Below are positions 1-64,000 of a stretch of 64,000 nucleotides of DNA, one piece after another. Position 1 is the stretch's first letter; each line of letters begins with the position of its first letter. The stretch covers positions 1-64,000 of the forward strand of contig NZ_CAKPUG010000005.1 of NCBI RefSeq assembly GCF_934191625.1, read 5' to 3'. Position numbers and translations under genes: made by a program. This DNA comes from an uncultured Lactococcus sp. Its GTDB lineage: Bacteria; Bacillota; Bacilli; Lactobacillales; Streptococcaceae. A model generated the notes under the pieces. It worked only from the letters and a program-made list of their open reading frames with translations, was not told where the DNA came from and did not search any database.

Positions 1-294
1 TTATAACTTTAAAGAAGTGCAAGGTAACCCTACGGGAAGCTTCACAGAAGATGCGCAAACAATTACTTATATCTATAGTAAGATTCCAGTAAAAGTAGGA
101 ACGGTTACTGTTGAGTATATTGATGAATCAGGGAATAAACTTGCAGATGATGTGACCCTAAGTGGTAATATTGGAGCAACTTATACATCGGAGCAAAAAG
201 AATTTGAAGGTTATAACTTTAAAGAAGTGCAAGGTAACCCTACGGGAAGCTTCACAGAAGATGCGCAAACAATTACTTATATCTATAATAAGAT
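1..294 (+). repeat. near-identical 210-bp MucBP repeat units
   Basis: Bases 1-84 recur at 211-294 with a single visible difference (tag versus aat in the tail), an offset of exactly 210 bases or 70 codons. The third unit (from about 300) has diverged. Near identity at DNA level points to recent duplication or gene conversion, so copy number may vary between strains and collapse in short-read assemblies. Confidence 0.9.
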
Positions 295-637
295 TCCAGT
301 AAAAGGTGAAACCGTCACTATCAAGTATACTGATGATGAAGGTAAAAATATAGTAGAAGACACAATACTTACAGGTAACGTTGGTGAGGAGTATGTTACA
401 GTTCCTAAAAAAATCTCAGGCTATAGTATAAAGGGAGTTCAAGGAAATCCAAAAGGTTTTTTTACCACGACTAAACAAGAAGTAAAATATCTGTATGTTA
501 AAAGTCAATCACAAGAGGCTCAGCTTCCTGCGACAGGAGAAGATAATGGGAAATTTTTAGCACTCATCGGTGTTATTCTCTTATTTTTAATAGGAGGAGT
601 TGTCTTCTTTGTGAAGAAAATTAATAAATACAAATAA
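2..637 (+). CDS. MucBP-repeat LPXTG surface protein, 3' end only
   Basis: The gene enters from upstream; only its last 211 codons are visible and the frame is open from base 2. One partial and two complete MucBP-type units of about 70 residues can be seen, each opening with a T(V/I)xYxDExG(N/K) strand and closing with GNPxGxFT...YxY. They are followed by the sortase motif LPATG (524-538), a hydrophobic stretch and a short basic tail ending KKINKYK, so the product is expected to be covalently anchored to peptidoglycan by sortase A. MucBP domains are associated with binding mucin or host and dietary glycans; the actual ligand cannot be read here. No strong terminator follows. Confidence 0.9.
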   Translation, partial: YNFKEVQGNPTGSFTEDAQTITYIYSKIPVKVGTVTVEYIDESGNKLADDVTLSGNIGATYTSEQKEFEGYNFKEVQGNPTGSFTEDAQTITYIYNKIPVKGETVTIKYTDDEGKNIVEDTILTGNVGEEYVTVPKKISGYSIKGVQGNPKGFFTTTKQEVKYLYVKSQSQEAQLPATGEDNGKFLALIGVILLFLIGGVVFFVKKINKYK

Positions 638-747
638 ATTATGCTCCGTTTTTTATGTAAAAAATATAAAATAAATTAAAAACATTAAAAAAATCAAATA
701 TATGCTATAATAATTTTTAATAAATTATAAATAAGGAGAATTTTAGG

Positions 748-1389
748 ATGGATGCATATATTTTTGATTTTGACGGAACATTAGCAAACTCAGGAAGTAC
801 GGGAATATTGGCCACCCAAGCTGCTTTTCAACAATTTAATTTAGAGATTCCTTCAGATGAGAGAATTAACTATTATACAGGGATTCCTATTGAAGAATCA
901 TTTAAAAAGATGAGTGTAAATCATGAGTTTAAGGCCAATGAATTTGAAGAGCTTCTCGCTTCTTTTCGCAGCTACTATAAAAAGTATGAGCAAGAAAATC
1001 TCACGCTTTTTCCTAAAATAAAAGAGGTGCTCCAAACCTTAGATGACTTGGGAAAGAAGCTGTATGTTGTATCCAGCAAGCATTCAACCGCTTTAAAAAG
1101 AAATCTAGAATTTCTGAATATCGACTCATATTTCGAAGGAGTTATTGGTTCAGACCAAGTAAAAAAATATAAACCAGCTCCTGACGGTGTCCTTTATATA
1201 TTGGATCAATATGATTTAACCGCGGGGCATACAGTAATGATTGGAGATGCTATTTTCGATTTGCAAATGGGGAAAGCTGCTGGTATACAGACCTGTGCTG
1301 TGACATGGGGAGCACACAGTAAGAAAGAGCTCGCTGCACAGCAGCCTGACTTCTTAGTTGACCATGTAGAAGAACTACTGAATTTTTAG
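748..1389 (+). CDS. HAD-superfamily phosphatase (phosphoglycolate phosphatase-like)
   Basis: A 213-residue cytosolic hydrolase of the haloacid dehalogenase superfamily. Motif I is DFDGTLANS near residues 7-15 (nucleophile and acid/base aspartates), motif II is the VVSSK segment, motif III the lysine in KKYKPAPDG, and motif IV is MIGDAIFDLQ. The cap sequence between motifs I and II fits subclass I (Gph/PgmB-like). The start is set by AAGGAG at 733-738; an extended -10 (TGCTATAAT, 703-711) lies just upstream. It is probably a single gene. The substrate cannot be told from sequence; phosphoglycolate or a sugar phosphate is typical. Confidence 0.85.
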   Translation: MDAYIFDFDGTLANSGSTGILATQAAFQQFNLEIPSDERINYYTGIPIEESFKKMSVNHEFKANEFEELLASFRSYYKKYEQENLTLFPKIKEVLQTLDDLGKKLYVVSSKHSTALKRNLEFLNIDSYFEGVIGSDQVKKYKPAPDGVLYILDQYDLTAGHTVMIGDAIFDLQMGKAAGIQTCAVTWGAHSKKELAAQQPDFLVDHVEELLNF

Positions 1390-1443
1390 GCGAATACATA
1401 TTGGATAAAACTTTTAGTTTTTAACTTTAGGGGAATAAGTTTT

Positions 1444-2289
1444 ATGATTTACAAAAAATATGGAGCAGTCTTTAAAAGATTACGTCTTCAACATGGTCTT
1501 TCTTTGCGTGATTTTCAGAGGATCGGCTTATCAAAATCAACCTTATCTTCCTTTGAAACCGGAAAATCTTTAATTTCATTTGATAAGTTGGATCTTGCCT
1601 TGCAAGAAATGCATACAACGTTTAGAGCCTATATGCTGATGCTCAACAATGATGAGGAAGATGATTGGTTGAATCAATTCAAGAAAATAGAGTTAGCCTA
1701 TTTTAATAAGAATTTTACTTTGCTGGAGCAGATTTATTTAGAGAATATTAAATATGATTTAGAAGAAAATAAAGTTATAGCACTTTCGGCAAAAGCATGT
1801 TATAGTCCATTATCTCCAGATGATGTTTCTTACATTGAAAGCAAATTAAAAAGTTATCATATTTGGCATAGCTATGAATTGTATATTTTGGTGGATACTT
1901 TAGATGAAATTGACCCTTTATTATTACAAGATATTGTCAAAAAAATATTAGCTCAAAACCTGTATTATTTGAAAGAAGTAACAGAGTTTAGAAATTTACT
2001 TATTCGTGTTGTCATTCGTACTATACTTGCGTTGATACGTGAAGGGTATAAGGAGCTTTCAGAAGGTTTTATAAAAGAAATTGAGGGATTAACGCTCGTC
2101 TCTGATACCTTTATCCGTATAGCTGCTCTTTTTGTAAAAGGATGTTGGATTTATGCATTCGAGAACCAGATTACAGGTAAAAAAATTATTACACGTACCT
2201 TAAAAATATTATCTGAAATAGGGGCCTCAGAACTTAGAGAGGTCTTTCAAAAAGATTTTGAAAGAATAAGCTATAAGTTACGGCCATGA
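1444..2289 (+). CDS. Rgg/GadR/MutR-family transcriptional regulator
   Basis: A 281-residue protein with an N-terminal XRE-type helix-turn-helix (about residues 8-65, recognition helix around SKSTLSSFETG) and a long all-helical C-terminal domain of the TPR-like type that binds short peptides in Rgg proteins; length matches the family. Rgg proteins in streptococci and lactococci respond to exported and re-imported short hydrophobic peptides (SHPs) or act as stand-alone regulators. The neighbour 120 bases downstream is an EcsAB/PptAB-type exporter, the system that exports SHPs in streptococci. I found no convincing SHP gene in the flanking gaps. Target genes are unknown. Confidence 0.85.
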   Translation: MIYKKYGAVFKRLRLQHGLSLRDFQRIGLSKSTLSSFETGKSLISFDKLDLALQEMHTTFRAYMLMLNNDEEDDWLNQFKKIELAYFNKNFTLLEQIYLENIKYDLEENKVIALSAKACYSPLSPDDVSYIESKLKSYHIWHSYELYILVDTLDEIDPLLLQDIVKKILAQNLYYLKEVTEFRNLLIRVVIRTILALIREGYKELSEGFIKEIEGLTLVSDTFIRIAALFVKGCWIYAFENQITGKKIITRTLKILSEIGASELREVFQKDFERISYKLRP

Positions 2290-2435
2290 GTGATACAGAG
2301 AAACAGCTATAATGTCCTTTACTATTTGAAGAGTATATAAGTTGAGGAAAAGAATTGCATTAGAGGAAAGCAAAAGAAGAGCCGATATGATAAAATTAAC
2401 GTATACTAAATTTGAATAGAAATGGAGATATTAAC

Positions 2436-3176
2436 GTGGCTCTAAAAATAAATAACGTGACAGGAGGCTACTTTGGTCATCCGGTACTTGAAGATGTAAG
2501 CTTTGAGATAGCGGATGGTGAATTGGTTGGACTCATTGGTCTCAATGGTGCGGGTAAATCAACAACTATTCAGGAAATAATGGGTTTACTCACCCCCTAC
2601 TCGGGTCAAATCGAATTGGATGGCATTACACTCCAAGAAGATCTTGAAGGATATCGTAAGAAGATTGGCTTTATCCCAGAAACACCAAGTCTTTATGAAG
2701 AGTTAACCCTTCGTGAACATATAGAGCTTACAGCTTTAGCCTATGGAGTACCTGTAGAAGAAGCTATGCCCCGAGCAGAAGAACTCTTGAAGACCTTTCG
2801 TTTGGAAGATAAGTTGGACTGGTTCCCGGTTAATTTTTCTAAGGGGATGAAACAAAAGGTAATGATTATTTGTGCCTTTTTGACAGACCCAAGCCTTTAT
2901 ATTATTGATGAGCCCTTTCTCGGTTTAGACCCCTTAGCGATTCAAGATTTAATCACGCTTATGCTTTCCATGCGTGATGCTGGGGCTTCGATTTTGATGA
3001 GTACGCATATTCTCTCAACAGCAGAGAAATTCTGTGATAAATTTGTTATTCTTCATGAAGGTAAGGTATTAATCGCGGGAACAATGGAAGATTTACGTGC
3101 AAAATTTGGCAAGGAAGAAGCCAGCCTTGATGAAATCTATTTAGAATTGACGAAAGGTGTAAATGCTCATGAATAG
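2436..3176 (+). CDS. ecsA: ABC transporter ATP-binding protein EcsA
   Basis: ATPase subunit of the EcsAB (PptAB) exporter. It shows Walker A GLNGAGKST, a signature region NFSKGMKQK (degenerate LSGGQ), Walker B LYIIDEPF and the switch histidine in STHIL. I place the start at GTG 2436 because GGAG at 2424-2427 sits 8 bases upstream; a TTG at 2412 is in frame but has no SD. The 3' end overlaps ecsB (ATG 3163), indicating translational coupling. In Bacillus and staphylococci EcsAB affects secretion and intramembrane proteolysis; in streptococci the homologue exports linear peptide pheromones. The peptide-export role here is inferred. Confidence 0.9.
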   Translation: MALKINNVTGGYFGHPVLEDVSFEIADGELVGLIGLNGAGKSTTIQEIMGLLTPYSGQIELDGITLQEDLEGYRKKIGFIPETPSLYEELTLREHIELTALAYGVPVEEAMPRAEELLKTFRLEDKLDWFPVNFSKGMKQKVMIICAFLTDPSLYIIDEPFLGLDPLAIQDLITLMLSMRDAGASILMSTHILSTAEKFCDKFVILHEGKVLIAGTMEDLRAKFGKEEASLDEIYLELTKGVNAHE

Positions 3177-4188
3177 CTTATTTGAAGAACGCCGCAAAGT
3201 GTACTATCGGCAAAATCTCAAATACTTGCGTTATGTGTTTAATGATCATTTTGTTCTCTTTTTGATGATTTTATTGGGCGCTTTAGCCGTACAATATGCT
3301 CAATTTTTACAAGTTCACAGTTTAAATACTGCTGGAAAAGTGGGATTTGTCCTCTTGATCACAATACTAAGCCAGATTTTTGGAAGATTGGCCAGCTTTG
3401 TGGAACCTGCAGATAAGGTGTTTCTCTTACCCCAAGAGAAAGCAGTGCGCAAACATTTAATTCTGTCTTGCTTGCGTTCTCTTATCTTCCCTGCGCTTAT
3501 TAGCCTTGTTTTAGTTGGAATTGTGGCGCCTCTTTTAAACTGGCCTTTCCTCTATCTTTTGCTGTGGTTTATTCTTTTAGTATTGTTAAAAGCAGCTGGT
3601 TTAGGCCTTCGCTTACGTCAACTCATGCCTAATGGAATTATTTCTTGGGAGAGACTTATTGCCTATGAAGAAAACCGTAAAACGAATACGTTACGCTTTT
3701 TTGCCCTCTTTACTAATGTCAAAGGTCTAAAAACACAAAGTCGACGTCGTAAATATTTAGACTTTCTCTTACCTAAAACTTTGCGCACATATGAATATCT
3801 CTTTAGCCGTGCCTTTTTACGTTCAGGAGATTATCTCTCCTTGACACTCCGTTTAATTGCTCTGAGTGTACTTTCTTTGATTTTTATTGGCAATCCGATT
3901 CTTGCTGTTATTTTGGCCTCAGTCTTTAACTACTTGTTACTGTTTCAACTTTTTGCCTTACAAGATTCTTTCGATTACCAAGTTTTGACACGAATTTACC
4001 CTCTACGTCACTCTTCAAAATTTGCAGCACTTGAGGATGTCCTCTCGCGTATTATGATTTTTGTGACCGTTGTAGAAGTTATTTTTGGCTTAATATTTCT
4101 TCAAGCACGTCTTTATCTGATTGTACTTTTATTGGTGAACTTCCTTTTAGTGAAATTTTATATAAAAGTGCGCTTAAGAGGTAAATAA
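3163..4188 (+). CDS. ecsB: ABC transporter permease EcsB
   Basis: Membrane partner of EcsA, 341 residues, with hydrophobic segments grouped near residues 30-60, 95-150 and 225-335 separated by a basic cytoplasmic loop rich in Arg/Lys (around RRRKYLDFLLPK). This matches EcsB topology. Two possible starts exist, ATG 3163 and ATG 3169; AAAGGTG at 3152-3158 is better spaced for the second. The overlap with ecsA by 8-14 bases indicates a two-gene operon. It ends at a terminator shared with the convergent cutC. Confidence 0.87.
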   Translation: MLMNSLFEERRKVYYRQNLKYLRYVFNDHFVLFLMILLGALAVQYAQFLQVHSLNTAGKVGFVLLITILSQIFGRLASFVEPADKVFLLPQEKAVRKHLILSCLRSLIFPALISLVLVGIVAPLLNWPFLYLLLWFILLVLLKAAGLGLRLRQLMPNGIISWERLIAYEENRKTNTLRFFALFTNVKGLKTQSRRRKYLDFLLPKTLRTYEYLFSRAFLRSGDYLSLTLRLIALSVLSLIFIGNPILAVILASVFNYLLLFQLFALQDSFDYQVLTRIYPLRHSSKFAALEDVLSRIMIFVTVVEVIFGLIFLQARLYLIVLLLVNFLLVKFYIKVRLRGK

Positions 4189-4210
4189 AAAACAGCTTTA
4201 GCTGTTTTTT
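4187..4210. terminator. bidirectional terminator between ecsB and cutC
   Basis: A 10-bp inverted repeat AAAAAACAGC / GCTGTTTTTT with a TTTA loop, giving a U-run in both directions. It lies between the convergent ecsB and cutC stops and overlaps the last codon of each. Confidence 0.9.
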
Positions 4211-4835
4211 ATTTTGTAATTATCTTTGTTCCATGGACAAAGTTTGTTCCAGTTAAGCTCGCGTATTCTTCAAAATTATCAACGGTTACTCCGCCTCCAA
4301 TAATAATAGCAATTCTTCCGTTCGCATATTTAACAAGTTTTTCAATTTTTTCGGTGTTAAGTGGCTTATCAAGGCTATCACCGTGCATCAGGATTTTTTC
4401 TACACCAGCTTCGACTAAAGTGTCGATAGCTGCATGCTGGTCTACGATTTCATCAAAGGCCATGTGGAAGGTTACAGGAAGTCCTTGAGAGGCAACCATG
4501 AGTGTTTCAAGTGCTTCAATATCAATTTTATTATCTTCTGTTAGAGCACCTAAAACGAGGTTTTGTGCACCAGCCTCAATAGCTTTGAGAATATCATTTT
4601 CCATAATTTTTAATTCATAAGAATTATAGACAAAATTTCCTCCGCGTGGGCGGATAATCACAGCTAAAGTTGTCTTTTGGTCTCCTATAAATTCAGCAGC
4701 TTGCTGAATAACTCCATAGCTTGGAGTTGTTCCACCAACAGCGAGGTTATCACAAAGCTCGATACGTTCTACACCTGCAGCAATTGCTTGAGGAATTTCA
4801 GTAAAATTTTCAACACAAAGTTCACGAATAATCAT
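4209..4835 (-). CDS. cutC: CutC-family protein
   Basis: A 208-residue TIM-barrel protein of the CutC family, recognised from the N-terminal RELCVENF..., RIELCDNLAVGGTTPS, VIIRPRGGNFVYN and FHMAFDE blocks. The family was named for copper homeostasis in E. coli, but the direct role in copper binding is disputed. No CopR-type operator is visible at this promoter, unlike at the nitroreductase gene at 56.8 kb. A -10-like TATAAT on the minus strand lies near 4870, about 40 bases before the start. Single-gene transcript convergent with ecsB. Confidence 0.88.
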   Translation of the reverse strand: MIIRELCVENFTEIPQAIAAGVERIELCDNLAVGGTTPSYGVIQQAAEFIGDQKTTLAVIIRPRGGNFVYNSYELKIMENDILKAIEAGAQNLVLGALTEDNKIDIEALETLMVASQGLPVTFHMAFDEIVDQHAAIDTLVEAGVEKILMHGDSLDKPLNTEKIEKLVKYANGRIAIIIGGGVTVDNFEEYASLTGTNFVHGTKIITK

Positions 4836-5099
4836 TGGCTTCTTTATTTCCTTTTCTGACTTTTTCTTTATTATAACAAAAAAAGTAGCTTTACTGTTTT
4901 AACTCATCGTTAAGAGGTTTTATATGAAACAGGCTATGCATGTTGATATAAATTATTATATAAATGGAAAAAAGGGTTACTAAAAATTAACAGCTGCAAA
5001 AAAGGTTTACTTGGGTACTTTTGACTTCGTCTTTCTGCCTGATTACTTTGAGTCAGAGAATTTGTAGGCAACTTGGCAAAATTAAAGTTACGCACGAAA
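4836..5099. other. intergenic stretch between cutC and rlmA
   Basis: This gap holds the cutC promoter on the minus strand and little else that I can support. An 18-codon ORF (4924-4980, ATG preceded by AAGAGG) is possible but its peptide has no recognisable character and no promoter. Confidence 0.5.
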
Positions 5100-5108
5100 T
5101 GCTATAAT
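5100..5108 (+). promoter_or_regulatory. extended -10 promoter of rlmA, leaderless arrangement
   Basis: TGCTATAAT ends 6 bases before the ATG at 5115. With the usual 6-7 base distance from -10 to transcription start, the mRNA would begin at or next to the start codon, leaving no room for an SD. No good -35 is seen, as expected for an extended -10. Confidence 0.7.
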
Positions 5109-5114
5109 AGACCT

Positions 5115-5936
5115 ATGTTAAAAAAAATTGAAAAAGCTTATGTATTTTTAGAAAAAAATCTAGAGAGTTTAAGTTGTCCTTTATGCCACACTCCTTTTTC
5201 TTTAGAGCCTTACGCGCTACATTGTAAGAACAATCACACCTTCAATTTGAATAAAAAAGGTTATGTTAACTTTCTACAAACAAAAGCTGACACAGAACAC
5301 TATACAAAGAAGATGTTTGAACCAAGACGCCGCTTAATTGCAGCTGGAATGTACACCCCCGTACTTAAAGAGATTGAGACTTTGTTATTACCTGGTAATC
5401 TACTTGATGTAGGTACAGGAGAGGGTAAGTTTTTGGAGTTGTTATCTTATTCAGGAAACAAGTTTGGTTTTGATATTGCCAAAGATGGTATTGAAATGGC
5501 TACGGATTTGCCTTTTTCAGCTTTTTTAAGTTTAGCAGATTTAACAAGACTACCATTTGCAGATACTTCTGTTGCGAGTATCTTAAATATTTTTACGCCC
5601 TCAAACTATAGGGAGTTTAACCGAGTGTTACAGGCAGAGGGAAATATCATCAAGATAGTACCTGATCGATATTATCTTCAAGAACTACGTGAAGTATATG
5701 GCTTTCCCGTTAACTATGACAATACAGAGGTTATTCAACGTTTTAAACAGGAATATCCTAATGCGTTGCAAAAAGAGCTTCATTATAGCTTTGAGATTGA
5801 TGAAGAACTTCGCTTAGATTTTCTCGAAATGAGTCCTTTAGAATGGGCAGTATCTTCGGAGATAAAAGCAGCAGCTAGAAAAAATCCTCCGACTAAAGCA
5901 ACTATACACGTGCAAATGTTAATAGGGCAAAAATAA
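5115..5936 (+). CDS. rlmA: 23S rRNA (guanine-N1)-methyltransferase RlmA family
   Basis: A 273-residue SAM-dependent methyltransferase. The N-terminal zinc knuckle is CPLC...C..NH (residues about 20-43), followed by the GYVNFL block characteristic of RlmA, and the SAM-binding LLDVGTGEGKFL. In Gram-positive bacteria this family (RlmA-II/TlrB) methylates G748 of 23S rRNA in the exit-tunnel region and influences tylosin sensitivity. I chose ATG 5115 because the protein alignment begins there (MLKKIEKAYVFL) and the -10 box lies immediately before; upstream in-frame codons would fall inside the promoter. Confidence 0.85.
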   Translation: MLKKIEKAYVFLEKNLESLSCPLCHTPFSLEPYALHCKNNHTFNLNKKGYVNFLQTKADTEHYTKKMFEPRRRLIAAGMYTPVLKEIETLLLPGNLLDVGTGEGKFLELLSYSGNKFGFDIAKDGIEMATDLPFSAFLSLADLTRLPFADTSVASILNIFTPSNYREFNRVLQAEGNIIKIVPDRYYLQELREVYGFPVNYDNTEVIQRFKQEYPNALQKELHYSFEIDEELRLDFLEMSPLEWAVSSEIKAAARKNPPTKATIHVQMLIGQK

Positions 5937-5959
5937 AAAACCTCAAGAAGAGGTTTTTT
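5935..5959 (+). terminator. terminator after rlmA
   Basis: AAAAAACCTC / GAGGTTTTTT inverted repeat with an AAGAA loop and U-run; also usable in the opposite direction for the convergent small gene. Confidence 0.85.
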
Positions 5960-5979
5960 CTGTTAGAAAAAATTTTTAA

Positions 5980-6258
5980 TTATTTCATGAGTAGTTGGGC
6001 AATCTTTTTAATTCCTTTTTTGCAAGCAAGGAAGACGATAAAGCCAACGACAAGAGCAGCTGGAACAGCTACTAAACTGCTTGTCATTGTAATAAAGATA
6101 TAGACCATCATTGCCATGATGACTGAAAAGCTTGCGACATTTAGAAAGAAAGTCAGCTCATGGACACGTTTTGTAAGATGGCTTTCTTGTTCATGCAGCT
6201 CATCATATGAATAGTACTCTTGCTTCTCATAGAAATCGTTTAAATTTTTTAATTCCAT
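5980..6258 (-). CDS. small two-TM membrane protein
   Basis: Unrecognised 92-residue protein. The first 35 residues are charged and probably helical (ELKNLNDFYEKQEYYSYDE...), followed by two hydrophobic segments (about residues 37-58 and 63-80) and a basic end KKGIKKIAQLLMK. AGGAA precedes the ATG. It is transcribed alone, convergent with rlmA. It resembles the many small Firmicute membrane proteins of unknown role; function cannot be assigned. Confidence 0.65.
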   Translation of the reverse strand: MELKNLNDFYEKQEYYSYDELHEQESHLTKRVHELTFFLNVASFSVIMAMMVYIFITMTSSLVAVPAALVVGFIVFLACKKGIKKIAQLLMK

Positions 6259-6413
6259 AGTTTTTTCCTAAGTTTCCCTGATAATTAAGCTCTACACTAC
6301 ATCATAACAAATTATGTAAATGTTTGCAATACGAACACATGACTTATATTACTTTTTTGTTAATCGGAAAATAAAATAAAATGAAAATATGGGATGTCAA
6401 GAGTGATAAATAG

Positions 6414-6422
6414 TGATATAAT
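6414..6422 (+). promoter_or_regulatory. extended -10 promoter, leaderless arrangement, first U32 gene
   Basis: TGATATAAT ends 7 bases before ATG 6430, so transcription should start at or one base from the start codon. No SD can be present on such an mRNA. Confidence 0.7.
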
Positions 6423-6429
6423 TTAGTCT

Positions 6430-7353
6430 ATGATTAAAATTACTACTACCGCAGAAAGTGTGGAGCAAGCCAAAGCTTTACTCGCTGCTGGAACTGACAA
6501 CCTTTATATTGGTGAAGCTGAGTTTGGGTTACGCTTACCCACAGCGCTTAACTATGATGAAATTCGTGAGATTACTGCTCTTGCACATGAAGCAGGAAAA
6601 ACTGTAACTGTTGCTGTAAATGCACTGATGCACGTTGATATGATGGCTAAAATCAAACCCTTCTTAGACTTCTTACAAGACATTAAAGTCGATCATATTG
6701 CTGTAGGAGATGCAGGGGTTATCTTCGTACTCCAAAGGGATAAATATGAGCTTCCTTTTATTTATGATGCTTCTACCATGGTAACTTCAAGCCGCCAAAT
6801 CAACTTTTGGGCAGGGCAAGGAGCCATTGAAGCTGTATTGGCACGTGAGCTTCCTAAACCTGAACTTGAAGCCATGACGGGAAACTTAGATGTACCCGCC
6901 GAGGTATTGGTCTATGGAGCAACTGTCATCCATCAAAGTAAGCGTCCTTTAGTGCAAAATTATTACAATTTTATTAAGACAGAAGAGACAGGAAAAGATC
7001 GCGAACGTAATCTTTTTGTTTCCGAACCGAAAAGAGAAAACACACACTACAGTATCTTTGAAGATAATCATGGTACACATATTTTTGCTAACGATGATCT
7101 CAATATGATGAGTGAGCTCTCGGATTTGGTAAATATGGGCTTTGACCATTGGAAATTGGACGGGATTTTTACTCGTGGTACGGACTTTGTTGCCGTTACG
7201 AAGTTGTTTGTTGAAGCGAAAAAAGCTATCGAGGCAGGTAGCTTTACTGCAGACAAGGCCTTTCAGCTTGAAGAAGAAGTCCGTAAACTACATCCAGCGG
7301 GACGTACATTATCACATGGTTTTTATGATATAGACCCAGATAAAATCAAATAA
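6430..7353 (+). CDS. U32-family protein, TrhP1-like (tRNA U34 hydroxylation)
   Basis: A 307-residue member of peptidase family U32, the shorter of two adjacent paralogues. The N-terminal AESVEQAKALLAAGTDNLYIGEAEFGLR is the standard U32 barrel entry. The full cysteine-rich U32 signature found in the downstream paralogue is absent, as in Bacillus YrrN. In Bacillus the YrrN/YrrO pair (TrhP1/TrhP2) is required for prephenate-dependent 5-hydroxyuridine at tRNA position 34, so tRNA modification is a better expectation than proteolysis. Assignment as TrhP1 rests on pairing and size. Confidence 0.8.
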   Translation: MIKITTTAESVEQAKALLAAGTDNLYIGEAEFGLRLPTALNYDEIREITALAHEAGKTVTVAVNALMHVDMMAKIKPFLDFLQDIKVDHIAVGDAGVIFVLQRDKYELPFIYDASTMVTSSRQINFWAGQGAIEAVLARELPKPELEAMTGNLDVPAEVLVYGATVIHQSKRPLVQNYYNFIKTEETGKDRERNLFVSEPKRENTHYSIFEDNHGTHIFANDDLNMMSELSDLVNMGFDHWKLDGIFTRGTDFVAVTKLFVEAKKAIEAGSFTADKAFQLEEEVRKLHPAGRTLSHGFYDIDPDKIK

Positions 7354-7498
7354 TAAAAGTTTTCTCTTTGAAAAAAGCCTGACTTAGATAATCTTGGTTA
7401 TTTTTTTGAAAGAGTATTTTAAAAATCATAGTTTATTCTGAACGAAGTTTTGGTCGGCAGACCTTATCAAAAATCTTATCTTGAAAATAGGAGAAAAA

Positions 7499-8788
7499 AT
7501 GCAAGAAAATTATACAAGACCTGAGGTACTTTCACCTGCAGGCACACTGGAAAAACTCAAAGTAGCGATTGATTATGGCGCAGATGCTGTATATATTGGT
7601 GGACAAGCCTATGGTCTGCGCTCACGCGCAGGTAACTTTACCTTTGATGAGATGCGTGAAGGCGTAGAGTATGCTTCAGCCCATAATGCTAAAGTATATG
7701 TTGCGGCAAATATGGTCACCCACGAAGGTAATGAAGCAGGCGCGGGTGAATGGTTCCGAACACTTCGTGATTTAGGAATTTCTGCAGTCATCGTTTCGGA
7801 TCCTGCATTGATAGCAATTTGTGCAGCCGAAGCACCTGGATTACCGATTCATCTCTCTACGCAGTCTTCTGCGACGAATTACGAAACCTTAGAATTTTGG
7901 CAAAGCTTAGGTTTGGAACGTGTTGTTTTAGCTCGTGAAGTTTCAATGGAAGAGTTAGCGGAAATCCGTAAACACACATCTGTAGAAATTGAAGCTTTTG
8001 TTCACGGAGCTATGTGTATTTCTTATAGTGGACGCTGTGTTCTATCAAACTATATGAGTATGCGTGATGCCAATCGTGGTGGTTGTTCACAATCTTGTCG
8101 TTGGAAATATGACCTTTATGATATGCCCTTTGGTAGTGAGCGTAAATCAATCAAAGGTGAAGTTCCTGAAGAGTTTTCAATGTCTGCTGTGGACATGAGC
8201 ATGATTGAGCATATTCCTGATATGATCAAAAATGGTGTAAATTCTTTAAAAATCGAGGGACGTATGAAATCTATTCACTACGTTTCGACAGTTTCGAATG
8301 TTTACAAAGCAGCTATCGATGCTTACTTAGAAAGTCCTGAAAAGTTTGAAGCAATCAAGCCTGATTTGGTCGATGAACTTTGGAAAGTTGCGCAACGTGA
8401 GTTGGATACAGGCTTCTATTATGGTATTCCTGATGAAAATAAACAACTTTTTGGTGCACGTCGTAAAATTCCAGAATACAAATTTATTGGCGAAGTGGTT
8501 GCATACGATGAAGAAAGTAAGGTTGCAACAATTCGTCAACGTAACGTCATCACAGAAGGTGACACTATTGAATTTTATGGGCCAGGTTTCCGTCATTCCG
8601 AAACAACAATTAAAAATTTACGTTTGGCAGAAACGGGAGAATCCATCGATCGTGCACCAAACCCAATGACTCTTTTACATATTGATGTGGAAACACCTGT
8701 ACAACCTGGGGACATGATACGTAAATCAGGTGCAGGACTAATTAATCTTTACGATAAATCTGGTGCGGCTAAAACAGTACGTGCTTAA
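7499..8788 (+). CDS. U32-family protein, TrhP2-like (tRNA U34 hydroxylation)
   Basis: A 429-residue U32 protein with the family signature EAFVHGAMCISYSGRC and a following cysteine set (GGCSQSC) that in related enzymes ligates an iron-sulfur cluster. The C-terminal region (about 330-429) is a small beta domain found in long U32 members. Start ATG 7499 is set by AGGAG at 7489-7493; the in-frame TTG at 7481 lacks an SD. It follows its shorter paralogue after 145 bases. By homology with YrrO/TrhP2 and RlhA it probably acts in RNA hydroxylation rather than as a protease. Confidence 0.85.
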   Translation: MQENYTRPEVLSPAGTLEKLKVAIDYGADAVYIGGQAYGLRSRAGNFTFDEMREGVEYASAHNAKVYVAANMVTHEGNEAGAGEWFRTLRDLGISAVIVSDPALIAICAAEAPGLPIHLSTQSSATNYETLEFWQSLGLERVVLAREVSMEELAEIRKHTSVEIEAFVHGAMCISYSGRCVLSNYMSMRDANRGGCSQSCRWKYDLYDMPFGSERKSIKGEVPEEFSMSAVDMSMIEHIPDMIKNGVNSLKIEGRMKSIHYVSTVSNVYKAAIDAYLESPEKFEAIKPDLVDELWKVAQRELDTGFYYGIPDENKQLFGARRKIPEYKFIGEVVAYDEESKVATIRQRNVITEGDTIEFYGPGFRHSETTIKNLRLAETGESIDRAPNPMTLLHIDVETPVQPGDMIRKSGAGLINLYDKSGAAKTVRA

Positions 8789-8810
8789 AAAGACCAAAGA
8801 GAGGAGTGCA

Positions 8811-9683
8811 ATGACAGAAAAGACAAGACTAGGCGTTTATTTTGGTACTTTTGCTCCTTTTCATAAGGGTCACCAACAGCAAATCTACAAGTGTGCTGCA
8901 CTTAATGATCAAGTTCTCTTGGTTGTATCAGGTTATTCTCATGATCGAGGTGATAAGATAGGTCTTCCTTTAGCTCAGCGTTATCAATATTTACAGGAAG
9001 CTTTTGTCGATGAAGCAGCTATTGATGTTGCAATGTTAGATGAAACGGATTTGCCACCTATGCCGCAAGGATGGGATGCATGGTTTACACGTTTGTTTGC
9101 CTTATTAAAAAAATACCATAGCCAGGAAATTACCTTTTATGTGGGAGAGCCGGAATATGTAACTGAGCTAAGGGCGCGTTTTCCGAAAGATTCGCATATC
9201 TATAAGGTAGAAATGGCTGATAGACAAGACATTAAGATATCCGCAACAGAGATACGTGAAAATCCACTGTTACACTGGAACGAGATAAATCCCGTCTTTC
9301 GTAGACATTTCACTAAAATTGTTGGCATAATCGGTGGCAGACAAAGTGGAAAATCAACCTTAGCCAGACGTTTAGCTCGTTCTTTTAACAACGCTCCTTT
9401 TGCAAAGGACATTGAACAAGCTCTCTCTTCTGCCGGTAATCAAGGTATAATTTTTATTGACAATACCTTATCCCCAGATATGGATCTGGTGCTTTTAATT
9501 CCATCTGACAATGACAAGGCGCTTTTAAGGGAGGTAGCAGAGCAAGGACTTACTGAAAAAGTCGTCCATTTAGATGATGAGGAAACGGAGCGTGACGTGC
9601 ACGCTTATCTCGGACGCTATTATCATGCTATTGATGCAATTAGGCAGTATACAGGGATTCAAATTGACCGTTTAAAATATTAG
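8811..9683 (+). CDS. nadR: NadR-like NMN adenylyltransferase / ribosylnicotinamide kinase
   Basis: A 290-residue protein. The N-terminal nucleotidyltransferase domain has the (H/F)xGH-type motif GTFAPFHKGH (residues about 11-20) and ISATEIR near residue 145. A P-loop GGRQSGKS near residue 180 opens the kinase domain. Together these make NAD from nicotinamide riboside via NMN. The N-terminal repressor HTH of enterobacterial NadR is missing, as in other Gram-positives, and only about 105 residues follow the P-loop, shorter than the E. coli kinase domain. Start ATG 8811 has GAGAGGAG upstream; it lies 22 bases after the U32 gene, suggesting co-transcription. Confidence 0.85.
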   Translation: MTEKTRLGVYFGTFAPFHKGHQQQIYKCAALNDQVLLVVSGYSHDRGDKIGLPLAQRYQYLQEAFVDEAAIDVAMLDETDLPPMPQGWDAWFTRLFALLKKYHSQEITFYVGEPEYVTELRARFPKDSHIYKVEMADRQDIKISATEIRENPLLHWNEINPVFRRHFTKIVGIIGGRQSGKSTLARRLARSFNNAPFAKDIEQALSSAGNQGIIFIDNTLSPDMDLVLLIPSDNDKALLREVAEQGLTEKVVHLDDEETERDVHAYLGRYYHAIDAIRQYTGIQIDRLKY

Positions 9684-9693
9684 GAGAGGAAAC

Positions 9694-10431
9694 ATGGTTA
9701 ACCAAAAGTTATCAAGTGCCGAAGCCTATACATGGCAAGTTATTCAGGAGCATTATGATGAAATTCCCCAACTTTCTATTACAGATTTGGCAGAATTAGC
9801 TCATTGCTCTTTGTCGACGATTAATCGCACAGTGAGGAAAAAAGGCTTTTCGGGCTATGCCGAATTTCGTTATTCGATAAAAGAAAAGCCCCTTCCCAAT
9901 ATTAATGGGTTTTCAAATGAAGTTTTGGCCGCAATTGGTAAAAATGAAGAAGAACTTTTACGTACGATTCATAATATTTCGGCTCCTGCTATCGAACAGG
10001 CTGTGCACGCTATTGATCAAGCAGATGAAATAATACTCTTTGCACGTGGATTATCTACTCATGCTGCTGTCGAGATGATGAAGAAGCTCCAACTTTTCCA
10101 CAAGCCAGTAACTCTTCATGACGACTATAAATATATGACTTATTATGCAAGTTTTGTCAAAGAGAACAGCTTAATCATCAATCTATCCTTGAGTGGTGAA
10201 ACTTTAGAACTGATTGAAGCAACCGAAGTGGCAAAAACCCACGGTGCAAAAATTTTGACTTTGACTGTAACAGAGCAAAGTCCGTTAGTACGTCTTGCAG
10301 ATGTCTCCTTAATTGGCTATAAAAGCTCTTTAGAAGTTAACTACTTTGATCTTGATGTCCATAGTCGACTGCCCTTATATATTTTAGTACGTGTCCTCTT
10401 TGATGCTTACTCTATTTATAAAAAACAATGA
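9694..10431 (+). CDS. MurR/RpiR-family transcriptional regulator
   Basis: A 245-residue regulator with an N-terminal HTH_6 domain (residues 1-75, LAELAHCSLSTINRTVRKKGFSGYAEFRYSI) and a C-terminal SIS sugar-phosphate-binding domain (LSLSGETLEL, then KILTLTVTEQSPL). It starts 10 bases after nadR with AGGAGAGG as SD, so it is the last gene of the U32-nadR unit. SIS-domain regulators sense phosphosugars. Its position just before the gal operon makes a role in sugar control plausible but unproven. Confidence 0.85.
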   Translation: MVNQKLSSAEAYTWQVIQEHYDEIPQLSITDLAELAHCSLSTINRTVRKKGFSGYAEFRYSIKEKPLPNINGFSNEVLAAIGKNEEELLRTIHNISAPAIEQAVHAIDQADEIILFARGLSTHAAVEMMKKLQLFHKPVTLHDDYKYMTYYASFVKENSLIINLSLSGETLELIEATEVAKTHGAKILTLTVTEQSPLVRLADVSLIGYKSSLEVNYFDLDVHSRLPLYILVRVLFDAYSIYKKQ

Positions 10432-10443
10432 AAAACAAAACAT

Positions 10444-10469
10444 AAGCAAAGCCAAGGAGCTTTGCTTTT
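10444..10469 (+). terminator. terminator after the RpiR gene
   Basis: AAGCAAAGC / GCTTTGCTT inverted repeat with a CAAGGA loop followed by a short T-run. Confidence 0.8.
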
Positions 10470-10475
10470 ATTATC

Positions 10476-10605
10476 GTTCTTTTTGCTTTAGCAAATTAGA
10501 ACGATAATACGCAGGGAGCGAAGCGAGTTGTGAACAATATAAAGTTCTTTTTGCTTTAGCAAATTAGAACGATAATACGCAGGGAGCGGAGCGAGTTGTG
10601 AACAA
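10476..10605 (+). repeat. tandem 62-bp intergenic repeat, two copies
   Basis: Units 10476-10537 and 10544-10605 differ at one base (gcgaagcg versus gcggagcg). Each begins with an imperfect hairpin (GTTCT...TTTGC TTTA GCAAA..AGAAC) and carries the GC-rich block GGGAGCGAAGCGAG, unlike the AT-rich surroundings. No ORF or transposase is associated. It could be a REP/MITE-like element. Confidence 0.85.
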
Positions 10606-10625
10606 CAACTTACATGCTTAGCTTT

Positions 10626-10639
10626 TGTAAGCGGTGTTT
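10626..10639 (+). promoter_or_regulatory. candidate cre site (CcpA), distal, gal operon
   Basis: TGTAAGCGGTGTTT matches the cre consensus TGWNANCGNTNWCA at 12 of 14 positions. It lies about 70 bases upstream of the predicted -10. Confidence 0.4.
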
Positions 10640-10694
10640 TAGGAAGTATTTCCTGCCTTCTTTACCCAATGGGAAACTTTTCCAAATAAGAAAA

Positions 10695-10703
10695 TGCTAT
10701 CAT
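10695..10703 (+). promoter_or_regulatory. gal operon promoter, extended -10
   Basis: TGCTATCAT is an extended -10 about 65 bases before the permease start; the -35 region is poor, as expected for a regulated promoter. Confidence 0.55.
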
Positions 10704-10708
10704 ATTAA

Positions 10709-10722
10709 TGTAAGCGATTTCT
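10709..10722 (+). promoter_or_regulatory. candidate cre site (CcpA) at the gal promoter
   Basis: TGTAAGCGATTTCT matches the cre consensus at 13 of 14 positions and begins 6 bases after the -10, over the predicted transcription start. CcpA bound here would block transcription in rapidly used sugar. Confidence 0.65.
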
Positions 10723-10767
10723 GTGTAAGGGAATCGAAAAAGGAGGTTCCCGATGGAGGGAGGAAAA

Positions 10768-12150
10768 ATGAAACAAAGAATTTCGTATGCTTTAGGTGCC
10801 TTGGGTCATGATACTTATTATGCAGCGATTAGCGTATTCTTTATTGCTTTTGTTACGAGTCAAATGTTTGCAGGTAGCAAACATGAAGATGCCATGATTG
10901 CCCTTGTGACGTCACTTGTTGTCATTATTCGATTGGTAGAAATTGTTTTTGATCCCATTATTGGGAGTATTATTGACAACACACGCACGCGCTGGGGAAA
11001 ATTTAAACCTTGGCTGGTAGCTGGTGGTCTGGTTTCTTCAGTAATGATTATTTTGATGTTCTCGGACTTCTTTGGTTTAGCCAAAAGTTCAAATACGACA
11101 TTATTCATTATTATTTTCATCATTTCTTTTGTCATTCTGGATGCTTTTTATTCCTTCAAAGACATTGCCTTTTGGTCAATGATTCCTGCACTTTCTGAAA
11201 AGAATGAAGAACGTGAGTCTCTCGGAACATTTGCCCGTTTTGGTTCAGCTATTGGTGCCCAAGGAACTACTATTTTGGTTATCCCGATTACCTATGGGTT
11301 CACTCAACTCATGACGGGCCACCATGCTCAAGGAGCATCAGGCTGGTTTGCTTTTGGAGTGATTGCTGCGATTGTTTCGGGTGGTACGGCGCTAATCACA
11401 GCGTGGGGTACTCAAGAAAAAGACTCTGTTATCCGTCAACAAGCACAAAAAACAACAACTATTGATGTGTTTAAAGCTTTATTGAAAAATGATCAGCTAA
11501 TGTGGTTGTCTTTGTCTTATATCTTATTTGCTTTAGCTTATGTCGCAACAACAGCAACTTTGATTTTGATGTTTACCTTTGTTTTAGGTCAGGCTGCACT
11601 GTATTCCATTACAGGTATTGTCGGTTTTATTGGCTCTATTGTCTTGGTTCCGCTTTTCCCTGTCTTAGCGAAGAAATTTGGACGTCGTAAAGTTTTAACA
11701 GGGGCAATTATCTCTATGCTTATTGGTTATGCTTTCTTCATCTTTGGAAGTTCAGTACCATTGACAATTCTTGGGCTTATCTTTCTGACCACACCTTATC
11801 AACTAGTATTCTTATCGGTGTTGATGACAATCACAGACTCTGTCGAATATGGACAATGGAAAAATGGAGTACGTAACGAAGCAGTTACTTTGGCAATGCG
11901 TCCTTTACTTGATAAAATTGCAGGAGCTTTCTCAAATGGGATCTTCGGATTTGTGGCAATTGCAGCAGGCATGACTGGCTCAACTTATGATCCAAATAAA
12001 GTTTACGGTGTAACAACATTTAAGCTTTATGCTTTTGCTCTTCCAGCCGTTCTAATGGTTATCTCACTCGCTATTTACCTTCTTAAGGTAAAATTAACAG
12101 AGAAACGTCATAAAGAAATTGTTGCTGAACTGGAAAATACATTAAAATAA
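10768..12150 (+). CDS. galP: GPH-family galactose permease
   Basis: A 460-residue, 12-segment sugar:cation symporter of the glycoside-pentoside-hexuronide family, similar to the membrane part of LacS but without the C-terminal IIA domain. Recognisable blocks are the N-terminal YALGALGHDTYY, FDPIIGSIIDNTRTRWGKFKPW and DSVEYGQWKNGVRNEA. Position ahead of galMKTE gives the galactose assignment. Two starts compete: ATG 10768 with GGGAGGA, and ATG 10753 with AGGAGG at 10741-10746. I prefer 10768 because the conserved protein begins there. Regulation by CcpA is suggested by the cre sites. Confidence 0.85.
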   Translation: MKQRISYALGALGHDTYYAAISVFFIAFVTSQMFAGSKHEDAMIALVTSLVVIIRLVEIVFDPIIGSIIDNTRTRWGKFKPWLVAGGLVSSVMIILMFSDFFGLAKSSNTTLFIIIFIISFVILDAFYSFKDIAFWSMIPALSEKNEERESLGTFARFGSAIGAQGTTILVIPITYGFTQLMTGHHAQGASGWFAFGVIAAIVSGGTALITAWGTQEKDSVIRQQAQKTTTIDVFKALLKNDQLMWLSLSYILFALAYVATTATLILMFTFVLGQAALYSITGIVGFIGSIVLVPLFPVLAKKFGRRKVLTGAIISMLIGYAFFIFGSSVPLTILGLIFLTTPYQLVFLSVLMTITDSVEYGQWKNGVRNEAVTLAMRPLLDKIAGAFSNGIFGFVAIAAGMTGSTYDPNKVYGVTTFKLYAFALPAVLMVISLAIYLLKVKLTEKRHKEIVAELENTLK

Positions 12151-12154
12151 AAAG

Positions 12155-12183
12155 AAGGACTAGCGGAGACGCTAGCTCTCCTT
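12155..12183 (+). other. intercistronic hairpin between galP and galM
   Basis: CTAGCG GAGA CGCTAG with flanking AAGG/CCTT pairing, not followed by a T-run. More likely an mRNA processing or stability element than a terminator, since it lies inside the operon. Confidence 0.55.
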
Positions 12184-12202
12184 ATTTAAAGGCAGGAGAA
12201 AT

Positions 12203-13231
12203 ATGGAAATAACTACAAAAGATTTTGGCTTAGGTGCACATTTAATTTGTTTAACAAATAAGGCGGGAGATACTCTCTCATTGAGCAATTATGGTGCCCG
12301 AATTGTAGATTGGACAGTCAATGGTAAGAAAATTGTTTTGGGCTTTGATTCTACACAAGAGTATATAGAAAAAGATAATTATCCTGGTGCCACTATTGGT
12401 CGAACAGCTGGTCGTATTAAAGGAGGACAAGTTGAGATAGCGGGTAAAAGCGTGCAATTGCAGCAAAATGAAGCTGCACAAACCTTACATGGAGGACAAG
12501 ATTCTTTTGAAAGTAAGCTCTGGCAGTTTGAAGTCTTTCAGGAAGCAGAACAAGCAAAAGTTCAATTTTACTTGACATCAAATGATGGTGAAAATGGGTA
12601 TCCGGGTAAAATGCAGATTACGGTGACCCACAGTTTTGATGAAAATGGAGCTTGGTCCATTGAATATGAGGCTGTTTCAGATAAAGATACGGTATTTAAC
12701 CCGACAGGTCATGTTTATTTTAATTTGACGGGGGATGTAGGACAAAGTATAGATAATCATTCATTACGCTTAGCTGCCTCACGCTTTGTTCCTTTGTTGG
12801 ACAAGAGTGAAGTAGTACGTGGTGATATTGTTGATTTGAGAGACACAGATTTGGACTTACGCTCAGGAAAAAAACTCTCGGAAGTCTTTCAAAGTTCTCT
12901 GGATCAGGTTGTCTTGGTTGATGGTCTTGATCATCCTTTCCTTTTAGATGAACCAAGTATAGAGCAAGAGCAAGCCTGTCTAAGCTTTGAGGACTTAAGT
13001 ATCTCAGTTTATACTGATCGTCCAAGTATTGTCATTTTTACAGCAAATTTTGGCGCATCTGGTGCAGTATATCAAGGAAAAAAAGAAGTCAATCATGGGG
13101 CAATAACTTTTGAAACCCAAGTTGCACCGGGCAGTCAACAAATACCAGAGTTGGGCGATATCGCACTCAAAGCAGGCGAGAAATACTATTCAAAAACAAT
13201 TTATAAACTCCATAAAGAAGAGAAAAAATGA
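12203..13231 (+). CDS. galM: aldose 1-epimerase (galactose mutarotase)
   Basis: A 342-residue mutarotase that interconverts beta- and alpha-D-galactose, supplying the alpha form to galactokinase. Family blocks visible are [37 protein letters not shown], the [10 protein letters not shown] segment with a catalytic histidine, and the C-terminal [13 protein letters not shown] containing the conserved glutamate. It starts 52 bases after galP with GGCAGGAG as SD and ends 10 bases before galK. Cytosolic; second gene of the Leloir operon. Confidence 0.93.
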
Positions 13232-13241
13232 GGAACAGAAA

Positions 13242-14441
13242 ATGACATCAATCGTAGAAAATAGTAAAGTTTTAACAGCATTAACAAACAGTTTTGAAAA
13301 AGTCTTTGGAAGTATAGAAAATGTGGAATACTTCTTTTCACCGGGTCGTATTAACTTGATTGGTGAGCATACCGACTATAATGGTGGCTATGTTTTTCCA
13401 GCCTCAATTACAATTGGAACAACAGGTCTGGCACGTTTACGTGAAGATACAAAAATCCGACTTTTTTCACAAAACTTTCCGGAAGCAGGACTTATCGAAT
13501 TTGATTTAACAGAGGTCAAGGAAAAAGATGATGACAGTTGGTCAAACTATGTTAAAGGTATGATTGTAATGCTGCAAGACGCAGGCTATACAATTGATAA
13601 AGGTTTTGAACTGCTTATCAATGGCGAAATTCCTACAGCTTCAGGTTTATCATCTTCAGCTTCTTTAGAACTTTTAGTCGGTGTAGTTTTAGATGACCTA
13701 TTTAATTTACAAGTCCCTCGTTTAGAGCTTGTACAACTCGGTCAAAAAACGGAAAATGAATTCATTGGTGTCAACTCTGGTATTTTGGATCAGTTTGCGA
13801 TTGGTTTTGGTGAAGTGAAAAAAGCTATTTTATTGGATTGTAATACACTTAAATACGAAATGGTGCCGGTAGAATTACGTGATTATGATATTGTCATTAT
13901 GAACACAAACAAACCGCGTGCTTTAACAGAGTCAAAATATAATGAACGTTTTGCTGAAACACGTGAAGCCTTAAGACGTATGCAAAGTAAATTAGCTATT
14001 GAATCACTGGGAGAACTTTCTAATGAGGAATTTGATGCCAATACAGACTTGATTGGTGATGAAACCTTGATTAAACGTGCGCGTCATGCCGTATATGAAA
14101 ACAACCGTACAAAAATTGCACAAAAAGCTTTTGTTGCGGGTAATTTGACCAAGTTTGGTGAATTACTTAATGCTTCACACGCTTCTCTTAAAGACGACTA
14201 CGAAGTGACTGGGATTGAGCTTGATACACTGGCTGAAACCGCACAAAAACAGGCAGGTGTCTTAGGCGCACGTATGACAGGCGCAGGCTTTGGCGGTTGT
14301 GCAATTGCTTTAGTTGCTCATGATAAAGTCGCAGATTTTGAAAAAGCAGTTGGGGCGGAATATGAAAAAGTAGTTGGCTATCCAGCAAGCTTTTATGTCG
14401 CTCAAATTGGCTCAGGTTCAACAAAACTGGATGTGGAGTAG
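13242..14441 (+). CDS. galK: galactokinase
   Basis: A 399-residue GHMP kinase phosphorylating alpha-D-galactose to galactose 1-phosphate. Diagnostic motifs are the galactokinase signature [19 protein letters not shown] (near residue 35), the ATP-binding [17 protein letters not shown] (near residue 128) and the C-terminal [16 protein letters not shown]. The start ATG 13242 is set by AGGAA at 13231-13235 and by the conserved N-terminus; longer in-frame extensions upstream would run through galM. Spacing of 10 bases from galM and 11 bases to galT indicates one operon. Confidence 0.95.
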
Positions 14442-14452
14442 GAAAAGTAAAA

Positions 14453-15931
14453 ATGGAAAAATATCAAGCTATTCAAGAATTTATAAATTTAGCAGTAAAA
14501 AATCATCGAATTGAAGCGCTTGATAAAATATATTGGCGTAATCAATTGCTCCATTTCTTGGGCATGAATGATTGGGAAGAGCCACGAGTTATTGAAGAAC
14601 ATAGAGCGCTAATTTTAATGGATCAGCTCATGCTCCTTGCGCGAGAAAATCAAGCTTTCCTGCCAGAAGAAGAAGAATTTTATGAAGCAGCTCTAATGGA
14701 CTTTATTAGCCCAACACCAAGCCAAATTAATCGTGAGTTCTGGAAAAATTATCAAGAGAATCCTCAAAAAGCAACGGATTATTTTTATGGACTAACTCAA
14801 GAAATTAATCAGGTCAAGACGAGAGATATCGCAAAAAATATTGCCTTTAATCATCATTCAAAATATGGCAATTTAGAAATCACGATTAATCTCTCTAAGC
14901 CCGAGAAAGATCCAAAGGCTATCGCTGCAGCAAAACTAGTTAAAGACTCTAGTTATCCATCTTGTGCACTCTGTGTTGAAAATGAAGGGCTTTACGGGGG
15001 AGGAAATAAAGCAGCACGAAGCAATCATCGCCTCATTCGCTTGAAACTCAATGATGAAGATTGGGGCTTTCAGTATTCGCCTTATGCTTACTACAATGAA
15101 CACTCCATTGTGCTGAATAATTTGCATAAGCCAATGAAAATTAATCGTCGAACTTTTAGTAATCTCTTGGACTTTTTGGATTTGTTCCCTCACTATATGA
15201 TAGGGTCCAATGCTGATTTACCAATTGTTGGGGGCTCTATTTTAACCCATGATCACTATCAAGCAGGACGTCATGAATTTCCGATGGCTAAAGCTAATTT
15301 GCGGGAACAAGTAGCCTTTAAAGCTTTTCCAGAAGTAGCTGTGGGTATTGTGAATTGGCCTATGAGTGTGCTGCGTTTGTCTTCTGAGGACAAAGGGCAG
15401 CTTTTAACACTTGCAGACTACATTTTGAAGAAATGGCAACAGTATTCGGATACAAGCATTGATGTCATTGCTCATTCTGCTGATGGTACACCACATCATA
15501 CAGTTACCCCAATTGCTCGTAAACGTGGGAATGCTTATGAAATGGATTTGGTCTTACGGGATAACAATGTCAGTGAAACTTATCCTGATGGAATTTTTCA
15601 TCCCCATGCGGACTTGCATCACATCAAAAAAGAAAATATTGGCTTGATTGAGGTTATGGGACTAGCTGTTTTACCTCCACGATTGAAAGATGAATTGCTC
15701 GAAGTGGAAAATTATCTCTTAGGAAAGCCGAATCATATGAAGGTTATGCACTTAGCTTGGGCACAGAAATTAGAAAAACAAGCAAATTTTACTGAGGAAA
15801 ATGTCACGGAGCGTGTGCGTGAAGCAGTGGGAGCGGTGTTTACAAGGGTCTTACAAGATGCAGGAGTATTTAAAGATGATAAAGCGGGACATGCTGGATT
15901 TAAGCGCTTCATTGATTTTATAAATGAATAA
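14453..15931 (+). CDS. galT: galactose-1-phosphate uridylyltransferase, type 2
   Basis: A 492-residue enzyme exchanging UMP between UDP-glucose and galactose 1-phosphate. It belongs to the longer Firmicute-type GalT family rather than the E. coli-type HIT-fold enzyme; the blocks YPSCALCVENEGLYG, GSILTHDHYQAGRHEFPM and the HPHADLHHIKKENIG motif are typical. The reaction proceeds through a uridylylated histidine in HIT-type GalT; the equivalent here is not certain from sequence. Operon member with AGGAAAAG as SD. Confidence 0.93.
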   Translation: MEKYQAIQEFINLAVKNHRIEALDKIYWRNQLLHFLGMNDWEEPRVIEEHRALILMDQLMLLARENQAFLPEEEEFYEAALMDFISPTPSQINREFWKNYQENPQKATDYFYGLTQEINQVKTRDIAKNIAFNHHSKYGNLEITINLSKPEKDPKAIAAAKLVKDSSYPSCALCVENEGLYGGGNKAARSNHRLIRLKLNDEDWGFQYSPYAYYNEHSIVLNNLHKPMKINRRTFSNLLDFLDLFPHYMIGSNADLPIVGGSILTHDHYQAGRHEFPMAKANLREQVAFKAFPEVAVGIVNWPMSVLRLSSEDKGQLLTLADYILKKWQQYSDTSIDVIAHSADGTPHHTVTPIARKRGNAYEMDLVLRDNNVSETYPDGIFHPHADLHHIKKENIGLIEVMGLAVLPPRLKDELLEVENYLLGKPNHMKVMHLAWAQKLEKQANFTEENVTERVREAVGAVFTRVLQDAGVFKDDKAGHAGFKRFIDFINE

Positions 15932-16003
15932 GGTTATACTTGTAAGTAATTGATTAATAGTATTGAAAGAACTTTGTATATCAAAGTAATGGAGGTTAAA
16001 TAA

Positions 16004-16987
16004 ATGACAGTCTTAGTACTTGGAGGCGCAGGTTATGTAGGAAGTCATGCTGTTGATATTTTAGTAGCACGTGGTTATGATGTGGCTGTTGTAGACAACC
16101 TTGTGACGGGACATCGTGAAGCAGTTCCAGCAGATGTACGCTTCTATGAAGGAGATGTACGTGATCAGGCTTTTTTGGCTGATGTTTTTACAAAAGAAAA
16201 AAATATTGAAGGCTTAATGCACTTTTGTGCCTATTCATTGGTTGGTGAATCAATGCAAAAACCCTTGATGTATTTCAATAATAACGTTGGTGGGGCACAA
16301 GTTATTCTTGAAACCATGGAGAAATTTGATATTAAGCATATTGTATTTTCAAGTACGGCTGCAACTTTTGGTATACCAGAAGAAAGCCCTATTTCTGAAA
16401 AAACCCCACAAAAACCTATAAATCCTTATGGTGAAAGTAAACTCATCATGGAAAAAATGATGAAATGGCAATCAGAGGCAACAGATATGACTTATGTAGC
16501 CTTGCGTTATTTTAACGTCGCAGGTGCTAAACATGACGGTAGCATTGGTGAAGCCCATAAAAATGAGACGCATTTGATCCCCCTTATTTTACAAACAGCC
16601 TTAGGACAACGCGACCATATCACAATCTATGGAGACGACTATAATACACCTGATGGTACTTGTGTGCGTGACTATATTGACATGGAAGATTTGATTGAAG
16701 CACATATCAAGGCTTTAGAATATCTCAAAGCTGGTGGTGCTTCTGATCAGTTTAATCTTGGCTCTTCTAAAGGATATTCTAATCTGGAAGTTTTGGAAAC
16801 AGCACGACGAGTTACCGGTAAAAAAATTCCATCACAAATGGGAGAACGACGTCCTGGCGACCCAGATATGCTGGTAGCAGACTCGACGAAAGCGGGAGAG
16901 ATCTTGGATTGGCACGTGAAAAATAATTTAGAATATATTATCGAAAACGCATGGAAATGGCACAGTTCTCATCCAAGAGGCTACTAA
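16004..16987 (+). CDS. galE: UDP-glucose 4-epimerase
   Basis: A 327-residue short-chain dehydrogenase that regenerates UDP-glucose from UDP-galactose, closing the Leloir pathway and providing UDP-galactose for cell-surface glycans. Rossmann motif GGAGYVGSH at residues 7-15, catalytic SSTAATFG and YGESK (Tyr/Lys pair), and the RYFNVAGA block are all present. It follows galT after 72 bases with TGGAGG as SD; no clear promoter in that gap. Last gene of the operon, followed by a terminator. Confidence 0.94.
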   Translation: MTVLVLGGAGYVGSHAVDILVARGYDVAVVDNLVTGHREAVPADVRFYEGDVRDQAFLADVFTKEKNIEGLMHFCAYSLVGESMQKPLMYFNNNVGGAQVILETMEKFDIKHIVFSSTAATFGIPEESPISEKTPQKPINPYGESKLIMEKMMKWQSEATDMTYVALRYFNVAGAKHDGSIGEAHKNETHLIPLILQTALGQRDHITIYGDDYNTPDGTCVRDYIDMEDLIEAHIKALEYLKAGGASDQFNLGSSKGYSNLEVLETARRVTGKKIPSQMGERRPGDPDMLVADSTKAGEILDWHVKNNLEYIIENAWKWHSSHPRGY

Positions 16988-16998
16988 CACAAAAGAAT

Positions 16999-17024
16999 AA
17001 GCAATCTTTTAAATAAGATTGCTT
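16999..17024 (+). terminator. terminator of the gal operon
   Basis: AAGCAATCTT / AAGATTGCTT inverted repeat with a TTAAAT loop and trailing T-run. Confidence 0.88.
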
Positions 17025-17095
17025 TTGTTTGTTTTTATAAGAAAACGCTTAAAATGTAAAAATATAAATAAAATAAGATTAAAAGGAGATAAAAG

Positions 17096-17124
17096 TTGCA
17101 TGAAAATACAAAAGATGTTATATT
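17096..17124 (+). promoter_or_regulatory. promoter of the APA antiporter gene
   Basis: TTGCAT, 17 bases, TATATT with a TG one base upstream. A cre-like sequence AGAAAACGCTTAAA (17040-17053, 12 of 14) lies about 85 bases before the predicted start of transcription. Confidence 0.65.
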
Positions 17125-17170
17125 AAGGAAATATTTAATATAAATAAAAATGGAATTATAGGAAAAACAA

Positions 17171-18631
17171 ATGGAAAATAAAAAAGGAATGGGGCTTATT
17201 GCTCTTGTTTCTATCGTTGTCTCTAGCGCGATAGGTGGCGGGGTTTTTAACCTCTCTAATGACTTGGCCAATGGAGCTGCGGCTGGCGGCGTAATGGTAG
17301 CATGGCTTTTCGTAGGATTAGGAATCTTAGCCCTTGTATTGAGTTTAAACTCTTTGATCATAGATAAGCCGCAACTTTCGGGAGTTTCTGACTATGCTCG
17401 GGAAGGATTTGGTGATCTCGTAGGTTTTCTCTCGGGCTGGGGTTACTGGATGTCCACATGGTTAGGTAATATTGCATTTGCAGTGCTCATGATGACATCC
17501 ATGGATTACTTTTTCCCTGGTAAGTTTGCTACTGACAGTGGGAGCTTGACTGTATTTGCAGTTGTAGCAGTTTCAATTCTTTCCTGGCTTTTAGCGTTGA
17601 TGGTAAGTAAAGGTGTCGAATCTGCTGCAATAGTGAATGCAGTCGTCCTCGTCTGTAAGTTAATACCAATCGTTGTCTTTATGATTGTGGGGATAGTGAT
17701 GTTTAAGTCAGAAGTCTTCACAGCAGGATTTTGGAATAATGTTACAGAAAACGCTCAAGGAGTAGTACAAGCACAGAGTCCCATGACCTCAAGTGCATTA
17801 TTAGAGCAGGTTAAAAGCTCTCTTATGGTTATGATTTGGGTTTTCGTCGGCATCGAAGGTGCTGCAATGATGGGAGATCGTGCCAAGAAAAAATCTGATG
17901 CAGGGCGCGCAACAATCATTGGTCTTGTTGTTTTACTTTTTATCTATATCTTGCTCTCACTCCTACCTTTTGGCTACTATAATCAAGCAGAATTAGCTGC
18001 TATGAAAACACCAGGCATGGTCTATATGCTAAAAGATATGCTTGGTAGTTTTGGTGGCGCGTTGATGGCGAGTGGGCTTGTTATTTCCGTTTTGGGAGCT
18101 TGGATATCATGGACGATGCTTCCAGTAGAATCAACGACTCAACTGGCCAATCAAAAACTACTTCCAGAATGGTTTGGACGTTTAAATAAGTATAATGCTC
18201 CTGCAAACTCACTTTGGCTTACCCAAATATTTGTCCAGATTTTCATTATTGTCACCTTTTATGTAGCAAATGCTTATAATGTGATGGTATATCTTTGTAC
18301 AGCATGTATTATGATTTGTTATGCTTTAGTTGGTGCGTATATGATGAAACATGGATTTGAGGGGAAAAATACAAAAAATGTAGTCATTGGTTTTATCGCC
18401 CTTATTTTCCAAATTTTGGCATTGTGGCTTTCAGGTTGGCAATATGTTTGGATGGCCGCTATCCTTTATGCAATTGGCTTTATTTTCTATTATTTAGCGA
18501 AGAAAGAAAACGGGAAGAAGCTTTCTCGGGTAGAAATTATAGTTCTTCTTGTGATTGTCGCTCTGTCTATTTTTGCAGCATTTGGTTTGATTAGTAATCA
18601 CTATGGTCTAAGAGAGTTGCTTGGCTTATAA
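17171..18631 (+). CDS. APA-family basic amino acid/polyamine antiporter
   Basis: A 486-residue, 12-14 segment transporter of the APC superfamily, basic amino acid/polyamine antiporter type. The N-terminal SAIGGGVFNLSNDLANGAAAGGV segment is the family's substrate-binding glycine motif in TM1, and FVGIEGAAMMGDRAKK is the conserved TM6 region. It resembles ArcD/lysine and agmatine exchangers but has no arc genes beside it, so the substrate pair is open. It is a single gene with its own promoter and terminator. Confidence 0.8.
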   Translation: MENKKGMGLIALVSIVVSSAIGGGVFNLSNDLANGAAAGGVMVAWLFVGLGILALVLSLNSLIIDKPQLSGVSDYAREGFGDLVGFLSGWGYWMSTWLGNIAFAVLMMTSMDYFFPGKFATDSGSLTVFAVVAVSILSWLLALMVSKGVESAAIVNAVVLVCKLIPIVVFMIVGIVMFKSEVFTAGFWNNVTENAQGVVQAQSPMTSSALLEQVKSSLMVMIWVFVGIEGAAMMGDRAKKKSDAGRATIIGLVVLLFIYILLSLLPFGYYNQAELAAMKTPGMVYMLKDMLGSFGGALMASGLVISVLGAWISWTMLPVESTTQLANQKLLPEWFGRLNKYNAPANSLWLTQIFVQIFIIVTFYVANAYNVMVYLCTACIMICYALVGAYMMKHGFEGKNTKNVVIGFIALIFQILALWLSGWQYVWMAAILYAIGFIFYYLAKKENGKKLSRVEIIVLLVIVALSIFAAFGLISNHYGLRELLGL

Positions 18632-18640
18632 ATGATATAA

Positions 18641-18671
18641 AAAATTCGGAATTAATGTTCCGAATTTTTTT
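18641..18671. terminator. terminator between the antiporter and the recF-side small gene
   Basis: AAAATTCGGA / TCCGAATTTT inverted repeat with an 8-base loop and T-run; symmetrical enough to serve the convergent minus-strand unit, whose last stop codon lies inside it. Confidence 0.85.
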
Positions 18672-18882
18672 GTTCTAATTGTGAGTAATGACTATTTTTT
18701 ATATGGACCAAAATGCGTAGATCTTCTTCGAGTTTATCTTTTTGTTGGCGTAATTCACGTTCCTGTTCCACAAGGAGAGAAATACGCTTTAATAATGTTG
18801 CGTCACCTTCCTCAGCTAGAGCTTTAAATTTAATGAGATTATTCTCCGTTAGTGGTGGGTCTTTCTTGTCCATTTGTTTCAA
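18652..18882 (-). CDS. small coiled-coil protein downstream of recF
   Basis: Unrecognised 76-residue, highly charged protein. Residues 15-70 form a probable coiled coil (LLKRISLLVEQERELRQQKDKLEED). It begins inside the 3' end of recF in another frame (44-base overlap). AAGGAG lies 3 bases before a TTG start (18882) and 12 before ATG 18873, so either may be used. Overlap and orientation imply co-transcription with yaaA-recF. Function unknown. Confidence 0.6.
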   Translation of the reverse strand: MKQMDKKDPPLTENNLIKFKALAEEGDATLLKRISLLVEQERELRQQKDKLEEDLRILVHIKNSHYSQLEQKNSEH

Positions 18883-19939
18883 TTTCTCCTTGCTTTACAT
18901 TGAAAATACTTAAGTTTTCTGGCAGGTTTTTGAGGTGGTCAAGCGTTGTCGTGGTGATAAAGGTTTGTGTTTTTCCGAGAGTTGTTTTTAAAAGATCCAA
19001 CTGACGACTATTATCGAGCTCACTCATCACATCATCAAGTAAAAGAATAGGATATTCTCCAGTTTCTTCAAAAATCAAATCAATCTCGGCAAGTTTGATA
19101 GACAAGGCAACGGTTCTTTGTTGCCCTTGACTGCCAAAGTCCGCAACATTGATACCATTGACAAAAAAAGTTAAATCATCTCGGTGAGGACCTACAGAGG
19201 TCTGATGGCGAAAAATGTCCTTATCACGGACTGCTTTTAAATCGTCCAGGAGCGCTGTCGAACTTACTTTGTAATTAATCTGCAACTTCTCAATTCCATG
19301 CGTGAGTTGGGCATGAATCTTTTGGGCGAGATATTCTAGTTTATTAATAAAGCTCTTGCGTTCAGTACTGATCTTCTGACCATGTTCTGCCAACTGACTG
19401 TCTAGCACATCTAAAAAAGTAGTATCAATCTGTTTGCGTTCCATCTTAAGGTAAGCATTGCGCTCCTTTAAAGCACGATTATAGCGAACTGAATCATAAA
19501 GATAAACGGGGCGTATTTGCCCAATCTCCATGTCAAGAAAGCGACGACGAATGCTTGGGGCACCTTTTATAAGTTCTAAATCTTCAGGTGCAAACATAAT
19601 GAGGTTAAGTTGCCCGATATAGTCTGCTAATCGATTTTCTTTAAGATGATTGACGTGAGCTGTACGTCCTTTAGGTGTCAAAGCAACTTCGAGAGGGACA
19701 TTACTGTGTCCTTTTTCGACAGTACCAGAAACTTTCATTTCCTTCGAATCCCATCGAATCAGTTCCCGATCATGATGCGTGCGATGGCTACGTGTCAGAG
19801 CAAGAAAATAGATGCTTTCTAAAATATTAGTTTTACCCTGAGCATTCTGACCCAAAAAAATATTGAGATTGGGATGGAATTCCAGAGAAAGGTCAGCATA
19901 ATTTCGAAAATTATAGAGCTGGATATTGTTAAGTTTCAT
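18839..19939 (-). CDS. recF: DNA replication/repair protein RecF
   Basis: A 366-residue SMC-like ATPase that loads RecA at gaps. Walker A FLGQNAQGKTNILES is at residues 28-42, the signature SQGQQRTVALSIKLAE near residue 295 and Walker B PILLLDDVMSELD near 322. It begins 2 bases after yaaA, the usual pairing, but without dnaA/dnaN nearby, so the pair is separated from the replication origin cluster. Cytosolic. Confidence 0.95.
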   Translation of the reverse strand: MKLNNIQLYNFRNYADLSLEFHPNLNIFLGQNAQGKTNILESIYFLALTRSHRTHHDRELIRWDSKEMKVSGTVEKGHSNVPLEVALTPKGRTAHVNHLKENRLADYIGQLNLIMFAPEDLELIKGAPSIRRRFLDMEIGQIRPVYLYDSVRYNRALKERNAYLKMERKQIDTTFLDVLDSQLAEHGQKISTERKSFINKLEYLAQKIHAQLTHGIEKLQINYKVSSTALLDDLKAVRDKDIFRHQTSVGPHRDDLTFFVNGINVADFGSQGQQRTVALSIKLAEIDLIFEETGEYPILLLDDVMSELDNSRQLDLLKTTLGKTQTFITTTTLDHLKNLPENLSIFNVKQGEIETNGQERPTTNGE

Positions 19940-19941
19940 GC

Positions 19942-20304
19942 TTATTTAGCACCAGGGAATCTTGGTTTGGTCGCTTTTTGGGGCTTTTGAGTTTTGACCT
20001 GAGCGTTCATTCTTTTTACAAGGGCTTTGACGCGTTCTTCTTCGGTTTTCTCTTCTTCGCGTTTAACCCTTTCTTCTGCAGAAGCTTGGACAAATGTGAT
20101 GATCAGTCCAAATTCTGGAATTTCTAAAATATCTCCTGCACGGAGTTTTTTTCCACGACGATTTTCAGGCTCTTTGTTTAAGAAAATATTTCCCGCATTT
20201 TCAGCGAGAAAAAGCTTAGCTTGTCCTCCAGTATTGACAATTGCCAATTCTTTAATGACTTGTCCTAAGGTAATGTATTCTTCAAATAAAATGTAATTTT
20301 GCAT
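19942..20304 (-). CDS. yaaA: S4-domain RNA-binding protein YaaA
   Basis: A 120-residue protein with an S4-like RNA-binding fold in residues 10-75 (ITLGQVIKELAIVNTGGQAKLFL...GKKLRAGDILEI) and a basic, charged tail rich in Glu, Lys and Arg. YaaA (RlbA) is the small S4 protein encoded just before recF in Firmicutes and is linked to ribosome assembly. The ATG is preceded directly by an extended -10, so its mRNA is predicted to be leaderless. Confidence 0.88.
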   Translation of the reverse strand: MQNYILFEEYITLGQVIKELAIVNTGGQAKLFLAENAGNIFLNKEPENRRGKKLRAGDILEIPEFGLIITFVQASAEERVKREEEKTEEERVKALVKRMNAQVKTQKPQKATKPRFPGAK

Positions 20305-20310
20305 AACTCT

Positions 20311-20319
20311 ATTTTAGCA
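20311..20319 (-). promoter_or_regulatory. extended -10 of yaaA, leaderless arrangement
   Basis: On the minus strand TGCTAAAAT ends 6 bases before the yaaA ATG, leaving no space for an SD. A divergent promoter for yfmF (TGCTATAAT, 20348-20356) lies about 30 bases away. Confidence 0.7.
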
Positions 20320-20347
20320 TAAAGAGTCTCAAAAATAGTGGAAAATT

Positions 20348-20356
20348 TGCTATAAT
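20348..20356 (+). promoter_or_regulatory. extended -10 promoter of yfmF
   Basis: TGCTATAAT on the plus strand; gives a leader of about 75 bases before ATG 20438 that contains a long hairpin. Confidence 0.65.
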
Positions 20357-20372
20357 AGAGATATTACAGCCC

Positions 20373-20421
20373 CTGCTCTTTTTAGGCTTAAAAGAACCAC
20401 TTTTAAACTTAAAAAGAGGAG
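20373..20421 (+). promoter_or_regulatory. two-part hairpin in the yfmF 5' leader
   Basis: Outer stem CTCTTTTT / AAAAAGAG (376-383 with 411-418 in this kilobase) and inner stem TTAAAAG / CTTTTAA (388-394 with 400-406) with an AACCA loop. There is no T-run, so it is not an ordinary terminator; it ends shortly before the AAGGG of the yfmF SD. Confidence 0.6.
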
Positions 20422-20437
20422 TAGACAAGGGATATCT

Positions 20438-21682
20438 ATGAAACTAGCTAGCGGAGTAAATCTCCATGTTATAAAAGAAACAAAATTCAAAACAATACGT
20501 CTCATGGTGCGCTTTCGTGAAGAACTTTCAAGAGAAAATATTGCTAAGCGTGTAATCATCTCTAACTTATGGGAAACGACAAATGCGGCATATCCAACAG
20601 CCCAAGCATTTTCAAGTCGCTTGTCAGAACTTTATGGGACATCTTTTTCAACTGCAGTGAACAAAAAAGGTTGTCAACATTTGTTGAGCATTCATATGAA
20701 CCTTGTTAATCCAAAGTTTGTTGATGTGGACACTTTGACAGGTGCCGTTGATTTTCTGCACAAAGCGCTCTTTAGACCAGATAATAATATTGAAGTCTTT
20801 CAGCGTGAAAAGACAAATCTCATCAACTATCTTAAAGCCATGAACGAAGATCGCTCTTATTATGCCAGTCGACAGTTGGCTACTCTTTTCTTTACGGATT
20901 CAAAACAATCTCTCCCGGGTGTAGCAACTGTGGAACTTTTGCAGGCAGAAACAGCAGCTGCTGTTTTTAATTATTACTCCGAAATGCTTAATCACAATCT
21001 GATTGATATCTTTGTTCTAGGGGATGTGGAAGAAGCAGAGGTTGAACGCTTATTTCAAAGTTTTGACTTTAAAGATCGCCAAGGTCACGCTGATATTTTT
21101 TATAAACAAGAGCTCAAGGATTACCAGGAAAAGATTGAAGCTAAAGAGGTGCAACAATCAATTTTACAAATGGCCTTTGCACAACCGACGACTTATGGCA
21201 GCAAGGACTACATGACTTTACAAGTGCTAAACGGCCTTTTTGGTGGTTTTGCACATTCGAAACTATTTATGAATGTGCGTGAAAAGGCCAGCTTGGCTTA
21301 CTATGCAAGTTCGGCTTTTGATAGTTTTACGGGCTTGCTAAGAGTCAATGCAGGAATTGATGCAGGTAATTATCAACAAGCACGTGATCTGATTTTAGAA
21401 CAACTTCAAGCGATGAAATCTGGAGATTTTTCCATACAAGAAATTGAACAAACTAAAACAATGCTGAAAAATTCTTACTTCATGTCGCTTGATTCTTCTT
21501 CAAACCTCATCGAACAAGCCTTTATTCATGAGATTTTACCTGAACTTTATGTTGATGAAGCAACTTTTTTGAAAACCTTAGAAGCTGTGAGCAAGGAAGA
21601 TATTATGCGCTTAGCAGAAAGTTTAAAATTACAGGCTCAATACTTCATGAAAGGAGAAGTTTATGCAGAAGAAGAGTTATGA
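20438..21682 (+). CDS. yfmF: M16-family peptidase-like protein YfmF
   Basis: A 414-residue M16 (pitrilysin-fold) protein. It lacks the HxxEH zinc motif of active members, as is normal for the inactive partner of a heterodimeric M16B pair; the active partner is encoded next, overlapping by 20 bases. In Bacillus the corresponding pair (YfmF/YfmH) is needed for the 5-aminopentanol modification of elongation factor P. The gene starts the yfmF-yfmH-rodZ-pgsA cluster. Confidence 0.85.
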   Translation: MKLASGVNLHVIKETKFKTIRLMVRFREELSRENIAKRVIISNLWETTNAAYPTAQAFSSRLSELYGTSFSTAVNKKGCQHLLSIHMNLVNPKFVDVDTLTGAVDFLHKALFRPDNNIEVFQREKTNLINYLKAMNEDRSYYASRQLATLFFTDSKQSLPGVATVELLQAETAAAVFNYYSEMLNHNLIDIFVLGDVEEAEVERLFQSFDFKDRQGHADIFYKQELKDYQEKIEAKEVQQSILQMAFAQPTTYGSKDYMTLQVLNGLFGGFAHSKLFMNVREKASLAYYASSAFDSFTGLLRVNAGIDAGNYQQARDLILEQLQAMKSGDFSIQEIEQTKTMLKNSYFMSLDSSSNLIEQAFIHEILPELYVDEATFLKTLEAVSKEDIMRLAESLKLQAQYFMKGEVYAEEEL

Positions 21683-22946
21683 AAAAACGGGAGAAATCTT
21701 ATATACTGATGTCTTAGCCAATGGCTTAACTGTGTATTACTTACCAAAGCCTGATTACAATCGTACGTACGGTCTTTTCACGACAAACTTTGGGTCATTA
21801 GATACATCTTTTATCCCTATGGGAAGTCAGGAGATGAAGTCGTTTCCGGAAGGCATAGCTCATTTTTTGGAGCATAAACTGTTCGAGAAAAAAGAGGGAG
21901 ATGTAATGTATAAGTTTGGTGCCTATGGGGCGCAAACCAATGCTTTTACCAGTTTTTCGAGAACTTCTTACCTCTTTTCAACACGTGAAAACATCTATGA
22001 TTGTGTGGCTTTATTGCTTAATTTTGTGCAAGAGCCTTACTTTACAGAAGAAAATGTTGCTAAAGAGCAAGGTATTATTCAACAAGAAATCCAAATGTAT
22101 CAAGATGATAGTGACTGGCGTCTGTTTGCTGGCCTTTTAGCTTCGCTTTATCCTGATTCACCATTGGCAGAAGACATTGCTGGTACTCCCCGTTCTATCA
22201 AGGAGATTACAGCAGCAGATTTGTACACCAACTATGAGACTTTTTATCATCCTTCAAACATGAACCTCTTTTTAACAGGTCCTTTTGACGTGGAACAAAT
22301 GGCTGAATTTGTAAATAATAATCAAGATAAGAAATCTTTTGTTAAAGCTGAGTTCATCCAGAGAAAAACTGTAGAAGCTAGTCAGCCACTTTTAGGAGAA
22401 ACTCTTGCATTCGAAGTTGCAATGCCTAAGTTGGCTCTTGGTTTTCGAGGAGAGGATACTTTACCATCTGAAGCTCGCGAATTGTTAGAATACAAGCTAT
22501 CTAATCAGTTGCTTCTTGATATGCTTTTTGGAAAGACGAGTCATCGCTATGAGGAGATGTATAATGCAGGTTTAGTAGACGATTCATTTGGTTATGGCTT
22601 TGATATGGATAAAAGTTTTCACTTTGCGAATATTACCGTGGATACGGAAAAACCAGAGCAAGTAAGTAAAATTTTGCAGGAAGCCCTAAAAAGTTATAAA
22701 ATAGATAAGGATTTTGAAAAAGAAAATCTAGAAATGCTGAAACGTGAAACATTGGGAGATTATTATAAATCCCTAAACTCTTTAGAATACATCGCTAATC
22801 AATTTTCATCAAATATTTATGGCGACATTAACTTTTTTGATCTGCCTGAAATTTTATCAGAGTTAACTCTTGAAAAAGTCAATAAACATGCTGAAAGATT
22901 TGTAGAGAATATGCAAACTGTAGATTTTATCATCTACCCTAAATAA
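21663..22946 (+). CDS. yfmH: M16-family zinc peptidase YfmH
   Basis: A 427-residue M16B peptidase with the inverted zinc motif HFLEH in EGIAHFLEHKLFEK (near residue 69) and a downstream glutamate in EQGIIQQEIQMYQDD. AAAGGAG precedes ATG 21663, which lies inside the end of yfmF, so the two subunits are translationally coupled. Together they are predicted to act in EF-P modification; the substrate in lactococci is untested. Confidence 0.88.
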   Translation: MQKKSYEKTGEILYTDVLANGLTVYYLPKPDYNRTYGLFTTNFGSLDTSFIPMGSQEMKSFPEGIAHFLEHKLFEKKEGDVMYKFGAYGAQTNAFTSFSRTSYLFSTRENIYDCVALLLNFVQEPYFTEENVAKEQGIIQQEIQMYQDDSDWRLFAGLLASLYPDSPLAEDIAGTPRSIKEITAADLYTNYETFYHPSNMNLFLTGPFDVEQMAEFVNNNQDKKSFVKAEFIQRKTVEASQPLLGETLAFEVAMPKLALGFRGEDTLPSEARELLEYKLSNQLLLDMLFGKTSHRYEEMYNAGLVDDSFGYGFDMDKSFHFANITVDTEKPEQVSKILQEALKSYKIDKDFEKENLEMLKRETLGDYYKSLNSLEYIANQFSSNIYGDINFFDLPEILSELTLEKVNKHAERFVENMQTVDFIIYPK

Positions 22947-22997
22947 TACGAACAGTTATGAATAAGTCCATGCATTTCATAAATCTGAGAGGAGGAC

Positions 22998-23903
22998 ATG
23001 GTGGCAATTAAAACAATAGGCGAAGTCCTCAAAGACAAGAGGACGGAACTTGGCCTTGGGCTAAGTGAAGCCGAAAGACTTACAAATATACCGAAATTAT
23101 ATATTATTGCATTAGAAACAGGGGACTATAAGGCTCTACCCGGAGATTTTTATATTAAAGCCTATCTTAAACAATATGCAGAGAAATTGGACCTTGATGC
23201 TGATCAAATCATGCTTGCATATGAGAAGGATGGTTCAATGTCTGTAGAAGACCACGAAGATATCCAGGAAACGTATCGTTTTGTGAAACCCAGTGAACGT
23301 GTAGAAGAAGAAGAGGAGGAAGAAAGTAATAAGCCAGCATGGCGTCATTATGTTCCGATTATTTTGCTCTCAGCTGTCGCACTAGCTATTGTCGGAAGTG
23401 TCACAGCTGTGGTGTTGCTAACGCGACCGCCCAAACCAGATTTGAGTGATACTTCTTATACTTATAAAACGAGCGAAACCAAGAAATCAACAGAAGAAAA
23501 AAAGAAAACAACAGAATCATCGGAAAAACCTGTTGAGTCAAAACCAGAACCACAAAATCAAATTACTGTTACTGGAAGTGGCTCACAACTAGATGTTAAA
23601 GTGGAAAATGCCACAAATCCAACCCAAATAGTCTTTACCACAGCAGTTGGTGCCGTGACAACTGTTTCATTGACTAATACGGACTGGGCAACAGTACGTA
23701 CTTTGTCTGATGTCGAAAATACAGCGACAGCAACGCTCGGTTCAGGTTTAACCAGCTCGGTGATAAACTTGTCCAACACACAAGGACTCACTATGACAAT
23801 CAACGGCAACAATGTTGATATGTCTGCACTTACAGTAGGCACCCCAGTTCAATTGCAACTCACGGTGACTTATGCGAGCACTACAGCACCAGTAACCCAA
23901 TAA
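22998..23903 (+). CDS. rodZ: cell-shape protein RodZ
   Basis: A 301-residue membrane protein: N-terminal HTH_25 domain (residues 5-75, IGEVLKDKRTELGLGLSEAERLTNI), an acidic linker (EEEEEES), one transmembrane helix (about 118-142), a Thr/Ser/Lys-rich extracellular spacer and a C-terminal beta-rich DUF4115-type domain. RodZ links the cytoskeletal side to cell-wall elongation and division; in ovoid cocci it works with MreCD. Start could be ATG 22998 or GTG 23001; AGGAGG is closer to ideal spacing for GTG. Confidence 0.88.
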   Translation: MVAIKTIGEVLKDKRTELGLGLSEAERLTNIPKLYIIALETGDYKALPGDFYIKAYLKQYAEKLDLDADQIMLAYEKDGSMSVEDHEDIQETYRFVKPSERVEEEEEEESNKPAWRHYVPIILLSAVALAIVGSVTAVVLLTRPPKPDLSDTSYTYKTSETKKSTEEKKKTTESSEKPVESKPEPQNQITVTGSGSQLDVKVENATNPTQIVFTTAVGAVTTVSLTNTDWATVRTLSDVENTATATLGSGLTSSVINLSNTQGLTMTINGNNVDMSALTVGTPVQLQLTVTYASTTAPVTQ

Positions 23904-23921
23904 AAAGTTGGGCTACTGGCA
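23890..23921 (+). other. hairpin spanning the rodZ stop codon
   Basis: CCAGTA-CCCAA / TTGGG-TACTGG with a 7-base loop containing the end of rodZ; no T-run. Probably a processing or partial-attenuation element between rodZ and pgsA. Confidence 0.55.
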
Positions 23922-23951
23922 GTTCAACTCTAAGAAGCAAAGAAAGTAATT

Positions 23952-24503
23952 ATGAAAAAAGAAAAACTCCCCAATCAATTAACGATACTAAGAATCTTTA
24001 TGATTCCTGTCTTTCTCATTGTCCTTTATCTACCACACGGTGCATCTGTTGGTGCAAGCTATGTTTCCTGGATTGTTGCAGCAATTATTTTTGCTGTAGC
24101 TTCAATCACAGACTGGCTTGATGGTTATTTAGCGCGCAAGTGGAAAGTTGTTTCCAATTTTGGTAAATTTGCGGATCCATTAGCGGATAAAATGCTAACG
24201 ATGGCTGCATTTGTGATGTTGATTGCTTTAGGCTTGGCTCCAGCTTGGGTTGTTGCAATCATCGTGTGTCGTGAGCTCGCGGTGACTGGACTTCGCCTTT
24301 TACTGGTTGAGCAAGGTGGCGCAGTATTAGCTGCCGCTATGCCGGGAAAAATTAAAACTTTTACTCAAATGTTGTCTATTATTTTCTTGTTAATTGGTGA
24401 CCCCATTTATCTTGGTACAATCTTACTTTATGTTTGCCTCATCTTTACGATTTATTCTGGCTATGACTACTTTGCCAAAAATATGCAAGTTTTTAAAAGT
24501 TAA
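23952..24503 (+). CDS. pgsA: CDP-diacylglycerol-glycerol-3-phosphate 3-phosphatidyltransferase
   Basis: A 183-residue integral membrane enzyme making phosphatidylglycerol phosphate from CDP-diacylglycerol and glycerol 3-phosphate, first committed step to phosphatidylglycerol and cardiolipin. The CDP-alcohol phosphotransferase signature is visible as SITDWLDGYLARKWK...GKFADPLADK (DG-x2-AR-x8-G-x3-D-x3-D). It follows rodZ by 48 bases, the conserved Firmicute order, and has a weak SD (AAAG). Confidence 0.94.
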   Translation: MKKEKLPNQLTILRIFMIPVFLIVLYLPHGASVGASYVSWIVAAIIFAVASITDWLDGYLARKWKVVSNFGKFADPLADKMLTMAAFVMLIALGLAPAWVVAIIVCRELAVTGLRLLLVEQGGAVLAAAMPGKIKTFTQMLSIIFLLIGDPIYLGTILLYVCLIFTIYSGYDYFAKNMQVFKS

Positions 24504-24517
24504 TATGAATTTAAAGC

Positions 24518-24546
24518 TTGAAAAAAAGATAAGTCTGCGTTATACT
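24518..24546 (+). promoter_or_regulatory. candidate promoter of the hisS leader
   Basis: TTGAAA, 17 bases, TATACT. It would start RNA near 24553, only about 3 bases before the AGAGAG conserved in T-box stem I, so if this is the real promoter the lower part of stem I is missing; otherwise the promoter is further upstream. Confidence 0.45.
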
Positions 24547-24713
24547 TAAAGGTACAGAGAGTAAGACTCGGCTGAAAGCTTACAGAACTTAAAGTGACAT
24601 TACAAAACGGTAGCAACGTTATAGCTAAACTGAGGTTCTGGAAGACAGGACAAATTTAGGTGGTACCGCGATAAGATTACTGACGCCCTAGAGCTTTATG
24701 CTTGGGGCGTTTT
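24547..24713 (+). promoter_or_regulatory. T-box riboswitch leader of hisS-aspS
   Basis: The T-box sequence AGGTGGTACCGCG is at 24658-24670, preceded by stem I features: AGAGAG (24556-24561), then a distal hairpin GTAAG/CTTAC with GGCTG in its loop. A terminator (ACGCCC/GGGCGT with inner AGC/GCT, 24683-24713) follows. Uncharged tRNA binding would favour the antiterminator. The specifier is uncertain: GAC (Asp) at 24596-24598 is the best-placed triplet, CAT (His) overlaps it. Confidence 0.8.
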
Positions 24714-24876
24714 AATGTATTGTCAGCTTTGCGCTTGAAGGCGCTAATGCTGGGAGCAAGTGCCGTAAGACCTTGCCTAAACACCTTATTAGGTAAAACG
24801 CACAAAAATTATCAATTTTTGTATTTTACCGTTATAATGTTTAAATTATAAATGTATTCGATATAAAGGAGATAAG
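24714..24876 (+). other. spacer between T-box terminator and hisS
   Basis: 160 bases where T-box leaders normally have a few tens. It contains a GCGC/GCGC mini-hairpin, a hairpin TTGCCTAA/TTAGGTAA (about 24774-24797) and TATAAT at 24833-24838 with a poor -35. A second, T-box-independent promoter is possible. AAGGAG before ATG 24877 is the hisS SD. Confidence 0.4.
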
Positions 24877-26160
24877 ATGAAATTACAAAAACCAAAAGGT
24901 ACAGCAGATATTCTGCCTCAAGAGTCACAAAAATGGCAATATGTAGAAATGATGGCCCGTGCAGTATTTGAAGATTATAATTTCAAAGAAATCCGTACTC
25001 CACTTTTTGAAAGTTATGAGTTATTTAGCCGTGCAACCGGTGAAACAAGTGACATTGTGACGAAAGAAATGTATGATTTTGACGATAAAGGGGGGCGTCA
25101 TATCGCATTGCGCCCTGAAGGAACAGCTTCAACTGTACGAGCTTATATTGAAAATAAACTCTTTGCCCCAGAAGTGCCTAAGCCTGTAAAAATGTATTAT
25201 ATGGGCTCAATGTTCCGTTACGAACGTCCCCAATCTGGACGCTTACGTGAATTTCATCAATTTGGTGTAGAGTGTTTCGGAGCGAAAAATCCCGCAATTG
25301 ATGTCGAAATTATTGCTATGGCGCAGTCATTATTTGAACAAATCGGTATATCTGGCGTAACACTTCACTTGAATTCTCTGGGAGATTTAGAAACACGTAA
25401 AGCTTATCGTACAGCTTTAGTTAATTATTTGACTCCATTTGAAAATCAGCTTTCAAAAGATAGTCAGCGTCGTCTTCACGAAAATCCTCTTCGAGTACTT
25501 GATAGTAAGGAAAAAGAAGATAAGGAAATTGTCAAAGATGCACCATCTATCTTGGACTACCTTACAGAAGAGTCGCAAGCTCACTTTGATATGACACGTG
25601 AGCTACTCGATGGCTTGGGCATTGATTATGTTATTGATACAAATATGGTTCGTGGACTAGACTATTATAATGATACAATCTTTGAGTTTATCGTGGATGT
25701 GAAAGGGCAAGAACTGACGGTTTGTGCAGGTGGCCGTTATGATGGTTTAGTTGAATACTTTGATGGACCAGCAACTCCCGGTTTCGGCTTTGGTCTAGGT
25801 GTAGAGCGTCTGTTGATGATTGCTGAAATGCAAGGCGTTGATTTTCACGAAGAGGATACACTTGATGTTTATATTGCCGTTATGGGAAGTGAAGCTAGCT
25901 TAGCAGCGACACAACTTGCGGAAAGTCTTCGGGCTCAAGCTTTTAAAGTCGAACGTGACTTCTCTAACCGCAAGCTTGGTGCACAATTTAAATCAGCAGA
26001 AAAAGCAAAAGCAGAAGTGATTATCACCCTTGGTGACAATGAAGCAGAGACAGGTGAGATCACAGTCAAACATAATCAAACACGTAAAGAAGTGAAAACA
26101 ACATTAACTGATGTGACGAAAAGTTTTGCTCCAATTTTTGAAGAAGTCCTTGGAGAATAA
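24877..26160 (+). CDS. hisS: histidyl-tRNA synthetase
   Basis: A 427-residue class II synthetase charging tRNA-His. Motifs: the N-terminal [10 protein letters not shown], motif 2 [18 protein letters not shown], the histidine-binding [11 protein letters not shown] and [15 protein letters not shown], motif 3 [13 protein letters not shown], and a C-terminal anticodon-binding domain (about 330-427). First gene of the T-box-controlled operon with aspS, a pairing conserved in Lactobacillales. Confidence 0.96.
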
Positions 26161-26209
26161 AACAAGATTTTCACTCTCACTAGAAAATAAAGATAATAAG
26201 GAGAAAAAG

Positions 26210-27958
26210 TTGAAGAGAACAAACTATGCCGGAAATATTACAGAAGAATACTTAAATCAAGAAGTTACCGTTAAAGGTTGGGTGGCGAAGCGTCGTAATC
26301 TAGGGGGGTTAATCTTTATTGATTTACGAGATCGCGAAGGTATTGTTCAAATCGTTGTTAATCCAGAAACAGCATCACAAGAAATTGTTGATGTAGCAGA
26401 TAAAGTCCGTAACGAATACGTACTTGAAATTACTGGTAAAGTCGTTGAACGTGCCAATAAAAATGAAAATATCAAAACGGGTGGGATTGAAATTGAAGCC
26501 AGCCAAATGCAAATACTGAGCACTTCAAAAACAACTCCCTTTGAGATTAAAGATGGCGTAGAAGTACTTGACGATACGCGCTTGAAATACCGTTATCTTG
26601 ACTTACGTCGTCCGGAAATGCTCAATAACATTACGATGCGACATGCGACTACACGTGCTATCCGTAGTTACTTAGATAATCAAGGATTTATCGATGTTGA
26701 AACACCTTTCTTGAACAAATCAACACCAGAAGGCGCACGTGACTACCTTGTACCTTCACGTGTCAATAAAGGTGAATTTTACGCCTTGCCACAAAGCCCT
26801 CAGTTGATGAAGCAATTGTTGATGACAGCTGGACTTGATCGTTATTATCAAATTGTTAAATGTTTCCGTGACGAAGATTTACGTGGCGACCGTCAACCAG
26901 AATTTACACAGGTCGACTTAGAAACAAGTTTTCTTAGTGAAGAAGAAATTCAAGATTTGACAGAGGGATTGATTGCAAAAGTTATGAAAGACGTTAAAAA
27001 CGTTGATGTAACACTACCATTCCCGCGCATGAAATATGATGATGCCATGAATTTCTATGGTTCAGATAAGCCAGATACACGCTATGAAATGCTGTTGCAA
27101 GACCTCACAGTACTCGCCAAAACAGTCGATTTCAAAGTTTTTAGTGAAGCACCAGCTGTTAAGGCTATCGTGGTTAAAAACAATGCAGATAAGTACTCAC
27201 GCAAAGCTATTGATAAATTAACAGAGCAAGCCAAGCAAAATGGTGCTAAAGGTTTGGCTTGGATCAAGTTTGAAGATGATAAATTGGCAGGTCCAATCGC
27301 AAAATTCTTGACTGAGAAGACGTCAGCTTTTGTTGAAACTTTAGGCTTGGAAAACAATGACTTGGTGCTCTTTGTGGCAGATACCTTAGAAGTGGCTAAT
27401 TCCGCACTTGGTGCCTTACGCCAAACGATTGCCAAAGAACAAGGGTTAATTGACTCTTCACAATTCAATTTCCTCTGGGTTATTGATTGGCCAATGTTTG
27501 AGTGGTCAGAAGAAGAAGACCGTTATATGAGTGCGCACCATCCTTTCACTTTACCAACTGCCGAAACACAAGGGGAACTTTCGGGAGATCTTAGTAAGGT
27601 CCGTGCGCATGCATACGATATTGTTTTGAATGGTTACGAGCTCGGTGGCGGATCACTCCGTATTAATACCCGTGAATTACAAGAAGAAATGCTCAAAGCC
27701 CTTGGTTTTAGCTTAGAAGATGCCAAAGAGCAGTTTGGTTTCTTGTTGGAAGCTTTAGATTATGGCTTCCCACCACACGGAGGATTGGCCCTTGGTTTGG
27801 ACCGTTTCGTTATGTTGCTTGCAGGAAAAGACAATATTCGCGAAGTTATTGCCTTCCCTAAGAATAATAAAGCCACAGACCCGATGACACAAGCGCCATC
27901 AGTAGTCAGTGAGAGCCAACTGGAAGAATTGAGAATTAAACTTGAAAAACTTGACTAA
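26210..27958 (+). CDS. aspS: aspartyl-tRNA synthetase
   Basis: A 582-residue bacterial-type AspRS: N-terminal OB-fold anticodon domain ([16 protein letters not shown]), class II motif 2 [19 protein letters not shown], the inserted GAD domain (about 290-410) and motif 3 [16 protein letters not shown] use the TTG start at 26210 because AAGGAG at 26198-26203 is spaced 6 bases away and the conserved protein begins with MKRTNYAG. Co-transcribed with hisS (49-base gap). Whether it is discriminating or non-discriminating cannot be told here. Confidence 0.95.
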
Positions 27959-28832
27959 ATTTATCGACATGTTTGGTGGCTGGGAAAAGTTGACTCATCG
28001 TTTCTCAGCATCTGTTTTATACGGGATTACCTCTGCCTTTGCACTGAACTTTTTCTACCAGCCCGGAAGGGTCTATTCTAGTGGGGCTACAGGAGCGGCA
28101 CAGGTGGCAACGGAAATTTTAACTCGTATAATGGGCCATAATTACCTTCCTATATCATTAACTCTCTTTCTGATTAATGTTCCTTTAATGATTTTGGCCT
28201 GGTTTCGCCTAGGTAAACAGTTTACTCTGTTTACCTTATTGACGGTTACTATGAGTTCTATTTTCATCCACTTTGTGCCCGAAACAACGCTGACACCTGA
28301 TCCAATCATTAATGCCATCTTTGGTGGTACAATCATGGGTGCTGGGGTTGGGTATGCCATGCGTAACGGTATTTCGAGTGGTGGTACAGATATCATTGCC
28401 CTTTATATCCGTAAGAGAACAGGCCATAATGTTGGTACCCTAGGTTTCATCGTCAATGGTGTAATTATATTTACTGCCGGAGTGCTCTTTGGCTGGGAAT
28501 ATATGCTATATTCTATGATTGCTATCTTTGTAAGCTCACGTGTAACAGATGCGATTTTTACGCGACAAAAACGTATGCAAGTGATGATTGTTACCGAAAA
28601 TCCTGAAATCATCATCCGCAAACTTTTTGAAAAAATGCATCATAGTGCCACAATTTTGAATAATGCTGAAGGTGCTTATTCCCACGAGAAGCGTACAATT
28701 TTGTTTACCGTTATCACGATGTATGAGTACCAAGATTTTAAAGAAATCATTACAAAATATGACCCGAAAGCTTTTGTCTCCATCTCGGAAAATGTTCGTG
28801 TAATAGGAAACTTTAGTGAGATTACTGATTAA
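27942..28832 (+). CDS. YitT-family membrane protein (first of two)
   Basis: A 296-residue protein with five or six hydrophobic helices (about residues 15-185, DUF161 repeats, including the glycine-rich [24 protein letters not shown]) and a C-terminal cytoplasmic DUF2179 domain (from about 215). Function of the family is unknown. The frame opens at TTG 27942, 17 bases inside the end of aspS, but no good SD is seen; ATG 27969 is an alternative. Likely transcribed with hisS-aspS. Confidence 0.75.
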
Positions 28833-28870
28833 GTTGACAAAATGACCGTTTTAGTATAAATTAGAGAAGG

Positions 28871-28896
28871 CCTCTGTCAGTTTTGACAGAGGTTTT
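28871..28896 (+). terminator. terminator after the first yitT gene
   Basis: CCTCTGTCA / TGACAGAGG perfect inverted repeat with a GTTT loop followed by TTTT; closes the hisS-aspS-yitT unit. Confidence 0.88.
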
Positions 28897-28952
28897 ACAA
28901 GAAATTATAAAGCCATTTTAGAAAGTAAAATGGTATTAGATTGGAGAGTTGT

Positions 28953-29834
28953 ATGAAGGATATGAGCCTCATTAAAATCCATTTTCGTAACTTTATTGCC
29001 ATCAGTTTAGGTGCAGTTATCTTTGCTTTTGGTTTTGTAAAGTTAAATATGGCCAATCAGTTGGCTGCAGGTGGCCTTTCCGGTATTACCTTGATATTGC
29101 ACGCATTAATCAAGCTGGATCCGGCCCTAAGTCAGTTCATTCTGAATATCCCCTTGCTTTTTATTGGTTACCGTTTCTTAGGACAACGGACCTTTACCTA
29201 TACGGTCTATGCGATTGTTAACATCTCGCTTTTCCTTTCAGTTTTCCAAGCATTTGATTTTAATATTAATCTTTTGCACGATAACTTAGTTGCAGCTCTC
29301 CTGGCGGGGGTATTTGCCGGAACGGGGATTGGGATTATCTTCCGCTTTGGCGGAACAACGGGGGGCTCAGATATTATTGCTCAGCTGTTGCAAATTAAGC
29401 GAGGTACAGCAGTAGGACGTGTGATTTTCACGATAGACCTTTTTGTAATGACACTTTCTCTCACTTATATTGATGTAAATCATATGGTTTATACTTTAAT
29501 CGCAAGTTTCGTGAGTGCTCAAGTTATTAACCTTATCCAATCTGGTGGTTATACAGTTCGTGGGATGCTTATTATCAGTCCTAAGTACCAAGAAATTTCA
29601 AATGCTATCCTGGCAGAACTGGGACGCGGTGCGACATTCTTACATGGTGAAGGTGCATACTCAGGAACAGAAAAACGTGTGGTTTATGTGGTACTTAATC
29701 CTCGTGAGGTTATGACGGTAAAAGCATTGATTGCCGAAATAGATCCTCAGGCATTCTCAACAGTTATCAATGTGCATGAAGTGATGGGAGATTTCACTTA
29801 TCCACAAAGTAAATATAAACGTAAGAAAAAATAA
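28953..29834 (+). CDS. YitT-family membrane protein (second of two)
   Basis: A 293-residue paralogue of the preceding gene, with the same layout: hydrophobic N-terminal two-thirds (including GVFAGTGIGIIFRFGGTTGGSDII) and a C-terminal DUF2179 domain ending in the HEVMGDF motif. ATG 28953 follows GGAG with good spacing; an in-frame TTG at 28941 overlaps that SD. Separated from its paralogue by a terminator, so separately expressed. Role unknown. Confidence 0.8.
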   Translation: MKDMSLIKIHFRNFIAISLGAVIFAFGFVKLNMANQLAAGGLSGITLILHALIKLDPALSQFILNIPLLFIGYRFLGQRTFTYTVYAIVNISLFLSVFQAFDFNINLLHDNLVAALLAGVFAGTGIGIIFRFGGTTGGSDIIAQLLQIKRGTAVGRVIFTIDLFVMTLSLTYIDVNHMVYTLIASFVSAQVINLIQSGGYTVRGMLIISPKYQEISNAILAELGRGATFLHGEGAYSGTEKRVVYVVLNPREVMTVKALIAEIDPQAFSTVINVHEVMGDFTYPQSKYKRKKK

Positions 29835-29861
29835 AAAAGAACCATCTTGGTTCTTTTTTTT
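29833..29861. terminator. terminator after the second yitT gene
   Basis: AAAAAAGAACC / GGTTCTTTTTT inverted repeat with a short loop; U-run in both directions, so it also fits the convergent small gene. Confidence 0.88.
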
Positions 29862-29874
29862 GTTTTAGAGGCTA

Positions 29875-30117
29875 TTATTGAAAAAGTTTTGAAGTTAAAC
29901 GTTCTCCTTCAAGGTGCCCAACTGAAGTAACGCCTTCTACATCAGAAGAATCAGCAGTTACACCATCTTTAATAATTTGTAAGCGATCGATAGCTTGATT
30001 GATTTGTATAAGGCTTTGAGTTTGATATTCAAAGCTATAGTTACTAATTTCACGTTTTGCCTTCTTCAGGTGAATAATAGCTTTTTCAATTTCGACAAGA
30101 GCTTTTGATGTACGCAT
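29875..30117 (-). CDS. small conserved-type protein of unknown function
   Basis: An 80-residue, probably helical protein (EIEKAIIHLKKAKREIS..., IQINQAIDRLQIIKDG) with no recognised motif and no signal or membrane segment. A strong SD (AAGGAGG) lies 7 bases before the ATG, which supports real translation. Lies downstream of dus but separated by a terminator. Function cannot be proposed. Confidence 0.65.
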   Translation of the reverse strand: MRTSKALVEIEKAIIHLKKAKREISNYSFEYQTQSLIQINQAIDRLQIIKDGVTADSSDVEGVTSVGHLEGERLTSKLFQ

Positions 30118-30157
30118 AGAGTACCTCCTTGTTTTATGATACTAACCTTATTATAAA

Positions 30158-30184
30158 CAAAAAGATTGGCAAAAGCCAATCTCT
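30158..30184 (-). terminator. terminator after dus
   Basis: AGATTGGC / GCCAATCT with a four-base loop; on the minus strand it is followed by TTTTTGTT. It abuts the dus stop. Confidence 0.85.
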
Positions 30185-31179
30185 TAAGTTTGTGCAACGA
30201 AATCATCTAAAATTTTGACAATTTCTGCTTGTGTTTCTGCTTGATTTACGGCTACTTTAACTTTTGCAGCACGTTTGGCGCCTTTGAGATAGTAAGCTGC
30301 ATGTTGACGAAACTCACGTGAAGCTAAGCTATCGCCTTTTAGATCAACAAGACGTTGCAAGTGAATCTTGGCGATACGCATTTTTTCATCCACGGTTGGT
30401 TCAGGGAGTAACTCGCCTGTACGAAGGTAATGTTCCGTACGGTGAAGCATCCAAGGATTTCCGAGAGCTGCACGCCCAATCATGACTGCATCAACTTCTG
30501 TTTCATCAATCATACGTTTAGCATCTTCAGGTGTTTTAACATCACCGTTTCCGATAAAAGGAATGTCAATGTTGCTTGCTACTTTTTCAAGCCATGTCCA
30601 GTCTGCTTTCCCTTCGTAAAGTTGGGCGCGTGTCCGTGCGTGCATCGCAACTGCTGCCCCACCAGCTGCTTGAATAGCTTTAGCATTTTCTACAGCATAA
30701 AGGTGATCAGAATCCCAACCAATACGAATTTTTACCGTAAGCGGCAAATCAATCGCTGAACTTACAGCCTTCACTACATCGTAGACTTTATCGGGATCAA
30801 GAAGTAAACGACTGCCCGCTTCATTTTTTGTTACCTTCGGAACGGGACAACCCATATTAATATCAATAATGTCTGCTACTGTATTTTCTTGAACAAATTT
30901 AGCAGCTTCAACCAGTGTATCAACTTCACCACCAAAAATTTGCATTGAAAGAGGATGAGGGACCCCTTCAAAGTCCATCATTTGGAGTGTTTTTTTGTTG
31001 CGATGTTCGATACCTTTATCGGAAATCATTTCGGTAACGACAAGGCCAGCTCCAAACTCTTTAGCTGTAGTTAGGAAGGCTTTATTGTTAATTCCCGCCA
31101 TTGGAGCGAGTACGATTTTATTAGCAATTTCTATATCCCCAATTTTCCAAGGGCGTGTGTATTTTGAATCCATAGTCAT
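30184..31179 (-). CDS. dusB: tRNA-dihydrouridine synthase (DusB family)
   Basis: A 331-residue FMN enzyme reducing uridines in the tRNA D-loop. The Dus signature NMGCPVPKVTKNEAGS contains the catalytic cysteine; LAPMAGINNKAF and the HARTRAQLYEGKADW block are typical of the DusB type found in Firmicutes. The ATG lies 7 bases after an extended -10, so the mRNA should be leaderless; a second in-frame ATG two codons downstream is also possible. Transcribed separately from the ClC-Hsp33 pair. Confidence 0.9.
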   Translation of the reverse strand: MTMDSKYTRPWKIGDIEIANKIVLAPMAGINNKAFLTTAKEFGAGLVVTEMISDKGIEHRNKKTLQMMDFEGVPHPLSMQIFGGEVDTLVEAAKFVQENTVADIIDINMGCPVPKVTKNEAGSRLLLDPDKVYDVVKAVSSAIDLPLTVKIRIGWDSDHLYAVENAKAIQAAGGAAVAMHARTRAQLYEGKADWTWLEKVASNIDIPFIGNGDVKTPEDAKRMIDETEVDAVMIGRAALGNPWMLHRTEHYLRTGELLPEPTVDEKMRIAKIHLQRLVDLKGDSLASREFRQHAAYYLKGAKRAAKVKVAVNQAETQAEIVKILDDFVAQT

Positions 31180-31186
31180 AGAGAAT

Positions 31187-31195
31187 ATTTTAACA
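31187..31195 (-). promoter_or_regulatory. extended -10 of dus, leaderless arrangement
   Basis: On the minus strand TGTTAAAAT ends 7 bases before the dus ATG. Confidence 0.68.
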
Positions 31196-31226
31196 TTTTT
31201 TAGAGGATTTGCTAAAACTTTGCACT

Positions 31227-31257
31227 GAAAAAACCTCCGTAGGTAATTAACGAAGGT
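31227..31257 (-). terminator. terminator after the ClC gene
   Basis: ACCTTCG / CGGAGGT on the minus strand with one mismatch, followed by TTTTTTC. Confidence 0.75.
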
Positions 31258-31266
31258 CTTTTAAGA

Positions 31267-32811
31267 TTAATCTGTAAATAAATGTTTTATTTTTTGGCGT
31301 ACCGGAACTTCCTGGGCTTGTGTGGTTAAAAAGGTTGCAATATCACCAGCATGAAGTAAAGTGTCGCCCCGTGGGATAATTTTTTCACCATTTCTTTGAA
31401 TAGAAACGAGTAGGCTGTCTTTAGGAAGTTGGAGATTTTGAACCGCTTGTTGATCAGCCTTTGAATCAAATTGAACCAAGGCTTCAATCATAATATGACC
31501 TTCTTTTTCGGTAGCTATTTCCGAATCAGCAGTAAGAAGATTATGGAGTAACGAATGATAGATTGGCTCCGAGTGTAAAAGTTCGGCCACAAGATAGGAG
31601 ATAAGAGAAACAAAAGCAAGAGGTAACAGGTGATCAAAGGAACCTGTCATCTCGACCAAGAGGAGAATCCCAGTCATAGGTGCACGAACGATAGCAGTAA
31701 ATGTTGCAGCCATCGCTAAAATGATAAAATTTGGGAAAAGATTAGGGGATAAATGCAATAGGGGAATGACTGTTGTGGCAAAGATGCTACCAAGACTAGC
31801 ACCAAGTACCAAGAGAGGAAAGAAAATTCCTCCTGGAACACCAGAAGCGTAGCTAATGATGGAAATTAAAAATTTGGCAATAAAGACCAGACTAAGAAAG
31901 GCAAGCCCCCAAGTAAGCGAAAGTTGATCAATCAACTGATGACCACTTCCACTGATAAGGGGGAAGAAGAGAGCGACGAGTGCAGATGCAGCAAAACTAA
32001 ATAATACTCGAAGTAAGGGACTATTTATTTTACCTTTCATTAGACTTTGTCCTTTTATCAGGGCGGCATTATAAATCGCTCCAAAGATTCCCATAAGAAT
32101 CCCTAAAAGCAGGAGTAGCCAATAGTCTGAGAGGGGAAAGCTGCTTACTATCTGAAAATTAAAGATACTTGCAGAACCAAAAATAATACGTGAAACAGCA
32201 TCTGCAACAATAGCAGCGCTCATACATGTGAGCAAGATTAATGGAGAGAAATATTTAAAAACTTCCTCAAGGGTAAACATTATACCAGAAAGCGGAGCAT
32301 TAAAAGCTGCCGATAAACCAGCTGAAGCTCCAGAAGCTATTAATAGGCGTTGGTGCCGCTCAGTATAAGCAAATTTTTGGCCAACGGCTTGCCCCATTGC
32401 AGCACCAAGCTGTATGGAAGGTCCTTCACGGCCTAAAGATAGGCCGGCAAACATAGCCAATGTTCCTCCAACAAACTTTGCCCAAGCTGTTGAGAACCAA
32501 TTAGGTTTAAAGTATCCCAGTAACTGGCCTTTTACTTGTGGAATACCACTTCCTGTGGACATGGGATATTTTTTCATCAATACACTAACAATGAAGGCGA
32601 AGAGCAGCAAAGTCAGAAATAAAAGAAGAGCATAGATAAGATGAGTGCTGGCCTGGTGGTAGAGAATGGCTCCTAATTTTTCCGCCAGTGAAAGAGATAA
32701 ACGATAAAAGCTGGCTAAGAAGCCAGCTGCCAGTCCAACCAATAGACTTAAGAAAATTAAACCTATATTTTCGTTTGACGATTGGGAAAGATCTTTAATC
32801 AATAGTCTCAT
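31267..32811 (-). CDS. ClC-family chloride channel/antiporter with TrkA-C domain
   Basis: A 514-residue membrane protein of the ClC family with anion-selectivity motifs GSGIPQVKG and [15 protein letters not shown] (gating glutamate) and [13 protein letters not shown]. About 80 C-terminal residues form a TrkA-C/RCK_C regulatory domain ([17 protein letters not shown]...). Likely a Cl-/H+ exchanger used in acid stress; channel versus exchanger is not decided by what I can see. Its ATG overlaps the hslO stop in the sequence ATGA, so the two are coupled. Confidence 0.88.
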
Positions 32812-33692
32812 TTTTGAGCAGCTCCTAAGATTAAATCATTAAGTTCTTTTTCTGTGAATTCATATTTACGACCACAAAACTGACAAAGGACTTCAGCTCC
32901 ATGATCTTCCTCAATAATCTCTGTGAGAGATTGACTTCCTAGGCTTTGTAACCCTTTAGCAAAACGTTCCTTAGAACAGTCACATTCAAAGGCTAAAGGT
33001 GTTTGGGAAAGGACAGTATATTCGAGGTCACCATAAAGTGCGTCTAACATAGTTTCAAGTGGTTTTTCTTTTACAAGAATCTCTGAAATACTTGGCATTT
33101 CCTTGATATTTTTCTCCATCAATGAGATTTCTTCATCTGTTGCATCAGGTAAGGCTTGAAGCATAAAACCACCCGCTATTTTAACGGTGTCTTCTCCTTC
33201 GTTAAGCAAAACATTTAATCCCACGGAAGAAGGTGTTTGCTCACTAGAGAGGAAATACCAAGCAAGATCTTCCCCGATCTCACCAGTAATCAAATCTGTT
33301 TGCCCTGTATAAGGTTGACGAAGACCCATATCTTTAATAACTACAAAGAAACCATTCCCAATAAAGGGAGCAACTAGAACTTCACCAGTTGAAGCTTTCT
33401 TATAGTCAAGGTCTTTATTTTGAACGTAACCCTTAACATTTCCTTGAGCGTCTGCTACAGCCACAATTGCTCCCATAGCACCATCACCTAAAATTTTAAC
33501 AGTAATTTTACTGTCGCCTTTTTCATTTGCACCCAATATTTGAGATGCAATCAAGGTACGCCCTAGCGCAACTGTAGAAGAGGGCATAGTTTGATGGCGT
33601 TCTTGGGCTTCACGAACAGTTAAAGTTGAATCAAGAGCAAAAGCACGAAAGTGACCATTTTTTGAAATGGATTTTAATATTTTATCAGTCAT
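32808..33692 (-). CDS. hslO: redox-regulated chaperonin Hsp33
   Basis: A 294-residue holdase activated by oxidation. The C-terminal zinc switch CDC...CQFC (CxC near residue 240, CxxC near residue 272) and the N-terminal [18 protein letters not shown] and [13 protein letters not shown] blocks identify it. SD-like AGAAGGA precedes the ATG, with a TGTTAAAAT -10 just before it, giving a very short leader. First gene of a two-gene unit with the ClC transporter. Confidence 0.94.
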
Positions 33693-33814
33693 AATTCCTT
33701 CTATTTTAACATATTTTTAAATTCATTTTCTTCTTCCTTAATGATAAGTGCCATATTTCTGGATAAAGTAACAAAAGAAAAAAACGTAACTTTAACTCAA
33801 CTAAATAAATCTTT

Positions 33815-33842
33815 TTGAAACAAAACTGATAAATGTTAAAAT
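33815..33842 (+). promoter_or_regulatory. promoter of the CAGCA-repeat leader ORF
   Basis: TTGAAA (33815-33820), 16 bases, TAAAAT (33837-33842) with TG one base upstream. Predicted transcription start is near 33849, so ATG 33846 is not transcribed intact and ATG 33885 becomes the first usable start. Confidence 0.75.
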
Positions 33843-33884
33843 ATTATGAGAGGACATCTTAAAGTATTTAGTAGAGGAAACGAA

Positions 33885-34049
33885 ATGAATTATAATCAGT
33901 CAGCACAGCACAGCACAGCACAGCACAGCACAGCACAGCACAGCACAGCACAGCACAGCCATAGCTTATGTAACGCTCAAAAAGATGTTCACTCCAAGAA
34001 AAGAAAAAATCAAGGAGTGAAATCTTATGAGACAAGAAAAAAAGCATAA
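33885..34049 (+). CDS. repeat-containing leader ORF (54 residues as sequenced)
   Basis: ATG 33885 is preceded by AGAGG (33873-33877) at 7 bases, downstream of a good promoter. The peptide starts MNYNQSAQHST, repeats the five-residue unit TAQHS as the translation of the CAGCA tract, and ends in a lysine-rich tail. It stops at TAA 34047-34049, 20 bases inside the next gene in another frame. With one more pentamer it would stop at TGA 34018-34020; with one fewer at TAG 33962-33964. No protein family is suggested. The peptide itself may be irrelevant and its translation the point. Confidence 0.7.
   Translation: MNYNQSAQHSTAQHSTAQHSTAQHSHSLCNAQKDVHSKKRKNQGVKSYETRKKA
33901..33959 (+). repeat. pentanucleotide microsatellite (CAGCA)11
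   Basis: Eleven perfect CAGCA units (33901-33955) plus a final CAGC. A unit of 5 bases changes the reading frame with every gain or loss. Perfect tracts of this length are prone to slipped-strand mispairing. Confidence 0.97.
33982..34026 (+). promoter_or_regulatory. hairpin sequestering the SD of the secreted-protein gene
   Basis: TTCACTCC (33988-33995) pairs perfectly with GGAGTGAA (34014-34021); the stem continues below a bulged G33987 as AAGAT (33982-33986) with ATCTT (34022-34026), giving 13 pairs around an A-rich 18-base loop. The SD AAGGAG (34012-34017) has its GGAG in the stem and the stem ends at the start codon. There is no T-run, so this controls translation rather than termination. 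Confidence 0.75.
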
Positions 34050-35682
34050 ATTACGTACTATTGCAGTTTTAGTCTTATTCTTATTGGTAGGAGGAACATT
34101 TGCCTTTCAAGCTTTTAACCAACAAGTTATCAATGACCGACTGAGAGAGAATCAAGTAGCAGTCGGAGGCCGTGTGCATGACTATTACAACCGTGATACC
34201 GAGAACAAGGACGTCTTTGTCGAAAACTATGGGCAAGAGCCCATCATGGCTCGGATTCGCCTGTCGGAGTTCATGGAGATTCAAGAACGGGGTACAGTCG
34301 GTTTTACCCCGATAGCAGGCGGTAGTCGTGGAGACGTAAGTACTTGGACGCCTTGGAAACCAAGTGAAGATAATCTTGATGACCGCGTAGGTGATTCGGA
34401 TGCATTCGACCAATATTCTAATCTGACCTTTGGTTGGGAACGCAACGGCCAAACAGCACCTTGGTATCTGCCAACCTTTAATCATGATAAGAGTAATTTA
34501 ATGACGGCAGCCGCAGGTCATGCCCGTGATTGGGTGGCCAGTGGTGGAGCGACAGACGGAGTCACAGATGGTACTACTCACCCCGGAGATGGCACAGACG
34601 AATACTGGTCTCAGGGCGAAAGCTATGACAACAGCGCTGGAAAATGGGAAGGCTCTGCGGTCACGCGTGAAACAGTCCAGCACTTGCCTCAAGCAAAAGA
34701 AGTGATGACACTAGAGAGCTGGTCAAGACTTCCCAATGCGCAAAAGATTGGCTATTTCTGGGTGGTTGACCATGAAACAGGCTGGGCATACTGGGCGAGT
34801 CAGCTCCATGCTGGGCAAGCCACCTCTTACTTGCTTGACGCAGCAGAGATGACAGCAGCGGCAGACCAGATCTCAGGTTCTTATTATTATGGTATCCATG
34901 TCGACAGTCAGCTTATTAATCTGGAGGAAGTTTTTAAAGATGAGCCGACAGAAGGACATGATGGCAACTTGGGTGTACTGCTTAAAGGGATTCGAAACAA
35001 TGCGGTAGATGATGAGATAGACAATGGTGGCGGACTGCCAACGGAAAATCCCGATTATAATGACGATTCACCTGTTGGAGATTTTAACTTTGGGATTATG
35101 AATCCAGGGCGTATTTTCACCATGGAGGGTGAGCAATTCCGCTATCTTGAAGATATGCAAAACGGTAATCACTTGATTATCCGTAATGACGCATTTCGTA
35201 GAGTTTCTTGGAATGAGCAAGAGGATGAATTAATATCATGGTATGGACAACTTGAGGGAGCTGTTCAAGAGATAGTAGCACCAGTTGCTGATAGCTTTAC
35301 AGTAGGAATGATTACAGGTGCGCAAGGTGGACTTGATGCGCAAGAGTGGCTTTTCAGAAATCTGGCTTCTAATCCTGTGGTTTACTCAGATGTTACTAGG
35401 GTTGTTCCAGAAGCTGAGGGTGGCGTTAAGCGTGCCTTTGCCTTATCTTTAAGAGATGTTAACCGCCTGTCTGGAACAGGGCTTGGCTTCCCTAACCCTG
35501 AACAACGTGTAGGGGCTAACAACAGCTGGTGGTGGACACGTACCCCTTCTTCTGATGATAATGCTTGGCGTGTGAACACTGGCGCTCGTCTTGGTCAGTT
35601 TACTAGTAGTATTCGCACGAATAGCGCTACCAATGGCGGTATGCGCCCAGCCCTTATCATTCATCAAAATGTTGGGGGTTAA
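34027..35682 (+). CDS. secreted protein with SipW-like signal and C-terminal DUF6273-like domain
   Basis: A 551-residue protein. The N-terminus has a basic start, a hydrophobic core and LLVGGTFAFQAFNQQ, resembling the SipW-dependent signals of TasA-like matrix proteins. The middle is rich in Trp, Gly and Asp (TFGWERNGQTAPW, GYFWVVDHETGWAYW). The C-terminal 150 residues end in NSWWWTRTPSSDDNAWRVNTG...GGMRPALI, the pattern of DUF6273-type FGE-like domains. There is no LPXTG motif or C-terminal membrane anchor. Start ATG 34027 has AAGGAG at 9 bases, buried in a hairpin. Base composition is visibly richer in G+C than the neighbours, suggesting acquisition. Function is unknown; a surface or matrix role is inferred. 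Confidence 0.8.
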   Translation: MRQEKKHKLRTIAVLVLFLLVGGTFAFQAFNQQVINDRLRENQVAVGGRVHDYYNRDTENKDVFVENYGQEPIMARIRLSEFMEIQERGTVGFTPIAGGSRGDVSTWTPWKPSEDNLDDRVGDSDAFDQYSNLTFGWERNGQTAPWYLPTFNHDKSNLMTAAAGHARDWVASGGATDGVTDGTTHPGDGTDEYWSQGESYDNSAGKWEGSAVTRETVQHLPQAKEVMTLESWSRLPNAQKIGYFWVVDHETGWAYWASQLHAGQATSYLLDAAEMTAAADQISGSYYYGIHVDSQLINLEEVFKDEPTEGHDGNLGVLLKGIRNNAVDDEIDNGGGLPTENPDYNDDSPVGDFNFGIMNPGRIFTMEGEQFRYLEDMQNGNHLIIRNDAFRRVSWNEQEDELISWYGQLEGAVQEIVAPVADSFTVGMITGAQGGLDAQEWLFRNLASNPVVYSDVTRVVPEAEGGVKRAFALSLRDVNRLSGTGLGFPNPEQRVGANNSWWWTRTPSSDDNAWRVNTGARLGQFTSSIRTNSATNGGMRPALIIHQNVGG

Positions 35683-35701
35683 CTGACTCCTATAAAATGA
35701 C

Positions 35702-35726
35702 GACTTGTCTTTAAGACAAGTCTTTT
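35702..35726 (+). terminator. terminator after the secreted-protein gene
   Basis: GACTTGTCT / AGACAAGTC perfect 9-bp stem with a TTAA loop followed by TTTT. Confidence 0.88.
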
Positions 35727-35796
35727 CGTTAGTGAACATCTCTTTAACAGGCTAAGTCTATATTGCCACAGAATAGTAGAAGAATTATAGTTAGAC

Positions 35797-35809
35797 ATTT
35801 CCGAACAAA
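35797..35809 (+). promoter_or_regulatory. PurBox (PurR activator site) of purA
   Basis: ATTTCCGAACAAA matches AWWWCCGAACWWT at 12 of 13 positions. Its centre is about 76 bases before the predicted transcription start near 35879, the position known for PurR-activated lactococcal pur promoters. Confidence 0.8.
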
Positions 35810-35863
35810 AAACATAATTTTTTTAAAAAATATGTTTTCTAGCCTAAACTGAAATTTTTATTT

Positions 35864-35872
35864 TGCTATAAT
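35864..35872 (+). promoter_or_regulatory. purA promoter, extended -10
   Basis: TGCTATAAT with no consensus -35, as expected for an activator-dependent promoter. Confidence 0.75.
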
Positions 35873-35916
35873 AGGAATAGTGCGATAGGAGCTTTTCAAT
35901 ATCAAAATGCCAGCTG

Positions 35917-35936
35917 TGTCGCCTGAAAAGGTGACA
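35917..35936 (+). other. GAAA-tetraloop hairpin in the purA leader
   Basis: TGTCGCCT GAAA AGGTGACA: eight pairs (one G-U) closed by a GNRA tetraloop in the roughly 95-base 5' UTR. No T-run. Confidence 0.6.
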
Positions 35937-35939
35937 TAG

Positions 35940-37262
<1,323 letters not shown>

Positions 37263-37280
37263 ATAAATAAATCTAAATTG

Positions 37281-37309
37281 AAGCAATCATTGACTTGATT
37301 GCTTTTTTT
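37281..37309 (+). terminator. terminator after purA
   Basis: AAGCAATCA / TGATTGCTT inverted repeat with a TTGACT loop and a run of Ts. Confidence 0.88.
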
Positions 37310-37422
37310 GTCCTTTTTTAGTATTGTTTATGACAAATAAGGAATACATTCTTAAAATGAAAGTGTAACAATAATATCGATGAGGATGAAGGATGAAAAA
37401 TTTCGTAAAGCAATGATGACCA

Positions 37423-37450
37423 TTGACAAATGAGATAAATCTGCTAAAAT
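37423..37450 (+). promoter_or_regulatory. promoter of the pheST leader
   Basis: TTGACA, 16 bases, TAAAAT, with TG one base upstream of the -10: a strong promoter starting RNA near 37457, just before T-box stem I. Confidence 0.8.
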
Positions 37451-37456
37451 AAGAAC

Positions 37457-37648
37457 ATAGAAAGAATGAGAAGAGTAGGTTACTGGAACGTTTAAGGGAG
37501 TGATGTCGTCGACTGCAAATCATCACACGGAAAGGTTATTGAAGTTCACCTCATTCTAATTTAAAATAGTCTTTAATTAAGTGATAAAATAGGATGGTAC
37601 CGCGGTTTTCGCTCCTTTGTGTAGGGGTTGAAATCGTGGTATTTTTTT
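37457..37648 (+). promoter_or_regulatory. T-box riboswitch of pheST, specifier UUC (Phe)
   Basis: Stem I is closed by GAATGAG (37464-37470) with CTCATTC (37550-37556); immediately 5' of the closing strand is TTC (37545-37547) in a GAAGTTCA context opposite AGAGTAGG, the specifier-loop arrangement. T-box AGGATGGTACCGCG at 37591-37604. The terminator pairs TACCGCG (37598-37604) with CGTGGTA (37635-37641) ahead of seven Ts. Uncharged tRNA-Phe should permit readthrough. Confidence 0.88.
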
Positions 37649-37678
37649 CATCGCGGTTAGAAGGTATTAGGAGAAAAA

Positions 37679-38719
37679 ATGAACTTACAAGAAAAAATTG
37701 AAGCTTTACGTGAACAGGCTTTGAATAATTTAACAGCTGCCGTTGAAGAAAGAATGCTCAATGATTTGCGGACAGCGATTATGGGTAAAAAAGGTGAGTT
37801 GACAGAAATCCTTAAAGGAATGAAAGATTTAACAAATGAAGAACGTCCAGTCATCGGTGCTCTCGCTAATGCCTTCCGTGATGAATTTGGTGCGAAACTT
37901 GAGGAGAAAAAAGCAGAACTTGAAGAAGCTGCAATGAACGCAGCCTTAAATTCTGAAACTTTAGACGTGACTTTACCTGGTTACGCACCTAAAAAAGGAG
38001 CCCGCCATATTTTGACTCAAACAGCAGAAGAGATCGAAGAAATTTTCTTAGGCATGGGTTATGAGATTGTGGATGGTTATGAGGTTGAAACAGATCATTA
38101 TAATTTTGAGCGTATGAACTTGCCTAAAGATCACCCTGCACGTGATATGCAAGATACTTTCTATGTAACAAACGAGGTATTATTACGTACACATACATCG
38201 CCAATGCAAGCACGGACGATGGACCAACATGACTTTAGTAAAGGGGGCTTGCGTATGATTGCTCCTGGTCGAGTTTACCGTCGAGATACTGATGATGCTA
38301 CCCATAGCCACCAATTCCATCAAGTCGAAGGCTTAGTTGTGGATAAAAACATTACGATGGCTGACCTTAAAGGGACACTTGAGCTCGTCATCCAAAAAAT
38401 GTTCGGTGCTGATCGTGAAATCCGTCTACGTCCGTCATACTTCCCGTTTACTGAGCCTTCTGTTGAGGTTGATGTAAGTTGTTTCAAATGTGGCGGTAAG
38501 GGATGTAATGTCTGCAAATATACGGGATGGATTGAAATTCTTGGTGCAGGTATGGTTCATCCTAATGTTTTAGAAATGAGCGGCATCGACAGTAAAGAAT
38601 ATTCTGGTTTTGCTTTTGGTATGGGACAAGAACGTATCGCAATGCTCCGCTATGGTATCAATGATATTCGTGGCTTCTATCAAGGTGATTTACGTTTCTT
38701 AGAACAATTTGGAAAATAA
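37679..38719 (+). CDS. pheS: phenylalanyl-tRNA synthetase alpha subunit
   Basis: A 346-residue catalytic subunit of the (alpha-beta)2 PheRS. An N-terminal coiled coil (residues 1-85) precedes the class II core with [12 protein letters not shown], the motif 2 region [22 protein letters not shown] and a C-terminal [15 protein letters not shown] cysteine cluster [12 protein letters not shown] near 262-274 is usual in Firmicute PheS. AGGAG before ATG 37679. Operon with pheT, 48 bases downstream. Confidence 0.96.
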
Positions 38720-38767
38720 TTTCAGAAATAAATACATAAAAGAAAACGGAATAAAAGGAAAAATAAA

Positions 38768-41176
38768 ATGTTAGTATCATATAAATGGTTAAAAAAATTA
38801 GTCAACGGACTAGATAGCGTTCCTGTTGCTGACTTGGCAGAAAAGATGTCACTTTCAGGTATTGAAATTGAGGGAGTAACTGTACCAGGTCAAGGCTTGT
38901 CAAAAATTGTGGTCGGTCAAGTGTTGACATGTGAAGATGTTCCTGAAACTCATTTGCATATCTGTCAAGTCGATGTTGGCGAAGAAGACCCGCTCCAAAT
39001 CGTTTGTGGTGCTCCCAATGTCAAAGCAGGAATTAAAGTAATCACAGCACTTGTTGGAGCACGAATCGCAGATAACTATAAAATCAAAAAAGGTAAAATT
39101 CGTGGAATCGTTTCTCTAGGAATGTTGTGTGCACTTGATGAAATTGGAATTCCTGAGTCTGTTAATCCAATGAAGCATGAAGACGGTATCTATATTTTAC
39201 CTGAAGAGGCTGTTATTGGTGACAGTGTGTTGCCTTACCTTGACTTAGATGATGAAATTATCGAACCAGATATTCTGGCCAACCGTGCTGATGCAATGTC
39301 CATGCGTGGTGTTGCCTATGAAGTTGCGGCTATCTATGGAAAAACAGTTAACTTTGAAGAAAAAACTGTAACAGAAGTAGACAAAAAAGCTACAGATAAA
39401 GTAGCTGTAAAAGTTGAGACAAGTACAGAACAAGTTCCTACATACAAAATTCGTATGATTGAAAATGTCAAAATTGGTCCATCACCCCTTTGGCTCCAAA
39501 ATACTTTGATGAATGCTGGCATTCGTCCGATCAACAATGTCGTTGACGTGACCAATTATGTTTTGATGTACTATGGACAACCGCTTCATGCTTTTGATTT
39601 TGATAAGTTTGGAGCAGATGAAATTGTGGTCCGTCAGGCGGAACAGGGAGAGAAGATTGTTACCCTTGATGAACAAGAGCGTGAACTGAGCCCTGAGGAT
39701 ATCGTAATTACAGCTAATGGCCAACCAGTAGCTCTTGGTGGCGTCATGGGTGGATTTGATAGCGAAATCACTGATCAAACAGTAACCGTAGCCTTGGAAG
39801 CTGCCCTTTTCAATGGGACTTCAATCCGTAAAACATCACATAAGTTTGCTTTGCGTTCTGAATCATCAAGCCGTTTTGAAAAAGGGATCAACCAAGGTAC
39901 AGTACGTGAAGCTTTAGATTTTGCAGCAGCAATGATTCAAGAGCTGGCTGGCGGAGAAATTCTTTCAGGGGTTGTAGAGTCAAACAACTTTATGCCTGAG
40001 CCTCAAGAAGTAAATATTTCTTTGGAACGTATTAATGCTGCTTTGGGGACATCATTGGAAGAAGCAACAGTACTTGCGATTTTAGCGCAGCTTGGTTTTG
40101 AGACACAAGTAAAAGACGGTCAATTTAATATACAAATTCCTTCACGCCGTTGGGACATCAAGATTGAAGCCGATATTGTGGAAGAAGTAGCTCGCATTTA
40201 CGGCTATGATAATTTGCCAAGTACCTTGCCTTCGGGTGCGACAGCTGGTGAATTAACTGCCATGCAAAAATTACGACGTAAGGTACGTACCCACGTTGAA
40301 GCAGCAGGACTGTCAGAAGTTATCGGTTATTCTTTAACTACAGCAGAAAAAGCGCAAGAGTTTGTAGAAGTACAAGGAGCGACGACATCATTGATGTTGC
40401 CAATGACAGAAGATCGTCAAACCTTACGTGGCAGTCAAATTCCGGGACTTTTAGATATTGTTAATTACAATCAAAATCGCAAAAATGCAGATGTTGCGAT
40501 ATATGAAGTGGGTAATATCTTTGTAGCGACTGATTCTGAAGATACACGTCCTCTCGAAATACCTCATCTTGCTTTTGCTATTTCTGGAAATGTAGAAGGC
40601 AAAACCTACAGTTCTGAAGCTGTAGCTGTTGACTTCTATCATGCAAAAGCAATTGTTGAACAACTATTAGCAGGTTACGATAATCTTACCTTTGAAGCTT
40701 ATTCAGAAATTAAAGAAATGCACCCGGGACGTACGGCACGCGTTCTTTTAGGCGACCGTCAAGTCGGTTTCGTTGGACAAGTTCATCCTGCAGCAGCAAA
40801 AACTTACGATATTAAAGAAACGTATGTGGCTTCACTAGACTTGAAGGCAATGCTTGATCTTGCACCAGCACAAACAGTTTTTGTGGAAATCCCCAAAGTT
40901 CAAGCTGTGCATCGTGATATTGCGATGTTGGTAGATGTCGAGAAAACGCATGCCGAAATTGTCGAAACAATCACTTCAAGTAAAGTTAAAACACTAAGTA
41001 AAGTTGAACTTTTTGATATTTATCAAGGCGATAATCTACCAGAAGGTAAGAAATCAATGGCTTATAGTTTAACTTTCCAAAGCCGTGAAAATACAATGAC
41101 TGAGGAAGAAATTGGTAAAGCAATGACGAAAATTACTAAAAATCTTGTCGAAACTTTAGCAGTTGAAATACGTTAA
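38768..41176 (+). CDS. pheT: phenylalanyl-tRNA synthetase beta subunit
   Basis: An 802-residue tRNA-binding and editing subunit: N-terminal EMAP/tRNA-binding domain (about 40-150), B3/B4 editing domain (about 210-390), B5 domain (about 400-480, with RRWDIKIEADIVEEVARIYGYD) and C-terminal ferredoxin-fold anticodon-binding domain (about 710-802). Full family length. AAAAGGAAAAA precedes the ATG. Expression follows the pheST T-box. Confidence 0.96.
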   Translation: MLVSYKWLKKLVNGLDSVPVADLAEKMSLSGIEIEGVTVPGQGLSKIVVGQVLTCEDVPETHLHICQVDVGEEDPLQIVCGAPNVKAGIKVITALVGARIADNYKIKKGKIRGIVSLGMLCALDEIGIPESVNPMKHEDGIYILPEEAVIGDSVLPYLDLDDEIIEPDILANRADAMSMRGVAYEVAAIYGKTVNFEEKTVTEVDKKATDKVAVKVETSTEQVPTYKIRMIENVKIGPSPLWLQNTLMNAGIRPINNVVDVTNYVLMYYGQPLHAFDFDKFGADEIVVRQAEQGEKIVTLDEQERELSPEDIVITANGQPVALGGVMGGFDSEITDQTVTVALEAALFNGTSIRKTSHKFALRSESSSRFEKGINQGTVREALDFAAAMIQELAGGEILSGVVESNNFMPEPQEVNISLERINAALGTSLEEATVLAILAQLGFETQVKDGQFNIQIPSRRWDIKIEADIVEEVARIYGYDNLPSTLPSGATAGELTAMQKLRRKVRTHVEAAGLSEVIGYSLTTAEKAQEFVEVQGATTSLMLPMTEDRQTLRGSQIPGLLDIVNYNQNRKNADVAIYEVGNIFVATDSEDTRPLEIPHLAFAISGNVEGKTYSSEAVAVDFYHAKAIVEQLLAGYDNLTFEAYSEIKEMHPGRTARVLLGDRQVGFVGQVHPAAAKTYDIKETYVASLDLKAMLDLAPAQTVFVEIPKVQAVHRDIAMLVDVEKTHAEIVETITSSKVKTLSKVELFDIYQGDNLPEGKKSMAYSLTFQSRENTMTEEEIGKAMTKITKNLVETLAVEIR

Positions 41177-41181
41177 ATAAA

Positions 41182-41210
41182 AAACCTTGGGAAGAGTTCC
41201 CAGGGTTTTA
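41182..41210 (+). terminator. terminator after pheT
   Basis: AAACCTTGGGAA / TTCCCAGGGTTT (one G-U pair) with a GAG loop and trailing Ts. Confidence 0.88.
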
Positions 41211-41317
41211 TTATGAGATTTAAAAAATGTCAAGAGATAAATTATTAATAAAAGCGGTTTACATTAAGTTTATATGTCCTCTTGTAATGCATATGAAATC
41301 ATTTTGCGTTCCTTTTG

Positions 41318-41326
41318 TGTTAAAAT
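41318..41326 (+). promoter_or_regulatory. extended -10 of the 3D-protein gene, near-leaderless
   Basis: TGTTAAAAT ends 8 bases before ATG 41335. Confidence 0.65.
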
Positions 41327-41334
41327 AGTAAAAT

Positions 41335-42366
41335 ATGAAAAAGAACAATTGGAAAAAAGGAGCAACTTTACTTGGGCTGACAGTGGGAATGCTGACAGTA
41401 GGCCTCCAAGTTGCTAAGGCTGATGAAAGTACGTTCAATAAAGATATTGAGAACTTTCAACACCAGCTTAACTCAGAACTTTCTCAGACAAATGCAATCT
41501 ATGCGAAAGCAACTGATTCGCAAAATAAGCTCAAATCAACACAAGAAAAGATTGATAGCTTGGACAAAGAGATTGAAAGGACTGAGGGAAAATACAACTC
41601 CTTAAAAGATACAGTAGCAAAGCAAATGCGTGCTATGCAAGCCCATGGTGGTGCTTCGGCTTCTGTTCTCAATGTAGTATTAAATGCGAAAGATTTTCAT
41701 GAAGCGATACAGGCTTGGACAAACTTGAGTGTGATATTAAGAGCTGAAGATGTGCAAGCTAAGGATTTAGTCGAAACGCAGAAAAATTTGGAGGTAATGC
41801 AAAACTCTCTCCATCAAACAAAAGATGAGTTAAAAACCGCTCAGGCTGACTACCAAGAACAAGCGGAAAACCTTGAAGAAAGTATTCAGACCCTAAAAAA
41901 TAAAATGATCGCCAACCAGAATATTCTGGAGGAGATGAAAGCTAAAGCAGAAACGGCTAAAAATACTAAAGTAGACGATAAAGCAGATAAGCCTAAAATA
42001 GAGTCACTGGCTTCACAGAAAAATGAAAAACCGGAAGCTTCGGCTTCGGAAGATGCTCCCATCACAACACCAAGTAGTAACGGGGGAACTTCCTTGACAG
42101 TTTCCGCTACAGCTTATTCTTCAGATAATGGTTTAGGATTCATCACAGCTACAGGGATTAATTTACACCAAAATCCAATGTGCATTGCCGTTGACCCTTC
42201 TGTCATTCCCTTAGGAAAGATGGTTGAAGTACCTGGCTACGGCATAGCTATTGCAGGAGATACAGGTGGAGCTATCAAGGGTAACATCATTGATGTCCAT
42301 CTTCCAACAACGGCTCAAGCTCAAGCTTGGGGACGTAAAACCATTCAGATTAATGTGCTCGCTTAA
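41335..42366 (+). CDS. secreted coiled-coil protein with C-terminal 3D domain
   Basis: A 343-residue exported protein: signal peptide (residues 1-29, cleavage likely after KADE-preceding VAKA), a long PcsB/CwlO-like coiled coil (about 35-215), a Ser/Thr/Glu-rich linker, and a 3D domain (about 252-342) with the three conserved aspartates in AVDPSVIPLG, AGDTGGAIKG and IDVHLP. 3D domains belong to the double-psi barrel lytic transglycosylases, so a role in peptidoglycan turnover is expected. Single gene. Confidence 0.88.
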   Translation: MKKNNWKKGATLLGLTVGMLTVGLQVAKADESTFNKDIENFQHQLNSELSQTNAIYAKATDSQNKLKSTQEKIDSLDKEIERTEGKYNSLKDTVAKQMRAMQAHGGASASVLNVVLNAKDFHEAIQAWTNLSVILRAEDVQAKDLVETQKNLEVMQNSLHQTKDELKTAQADYQEQAENLEESIQTLKNKMIANQNILEEMKAKAETAKNTKVDDKADKPKIESLASQKNEKPEASASEDAPITTPSSNGGTSLTVSATAYSSDNGLGFITATGINLHQNPMCIAVDPSVIPLGKMVEVPGYGIAIAGDTGGAIKGNIIDVHLPTTAQAQAWGRKTIQINVLA

Positions 42367-42444
42367 TAGCAAAGAAAAATAAAAGCACGCACCTCGTAGC
42401 TTAAAAAACTACTTGGAGTTTGCTTTTTGTTTTATACAGTAAAT

Positions 42445-42491
42445 AAAAAAAGCCCAAGAAGAGATTATTCAAAATCTTCTTGGGCTTTTTT
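42445..42491. terminator. strong terminator after the 3D-protein gene
   Basis: AAAAAAGCCCAAGAAGA / TCTTCTTGGGCTTTTTT, a 17-bp perfect stem with T-runs in both directions; it separates the plus-strand 3D gene from the convergent minus-strand pair. A weaker hairpin (about 42383-42427) precedes it. Confidence 0.9.
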
Positions 42492-42521
42492 AGCTGAGCT
42501 AAGCTCGTACTTATCTTTCTT

Positions 42522-42716
42522 TCATGAAACTTTCTGACCAGTTTTTAACTTTATCACTGTTGGAAGAGTAATGAATTTTTGAGCTTTGACTTCTTTTGTT
42601 TTTTTAGATTTACGAAAATCTCTTTCCTCAGGGCTAAACCAGAGGGCTATTTCATAGAGAGCTGCAAAGCCTAATCCCATTCCACCAAATATTAAAACAA
42701 TTTCTATAAATTCCAT
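42522..42716 (-). CDS. small single-TM membrane protein
   Basis: A 64-residue protein with one N-terminal membrane helix (residues 4-26) and a basic cytoplasmic tail (RDFRKSKKTKEVKAQKF). AAGAAGG precedes the ATG. It lies 23 bases downstream of the HdiR-like repressor on the same strand, so it may belong to the same, damage-responsive unit. Not recognised. Confidence 0.6.
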   Translation of the reverse strand: MEFIEIVLIFGGMGLGFAALYEIALWFSPEERDFRKSKKTKEVKAQKFITLPTVIKLKTGQKVS

Positions 42717-42739
42717 TGTGACCTTCTTTTATAACTTTC

Positions 42740-43513
42740 TTAATTCTCGATTAATTCGGGATTTATTTCTTCGATACAATCAACGACAGGGCCGACGATT
42801 CTTGAAGTTTCTTCATCTAAGTAAAAATCCTTATATTGAGGATCGGTATTGAGTGAGTGACAGCGGAAACTGTCTGCATCTCGGAAAACTTGCTTACAAT
42901 ACAGCTGCTCTTCGCCAGGTCCACCCTCTGAAATGACATAAATATCTCCATCTCTATCAAAACCTGTTGTAACAAAGGTTACAATAGAGAAATTAGGATA
43001 CTCTGGTTGCATGGAGTCCCCTTTGATGCGCGCAGCACCATCATACCGTCCTGGACGTACATCTGTAAAGATGGTGTAAGTTTCCTGTGTATCATTCAGA
43101 GACTGACCAAAACCAGCAGATAATTGTTCATCGGCTACCTCAATCGTATAGAGTTCCTCACGACGATAAGTACGTAAAGGAATAATATTATCAGAGGAAG
43201 GAAGAGTTTGTGGTGTCTGACTAGCAAGAAACTGCGAAAAATTCAAAACATTTTTTTGTTGTTCATTATCTAACTGTTTATAGATATTGAGAAGCTCAAT
43301 AAAAGGAGTTTTCCCTTGTTTTTCGTTGAGGATGACATCAATAGGTGTTTTGTAAATATCTGCAAGTTTAGTAATCATTTCGAAAGCAGGGTTACTGGTT
43401 TTCTTTTCCCAAAGAGCATAAGTACCCTGAGTGATGTCAAGCATCTCGGCAATTTCTTTTTGAGTAAACTGATGTTCTTTACGTAGCTTTTTTAAGGTTT
43501 GTCCTAGATTCAT
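42740..43513 (-). CDS. self-cleaving XRE/S24 repressor (HdiR-like)
   Basis: A 257-residue LexA/CI-type regulator. Residues 4-60 form an XRE helix-turn-helix (FTQKEIAEMLDITQGTYALWE). The C-terminal S24 peptidase domain has the cleavage site Ala133-Gly134 (LSAGFG), catalytic Ser167 in GDSM and Lys207 in YCKQV. Such proteins are inactivated by RecA-stimulated autocleavage; lactococcal HdiR additionally needs Clp degradation and controls umuC-type SOS genes. I chose the start at 43513 because AGAGGA precedes it; an upstream ATG in frame would lie beyond the promoter. Promoter and two operator-like palindromes indicate autorepression. Confidence 0.87.
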   Translation of the reverse strand: MNLGQTLKKLRKEHQFTQKEIAEMLDITQGTYALWEKKTSNPAFEMITKLADIYKTPIDVILNEKQGKTPFIELLNIYKQLDNEQQKNVLNFSQFLASQTPQTLPSSDNIIPLRTYRREELYTIEVADEQLSAGFGQSLNDTQETYTIFTDVRPGRYDGAARIKGDSMQPEYPNFSIVTFVTTGFDRDGDIYVISEGGPGEEQLYCKQVFRDADSFRCHSLNTDPQYKDFYLDEETSRIVGPVVDCIEEINPELIEN

Positions 43514-43528
43514 GTTTAATCCTCTTTT

Positions 43529-43543
43529 ATTGAATTTATCAAT
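43529..43543. promoter_or_regulatory. operator-like palindrome O1 of the HdiR-like gene
   Basis: ATTGA-ATTTA-TCAAT, perfect 5-bp half-sites with a 5-base spacer, directly downstream of the -10 and over the expected transcription start. Confidence 0.7.
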
Positions 43544-43572
43544 ATTATAAGCTAAAATAGAATATATGTCAA
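43544..43572 (-). promoter_or_regulatory. promoter of the HdiR-like repressor gene
   Basis: On the minus strand TTGACA (43567-43572), 17 bases, TATAAT (43544-43549): a full consensus promoter, sensible for a gene kept down by its own product. Confidence 0.85.
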
Positions 43573-43580
43573 GCTGAAAA

Positions 43581-43595
43581 ATTGAATGCGTCAAT
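43581..43595. promoter_or_regulatory. operator-like palindrome O2 of the HdiR-like gene
   Basis: ATTGA-ATGCG-TCAAT has the same half-sites and spacer as O1 and lies just upstream of the -35. Centres of O1 and O2 are 52 bases apart, about five helical turns. Confidence 0.7.
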
Positions 43596-43826
43596 AAAAA
43601 GAAGAGGCTTGCTTTCGATTGTTTTATTAAGCTTCTCTATATTCAAGGAAAATTTTAGGCTGACAAATAAGTATTTTGCAAACTGCTGTTAGAGTAGGAC
43701 ATAGGAGGAATTCCAAGAAGCACAATGAAAGCTGCAAATGATATTATTTAATAAAAGAAAAAATTACTTTTTTGCAATTTACTTGTAAGGGTTTTAAGGA
43801 GCAGAGAATAATAATTATATGAAATG
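43596..43826. other. divergent intergenic stretch, no gene seen
   Basis: AT-rich spacer between the repressor and rsgA. I see no ORF with an SD and no terminator; the only clear signals are the promoters at its two ends. Confidence 0.5.
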
Positions 43827-43835
43827 TGTTAAAAT
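43827..43835 (+). promoter_or_regulatory. extended -10 of rsgA, leaderless arrangement
   Basis: TGTTAAAAT ends 6 bases before ATG 43842. Confidence 0.7.
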
Positions 43836-43841
43836 ATCAAT

Positions 43842-44723
43842 ATGGTAAAAAAAGGACGTATTATTAAATCTTTAGCAGGATTTTACAATGTAGAATCTGA
43901 AGGACATGTTTATCAAACGCGGGCGCGTGGGAACTTTCGTAAGAAAGGCATGAAGCCAATCGTGGGTGATTTTGTGGACTTTTCAGCTGAAGAAAATTCA
44001 GAAGGTTATATCTTAGATATACACAAACGCAAAAACAGCTTGATTCGCCCTTCTATTGCGAATATCGATCAAGCTGTAATTATCATGTCAACGGTTAATC
44101 CAGATTTTTCCTTAAATCTATTAGATCGCTTTCTTGTATTTTTAGAACATAAAACTATTCAGCCTCTTATCTATATTTCGAAACTAGATTTGCTTGAGGA
44201 CATAAGTGAATATGAGCAGTTCAAGAAAAATTATGAAGCGATTGGCTATCAGGTGTTCTTTAGCTGGAAAGACCTCACTAAAGTATTAGCAGACAAAGTC
44301 ACTGTCTTTATGGGCCAAACTGGTGCTGGAAAAACAACTTTGTTGAATTTAATTGCGCCTGGTATGAACTTAGCGACGGGAGAGACTTCCGATAAACTGG
44401 GACGTGGGCGTCATACCACACGCCATGTGGAGTTTTTTGAAGTTGCTTCAGGTTTAATTGCTGATACTCCAGGTTTTTCAAATCTAGACTATGATGTCTC
44501 TAACCAACCAGATTTAAATGCGGCCTTTCCAGAAATATTACGAGAAAGTCATGGGTGTAAGTTTAGAGAATGCACACATACACACGAACCTTCTTGTGCT
44601 GTTAAGGTGGCATTTGAAGAAGGTAGGATTTTAGCGAGTCGTTATGAGAACTATTTGCAATTATTAACAGAAATCAATAATACGAGGGAGACTTATGCCA
44701 AGCAAAGAAAAAAACAAAATTAA
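43842..44723 (+). CDS. rsgA: ribosome small-subunit GTPase RsgA
   Basis: A 293-residue circularly permuted GTPase that acts late in 30S maturation. The N-terminal OB-fold (1-65) is followed by the permuted G-motifs: G4 ISKLDL, then G1 [11 protein letters not shown], the T-rich switch HTTRHVEFF and G3 [10 protein letters not shown]-terminal zinc site [14 protein letters not shown] is complete. Its mRNA probably has no leader. The next small gene overlaps its 3' end by 29 bases. Confidence 0.94.
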
Positions 44724-44901
44724 AGGGAATATTTGGATGAAGCAAGCCGGTTTTTTAGGCTTAGTAATTCTTTGGGGCCTCATCATTCTGTTTAAAAATA
44801 GTTTGGGAGACTGGAAGTGGCCGCTCTTTGGTTTGCTTGTTGTCCTGACTGTTTGGGGCTTATACCAAATCAATAAAGCTTTCTTTGGTTTAAAAAAATA
44901 G
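44695..44901 (+). CDS. small two-TM membrane protein between rsgA and rpe
   Basis: A 68-residue protein with a lysine-rich start ([17 protein letters not shown]) and two hydrophobic helices (about 17-34 and 42-61). GAGGGAG lies 4 bases before the ATG, inside rsgA, and it ends 8 bases before rpe, so it is coupled with both. Not recognised. Confidence 0.7.
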
Positions 44902-44909
44902 GAGAAAAT

Positions 44910-45569
44910 ATGAAACAATTTACAAATAAAATCGCACCGTCTATCCTTGCTGCTGACTTTGGAGCATTTACAGCAGAAGTCGCTAAGATTAAAGCTGCCG
45001 GTGCTGATTATGTACATATTGATGTTATGGATGGACACTTTGTAGATAATTTAACTTTTGGTTCGGGTGTTGTCGCTGCACTTCGTCCACATACTGATAT
45101 GGTATTGGATGTGCACATGATGGTTGAAAATCCAGAAAAATATGTAACAGAGTTTGCAGAAGCAGGTACAGATATCATGAGTATTCATGTTGAAGCGACA
45201 GCACATATTCATGGTGCATTGCAAAAGATTAAAGCTGCTGGAATGAAAGCAAGTGTGGTTATCAATCCTGGTACGCCCGTTTCAACGATTGAACCTGTTC
45301 TTAGCATGGTTGATATGGTCTTGGTAATGACTGTAAATCCTGGATTTGGAGGTCAAGCCTTCATTCCTGAGACTATGGATAAAATTCGTGAGCTTGTGAA
45401 ATTGCGTGAAGCTAAAAAACTAGAATTTGATATCGAAGTTGATGGTGGTATTGATGATAAAACTGTTGACCAAGCACGTGATGCAGGTGCTAATGTGTTT
45501 GTAGCTGGGTCTTTTGTCTTTAAAGGCGATGTAGCTGGCAACGTTAAAAAGTTAAGAGATAGATTATGA
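44910..45569 (+). CDS. rpe: ribulose-phosphate 3-epimerase
   Basis: A 219-residue TIM-barrel enzyme interconverting ribulose 5-phosphate and xylulose 5-phosphate in the pentose phosphate pathway. Signature elements: the N-terminal PSILAADF, HIDVMDGHFV (metal-binding His/Asp), LDVHMMVENP, MTVNPGFGGQAFIP and EVDGGID. AGGAG precedes the ATG; its stop overlaps rmuC in ATGA. Order rsgA-rpe is common in Firmicutes. Confidence 0.95.
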   Translation: MKQFTNKIAPSILAADFGAFTAEVAKIKAAGADYVHIDVMDGHFVDNLTFGSGVVAALRPHTDMVLDVHMMVENPEKYVTEFAEAGTDIMSIHVEATAHIHGALQKIKAAGMKASVVINPGTPVSTIEPVLSMVDMVLVMTVNPGFGGQAFIPETMDKIRELVKLREAKKLEFDIEVDGGIDDKTVDQARDAGANVFVAGSFVFKGDVAGNVKKLRDRL

Positions 45570-46852
45570 ACTTCATCATTATCATTCTTTTAATTTTAGC
45601 CATTCTGATTGGGATAGCTAATTTTTTCAAAAAACCATCGTCCAATACCAAACTAAATGCACGAGTTGAAAATTTGTCTTCAAATCTAACTGAATTACGT
45701 TTAGAAATGTCACAACAGCTGGGACAAAATCGACAAGAAATATCAGGTACCGTGTCTAGCTTATCGCATAACATGAATGGAACCTTAGCGAATTTGACAG
45801 AAAATATCAATGCTAAGTTTGATTATCAATTTAAGGATTTACAGAGTTCCAACGAACAAAAGCTAGATAAAATAGCACTCAACTTAGCAGAAATGTCAGA
45901 TGCTATTACGGATAAGTTTGATCGTAAGTTTCAAGAGCTCCAAGAGGCTAATGATAAAAAACTCAGCCAAATCCAGAACACGGTAGATGAAAAGCTTCAG
46001 GAAACGTTGAACAAACGGATTTCGCAAAGCTTTGAACAAGTCACAAATCTTCTGACTTCGGTCGATAAAGGATTAGGTGAGATGCGTAATCTTGCTAGTG
46101 ATGTGGATAGTTTACAAAGAGTAATGACGGGAGTAAAAACACGAGGTATAATTGGTGAGGTGCAACTCGGTCGCATCTTGGAGCAGATTTTCACCTCAAA
46201 TCAGTATCATGAGCAAGTTAATATTCAAGAACGAAATGCGGTAGATTTTGCGGTTGTAATGCCTGGTAAAGTAGCTGGCAGTGATGTTTTATTACCGATT
46301 GATTCAAAGTTTCCATTAGAAGACTATCAACGACTGCAAACTGCGCTTGAAACAAACGATACACTGGCCATTGAAGCATCAAGAAAGGCTTTGTTTGCTG
46401 CGGTTAAAGCGCAGGCAAAATCAATTTCGGAAAAATATATTTTTCCACCAAAGACAACAGACTTTGCGATTATGTTTTTACCGATTGAGGGACTTTTTAT
46501 GGAAGTGGTAAATAATACGGAACTTTATGAACAGCTCAGTCGTGATTATAAAGTGAATGTTACTGGCCCGACAACTATGACAGCAGTCTTGAATAGCTTG
46601 CAAATGGGCTTTAAAACCTTACAAATCGAGCAAAAATCAAGTGAAGTTTATGAAATGCTTGGCGCAGTCAAGACTGAATTTGGTAAATTTGAAACATCAC
46701 TTAAGAAAGTTCACGAACGGTTGCAACAGTCCGAAAAAGAAATCAATACGCTGATTACGACTAGAACAAATGTCATGAATCGTAAATTGCGCACGATTGA
46801 TGCCGTTGATAAAGACACAAGTGCTGCGCTTTTAGAAATAGAAGGGGACTAA
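45566..46852 (+). CDS. rmuC: RmuC-family DNA recombination protein
   Basis: A 428-residue protein with an N-terminal membrane helix (residues 1-21), a long coiled coil (about 30-150) and the RmuC nuclease-like core (about 170-350, with KTRGIIGEVQLGRILEQI, VLLPIDSKFPLEDY and FLPIEGLFMEV). RmuC limits rearrangements at inverted repeats in E. coli; the molecular activity is not settled. Start codon overlaps the rpe stop by 4 bases, so it is coupled. Confidence 0.9.
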   Translation: MNFIIIILLILAILIGIANFFKKPSSNTKLNARVENLSSNLTELRLEMSQQLGQNRQEISGTVSSLSHNMNGTLANLTENINAKFDYQFKDLQSSNEQKLDKIALNLAEMSDAITDKFDRKFQELQEANDKKLSQIQNTVDEKLQETLNKRISQSFEQVTNLLTSVDKGLGEMRNLASDVDSLQRVMTGVKTRGIIGEVQLGRILEQIFTSNQYHEQVNIQERNAVDFAVVMPGKVAGSDVLLPIDSKFPLEDYQRLQTALETNDTLAIEASRKALFAAVKAQAKSISEKYIFPPKTTDFAIMFLPIEGLFMEVVNNTELYEQLSRDYKVNVTGPTTMTAVLNSLQMGFKTLQIEQKSSEVYEMLGAVKTEFGKFETSLKKVHERLQQSEKEINTLITTRTNVMNRKLRTIDAVDKDTSAALLEIEGD

Positions 46853-46853
46853 G

Positions 46854-47798
46854 ATGGTTCTGATAAAAAACATAGCTATGGGAGAATTTTTTGAAGGATT
46901 CTACTTGATAAAATCGGTTGAGCTTCGTCGAACACGTGCAGGGAAGGATTTTCTTGCGATTGTTTTTCAAGATCGTACAGGAACAATCTCGGGCAATATT
47001 TGGGACGCTAATCCGAAAGCCGTTAAGCAGTTTGTTGCAGGTCGTGTAGTTCATATGAAGGCTTTAAAGGAACTCTACAATGGTATGCCGCAAGTCAATC
47101 GAATTAGTCTACGCTTGCCAGAGGGTAACGAACCAGCTAATCCTGCTGATTTTCGTGAAAAATCTCCGGTAAATGAGACGGATCTCCGTAAATATGTTGA
47201 AAGTATCATTTTCCGTATTGAGAATGCAACTTGGAACCGCATTGTTCGCCATATCTTAAAAAAATTTGACCGTGAATTTTATCAGTTTCCGGCTGCAAAA
47301 ACAAACCACCATGCGTTTGAAGGAGGCTTGGCTTATCATACAACAACAATGCTCCAGCTGGCTGAAAAAGTATGCGAAGTTTATCCACAACTCAATGAAT
47401 CTTTGATGTTCGCTGGTATTCTTTTGCATGATATGGCCAAATGTTTAGAGTTTACTGGTTATGAAAACACAAGCTATACCTTACGTGGTAATCTATTAGG
47501 GCACATTGTGCTCATTGACGAAGAAGTTAGTAAAGCAGCTATTGAGCTTGATATCAGTGATGAAAAAGAGGACTTGCTTTTACTTCGACACGTCTTACTA
47601 AGTCATCACGGGCAGCTAGAATATGGTAGCCCTGTTCGTCCTAAAATTATGGAAGCAGAAATTATTCATCAGATTGATATGATGGATGCTAGCATGATGA
47701 TGATGATGACTGCTCTGAATAATGTTGAGCCGGGGCAATCAAGTCAACGCGTCTTTGCCTTAGAAAATCGGAACTTTTATAAACCATTGGATAACTAA
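46854..47798 (+). CDS. yhaM: 3'-5' exoribonuclease YhaM
   Basis: A 314-residue enzyme with an N-terminal OB-fold nucleic-acid-binding domain (about 10-95) and an HD-type phosphohydrolase domain (about 150-290; HHAFEGGLAYHT, GILLHDMAK, LLSHHGQLEYGSP). YhaM (Cbf1) trims RNA 3' ends in Gram-positive bacteria. It starts 1 base after the rmuC stop, so it is the fifth gene of the rsgA-rpe-rmuC unit. Confidence 0.92.
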   Translation: MVLIKNIAMGEFFEGFYLIKSVELRRTRAGKDFLAIVFQDRTGTISGNIWDANPKAVKQFVAGRVVHMKALKELYNGMPQVNRISLRLPEGNEPANPADFREKSPVNETDLRKYVESIIFRIENATWNRIVRHILKKFDREFYQFPAAKTNHHAFEGGLAYHTTTMLQLAEKVCEVYPQLNESLMFAGILLHDMAKCLEFTGYENTSYTLRGNLLGHIVLIDEEVSKAAIELDISDEKEDLLLLRHVLLSHHGQLEYGSPVRPKIMEAEIIHQIDMMDASMMMMMTALNNVEPGQSSQRVFALENRNFYKPLDN

Positions 47799-47813
47799 AG
47801 AGAAGAAGAAAAG

Positions 47814-48683
47814 ATGAAACATACACTTAAAAATAATACATTAACGGTTGAAGTTGACACTTTTGGTGCAGAATTACACTCGGTTCAAAAAGAGGGAATC
47901 GAATACCTTTGGCAAGCAGATCCATCATTGTGGGGACGACATGCACCAGTACTTTTTCCGATTGTTGGGAAGTTGAAAAATGGGCAATACAGCTATCAAG
48001 GTAAAAACTATGAAATGTCAGGACATGGGTTTGCACGAGATACAGAATTTAAACTCGTCCATGAAAAAGAGGATGAATTGGTTTATGAAATCACTTCAAA
48101 TGCGGATACCCTTACACAATATCCCTTTGAATTCAACTTCAAAGTAAGCTATAAATTAAGAGGAAATCAAGTTCGCGTCCGTTATCAAGTAGAAAATACG
48201 GATGAAAAGACCATGATTTTTGGTGTTGGAGCTCATCCAGCCTTCAACGTTCCTCTTGAAAAAGGCAGCTATGAAGACTACACATTGACGATTGCCCCAG
48301 CAGAAAAACGAACTTTTATTCCATTGGATTTGCCAACAGGTACGCTTAAAAGAGAGGATCAATCAGAAATTGAGGTAAGTGAGATAGTACTGAACCATGA
48401 GCTCTTTGCAAAAGATGCTCTCGTTTATACATCATCAGAGGAAATGTCAGTTGCCTTGACCAACCGTTTAGATAGCCGAAGTGTAAAGGTAACATGGGAA
48501 AAGATGCCCTTCTTTGGTCTTTGGAGTCCCTATCCTGCGGAAGCTCCTTTTGTTTGTATCGAGCCTTGGTCTGGTATAGCAGATGAATTTAGTACAACAG
48601 GCGACCTTACCGAAAAATTTGGAATGAACAAGCTTGCAGCGCATGAAACTTATAGCTGTGAATATGTTATTGAAATAAACTAA
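47814..48683 (+). CDS. aldose 1-epimerase-like protein (LacX type)
   Basis: A 289-residue member of the mutarotase superfamily, distinct from GalM: blocks LWQADPSLWGRHAPVLFPIVGKLKNG, HGFARDTEF and GVGAHPAFNVPL contain the catalytic histidines. It belongs to the LacX/YeaD-like group acting on hexoses or hexose phosphates; the physiological substrate is unclear. It follows yhaM by 15 bases and ends in a terminator. Confidence 0.85.
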   Translation: MKHTLKNNTLTVEVDTFGAELHSVQKEGIEYLWQADPSLWGRHAPVLFPIVGKLKNGQYSYQGKNYEMSGHGFARDTEFKLVHEKEDELVYEITSNADTLTQYPFEFNFKVSYKLRGNQVRVRYQVENTDEKTMIFGVGAHPAFNVPLEKGSYEDYTLTIAPAEKRTFIPLDLPTGTLKREDQSEIEVSEIVLNHELFAKDALVYTSSEEMSVALTNRLDSRSVKVTWEKMPFFGLWSPYPAEAPFVCIEPWSGIADEFSTTGDLTEKFGMNKLAAHETYSCEYVIEIN

Positions 48684-48687
48684 AATC

Positions 48688-48719
48688 AAAAAGATAGACA
48701 GCCGTCTATCTTTTTTTTA
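48688..48719 (+). terminator. terminator after the LacX-like gene
   Basis: AAAAAGATAGAC / GTCTATCTTTTT with an AGCC loop and a T8 run. Confidence 0.9.
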
Positions 48720-48756
48720 TTTTTAAGAAAGACCGCAAGAAAAAGAAGGCGTAAAT

Positions 48757-48765
48757 TGTTATAAT
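48757..48765 (+). promoter_or_regulatory. extended -10 of the CPA2 antiporter, leaderless arrangement
   Basis: TGTTATAAT ends 7 bases before ATG 48773. Confidence 0.7.
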
Positions 48766-48772
48766 AGAGAGT

Positions 48773-49900
48773 ATGAATGATATTTTCCAACTTACATTGA
48801 TTTTAGTTGCATCTTTGGTAGCAACTCTAATCGCAAGAAGAATAAGAATCCCGGCTGTAGTCGGTCAAATACTGATTGGTATTGTCTTGGCCCCTGCTGC
48901 GTTGGGATGGTTGCAAGGAGGACACACCATTGAGGTCCTCTCCGAAATTGGGGTAATTCTCCTTATGTTCCTAGCGGGGCTAGAAAGTGATCTGGGTGTA
49001 TTAAAGAAAAACTTTAAACCTGCTTTACTGGTGGCTCTAGCGGGGGTTATCGTTCCCTTACTGGTTTTTTGGGGTGTGACAACGATGATGGGTTATGCCT
49101 TTTCAACGGCTATTTTTTACGGTATCGTCTTTGCAGCAACTTCTGTATCGATTACAGTTGAAGTCCTGCAAGAATATGGGAAGCTTTCCACAAAAGCAGG
49201 GTCCATTATCTTGGGAGCTGCTGTCGTAGATGACATATTGGCTGTGTTAGCCTTGTCTATCTTCACGTCTACACAGAGTTCTTCTGGTAACTTACCAAAG
49301 CAGTTTTTTATGGAGTTCCTCTTCCTTCTTTTCCTTGTGCTAGTCCACAAGTTAATACCAAAAGTTTGGCGTTTTGTGGAAAAACTTCCGGTTTACGCGA
49401 AAAATACAACAGCGGCGCTTATTCTCTGTTTGGTTTTAAGCCTTCTTGCTGATGCAGCAGGAATGTCAGCCGTGATCGGTTCTTTCTTTGCCGGATTAGC
49501 ATTGAGTCAAACAGACGTCTCTCATAAGATTGAGGAATACAGCTCTGCGATAGCTTATGTTGTTTTCATTCCTGTTTTCTTTGTTTCTATTGCGATTTCT
49601 GTAACTTTCGAGAGTATTTTTGAACATCCGATCTTAATTCTCTTCTTTACTTTATTGGCCGTATTGACAAAGTTTATTCCTGCTTATTTTATTGGGAAGT
49701 CGACGGGACTTACAAGTTCAGACAGTGCTTTGGTCGGTACAGGAATGGTCTCTCGTGGTGAAATGGCGTTGATTATTGCTCAAATCGGTCTTGCTTCGCA
49801 AGTGATTAATAGTGACATTTACTCAGAGCTTGTCATCGTGATTATCCTTAGCACTCTGATTGCACCATTCTTAATCAAGCTCTCTTTGAAAAAAGACTAA
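48773..49900 (+). CDS. CPA2-family cation:proton antiporter
   Basis: A 375-residue membrane protein with 11-12 helices, KefB/NapA-like. Family features: RIRIPAVVGQILIGIVLAP in TM2, LMFLAGLESDL in TM3 and the core AAVVDDILAV carrying the ion-binding Asp pair. It lacks the C-terminal RCK domain of Kef systems, so Na+/H+ or K+/H+ exchange without nucleotide gating is likely. Single gene, with a promoter directly at its start codon. Confidence 0.88.
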   Translation: MNDIFQLTLILVASLVATLIARRIRIPAVVGQILIGIVLAPAALGWLQGGHTIEVLSEIGVILLMFLAGLESDLGVLKKNFKPALLVALAGVIVPLLVFWGVTTMMGYAFSTAIFYGIVFAATSVSITVEVLQEYGKLSTKAGSIILGAAVVDDILAVLALSIFTSTQSSSGNLPKQFFMEFLFLLFLVLVHKLIPKVWRFVEKLPVYAKNTTAALILCLVLSLLADAAGMSAVIGSFFAGLALSQTDVSHKIEEYSSAIAYVVFIPVFFVSIAISVTFESIFEHPILILFFTLLAVLTKFIPAYFIGKSTGLTSSDSALVGTGMVSRGEMALIIAQIGLASQVINSDIYSELVIVIILSTLIAPFLIKLSLKKD

Positions 49901-49974
49901 AATAACAATGATAACAGACTTATGACAAGAAAAATGATAAAATAGTCAAAGTATATAAAATGAAGGGGTTACTT

Positions 49975-50604
49975 ATGTCAAACTGTCAAGTAGTAAAACA
50001 TCCACTTATCCAACACAAACTTTCAATCTTGCGTCGTGCAGACGTTTCAACAAAAGAGTTCCGTGAACTCGTTGATGAGATTGGCATGCTTATGGCTTAC
50101 GAAGTATCTCGTGACTTGCCTGTACAAGATGTCGAAATTGATACTCCTGTTGCGCACATGACAGCGCAAGAACTTGCAGGTAAAAAATTAGCAGTAGTGC
50201 CAATTCTTCGTGCAGGTATCGGGATGGTAGATGGTATCTTGAAACTCATTCCAGCAGCACGTGTTGGTCATATCGGCATGTATCGTGATGAAGAAACTTT
50301 TAAGCCAGTTGAATATTTGGTTAAACTTCCAACAGATATAGCTGATCGCCAAATCTTTTTGGTTGACCCAATGTTAGCCACTGGTGGCTCAGCAATTCTT
50401 GCAATTGATAGCCTTAAGAAACGTAATGCTAACAACATCAAGTTCGTCTGCCTTGTTGCAGCCCCAGAAGGTGTAAAAGCAGTACAAGAAGCGCATCCAG
50501 ATATTGACATCTATGTTGCAGCACTTGATGATCATCTTAATGAACATGGCTACATCGTTCCCGGTTTAGGTGACGCTGGTGACCGTTTGTTTGGTACAAA
50601 ATAA
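49975..50604 (+). CDS. upp: uracil phosphoribosyltransferase
   Basis: A 209-residue salvage enzyme making UMP from uracil and PRPP. The PRPP loop [11 protein letters not shown] and the C-terminal uracil-binding [15 protein letters not shown] are diagnostic, and [14 protein letters not shown] is conserved. AAGGGG lies before ATG 49975 (conserved start [16 protein letters not shown]); an in-frame ATG at 49960 would overlap the SD. An extended -10 (TGATAAAAT, 49935-49943) lies about 32 bases upstream. Confidence 0.96.
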
Positions 50605-50614
50605 GGATTAACTA

Positions 50615-50660
50615 TAAAAAATACTGTGAAGCTCATAAAGGAGTTTGCAGTATTTTTTTT
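50615..50660 (+). terminator. terminator after upp
   Basis: AAAAAATACTG / CAGTATTTTTT with an inner AGCTC/GAG pairing and a run of eight Ts. Confidence 0.88.
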
Positions 50661-50744
50661 ATTTTTTTATATCATGTATTTCTTTTTTTGGTTTTATTTA
50701 TTTGTTATATAATTGGTTTTAGATAATAGAAAAAGGAGAAAAAA

Positions 50745-53700
50745 ATGAGAGCGGGTCGAAAAATCATAGCTGCTATGGGAATAGTTAGCTTAATAACTTT
50801 AATTACTATCCCCAGTTTACTCGGTAGTTCTTCTAAAAAAATAGAAGATGAAAAGCAGAAGGAGGATAAAGTTTTACAAGAACAACAAGCGGACGAGAGC
50901 TTTAGGATTGATCGAAAAAATTTTTTAGAGTATTTTACATTGCATGGAACTCTAGGGCATTTCTATACTTCTCCCAACAGTTTTGTTAATCAAGCTGGAC
51001 ATCCTTTCAACCATAGTGAACATGGACTAAGTCTGGAGCCTACGCCACGTTATTCTGAGGAAACGGGTATTGTCACTTTAACGCCTAATCGTCATGACTG
51101 GACAGGTAGTTTCACCTTAAAGGATCGGATTTCGATGGAGAAGCCTTTTAATTTAAAAGGGGCTGTCTATCTGGGGGATAGAACAGACACTGGGGGTAAA
51201 GATTGGGGAAATCAATATCAGATTCATGAGACAGGTAAACCCGTTCACGCTTATCCCCACTTTCCGGGAGGCGCCGATGGGATTGGCTTTGCTTTTCACC
51301 CACAAATGGTAGGGGCTACAGGCTTTACCGGAGGAAACTTAGGAATTGGGGGCTTAGCAGGTGCTACCGGCTATAAGTTTGATACTTTTTGGAACTCTTA
51401 TCAACAGATGAGCGATGACGCTTATGATGCCAACCACTTACTGGGATGGGAAACAGACATTGCTGAGGGAAGGAATAATCCTTTTGGAACTTTTGTAGAG
51501 GCTGGTACAGATATACGAGAAGCAAACTCTCCTTTTTCACCCGTTACTGGTTTTGTGAAGCGTATTGCAGACAGTACAATCCTCCTAAATAGAGATAAAA
51601 TCCTTGGCGGTGCAAACGCAGGAGTACGTGAGGAAATCAATCACGATAAGACAGGAGATCCTGAGAATTCCAATAGTCGATATACAGAAGCAGACTATGG
51701 CTACGATAAACATGCGGACACCGATGAAATAACAGGATTCATGGATGTCCTTTACAAATACGAGCCAAACCCCGCAGGAGATGGCGGAACTTTGAGCGTC
51801 TATGCGCCCAAAGATTATGCGAGAAAAGCTTCTGGTGCGGGAGATTCCAGTCATGATCCTACTGACACCGTTACAACCTCTTTTGCAGGTCGTGAAATGG
51901 TCTTAGAACGTATTGGTCGTCATCAGATTGACTCTTCTGAATCTCTGGCGCTTTCGGTTACCGCCTCGACAGGTTCTTTTCGTAATCTGCAGCAGTTTCG
52001 TTTTGATTACTTTGAATTCACGGGAGTTAAACGCCTCACGATTGATAAAGTTTGGGAAGACAGTAATGACAGTTCGGGTTTTCGTCCAGACTGGATTGAT
52101 GTCATGATTCGCCGCTTCGTTTATAAAGATGGGGTAAAAACAGAGATTGCCCCTTATCAAGATGGCGAGACGCGACTTTATAGTCAAGGGGAAAATCAAA
52201 ATGTAACATTATCTGAAGATAAAAACACATGGACTTGGGTGAAAGATGATTTGCCGAAATATATTTCCTTATCGGGATTTGGAACAGAACCACTCGAAGT
52301 TTACTATGAAGTGGAAGAAAAGTTTGTTCCGGGTTACCAAAGCCTTGTGAAGGAAACGACTTCTGAAAATGTCAACGATGACGGAAGAGGCGATCGTATA
52401 TTTGAAATAAAAAATAAAATCGCAAACCCGACTTCCTTTACGGGGAGAAAGATATGGTCAGATGATCTCGATCAAAGTAACCGACAAGATTTAACCATTG
52501 GTCTTTACCGCCAAGCAGCTGGAAATGATGCCGAAGCTGTTTACTATAAAGATTTGGCAGAAGAGGCGGAAGTAGATGGGCAAACTCAAAGTCGTGAAGA
52601 AGCTTATCCAGAGCTTCAAGGAAAAGAAAGTAATGATCCGATATGGCAAGAGCAGGTAGTGCGAAAGTTAAATTTAGCTGAGGCAAAAGAACATCAATGG
52701 ACTTATGACTTTACACATCTGCCAGCAGAGAGTGAACCGAGCAAACTTTATAGCTATTCTGTGCAAGAACATACTGTTCTTCAGGGCTACGAGGCACCAG
52801 AGCTGGTCGGCAATAACATCGTCAATACGCTGAGGACAACCTCTCTTTCTATTGAGAAAAAGTGGGATGACGAAGATTACAGTAATAGACCTTCAAAGGT
52901 TGGGCTATATTTGGTGCGACGAGAAGTAGGAGAAACAGAGTGGCACAAGGTAGCTAACAGCGAGATCGAGTTGGAAGCGCCTTGGCAACACACTTTTGAA
53001 AATCTTCCCACTCATGCAAATGGTAAAGCTTTAGAATATGAAGTAAGAGAGGAAGAAATTCCTGGTTATCATCCTCTATATGGAGCAGTAACAGGTGAGC
53101 TTGACCAAGGTTTAGATCAGGTATTGACCAACAGACTAAATATTAATATTGATGTAGAGAAGCTTTGGAAAGACAGTGCAGGACAGCCGCTGGCTGCTAA
53201 GGAAAAATCAGAGGTTGAAGTCCAATTAAGGCGCGTGTCAGACAATCACGTTTTAGAAACAGTCCAGCTGAATGAAAACAATGACTGGAAACATCGCTTT
53301 ACAAATCTTGTCGGCGCTTATGATGACTATGAGATTAAAGAAATGACCGAACTTTCTGGCTTCAAGCTTCCTGTGATTACAGGAAAGGGCACAGCAAAAG
53401 TTACGATTGAGAACCGTCAGATTGAGTTGACGGAACTGACGATAACTAAAACTTGGCACGATGGAGGATACGAGGAACGCCCTTCAAGCATTAATGTAAG
53501 GCTTCATCGTCATATCGAGGGACAAGAGCCGAGCTTCTTGCGAACGGTGACTATCAGCGGAGAAACTTGGAAAACGCAAGTGGAGGATTTGCTGAAAACA
53601 GATGCACAAGGACGCCCATATATCTATACTATTGAAGAAATCGTACCCGAGGGCTATCGCTCCAAAGTAGACGGTTTAAATCTAACGAATACTCTTTTGA

Positions 53701-56606
53701 CAACTGTATCGGGGACAAAGACGTGGATGAATACAGCTGAAGATAAAAAATTCCCCGTTCGAGTAGAGTTGCTGCAAAACGGTCAAGCCATGGGTGAAAA
53801 CTATAGCCGTGTACTAGAGGAAGGCGCATGGGATTATCGCTTTGAAGATGTACCTGCTTACGATAGCCAAGGGGAAAAAATTGAATACAGCCTGAAAGAA
53901 ACAGCCCTGAATGGTGGAAATTTGGATGATTTCATTGTGCGTATCATTCCAGAAGAGAGCTTGACGCCGAGAAGCACCTTGCTAAATATCAGTAATGCTT
54001 ATGATGTCATTGAGATTGCTGGGCAGAAGTTCTGGATTGGAGATGACCTAACGATTCGTCCCAAAGAGATTACGGTGATTTTAGAACGCAGTCAACGGGA
54101 TCAAGAAAAATGGTCAGAGGTTGACCGAAAAACAGTGACTGATAAAGATTGGACTTATGACTTTGGTAAACAAAAGCAATATGAAGTGGTCAATGGCAAT
54201 CTTGTTGAATACGAATATCAACTCAAAGAGATCTTACCAGATAATGTTAAAGACCTCTATACTTCAAAACCAAAGAAAAATTTCAACTTGCTCAACACCT
54301 ATAATGGTATCGACATTGTTGTAGGAAAACAGTGGAATGCTCCAGAAAACCAGCAGGTTCCGATAAAACTTAACTTGCTTCGGAATGGTGAAATCGTCGA
54401 TAATGCTGAATTGTCAGCTCCCGACTGGAGTCACGTATTCAAATACTTGCCTGGCAGACATGAGGAATATCGTGTGCAAGAGGTCGGTCAACTCTCTGGT
54501 TTTGAGGAAGCAGTTGTTACAGGACAAGATGGCGTATTTATGGTAACAAACACCTTGACACCAGACGCGCATATCAAAGGCAGCAAGATTTGGACGATAT
54601 TAAACGGTGCCGAAACCCAGGACATCACGGTGGCATTGGTGATACGTGACAAAGAAAGTCATGAAATTCTTAGAGAGGTCAAAGAGACAGTAGTTTCAGC
54701 GCCTGATTGGAATTTTGATTTTGACATTTCCTATGAACCTGCTTTAGAAGAAGGTCAAGAATATTGGGTGACAGAAAAAACTGACCTAGGTAGTGACTTT
54801 AATGCCCCTGTCGTCACTCAAGCTTCTGAAGATGTCTTCCTGATAGAAAATACGACAGACCTCCCACGATTTTCTCTGGACTTGAAGAAAACATCAAGTG
54901 CAAACGCAACGGAATTATCGGGGGCAGTAATGCAGCTCAGTGGGCCCGGGCTAGGAGCGGAAGGTATATTTGAAATTACAGATGAACAGGGCAATATTGA
55001 TTTTGGACAAGAACTGTTAGCCCCTAATCATCCGGAGGCAATCAATGTTTATACTGTACTTGAACGTGAAGCGCCACAAGGTCATCAAAATTCCTTTAAA
55101 ATCTGGAAAATTGAAATTGCTTTCGGAGGGGATGTTCGAGTATTTGAGGACGATACAGAGATAACCGACTTAGTTTTTGATGGGCAAAGGATTAGCCTAC
55201 AAATCGAAAATGAATTCCAACCCAAGGAAGTTGTTTTTGAAAAATTAAGCGCCAGTACAGGAGTTGCTCTTGAAGGTGCGAGCTTTGAACTACGAAATGA
55301 AGCAGGGGACTTAGTGGAGACTCTGACTGATGAAAATCCAAGTTTCAACCAGCTTCTTCTCGGGCGCTACAGCTTACAAGAGAAAGAGGCACCAGAAGGC
55401 TACGTCTTAGATACAACAATTTATACGTTTGAAATCGACCCATATGGTAATTTTGTCGATATTGAGCAAGAACGTCCACAAGAGAGTGGCCTTTATGTCG
55501 ATCCGCAAGGAAGGCTCGTCTTGCTTAACTATAATAAGCGTCAAATTCGTTTAGAAGTCTTAAAAATGGATGCAGACTTTGACCACCCCGATCATCTTGA
55601 CTTTGGTGCACCGATGGAGGGCGTCGAGTTCTTACTGGTTCCTGTAGAATTGAACCGATCTATCCTAGAAGATACACCACTCTTTTCTGATGAGCAAGGG
55701 GTTCTACGTCGACAAGAGGCAGACAACCTCCTTAAAGCAGATATTGAGCTTGCCTACGGCAGCACACAAAGTCTTACAATGACACGTCAGCCAATCAAAG
55801 GCTTTTATATGCATGACTCGGTCTATACCGTAACTGTACCAGAGGACGGAAGTGACCCACGCGTCTCAGTAACAAATGCTTCAGGAGAGCAACAGGAACT
55901 TCAAATAGGTACAGATTTTACCTTTGAAGATGGGCTGATTCGTTTCTTAATTTATAGTTCATTAGAGCTGGACTTCATCCTTCATAAGATCGATGGAGAT
56001 AACCCAGAGGATAAATTAGATGCCAGCTTTATGCTTTCGGAACTGGTAGGAGCAGACTTTTCGACTTTGACGAGCTTTTCTAATGCAGAGCGCATCGATA
56101 ATAATTTCCAACCAATAGAGCAGTTAGCTACAGTAGATGGTGTTCTCGACCTTTCAAGGATGATTGAAGAAACACCAAATCTTAAACGGGGAGTTGTTTA
56201 TCAACTGAAAGAGGTTGAAGCACCAAGAGGTTTCCTTTTGCCAGAGGATTCTCTCTTGATTTATAAAGACATTGATCAAAAGATATATGTCAGACTGGCT
56301 CGCGAAGCAGAAAATAATCAGTTAGACATCGTTGACTTTGCAAGGGTTTATCAAGACTTTATTCAAGTAGATGAGGAAAATGCTCATGTACACCTTCAGT
56401 TCCCGAATTATCGAGAAAAGGAGATAGAGGATCCAAGAGAGCCTGAACGTGGAAGACCCGGTCAAGAAAAGCCCGAACAAGATGGTGAGAAAAAGCAAGT
56501 TACATTGCCATCACTCAATGATTTTAACAATCTTCTTGTAGTGATATTTGGATTTATCTTCAGCTTCCTTGCAATTAAAATTTATAGAAAAAACAAGAGG
56601 AGGTAA
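50745..56606 (+). CDS. giant surface adhesin: L-type lectin-like domain plus about 13 Cna-B/SpaA domains
   Basis: A 1953-residue exported protein. After a signal segment (residues 1-30) comes a legume-lectin-like domain (about 55-430, with GGADGIGFAFHP). From about residue 430, nine Cna-B units follow, each opening K-x-W (DKVWEDS, GRKIWSDD, EKKWDDED, EKLWKDS, TKTWHDG, TKTWMN, QKFWIGDD, KQWNAPE, SKIWTI), then about four SpaA/prealbumin-like units ending in LxExxAPxG(Y/F). Such domains usually carry Lys-Asn isopeptide bonds and form stiff stalks. The C-terminus is LPSLN, a membrane helix and KNKRR, where LPXTG would be expected. Good SD (AAAGGAG), -10 TATAAT at 50708-50713. Likely binds glycans and mediates adhesion. 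Confidence 0.88.
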   Translation: MRAGRKIIAAMGIVSLITLITIPSLLGSSSKKIEDEKQKEDKVLQEQQADESFRIDRKNFLEYFTLHGTLGHFYTSPNSFVNQAGHPFNHSEHGLSLEPTPRYSEETGIVTLTPNRHDWTGSFTLKDRISMEKPFNLKGAVYLGDRTDTGGKDWGNQYQIHETGKPVHAYPHFPGGADGIGFAFHPQMVGATGFTGGNLGIGGLAGATGYKFDTFWNSYQQMSDDAYDANHLLGWETDIAEGRNNPFGTFVEAGTDIREANSPFSPVTGFVKRIADSTILLNRDKILGGANAGVREEINHDKTGDPENSNSRYTEADYGYDKHADTDEITGFMDVLYKYEPNPAGDGGTLSVYAPKDYARKASGAGDSSHDPTDTVTTSFAGREMVLERIGRHQIDSSESLALSVTASTGSFRNLQQFRFDYFEFTGVKRLTIDKVWEDSNDSSGFRPDWIDVMIRRFVYKDGVKTEIAPYQDGETRLYSQGENQNVTLSEDKNTWTWVKDDLPKYISLSGFGTEPLEVYYEVEEKFVPGYQSLVKETTSENVNDDGRGDRIFEIKNKIANPTSFTGRKIWSDDLDQSNRQDLTIGLYRQAAGNDAEAVYYKDLAEEAEVDGQTQSREEAYPELQGKESNDPIWQEQVVRKLNLAEAKEHQWTYDFTHLPAESEPSKLYSYSVQEHTVLQGYEAPELVGNNIVNTLRTTSLSIEKKWDDEDYSNRPSKVGLYLVRREVGETEWHKVANSEIELEAPWQHTFENLPTHANGKALEYEVREEEIPGYHPLYGAVTGELDQGLDQVLTNRLNINIDVEKLWKDSAGQPLAAKEKSEVEVQLRRVSDNHVLETVQLNENNDWKHRFTNLVGAYDDYEIKEMTELSGFKLPVITGKGTAKVTIENRQIELTELTITKTWHDGGYEERPSSINVRLHRHIEGQEPSFLRTVTISGETWKTQVEDLLKTDAQGRPYIYTIEEIVPEGYRSKVDGLNLTNTLLTTVSGTKTWMNTAEDKKFPVRVELLQNGQAMGENYSRVLEEGAWDYRFEDVPAYDSQGEKIEYSLKETALNGGNLDDFIVRIIPEESLTPRSTLLNISNAYDVIEIAGQKFWIGDDLTIRPKEITVILERSQRDQEKWSEVDRKTVTDKDWTYDFGKQKQYEVVNGNLVEYEYQLKEILPDNVKDLYTSKPKKNFNLLNTYNGIDIVVGKQWNAPENQQVPIKLNLLRNGEIVDNAELSAPDWSHVFKYLPGRHEEYRVQEVGQLSGFEEAVVTGQDGVFMVTNTLTPDAHIKGSKIWTILNGAETQDITVALVIRDKESHEILREVKETVVSAPDWNFDFDISYEPALEEGQEYWVTEKTDLGSDFNAPVVTQASEDVFLIENTTDLPRFSLDLKKTSSANATELSGAVMQLSGPGLGAEGIFEITDEQGNIDFGQELLAPNHPEAINVYTVLEREAPQGHQNSFKIWKIEIAFGGDVRVFEDDTEITDLVFDGQRISLQIENEFQPKEVVFEKLSASTGVALEGASFELRNEAGDLVETLTDENPSFNQLLLGRYSLQEKEAPEGYVLDTTIYTFEIDPYGNFVDIEQERPQESGLYVDPQGRLVLLNYNKRQIRLEVLKMDADFDHPDHLDFGAPMEGVEFLLVPVELNRSILEDTPLFSDEQGVLRRQEADNLLKADIELAYGSTQSLTMTRQPIKGFYMHDSVYTVTVPEDGSDPRVSVTNASGEQQELQIGTDFTFEDGLIRFLIYSSLELDFILHKIDGDNPEDKLDASFMLSELVGADFSTLTSFSNAERIDNNFQPIEQLATVDGVLDLSRMIEETPNLKRGVVYQLKEVEAPRGFLLPEDSLLIYKDIDQKIYVRLAREAENNQLDIVDFARVYQDFIQVDEENAHVHLQFPNYREKEIEDPREPERGRPGQEKPEQDGEKKQVTLPSLNDFNNLLVVIFGFIFSFLAIKIYRKNKRR

Positions 56607-56646
56607 AAGGATACTTTTCCAATGACAAATTTTTAATATTTATATA

Positions 56647-56679
56647 AAACAGGGTGAATTATTGATTCCTCTGTTTTTT
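56647..56679 (+). terminator. terminator after the Cna-B adhesin
   Basis: AAACAG...GAAT / ATTC..CTGTTT imperfect hairpin with a T-run. Confidence 0.65.
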
Positions 56680-56730
56680 GCTAAGGGAAGTCTGTCTTTT
56701 TAGAAAAAATAAAAATCCTGAGCTAAATAA

Positions 56731-56759
56731 TTTACAAGCGTAAATTTATGTGGTAAGAT
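56731..56759 (+). promoter_or_regulatory. cinD promoter
   Basis: TTTACA (56731-56736), 17 bases, TAAGAT (56754-56759) with TG upstream of the -10. Confidence 0.75.
56733..56742. promoter_or_regulatory. cop box 1 (CopR operator), one mismatch
   Basis: TACAAGCGTA differs by one base from TACANNTGTA and overlaps the -35. It also sits in a TTTAC-AAGC-GTAAA palindrome. Confidence 0.6.
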
Positions 56760-56769
56760 TACATTTGTA
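56760..56769. promoter_or_regulatory. cop box 2 (CopR operator), perfect
   Basis: TACATTTGTA fits TACANNTGTA exactly and abuts the -10, over the predicted transcription start. Confidence 0.78.
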
Positions 56770-56802
56770 AACATAAATAAGAAAATAAAAGGAGACATTG
56801 CT

Positions 56803-57411
56803 ATGTCATTTATCAACTCACTTAAAAACCGTCGTTCAATCTATGCCCTTGGTAAAGATGTTAAGGATCCAGACCAAGCTATTGAAACCATTAAAGAAGC
56901 CGTAAAACACAGTCCATCAGCTTTCAACAGCCAAACCACACGTGTACTTATTGTTACGGGTGAAGCTCAAGAAAAGCTTTGGGGACAAATCGTTGCTGAA
57001 GAATTGAAAGAAACAATGAAAGCTCAAGGTGTTCCTGAATCAGCATGGGATGGAACAAAAGCAAAACTTGACGGTTTCAAGGCTGCTTACGGTACAGCTC
57101 TCTTCTTTGAAGACCAAGATGTTGTTAAAGGTTTGCAAGAACAGTTTGCCCTTTACGCAGAAAACTTCCCAGTATGGAGCGAACAAGCTTCAGGTATTAC
57201 TACAGTAAACGCTTGGACAGCACTTGCAGAACTTGGTATCGGTGCAAACTTACAACACTACAACCCAGTAATTGACGAAGCTGTGGCTAAAGAATGGAAT
57301 ATCCCAGCTAACTGGAAATTACGTGGCCAACTTGTATTTGGTTCTGTTGAAGAACAAGCTGGAGAAAAAACTTACATGGATGATGAAGACCGCTTTATTG
57401 TTGTAAAATAA
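56803..57411 (+). CDS. cinD: copper-inducible-type nitroreductase (CinD)
   Basis: A 202-residue FMN-dependent nitroreductase. The N-terminal NRRSIYALGKDV, SPSAFNSQTTRVLIV and the C-terminal LRGQLVFGSVEE are the flavin-binding blocks of the family. Length and the two cop boxes at its promoter match lactococcal CinD (YtjD), which is induced by copper through CopR and reduces nitro compounds and quinones. Start ATG has AAGGAG. Identification depends on the promoter as much as the protein. Confidence 0.83.
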   Translation: MSFINSLKNRRSIYALGKDVKDPDQAIETIKEAVKHSPSAFNSQTTRVLIVTGEAQEKLWGQIVAEELKETMKAQGVPESAWDGTKAKLDGFKAAYGTALFFEDQDVVKGLQEQFALYAENFPVWSEQASGITTVNAWTALAELGIGANLQHYNPVIDEAVAKEWNIPANWKLRGQLVFGSVEEQAGEKTYMDDEDRFIVVK

Positions 57412-57415
57412 TTTT

Positions 57416-57439
57416 AAAAAGCCTTTGGGGCTTTTTTTT
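57416..57439 (+). terminator. terminator after cinD
   Basis: AAAAAGCC / GGCTTTTT with a TTTGG loop and a T8 run. Confidence 0.88.
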
Positions 57440-57613
57440 GTAGGAAAAATGATAATTTGCTATAATTAAAGAAAGTAATATTATTCGTAAAGGCTAACTT
57501 TCCTACTTTGGAGACGATAAAATCTTTCGTAACTCTCAAATTTAAGCCAAAGTATGAATTCGAGAAATTCCGAGATAATAAAAACGGAATATAGAGAATA
57601 TAAAGGAGAATAT

Positions 57614-57931
57614 ATGGAAGCAAAATTGCTCAATAAAGTAGTTATAAAACGTAATGGTCGCGTGGTTGATTGGGATTCTTTCCGGATACAAACAGCTGTC
57701 TTCAAGGCAGCGATTTATGGAAAATATAAAGATAAACCTTTACATGCTAACATGATTGCCAATAATGTTGCGAAAGTTGTGGAGAAAGTTATCGCCGAGA
57801 TTCCTTTTGATAAAATTGAGATTGATACCATTCAAAACCAAGTGGTCAACCAACTCAATGACTTTGACAAAGAAGTTGCTAAAGATTTCTTGGAATATAA
57901 AGTAAAACAAGAGATTAATCGTAAACACTAA
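57614..57931 (+). CDS. stand-alone ATP-cone domain protein
   Basis: A 105-residue protein made of a single ATP-cone: VVIKRNGRVVDWDSFRIQTAVFKAA (residues about 7-31) and the helical remainder ending FLEYKVKQEINRKH. ATP-cones sense ATP/dATP at the N-terminus of ribonucleotide reductases or in NrdR. Here there is no catalytic domain or zinc ribbon. ATG 57614 is fixed by AAGGAG 5 bases upstream. Gene follows cinD after a terminator. It may regulate a reductase in trans; this is inference. Confidence 0.75.
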   Translation: MEAKLLNKVVIKRNGRVVDWDSFRIQTAVFKAAIYGKYKDKPLHANMIANNVAKVVEKVIAEIPFDKIEIDTIQNQVVNQLNDFDKEVAKDFLEYKVKQEINRKH

Positions 57932-57950
57932 GCGAACGTGAAGAAAATGA

Positions 57951-57980
57951 AAAACAGATTCCTATTGAATCTGTTTTTTT
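57951..57980 (+). terminator. terminator after the ATP-cone gene
   Basis: AAAACAGATTC / GAATCTGTTTT with a CTATT-type loop and a T-run. Confidence 0.88.
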
Positions 57981-58047
57981 TATGTTTTTAACTCTCTATT
58001 ATTATAAATAAATAAGCGTAATATCATTTCTTTATTATTTTAACCTT

Positions 58048-58056
58048 TGATATAAT
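58048..58056 (+). promoter_or_regulatory. promoter of the giant YDG-repeat gene, extended -10
   Basis: TGATATAAT; predicted leader of about 90 bases before ATG 58153. No clear -35. Confidence 0.55.
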
Positions 58057-58152
58057 TTGTAATATAAGAAATGTTCTAGTTACATCTACAACTTGTTATA
58101 AAGCTTCAGTATTTGCTAATAGCAAGGTGAGTAGAAGTTCAGGAGAAAGATA

Positions 58153-61100
58153 ATGACAGAAAGAAAAGTAATCAAAGCCAAAAAGAAGGCGATTCGTCGA
58201 GCGCGTCTGAAAAAAGCGGGAACAGTAGCTGCTATGTTGCCGCTGGTCATGTCGAAAGGTGCTCCCGTAGCCACACTTATTCGTGGACGCCATGATGAAG
58301 AAGTGCCCGGGATTGAACAGGTAGTCGACGTGCCTGAGCAGGAGATTGCCGATGTTGTTCTTCCAGAAATAGCTGCCACAGAAGCTGATGAAGAAGAAGC
58401 TGAGATGATGGAAGAAGAGGAAGCACCAGATCAATCAGACGCCCTAACGACCTTTGAAGCGCCGCAAACCTTTACAGCGCCAAGTTTTTCCGAGGGTGGA
58501 ATGAACAGTTTTGCGGCGAGGGACTCATATTTGGGGATTTCGGCTTTGAATATGTCATGGAACGACTGGAACAACAGGGAAAACTGGGCTCTGGGAAACA
58601 TCTATAGCGTGGAGTGGCTATCGAAAGACGTAGTTCAGATTGAATTTTCAAGAGAATTTCCTGAAGTAAATGCAAAGAAGGAAGATGACACCTTTACTTT
58701 AGGGGTTGGTGAATTTAAAGATATAGAATTTAAAATAGGACTGGGAAGTGAACTTTCTGAGATTATGACAGTTAGTAAATATGAGCATATTGACGCAGAT
58801 AGAAGTTTTATTATTTTGCAAAATGTAAGCCCTGAGATGTATGGTCAGATAAGTATTTATGGACGTAATAGAGGCAAAGCTCAGCTGTCCATTCGTCTTA
58901 TTGGCGGTGTCTTACGACCAAACCCTTTTATCCCGATTGTACTCACAGAGGAACACATTATCCGTGGGACAGTTCGGGACAAGTTTGTCGGTGACCTTAC
59001 TCCAGCTGACGTTGTGCAATGGCCGCGCTTGGACTTGGAGCGATTAGGCATTACAGGAAACTTTACTTTTTTTGAAGATAAAATAGAAGATATTACTTTT
59101 GCAAGTACAGCACAGGCTGGGTCATCAGAAATCAACTACGGAACTGTTAAATGGCAGGAAATTATTACAGCTATTAGGAATGAACTTGCCAACCACGGAA
59201 GAAGTATTGCAGGAGATGATGCTGAAAACATTGAAGCCTTGGAGGCTGCTTTCGGTGGCACAGGACTTTTCGAACTAGCCCAAGTCCGTGAAAACGTGCC
59301 TGTAGCGCTAGAAAATATCCAGATTAATCGTGGTTTAGTTCCGCCTCGACCATTTGATGGTACGCGTACAGTTCAAGATATTGCGCGACATATTTCGCTG
59401 GACTTTGAGATTAAGATGGCGAATGGTGACAGACTTCCCAAGACTGAGCAATTAGAAGTCCAACTTCCTAAGTACATCTTGCGTCACGACCGCGCGGAAT
59501 TACCTGCTTCCTTTGTTCATATCGATGGACATAATCACTTTAATAGAGTTTATGAAGCTGTAGTGCAAGCTGCCCAAGGCTTGGAGCAAACGCTGAGTCA
59601 GGAACTTCTCGAAGAGCTGACTCGAAGTATCTTGGCACAGTCCGCGCAAGCCAAGGGACTTTATGATGGGACAATCACGCTTGCGCTGACTGGAGTGACA
59701 CCAACCATTATCGGCGAGCTTCAAAGTGTGCCAGATAAAACCTTTGATAACGATAATAATGTCGTAGGTGGGCAAGAAGAATATACGTTTGAGTTTGCTA
59801 TCAAGGGGGCAAATACAGCAGATGGTGGAGAATTACGTTTTGCCACAGCGACTTTGGTCATTGATCGTGCAGACTTGAAGTTTAATAACAGTCATGTAGG
59901 GCGCCATAAAATTCTGGTGCAACCCTATGTTTACAAGAGCTTAGTCTTTACTGCTGGGGCAGAGGATTTATTTAGCACAGTCGATTTACCCGCTTTCTTG
60001 GACGAGTACGAAGAAGCGATAAGAAGTAAGATTCAGACTCTGGCAGAGCAAGGCGGACTTTTCGTCGATGCAAATATTAATCAGAGGCAAGTCAGTTGGA
60101 CAGCAGGTCGCGTTGCGGACAAGACTTATGACGGGTCGACCTCTGTGACAGGCATTGTAGCACCTCAGCTCACAGGCTTTGTCGACGGTGATACTAATAT
60201 TATTGAAGTGGCCTTTGGTAATTTGCAAGACCGCTTGCAGTTTGCCAACAGCTTGCCAGGGACATGGGACATCGAAGGACTTAATTTTAACACTTCCATG
60301 CTCACTCGTCATGATCAGGTTGCAGGTACTCAGATGACCAACTATGTGATTACCAACGAACCTGTGTTTGAGTCTGCGACTATCCGTACCTTAATTTTAG
60401 AAGAAGGTGATTTTGACCGTCTGACGTTTACTCGCGGAGAAATCAGCCGTCAATACAATGCTACAAAGGTATATGACTACAGCCTTTTATCACCGCTTAC
60501 GCTTGAGAGGATTGAGGGGATAAGTGATAATCATACCTATCAGTTTGTTTTCTATGATACCTCTGATGTGCTTACTTTTGAGAGTCGCCATGTGACGGAT
60601 GGATTTGTTCCAGTACGTGTGACGTCTGACTTTGGCTTACAACGTTCTGATGTCCCTCGAGAGCAATCTCCTGTACAGCTGTCGCCAGAACTTCGTGACT
60701 ATCTGCGAGATCGCCTTTTCTATGGCGAGATTACCCCACGTCAAGTTTACTGGGGCTTGGGTCAAGTGGCAGACAAGGATTATGACGGAACTGTTTCAGC
60801 TCTTGTGACAACGGAGCCACAACTTATTCCTCTTGCACCAAGTTCTTCTGCCGACTTCGTGGGCATTCATGAGTACGATAAAACAGGTGACGATGACTAT
60901 CGTGTAGTCTTACAAAAGGGTTCAGCTGAGTTTGTGTCGGAAGATGTCGCTCATAATGCATATGGTGACGTTACTCCACAGTCTGTCCGTGCCATCGGCG
61001 AATGGAGCATCGGAGGCGGCAAATATGCGGATAACTATGAGTTGGTAGCCCCTCCTTCCAAAGGAACAAAAGGAGTTGTCGGCTTTGACCTACCGAGCAG

Positions 61101-64000
61101 GGTATTCGGACAATCTGCTTTCACAATGCCAGAATTCTTTACCGCAGAGCTTAAAGTACCTGCTTTCGCTGCTGCAACCATTCGTCCATTAGAGGTTCAG
61201 TTTAGAGGTCTTGACTTAATAGAGAACCCAATCCGAACTTATACAGGACAGCCGATTGCGCCATATCTATCTGACTGGAGGCTGCCGACTCTAAGGACAG
61301 TAAAGAGCAACAAGCAAGACTTATTAGAGTATGAGTTAGCTGGAACAGGGAGAATAGAAGCTCATCCTGGTGGTCTTATTCATAAGCAGAACACGCAGGT
61401 TGGTACCGCCCTTACCGCTTTAGATGGTAATTGGAGGATTAATGGCACTCACCACGAAAACTATCGTCTTATCGATGCAGCAGAAGCAGAATGGCAGATA
61501 GTTACTCAAAAAGTAACCTCTTGGGATTCTGACCAAGTCGCTGGAGCAGAAGCTGGGCTTGCCTCTAAAATTTTCGATGATACAGATACTTTTTCCGCTG
61601 AGAATATTCATCATCTTCCGCGTTTGAATAGCACAGACTTGGATATTGATGAGTGGGAGCTGTCCTTTAACGCGCCAGATGTCCGTGAGGCGAGCCATCT
61701 GACCATTGGCAACCCAGAGCTGGTTCGGGAGCAGTTAAATGACTTGCTTGGGCCAAACCAAGAGCTTGCTGTTGATTTTGATTTCACCAGTCTCTTTGAG
61801 GGAGTAATCTCACCACGTGTCTTGCGCTGGGAAAATGGACGTATACCTTCACGTCGGTACAATGGTGGCAATGAAATCATAGGAAATATTACGCTACCAA
61901 GCTTGGTAGCTTCAGAAGCTGGGCATGAAATTCTAAATGAACAGGTGTACATTACTTATGACCCAGTACTTTTAGAAAATCTTTCATTCCGTGATACAGT
62001 AGTGGGAAGTTACTCGTTTGACTGGTATGAACGGATTCTTTTGGATTTTGATTTTATCCATGAAAGACATAAAGAGAATTATATCGTGTTAGACCTCCCA
62101 CTAACTTGGGCATCCATCCTCCCAGCTAATATAGAAATGACTGGGGAAAAGGCTTATGCTTTTGAAGCCCATGATAGAGAATATGATGGTAACAGGGAAA
62201 TCACGCTTAATGAATTTGTAGCTACGATTGGTCTTGCAGGTGGCTATGACATTGAGATGCCTTACCGTGTAGAAGGGCTTCGCTTTAAGGAGATCCATGC
62301 GGGTACAGATGAACTTGTCTTTGACAGGATAGTCTTTGATGAGAAAGAGCAATATTTTGAAGCAGATGACATCGCTGAGCTTCGAGGACGTATTGAAGAA
62401 TATATCCGAGCATATCGAGATGCCCGAATCACTCCACGTATTATTGGCTGGACAGAGGGTCAAGTTTTTGATAAGGAATGGGACGGCACAACTGATGTCC
62501 ACGGCATTCGACGTACTCCTGAGTTAGTACGATCAGGGTCAAGGCTTGAAGGAGCCATTGTGGAACGTGATTGGGAAGCGATTGAAGTTGTAGCTGGCTG
62601 GGCGCAGTTTGCTGATAGCAAAATGGGCAATAACATTGCTGTAGACTCAGATGGACATTGGAACTTGACGACAAGCAATACAGTTAATCACCCGCTAAGC
62701 AATTACACCTTTGGGACTCTTGATGAGGCAGGGCTAGTGCCACAACCAATATTCGCCCCAGCCAACATCAAAAAAGTACCTGTCACCCACGTGCGCCCAA
62801 TGCCAGAAAACCCAGAGGACATGGAAGCCAATGTTCTTTATATCCGCTCGGGCTATATCGAACGGCAGTACACAGGTAACGCGTGGATAGATATTGCTAG
62901 CGACATGAAACAAGAGCCTGAATTTGCCTTGCTTAATGCGCAAAACCAGCTTATTGAGCTTTCACTAGATGACTTGCTTGACCTTAGCGTTCGTTTCGCA
63001 GATAAAGATGTTGCCTATGATAATGGTGCAGTTACAAATAAGGAGATTATCGCAAGCTTTGACAGCTTGAGGCAAGTCGAAATTCAGCTTTCGCCAGCAC
63101 AGATAAGCAGCGTTCAAGAGCTACTCTTCACAGGGCGAATCACACCTTGGGAGCTAAGAGAAACTGATATTACGACAAAGATTGATTTTGTTGGCAACCG
63201 TAAGCTACATCAGATTTATAATGGTGGTGAGGACTGGCTGGTTCCAGTAGAAGAAGATCCTGATAATGCTGGAGAAAGCATTAAGCTTTTCCCAGAAGTT
63301 GGGATAGAAATTCTAGACACAAGAGAAATCATTCCTATCCGCTTTGACGACGATGAGTATGAGATTCGCTTTGCGGATCGTCATGTAGGCCAGAACAAAC
63401 AGGTAAGCATTGCTGGTTTCTATCTGGATTCACGAAATGTAACCCTGCATGAGGATTTAGAAGCATGGATGCGTTACAGCTTACTGACGGGAGACATCAG
63501 TCCTTTAACCATTCGCTGGACACAAGGTCAGGTTCGAAGCCGTGAATATGATGGGACTGCTGAGGCTGAGATTACAGCTCTGCCAAGCTTGCCTATCTTG
63601 GCTACTGACATAGACGGTGTTACTATCCATACAGGAACGGCACGCTTTACGGATGTGAATGTTCGCTTTGATGAGGCAGGTTCGGTTATTTCTCTACCTG
63701 TTCAAGCAAGTGCAGGTGAGTGGGGAATTTCTGGCAGATATTCTGGCAACTACCTACTCACAGCGTCAGACAGGATTCTTCCGACAAGTCAAGCTTTCGA
63801 GACATTCAGTACGGAGCGCCCACAGCGTGTTGATCCATTATTTGATGAAGCAGCAATCACACCACGTCAAATAGCTTGGACGGAAGGTCGAGTGGCGGAT
63901 AAGGAGTGGGATGACTCCTATGATGTCGACGAAATACTCCAACTTCCTCAGTTAGTACACTCGAGTGGTGATGCCATTGTGGCACGTGATGAGGGCAGAA
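58153..64000 (+). CDS. giant YDG-like-repeat surface protein, 3' end outside window
   Basis: The frame is open for 1949 codons from ATG 58153 (AGGAG at 58141-58145) to the window edge; I read it through without a stop. The N-terminus is strongly basic (RKVIKAKKKAIRRARLKKAG) with a short hydrophobic segment, then an acidic stretch (DEEEAEMMEEEEAPD). From about residue 400 degenerate modules recur with I(T/S)PRxxxW..G(Q/R)V...Y(D/N)G: DKTYDGS (~657), DKDYDGT (~876), RRYNGG (~1235), REYDGN (~1346), DKEWDGT (~1442), QIYNGG (~1688), REYDGT (~1798), DKEWDD (~1917). This fits the YDG/MBG domains of filamentous adhesins. No anchor is visible because the end is missing. Composition is richer in G+C than housekeeping neighbours. 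Confidence 0.85.
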   Translation, partial: MTERKVIKAKKKAIRRARLKKAGTVAAMLPLVMSKGAPVATLIRGRHDEEVPGIEQVVDVPEQEIADVVLPEIAATEADEEEAEMMEEEEAPDQSDALTTFEAPQTFTAPSFSEGGMNSFAARDSYLGISALNMSWNDWNNRENWALGNIYSVEWLSKDVVQIEFSREFPEVNAKKEDDTFTLGVGEFKDIEFKIGLGSELSEIMTVSKYEHIDADRSFIILQNVSPEMYGQISIYGRNRGKAQLSIRLIGGVLRPNPFIPIVLTEEHIIRGTVRDKFVGDLTPADVVQWPRLDLERLGITGNFTFFEDKIEDITFASTAQAGSSEINYGTVKWQEIITAIRNELANHGRSIAGDDAENIEALEAAFGGTGLFELAQVRENVPVALENIQINRGLVPPRPFDGTRTVQDIARHISLDFEIKMANGDRLPKTEQLEVQLPKYILRHDRAELPASFVHIDGHNHFNRVYEAVVQAAQGLEQTLSQELLEELTRSILAQSAQAKGLYDGTITLALTGVTPTIIGELQSVPDKTFDNDNNVVGGQEEYTFEFAIKGANTADGGELRFATATLVIDRADLKFNNSHVGRHKILVQPYVYKSLVFTAGAEDLFSTVDLPAFLDEYEEAIRSKIQTLAEQGGLFVDANINQRQVSWTAGRVADKTYDGSTSVTGIVAPQLTGFVDGDTNIIEVAFGNLQDRLQFANSLPGTWDIEGLNFNTSMLTRHDQVAGTQMTNYVITNEPVFESATIRTLILEEGDFDRLTFTRGEISRQYNATKVYDYSLLSPLTLERIEGISDNHTYQFVFYDTSDVLTFESRHVTDGFVPVRVTSDFGLQRSDVPREQSPVQLSPELRDYLRDRLFYGEITPRQVYWGLGQVADKDYDGTVSALVTTEPQLIPLAPSSSADFVGIHEYDKTGDDDYRVVLQKGSAEFVSEDVAHNAYGDVTPQSVRAIGEWSIGGGKYADNYELVAPPSKGTKGVVGFDLPSRVFGQSAFTMPEFFTAELKVPAFAAATIRPLEVQFRGLDLIENPIRTYTGQPIAPYLSDWRLPTLRTVKSNKQDLLEYELAGTGRIEAHPGGLIHKQNTQVGTALTALDGNWRINGTHHENYRLIDAAEAEWQIVTQKVTSWDSDQVAGAEAGLASKIFDDTDTFSAENIHHLPRLNSTDLDIDEWELSFNAPDVREASHLTIGNPELVREQLNDLLGPNQELAVDFDFTSLFEGVISPRVLRWENGRIPSRRYNGGNEIIGNITLPSLVASEAGHEILNEQVYITYDPVLLENLSFRDTVVGSYSFDWYERILLDFDFIHERHKENYIVLDLPLTWASILPANIEMTGEKAYAFEAHDREYDGNREITLNEFVATIGLAGGYDIEMPYRVEGLRFKEIHAGTDELVFDRIVFDEKEQYFEADDIAELRGRIEEYIRAYRDARITPRIIGWTEGQVFDKEWDGTTDVHGIRRTPELVRSGSRLEGAIVERDWEAIEVVAGWAQFADSKMGNNIAVDSDGHWNLTTSNTVNHPLSNYTFGTLDEAGLVPQPIFAPANIKKVPVTHVRPMPENPEDMEANVLYIRSGYIERQYTGNAWIDIASDMKQEPEFALLNAQNQLIELSLDDLLDLSVRFADKDVAYDNGAVTNKEIIASFDSLRQVEIQLSPAQISSVQELLFTGRITPWELRETDITTKIDFVGNRKLHQIYNGGEDWLVPVEEDPDNAGESIKLFPEVGIEILDTREIIPIRFDDDEYEIRFADRHVGQNKQVSIAGFYLDSRNVTLHEDLEAWMRYSLLTGDISPLTIRWTQGQVRSREYDGTAEAEITALPSLPILATDIDGVTIHTGTARFTDVNVRFDEAGSVISLPVQASAGEWGISGRYSGNYLLTASDRILPTSQAFETFSTERPQRVDPLFDEAAITPRQIAWTEGRVADKEWDDSYDVDEILQLPQLVHSSGDAIVARDEGR

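Follow-up and report, generated by a model that had tools for sequence, protein, structure and literature searches.

How might a pentanucleotide array that lies ahead of a gene, outside its coding frame, control the output of that gene? The question is raised by a locus in the window, a 64,000-nucleotide stretch of an uncultured Lactococcus sp. in which CAGCA repeats precede a 551-codon target gene (34027–35682) flanked by what we take, from our own reading of their sequences, to be hslO (reverse strand) and purA. The first 1,000 bases of purA are 90–93% identical to those of five genomes, including L. ileimucosae, L. garvieae and L. petauri, an identity that, by sequence, places the window in the Lactococcus garvieae group. 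The array is separated from the target open reading frame (ORF) by a stop codon (TGA 34018), and the target has its own Shine–Dalgarno sequence (SD) and ATG; by sequence, the array sits inside a leader ORF with a ribosome-binding site (RBS) and ATG of its own. We consider it probable that leader and array together form a repeat-counting switch that acts on the target through an SD-hiding hairpin. The features of the locus are as follows.

33729..35780 (approximate), between hslO and purA: inserted cassette (promoter, leader, array, hairpin, gene, terminator)
33815..33842, forward strand: promoter-like pair P1, TTGAAA-16-TAAAAT, scoring 10/12
33874..33877, forward strand: leader SD, GAGG
33885..34049, forward strand: leader ORF as it stands with 11 units, 54 aa, ATG 33885–33887, TAA 34047–34049
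33891..33896, forward strand: TATAAT within the leader, invariant at the DNA level in relatives (13/13 loci)
33901..33959, forward strand: (CAGCA)11 array plus partial CAGC
33962..33964, forward strand: TAG, leader end at 10 units by frame computation, predicted OFF
33982..33995, forward strand: 5' arm of the SD-hiding hairpin in the predicted fold, G33987 bulged
34012..34017, forward strand: target SD, AAGGAG
34014..34026, forward strand: 3' arm of the hairpin in the predicted fold, containing GGAG of the SD
34018..34020, forward strand: TGA, leader end at 12 units, between SD and target ATG and in the target frame, predicted ON
34027..35682, forward strand: target gene, 551 aa
35702..35726, forward strand: intrinsic terminator 3' of the target gene

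The array comprises 11 full units (33901–33955) and a partial CAGC ending at 33959, matches its unit at 100% and is the longest perfect short-unit repeat in the window; a 20-base stretch of it had eight matches in the window, versus none in 100 shuffles. The unit is free of stop codons in all frames, and its length is not a multiple of three. In the proposed mechanism, repeat number would set the leader reading frame, the frame would set where the leader ribosome stops, and the stop position would decide whether the hairpin over the target SD is opened. A preliminary description of this DNA had given leader stops for 10, 11 and 12 units, and recomputation agreed: leaders end at TAG 33962 (17 nt ahead of the stem), TAA 34047 (+20 from the target ATG) and TGA 34018 (−9), respectively, so that frames differ in stopping before the hairpin or in or past it. 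The promoter-like pair (TTGAAA at 33815–33820, a 16-nt spacer and TAAAAT at 33837–33842), the leader ORF with its own SD (GAGG at 33874–33877, ATG at 33885) and the 11 perfect units were likewise found as that description had placed them. Because the five promoter-like matches in the P1 region do not exceed the 4.4 expected, P1 rests on similar pairs, judged by eye, that lie about 70–95 nt before the leader ATG in relatives. The leader ATG stands at a fixed distance from the array in 13/13 loci, comprising the window and the 12 relatives with enough upstream DNA and not selected for an ATG, with codons 2, 5 and 6 variable; in Lactococcus relatives this ATG is preceded by GAGG, GGGG, GGAG or AGGAG.

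Computed folding confirmed the 13-bp stem with one bulge that the preliminary description had proposed, in which GGAG of the target SD is buried. AAGAT (33982–33986) pairs with ATCTT (34022–34026) and TTCACTCC (33988–33995) with GGAGTGAA (34014–34021), leaving G33987 bulged, and the 3' arm is the SD, followed directly by the ATG. The suggested check of hairpin stability was borne out for the stem itself (33984–34032; −12.2 kcal/mol, z −2.91) and for the 101 bases from 33960 to 34060 (z −4.18 versus shuffles), but not for the entire 33846–34066 stretch, whose stability was ordinary (z −0.82). In the untranslated leader RNA, the mean predicted probability that GGAG is unpaired was 0.0005, and the U and G of the target AUG were also predicted to be mostly paired. 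GGAG was hidden equally well or better in 6 of 1,000 shuffles of the preceding segment (p = 0.006); the same kind of test scored with AGGAG, the first A of which is unpaired, gave p = 0.093. No terminator was found between the array and the target ATG, where the stem lacks a following T-run, and Rfam gave no match within the window at the gathering threshold.

To a crude approximation, with ribosome footprints imposed as unpaired stretches, the ensemble had GGAG closed in free RNA and with a ribosome at TAG 33962, open with a ribosome at TGA 34018 or in the loop, partly open with a ribosome covering just the 5' arm (0.65, 0.05, 0.05 and 0.50) and closed again once the ribosome had reached TAA 34047. 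This model suggests OFF, ON and intermediate states, rather than two ON and one OFF. A leader of 10 units (n = 1 mod 3) would release its ribosomes at TAG 33962, short of the stem, leaving the SD closed (OFF). A leader of 12 units (n = 0 mod 3) would carry them into the stem, opening it, and on to TGA 34018 on the SD (ON); the target would then be fed by the freed SD and by re-initiation. At the present count of 11 (n = 2 mod 3), translation would continue through the stem to TAA 34047 and free the SD only in passing; an intermediate state is predicted here, as the hairpin can re-form once the ribosome has passed. The earlier expectation that two of three frames open the SD therefore holds for 12 units, as does the closed state for 10, but 11 units are moved to the middle. 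The switch would be inherited and could be reversed through slipped-strand copying of the array.

The preliminary description had presented this indirect action through a leader frame as a departure from usual phase variation, but the principle is not new: pil1 of S. gallolyticus provided a precedent in 2014 (PMC3894217). According to the available text of Danne et al. 2014 (PMC3894217), the length of a leader ORF depends on the GCAGA repeats it contains, and longer leaders prevent a premature terminator; pil1 expression fell after mutation of the leader RBS and ATG and rose after terminator deletion, chloramphenicol abolished the pil1 increase, and the switch also worked in L. lactis, less sharply. 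Since leader-frame control had already been shown there, the window would be a case of a known principle. As that text describes them, pil1 and pil3 resemble the window in carrying a pentamer array (GCAGA = AGCAG) within a leader ORF that has an RBS of its own and a promoter upstream, in letting the leader frame decide ribosome access to a hairpin ahead of the target, and in having a surface structure as output. They differ in repeat unit (AGCAG, versus AGCAC in the window) and in that their hairpin is an intrinsic transcription terminator, whereas that of the window pairs the target SD, lacks a T-run and would act at the level of translation. The window appears to be a translational-output variant of pil1-type leader-frame phase variation. 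The claim of indirect action through a leader and an RNA structure thus fits the anatomy, the recurrence of the layout and the pil1/pil3 precedent; for this locus itself, we infer that P1 is transcribed, that the leader is translated, that the array slips and that the target responds. In translation attenuation of the ermC/cat type, a leader ribosome opens an SD-hiding hairpin, the trigger being a drug-stalled ribosome. The window shares with these systems a target SD that is paired, here by prediction, in the untranslated leader RNA, but its trigger would be repeat number. In S. suis ModS, according to the available text (PMC8125046), a GAGCA(n) tract similarly shifts a frame but, unlike in the window, lies inside the target ORF itself.

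The sequence, its frames, the computed fold and the recurrence of the layout are direct observations, and the last of these extends well beyond the window. A scan of species genomes revealed 62 loci related to the target, 16 of which have AGCA[C/G] arrays upstream (only about three units in L001 and L038), some of the 62 being truncated by contig ends. The pattern ATG-NNN-TATAAT-array occurred in 5 of 18 genus genomes, with three to eight copies in each and no hits for a reversed-pattern control, and AGCA[C/G] arrays of about six or more units were present in 33 of 295 family genomes, two of which (G023 and G032) also gave control hits. Of 52 distinct array loci flanked by 60 or more bases upstream and 150 or more downstream, we kept 36 for tabulation, chosen by the family start motif plus hand-picked L067, L099, L100, L105, L112, L120 and L121; the 16 left out have coding-frame arrays or a target that is not clear. 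A terminator-like hairpin lies between array and SD in 28 of the 36 (weak in L100 and L121), with a search that ends 8 nt before the target ATG and a criterion that was loosened after a stricter version missed the G008 loci. Among the tabulated Lactococcus relatives, 24/29 have such a terminator between leader and gene; in the window and some others it is the SD that is hidden. Terminator-class Lactococcus leaders (L002, L030, L079–L093 and others) share the SD-ATG-NNN-TATAAT-array module and the target family with the window but carry a terminator-like hairpin between leader and gene (−9.6 to −14.6 kcal/mol with T6 in those named) that the window lacks, and are closer to pil1 than the window is.

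In each of the eight terminator-free loci (the window, L042, L043, L050, L051, L071, L105 and L112), one frame ends 34–67 nt ahead of the target ATG and one or both of the others end within −18 to +20. In the L. petauri genome (L042, L043, L050, L051 and L071), leader frames stop 34–55 nt ahead of the ATG, on the SD (−18) or within an ATGA overlap (+1), and L038 has a similar pattern with −43. The SD is buried (probability unpaired 0.00) in L105, L112 and L121, where one of the frames terminates at TAATG or slightly past it and the targets resemble DNA methyltransferases (N6_Mtase, N6_N4_Mtase and HsdM, respectively); these three may act both ways, because their hairpins score as T4 terminators under a looser 3' limit. 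SD hiding exceeded that of shuffles (Fisher p = 2e-5) over a ten-locus set grouped after seeing the data, namely the eight terminator-free loci, L038, added by hand despite an array under three units, and L121, placed there despite its weak terminator; in five terminator-class comparison loci the value was p = 0.71. Single-locus p values ranged from 0.007 to 0.84, with L050 (p = 0.84, probability unpaired 0.40) and L051 (p = 0.40) showing no such hiding individually, and L120, which stood outside both groups among the 16 loci tested, gave p = 0.066.

The element before the array could instead be a promoter (TTGACx-17-TATAAT) with its start within the array, with repeat number tuning transcription or the clearance of the promoter, and with an SD and ATG that are incidental. 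In 46 of the 52 array loci, which are non-independent, a near-consensus promoter (at least 10/12) has its −10 ending just before the array, versus 0.52 expected from mononucleotide shuffles. The leader codons TAT and AAT are invariant in 13/13 loci, third bases included, which speaks for a DNA-level role of TATAAT. In these 46 loci an SD and ATG, the leader's or, in coding-frame arrays, the gene's own, lie inside or on the promoter, an overlap seen with two distinct ATG positions with respect to the −10; RNA begun at the overlapping promoter would lack that ATG. We nevertheless regard this explanation as improbable. The window has lost the −35 (TTAGTA; SD/ATG region 33868–33896), and its score of 9 was reached by 26 of 200 shuffles, yet it retains SD and ATG; in Lactococcus, the ATG falls in the spacer, for which a promoter requires no particular sequence, and is still kept in 13/13; and mutation of the leader RBS and ATG in S. 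gallolyticus gave low, homogeneous expression (available text of PMC3894217). With its overlapping −35 degenerate and the score not above chance, P1 is the likely promoter for the window. That the overlapping element is a decoy promoter, or a means of keeping the array unstable, are guesses.

Equally doubtful, in our estimate, is a frame-independent role, in which repeats alter only leader length, spacing or mRNA stability and the hairpin is a static damper of expression. The 26 terminator loci compared (the 28 without weak L100 and L121; for L024, the start of the stem was assigned manually) all have one or more frames that end short of the terminator and one or more that reach it, but shuffled spacers already give 21.8/26, so this frame split is little evidence by itself. 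No variant allele of the window locus was seen in a leader-peptide database search, which is biased towards the 11-unit frame and returned one sequence, the window's own, on six contigs. Set against such a role are the pil1 variants, which followed repeat number modulo 3 (available text of PMC3894217), the kept leader start and a unit that is stop-free in every frame. The kept start (13/13) and the experiment in a relative are stronger support for the frame-reading switch than the frame split. By frame, 20 of 28 terminator loci would at present be OFF and eight ON, with L100 and L121 uncertain.

In comparisons that are all between species rather than cells, arrays with upstream flanks 92–97% identical differed in unit number (32.8/7.8/8.0/7.8, 19/14, 6/36/11.8 and 15/8). 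Most of these variable arrays are coding-frame ones: the 32.8/7.8 and 6/36 sets lie in methyltransferase-type coding frames of other genomes, and the 15/8 pair (L024/L030), in which the unit also changes from AGCAC to AGCAG, is the sole Lactococcus leader among variable orthologous arrays. L065 and L085 (12 and 14.8 units) have the upstream flank in common but not the gene, and L090 and L093 (27 and 54 units) are only 75% alike. The differences among orthologues support slippage of such arrays in general. It is very unlikely that the array was formerly in the target frame as a ModS-like ON/OFF coding repeat, with the leader an N-terminus that decayed or was wrongly started. Elsewhere in the family, long ORFs (L114, L117 and L123) do have in-frame AGCAC/AGCAG arrays behind their ATG, and L117 is a DNA methylase, as in S. 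suis ModS (available text of PMC8125046), but the 12-unit leader, in the target frame, meets TGA 34018 three codons before a target ATG with its own SD, and aligned target-family members begin at about the same residue with an SD in front.

The frame-reading switch would act on a protein that is likely secreted, given an N-terminal helix or signal and a variable, DUF6273-like C-terminal domain. Both domain matches fell below curated cut-offs: 31.3 bits (cut-off 60) for the BsaA family SipW-dependent biofilm matrix protein (TIGR04090) at the N-terminus, and 22.4 bits (cut-off 23.5) for DUF6273 (PF19789), a domain carried by some homologues among the matches listed, at the C-terminus. The target belongs to a large paralogue family: 390 proteins matched at E 0.001 or better (7,997 candidates scored), and the named matches among the 120 listed come from Lactococcus of the garvieae group, often several per contig. 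An alignment of 18 showed a hypervariable C-terminal region. The structure model is mostly poor (mean pLDDT 55.7), with only residues ~341–550 well predicted; the fold search gave no match at E 0.001 or better, and its best match, the C-terminal domain of Legionella Lcl (E 0.039, followed by formylglycine-generating enzyme at 0.22), is a lead only. A diversity-generating retroelement was considered for the hypervariable C-terminus and rejected, as a reverse transcriptase (PF00078) was found in 0 of 5 related genomes. Plasmid carriage (0 matches in 72,556 plasmid records) and viral carriage (49 pattern-matching stretches in viral contigs, none encoding a relative of the target) were also rejected.

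Compared with the five nearest Lactococcus genomes (L124–L128), the window has the entire promoter-leader-gene unit inserted: homology to these ends at 33720–33728 and restarts at 35781–35789, and only 19–90 bp occupy the hslO–purA site in place of the cassette. Gene and array were absent from the 1.5 kb before purA in 14/14 genomes examined, which leaves the window hairpin without an orthologue at this site. Most array-free members of the target family have a different sequence ahead of the gene: some 100 nt ahead of the ATG, 39 of the 62 loci (within L004–L061) carry TTGACC-T(n)-ATACTATAGA in which n varies from 6 to 15, likely a second, promoter-spacer type of phase variation within this gene family. 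Seven of the 62 fall in neither class (L006 and L022, cut off upstream; L057, with no start motif; and L017, L019, L028 and L062).

We hold it an even call that Streptococcaceae share a portable, frame-coded module, an SD-ATG-TATAAT-AGCA[C/G]n leader with interchangeable outputs (a terminator, an SD-hiding hairpin or a stop/start overlap) that leaves target coding frames untouched and randomises repertoires of surface proteins in Lactococcus and of DNA methyltransferases in other family members. The window would be its SD-hairpin form, with three levels (OFF, middle and ON) instead of two. If this form works, the pil1 principle is not tied to transcription termination, and the state of a locus can be read from its sequence as repeat number modulo 3; state would then be predictable and testable for three to eight loci in each of five Lactococcus garvieae group genomes, and likewise for several methyltransferase loci in other parts of the family. 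Phase-variable genes are usually sought through repeats in coding frames or promoters. A leader-ORF repeat leaves its target intact and seemingly constitutive, so such genes can be missed. The words 'leader', 'attenuation' and 'gallolyticus' are absent from the available main text of a 2025 phase-variation review (PMC11868660), and we found no description of the SD-hairpin form or of the Lactococcus members in the open-access literature, a result short of proof of absence.

Leader-type arrays also precede methyltransferase or restriction genes in other family genomes: L099 (MmeI-like), L105 (N6_Mtase), L112 (N6_N4_Mtase), L120 (HSDR_N and N6_Mtase) and L121 (HsdM). These are possible phasevarions of a kind that coding-frame searches can miss, three of them with SD-burying hairpins. 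In an L. garvieae genome (G002), locus L067 has an array leader and a terminator-like hairpin before a surface-type gene with Flg_new and Big_3 domains. Elsewhere in the window, a 68-base unit is tandemly duplicated, near-perfectly, at 10476–10605 (1.9 copies, 98%).
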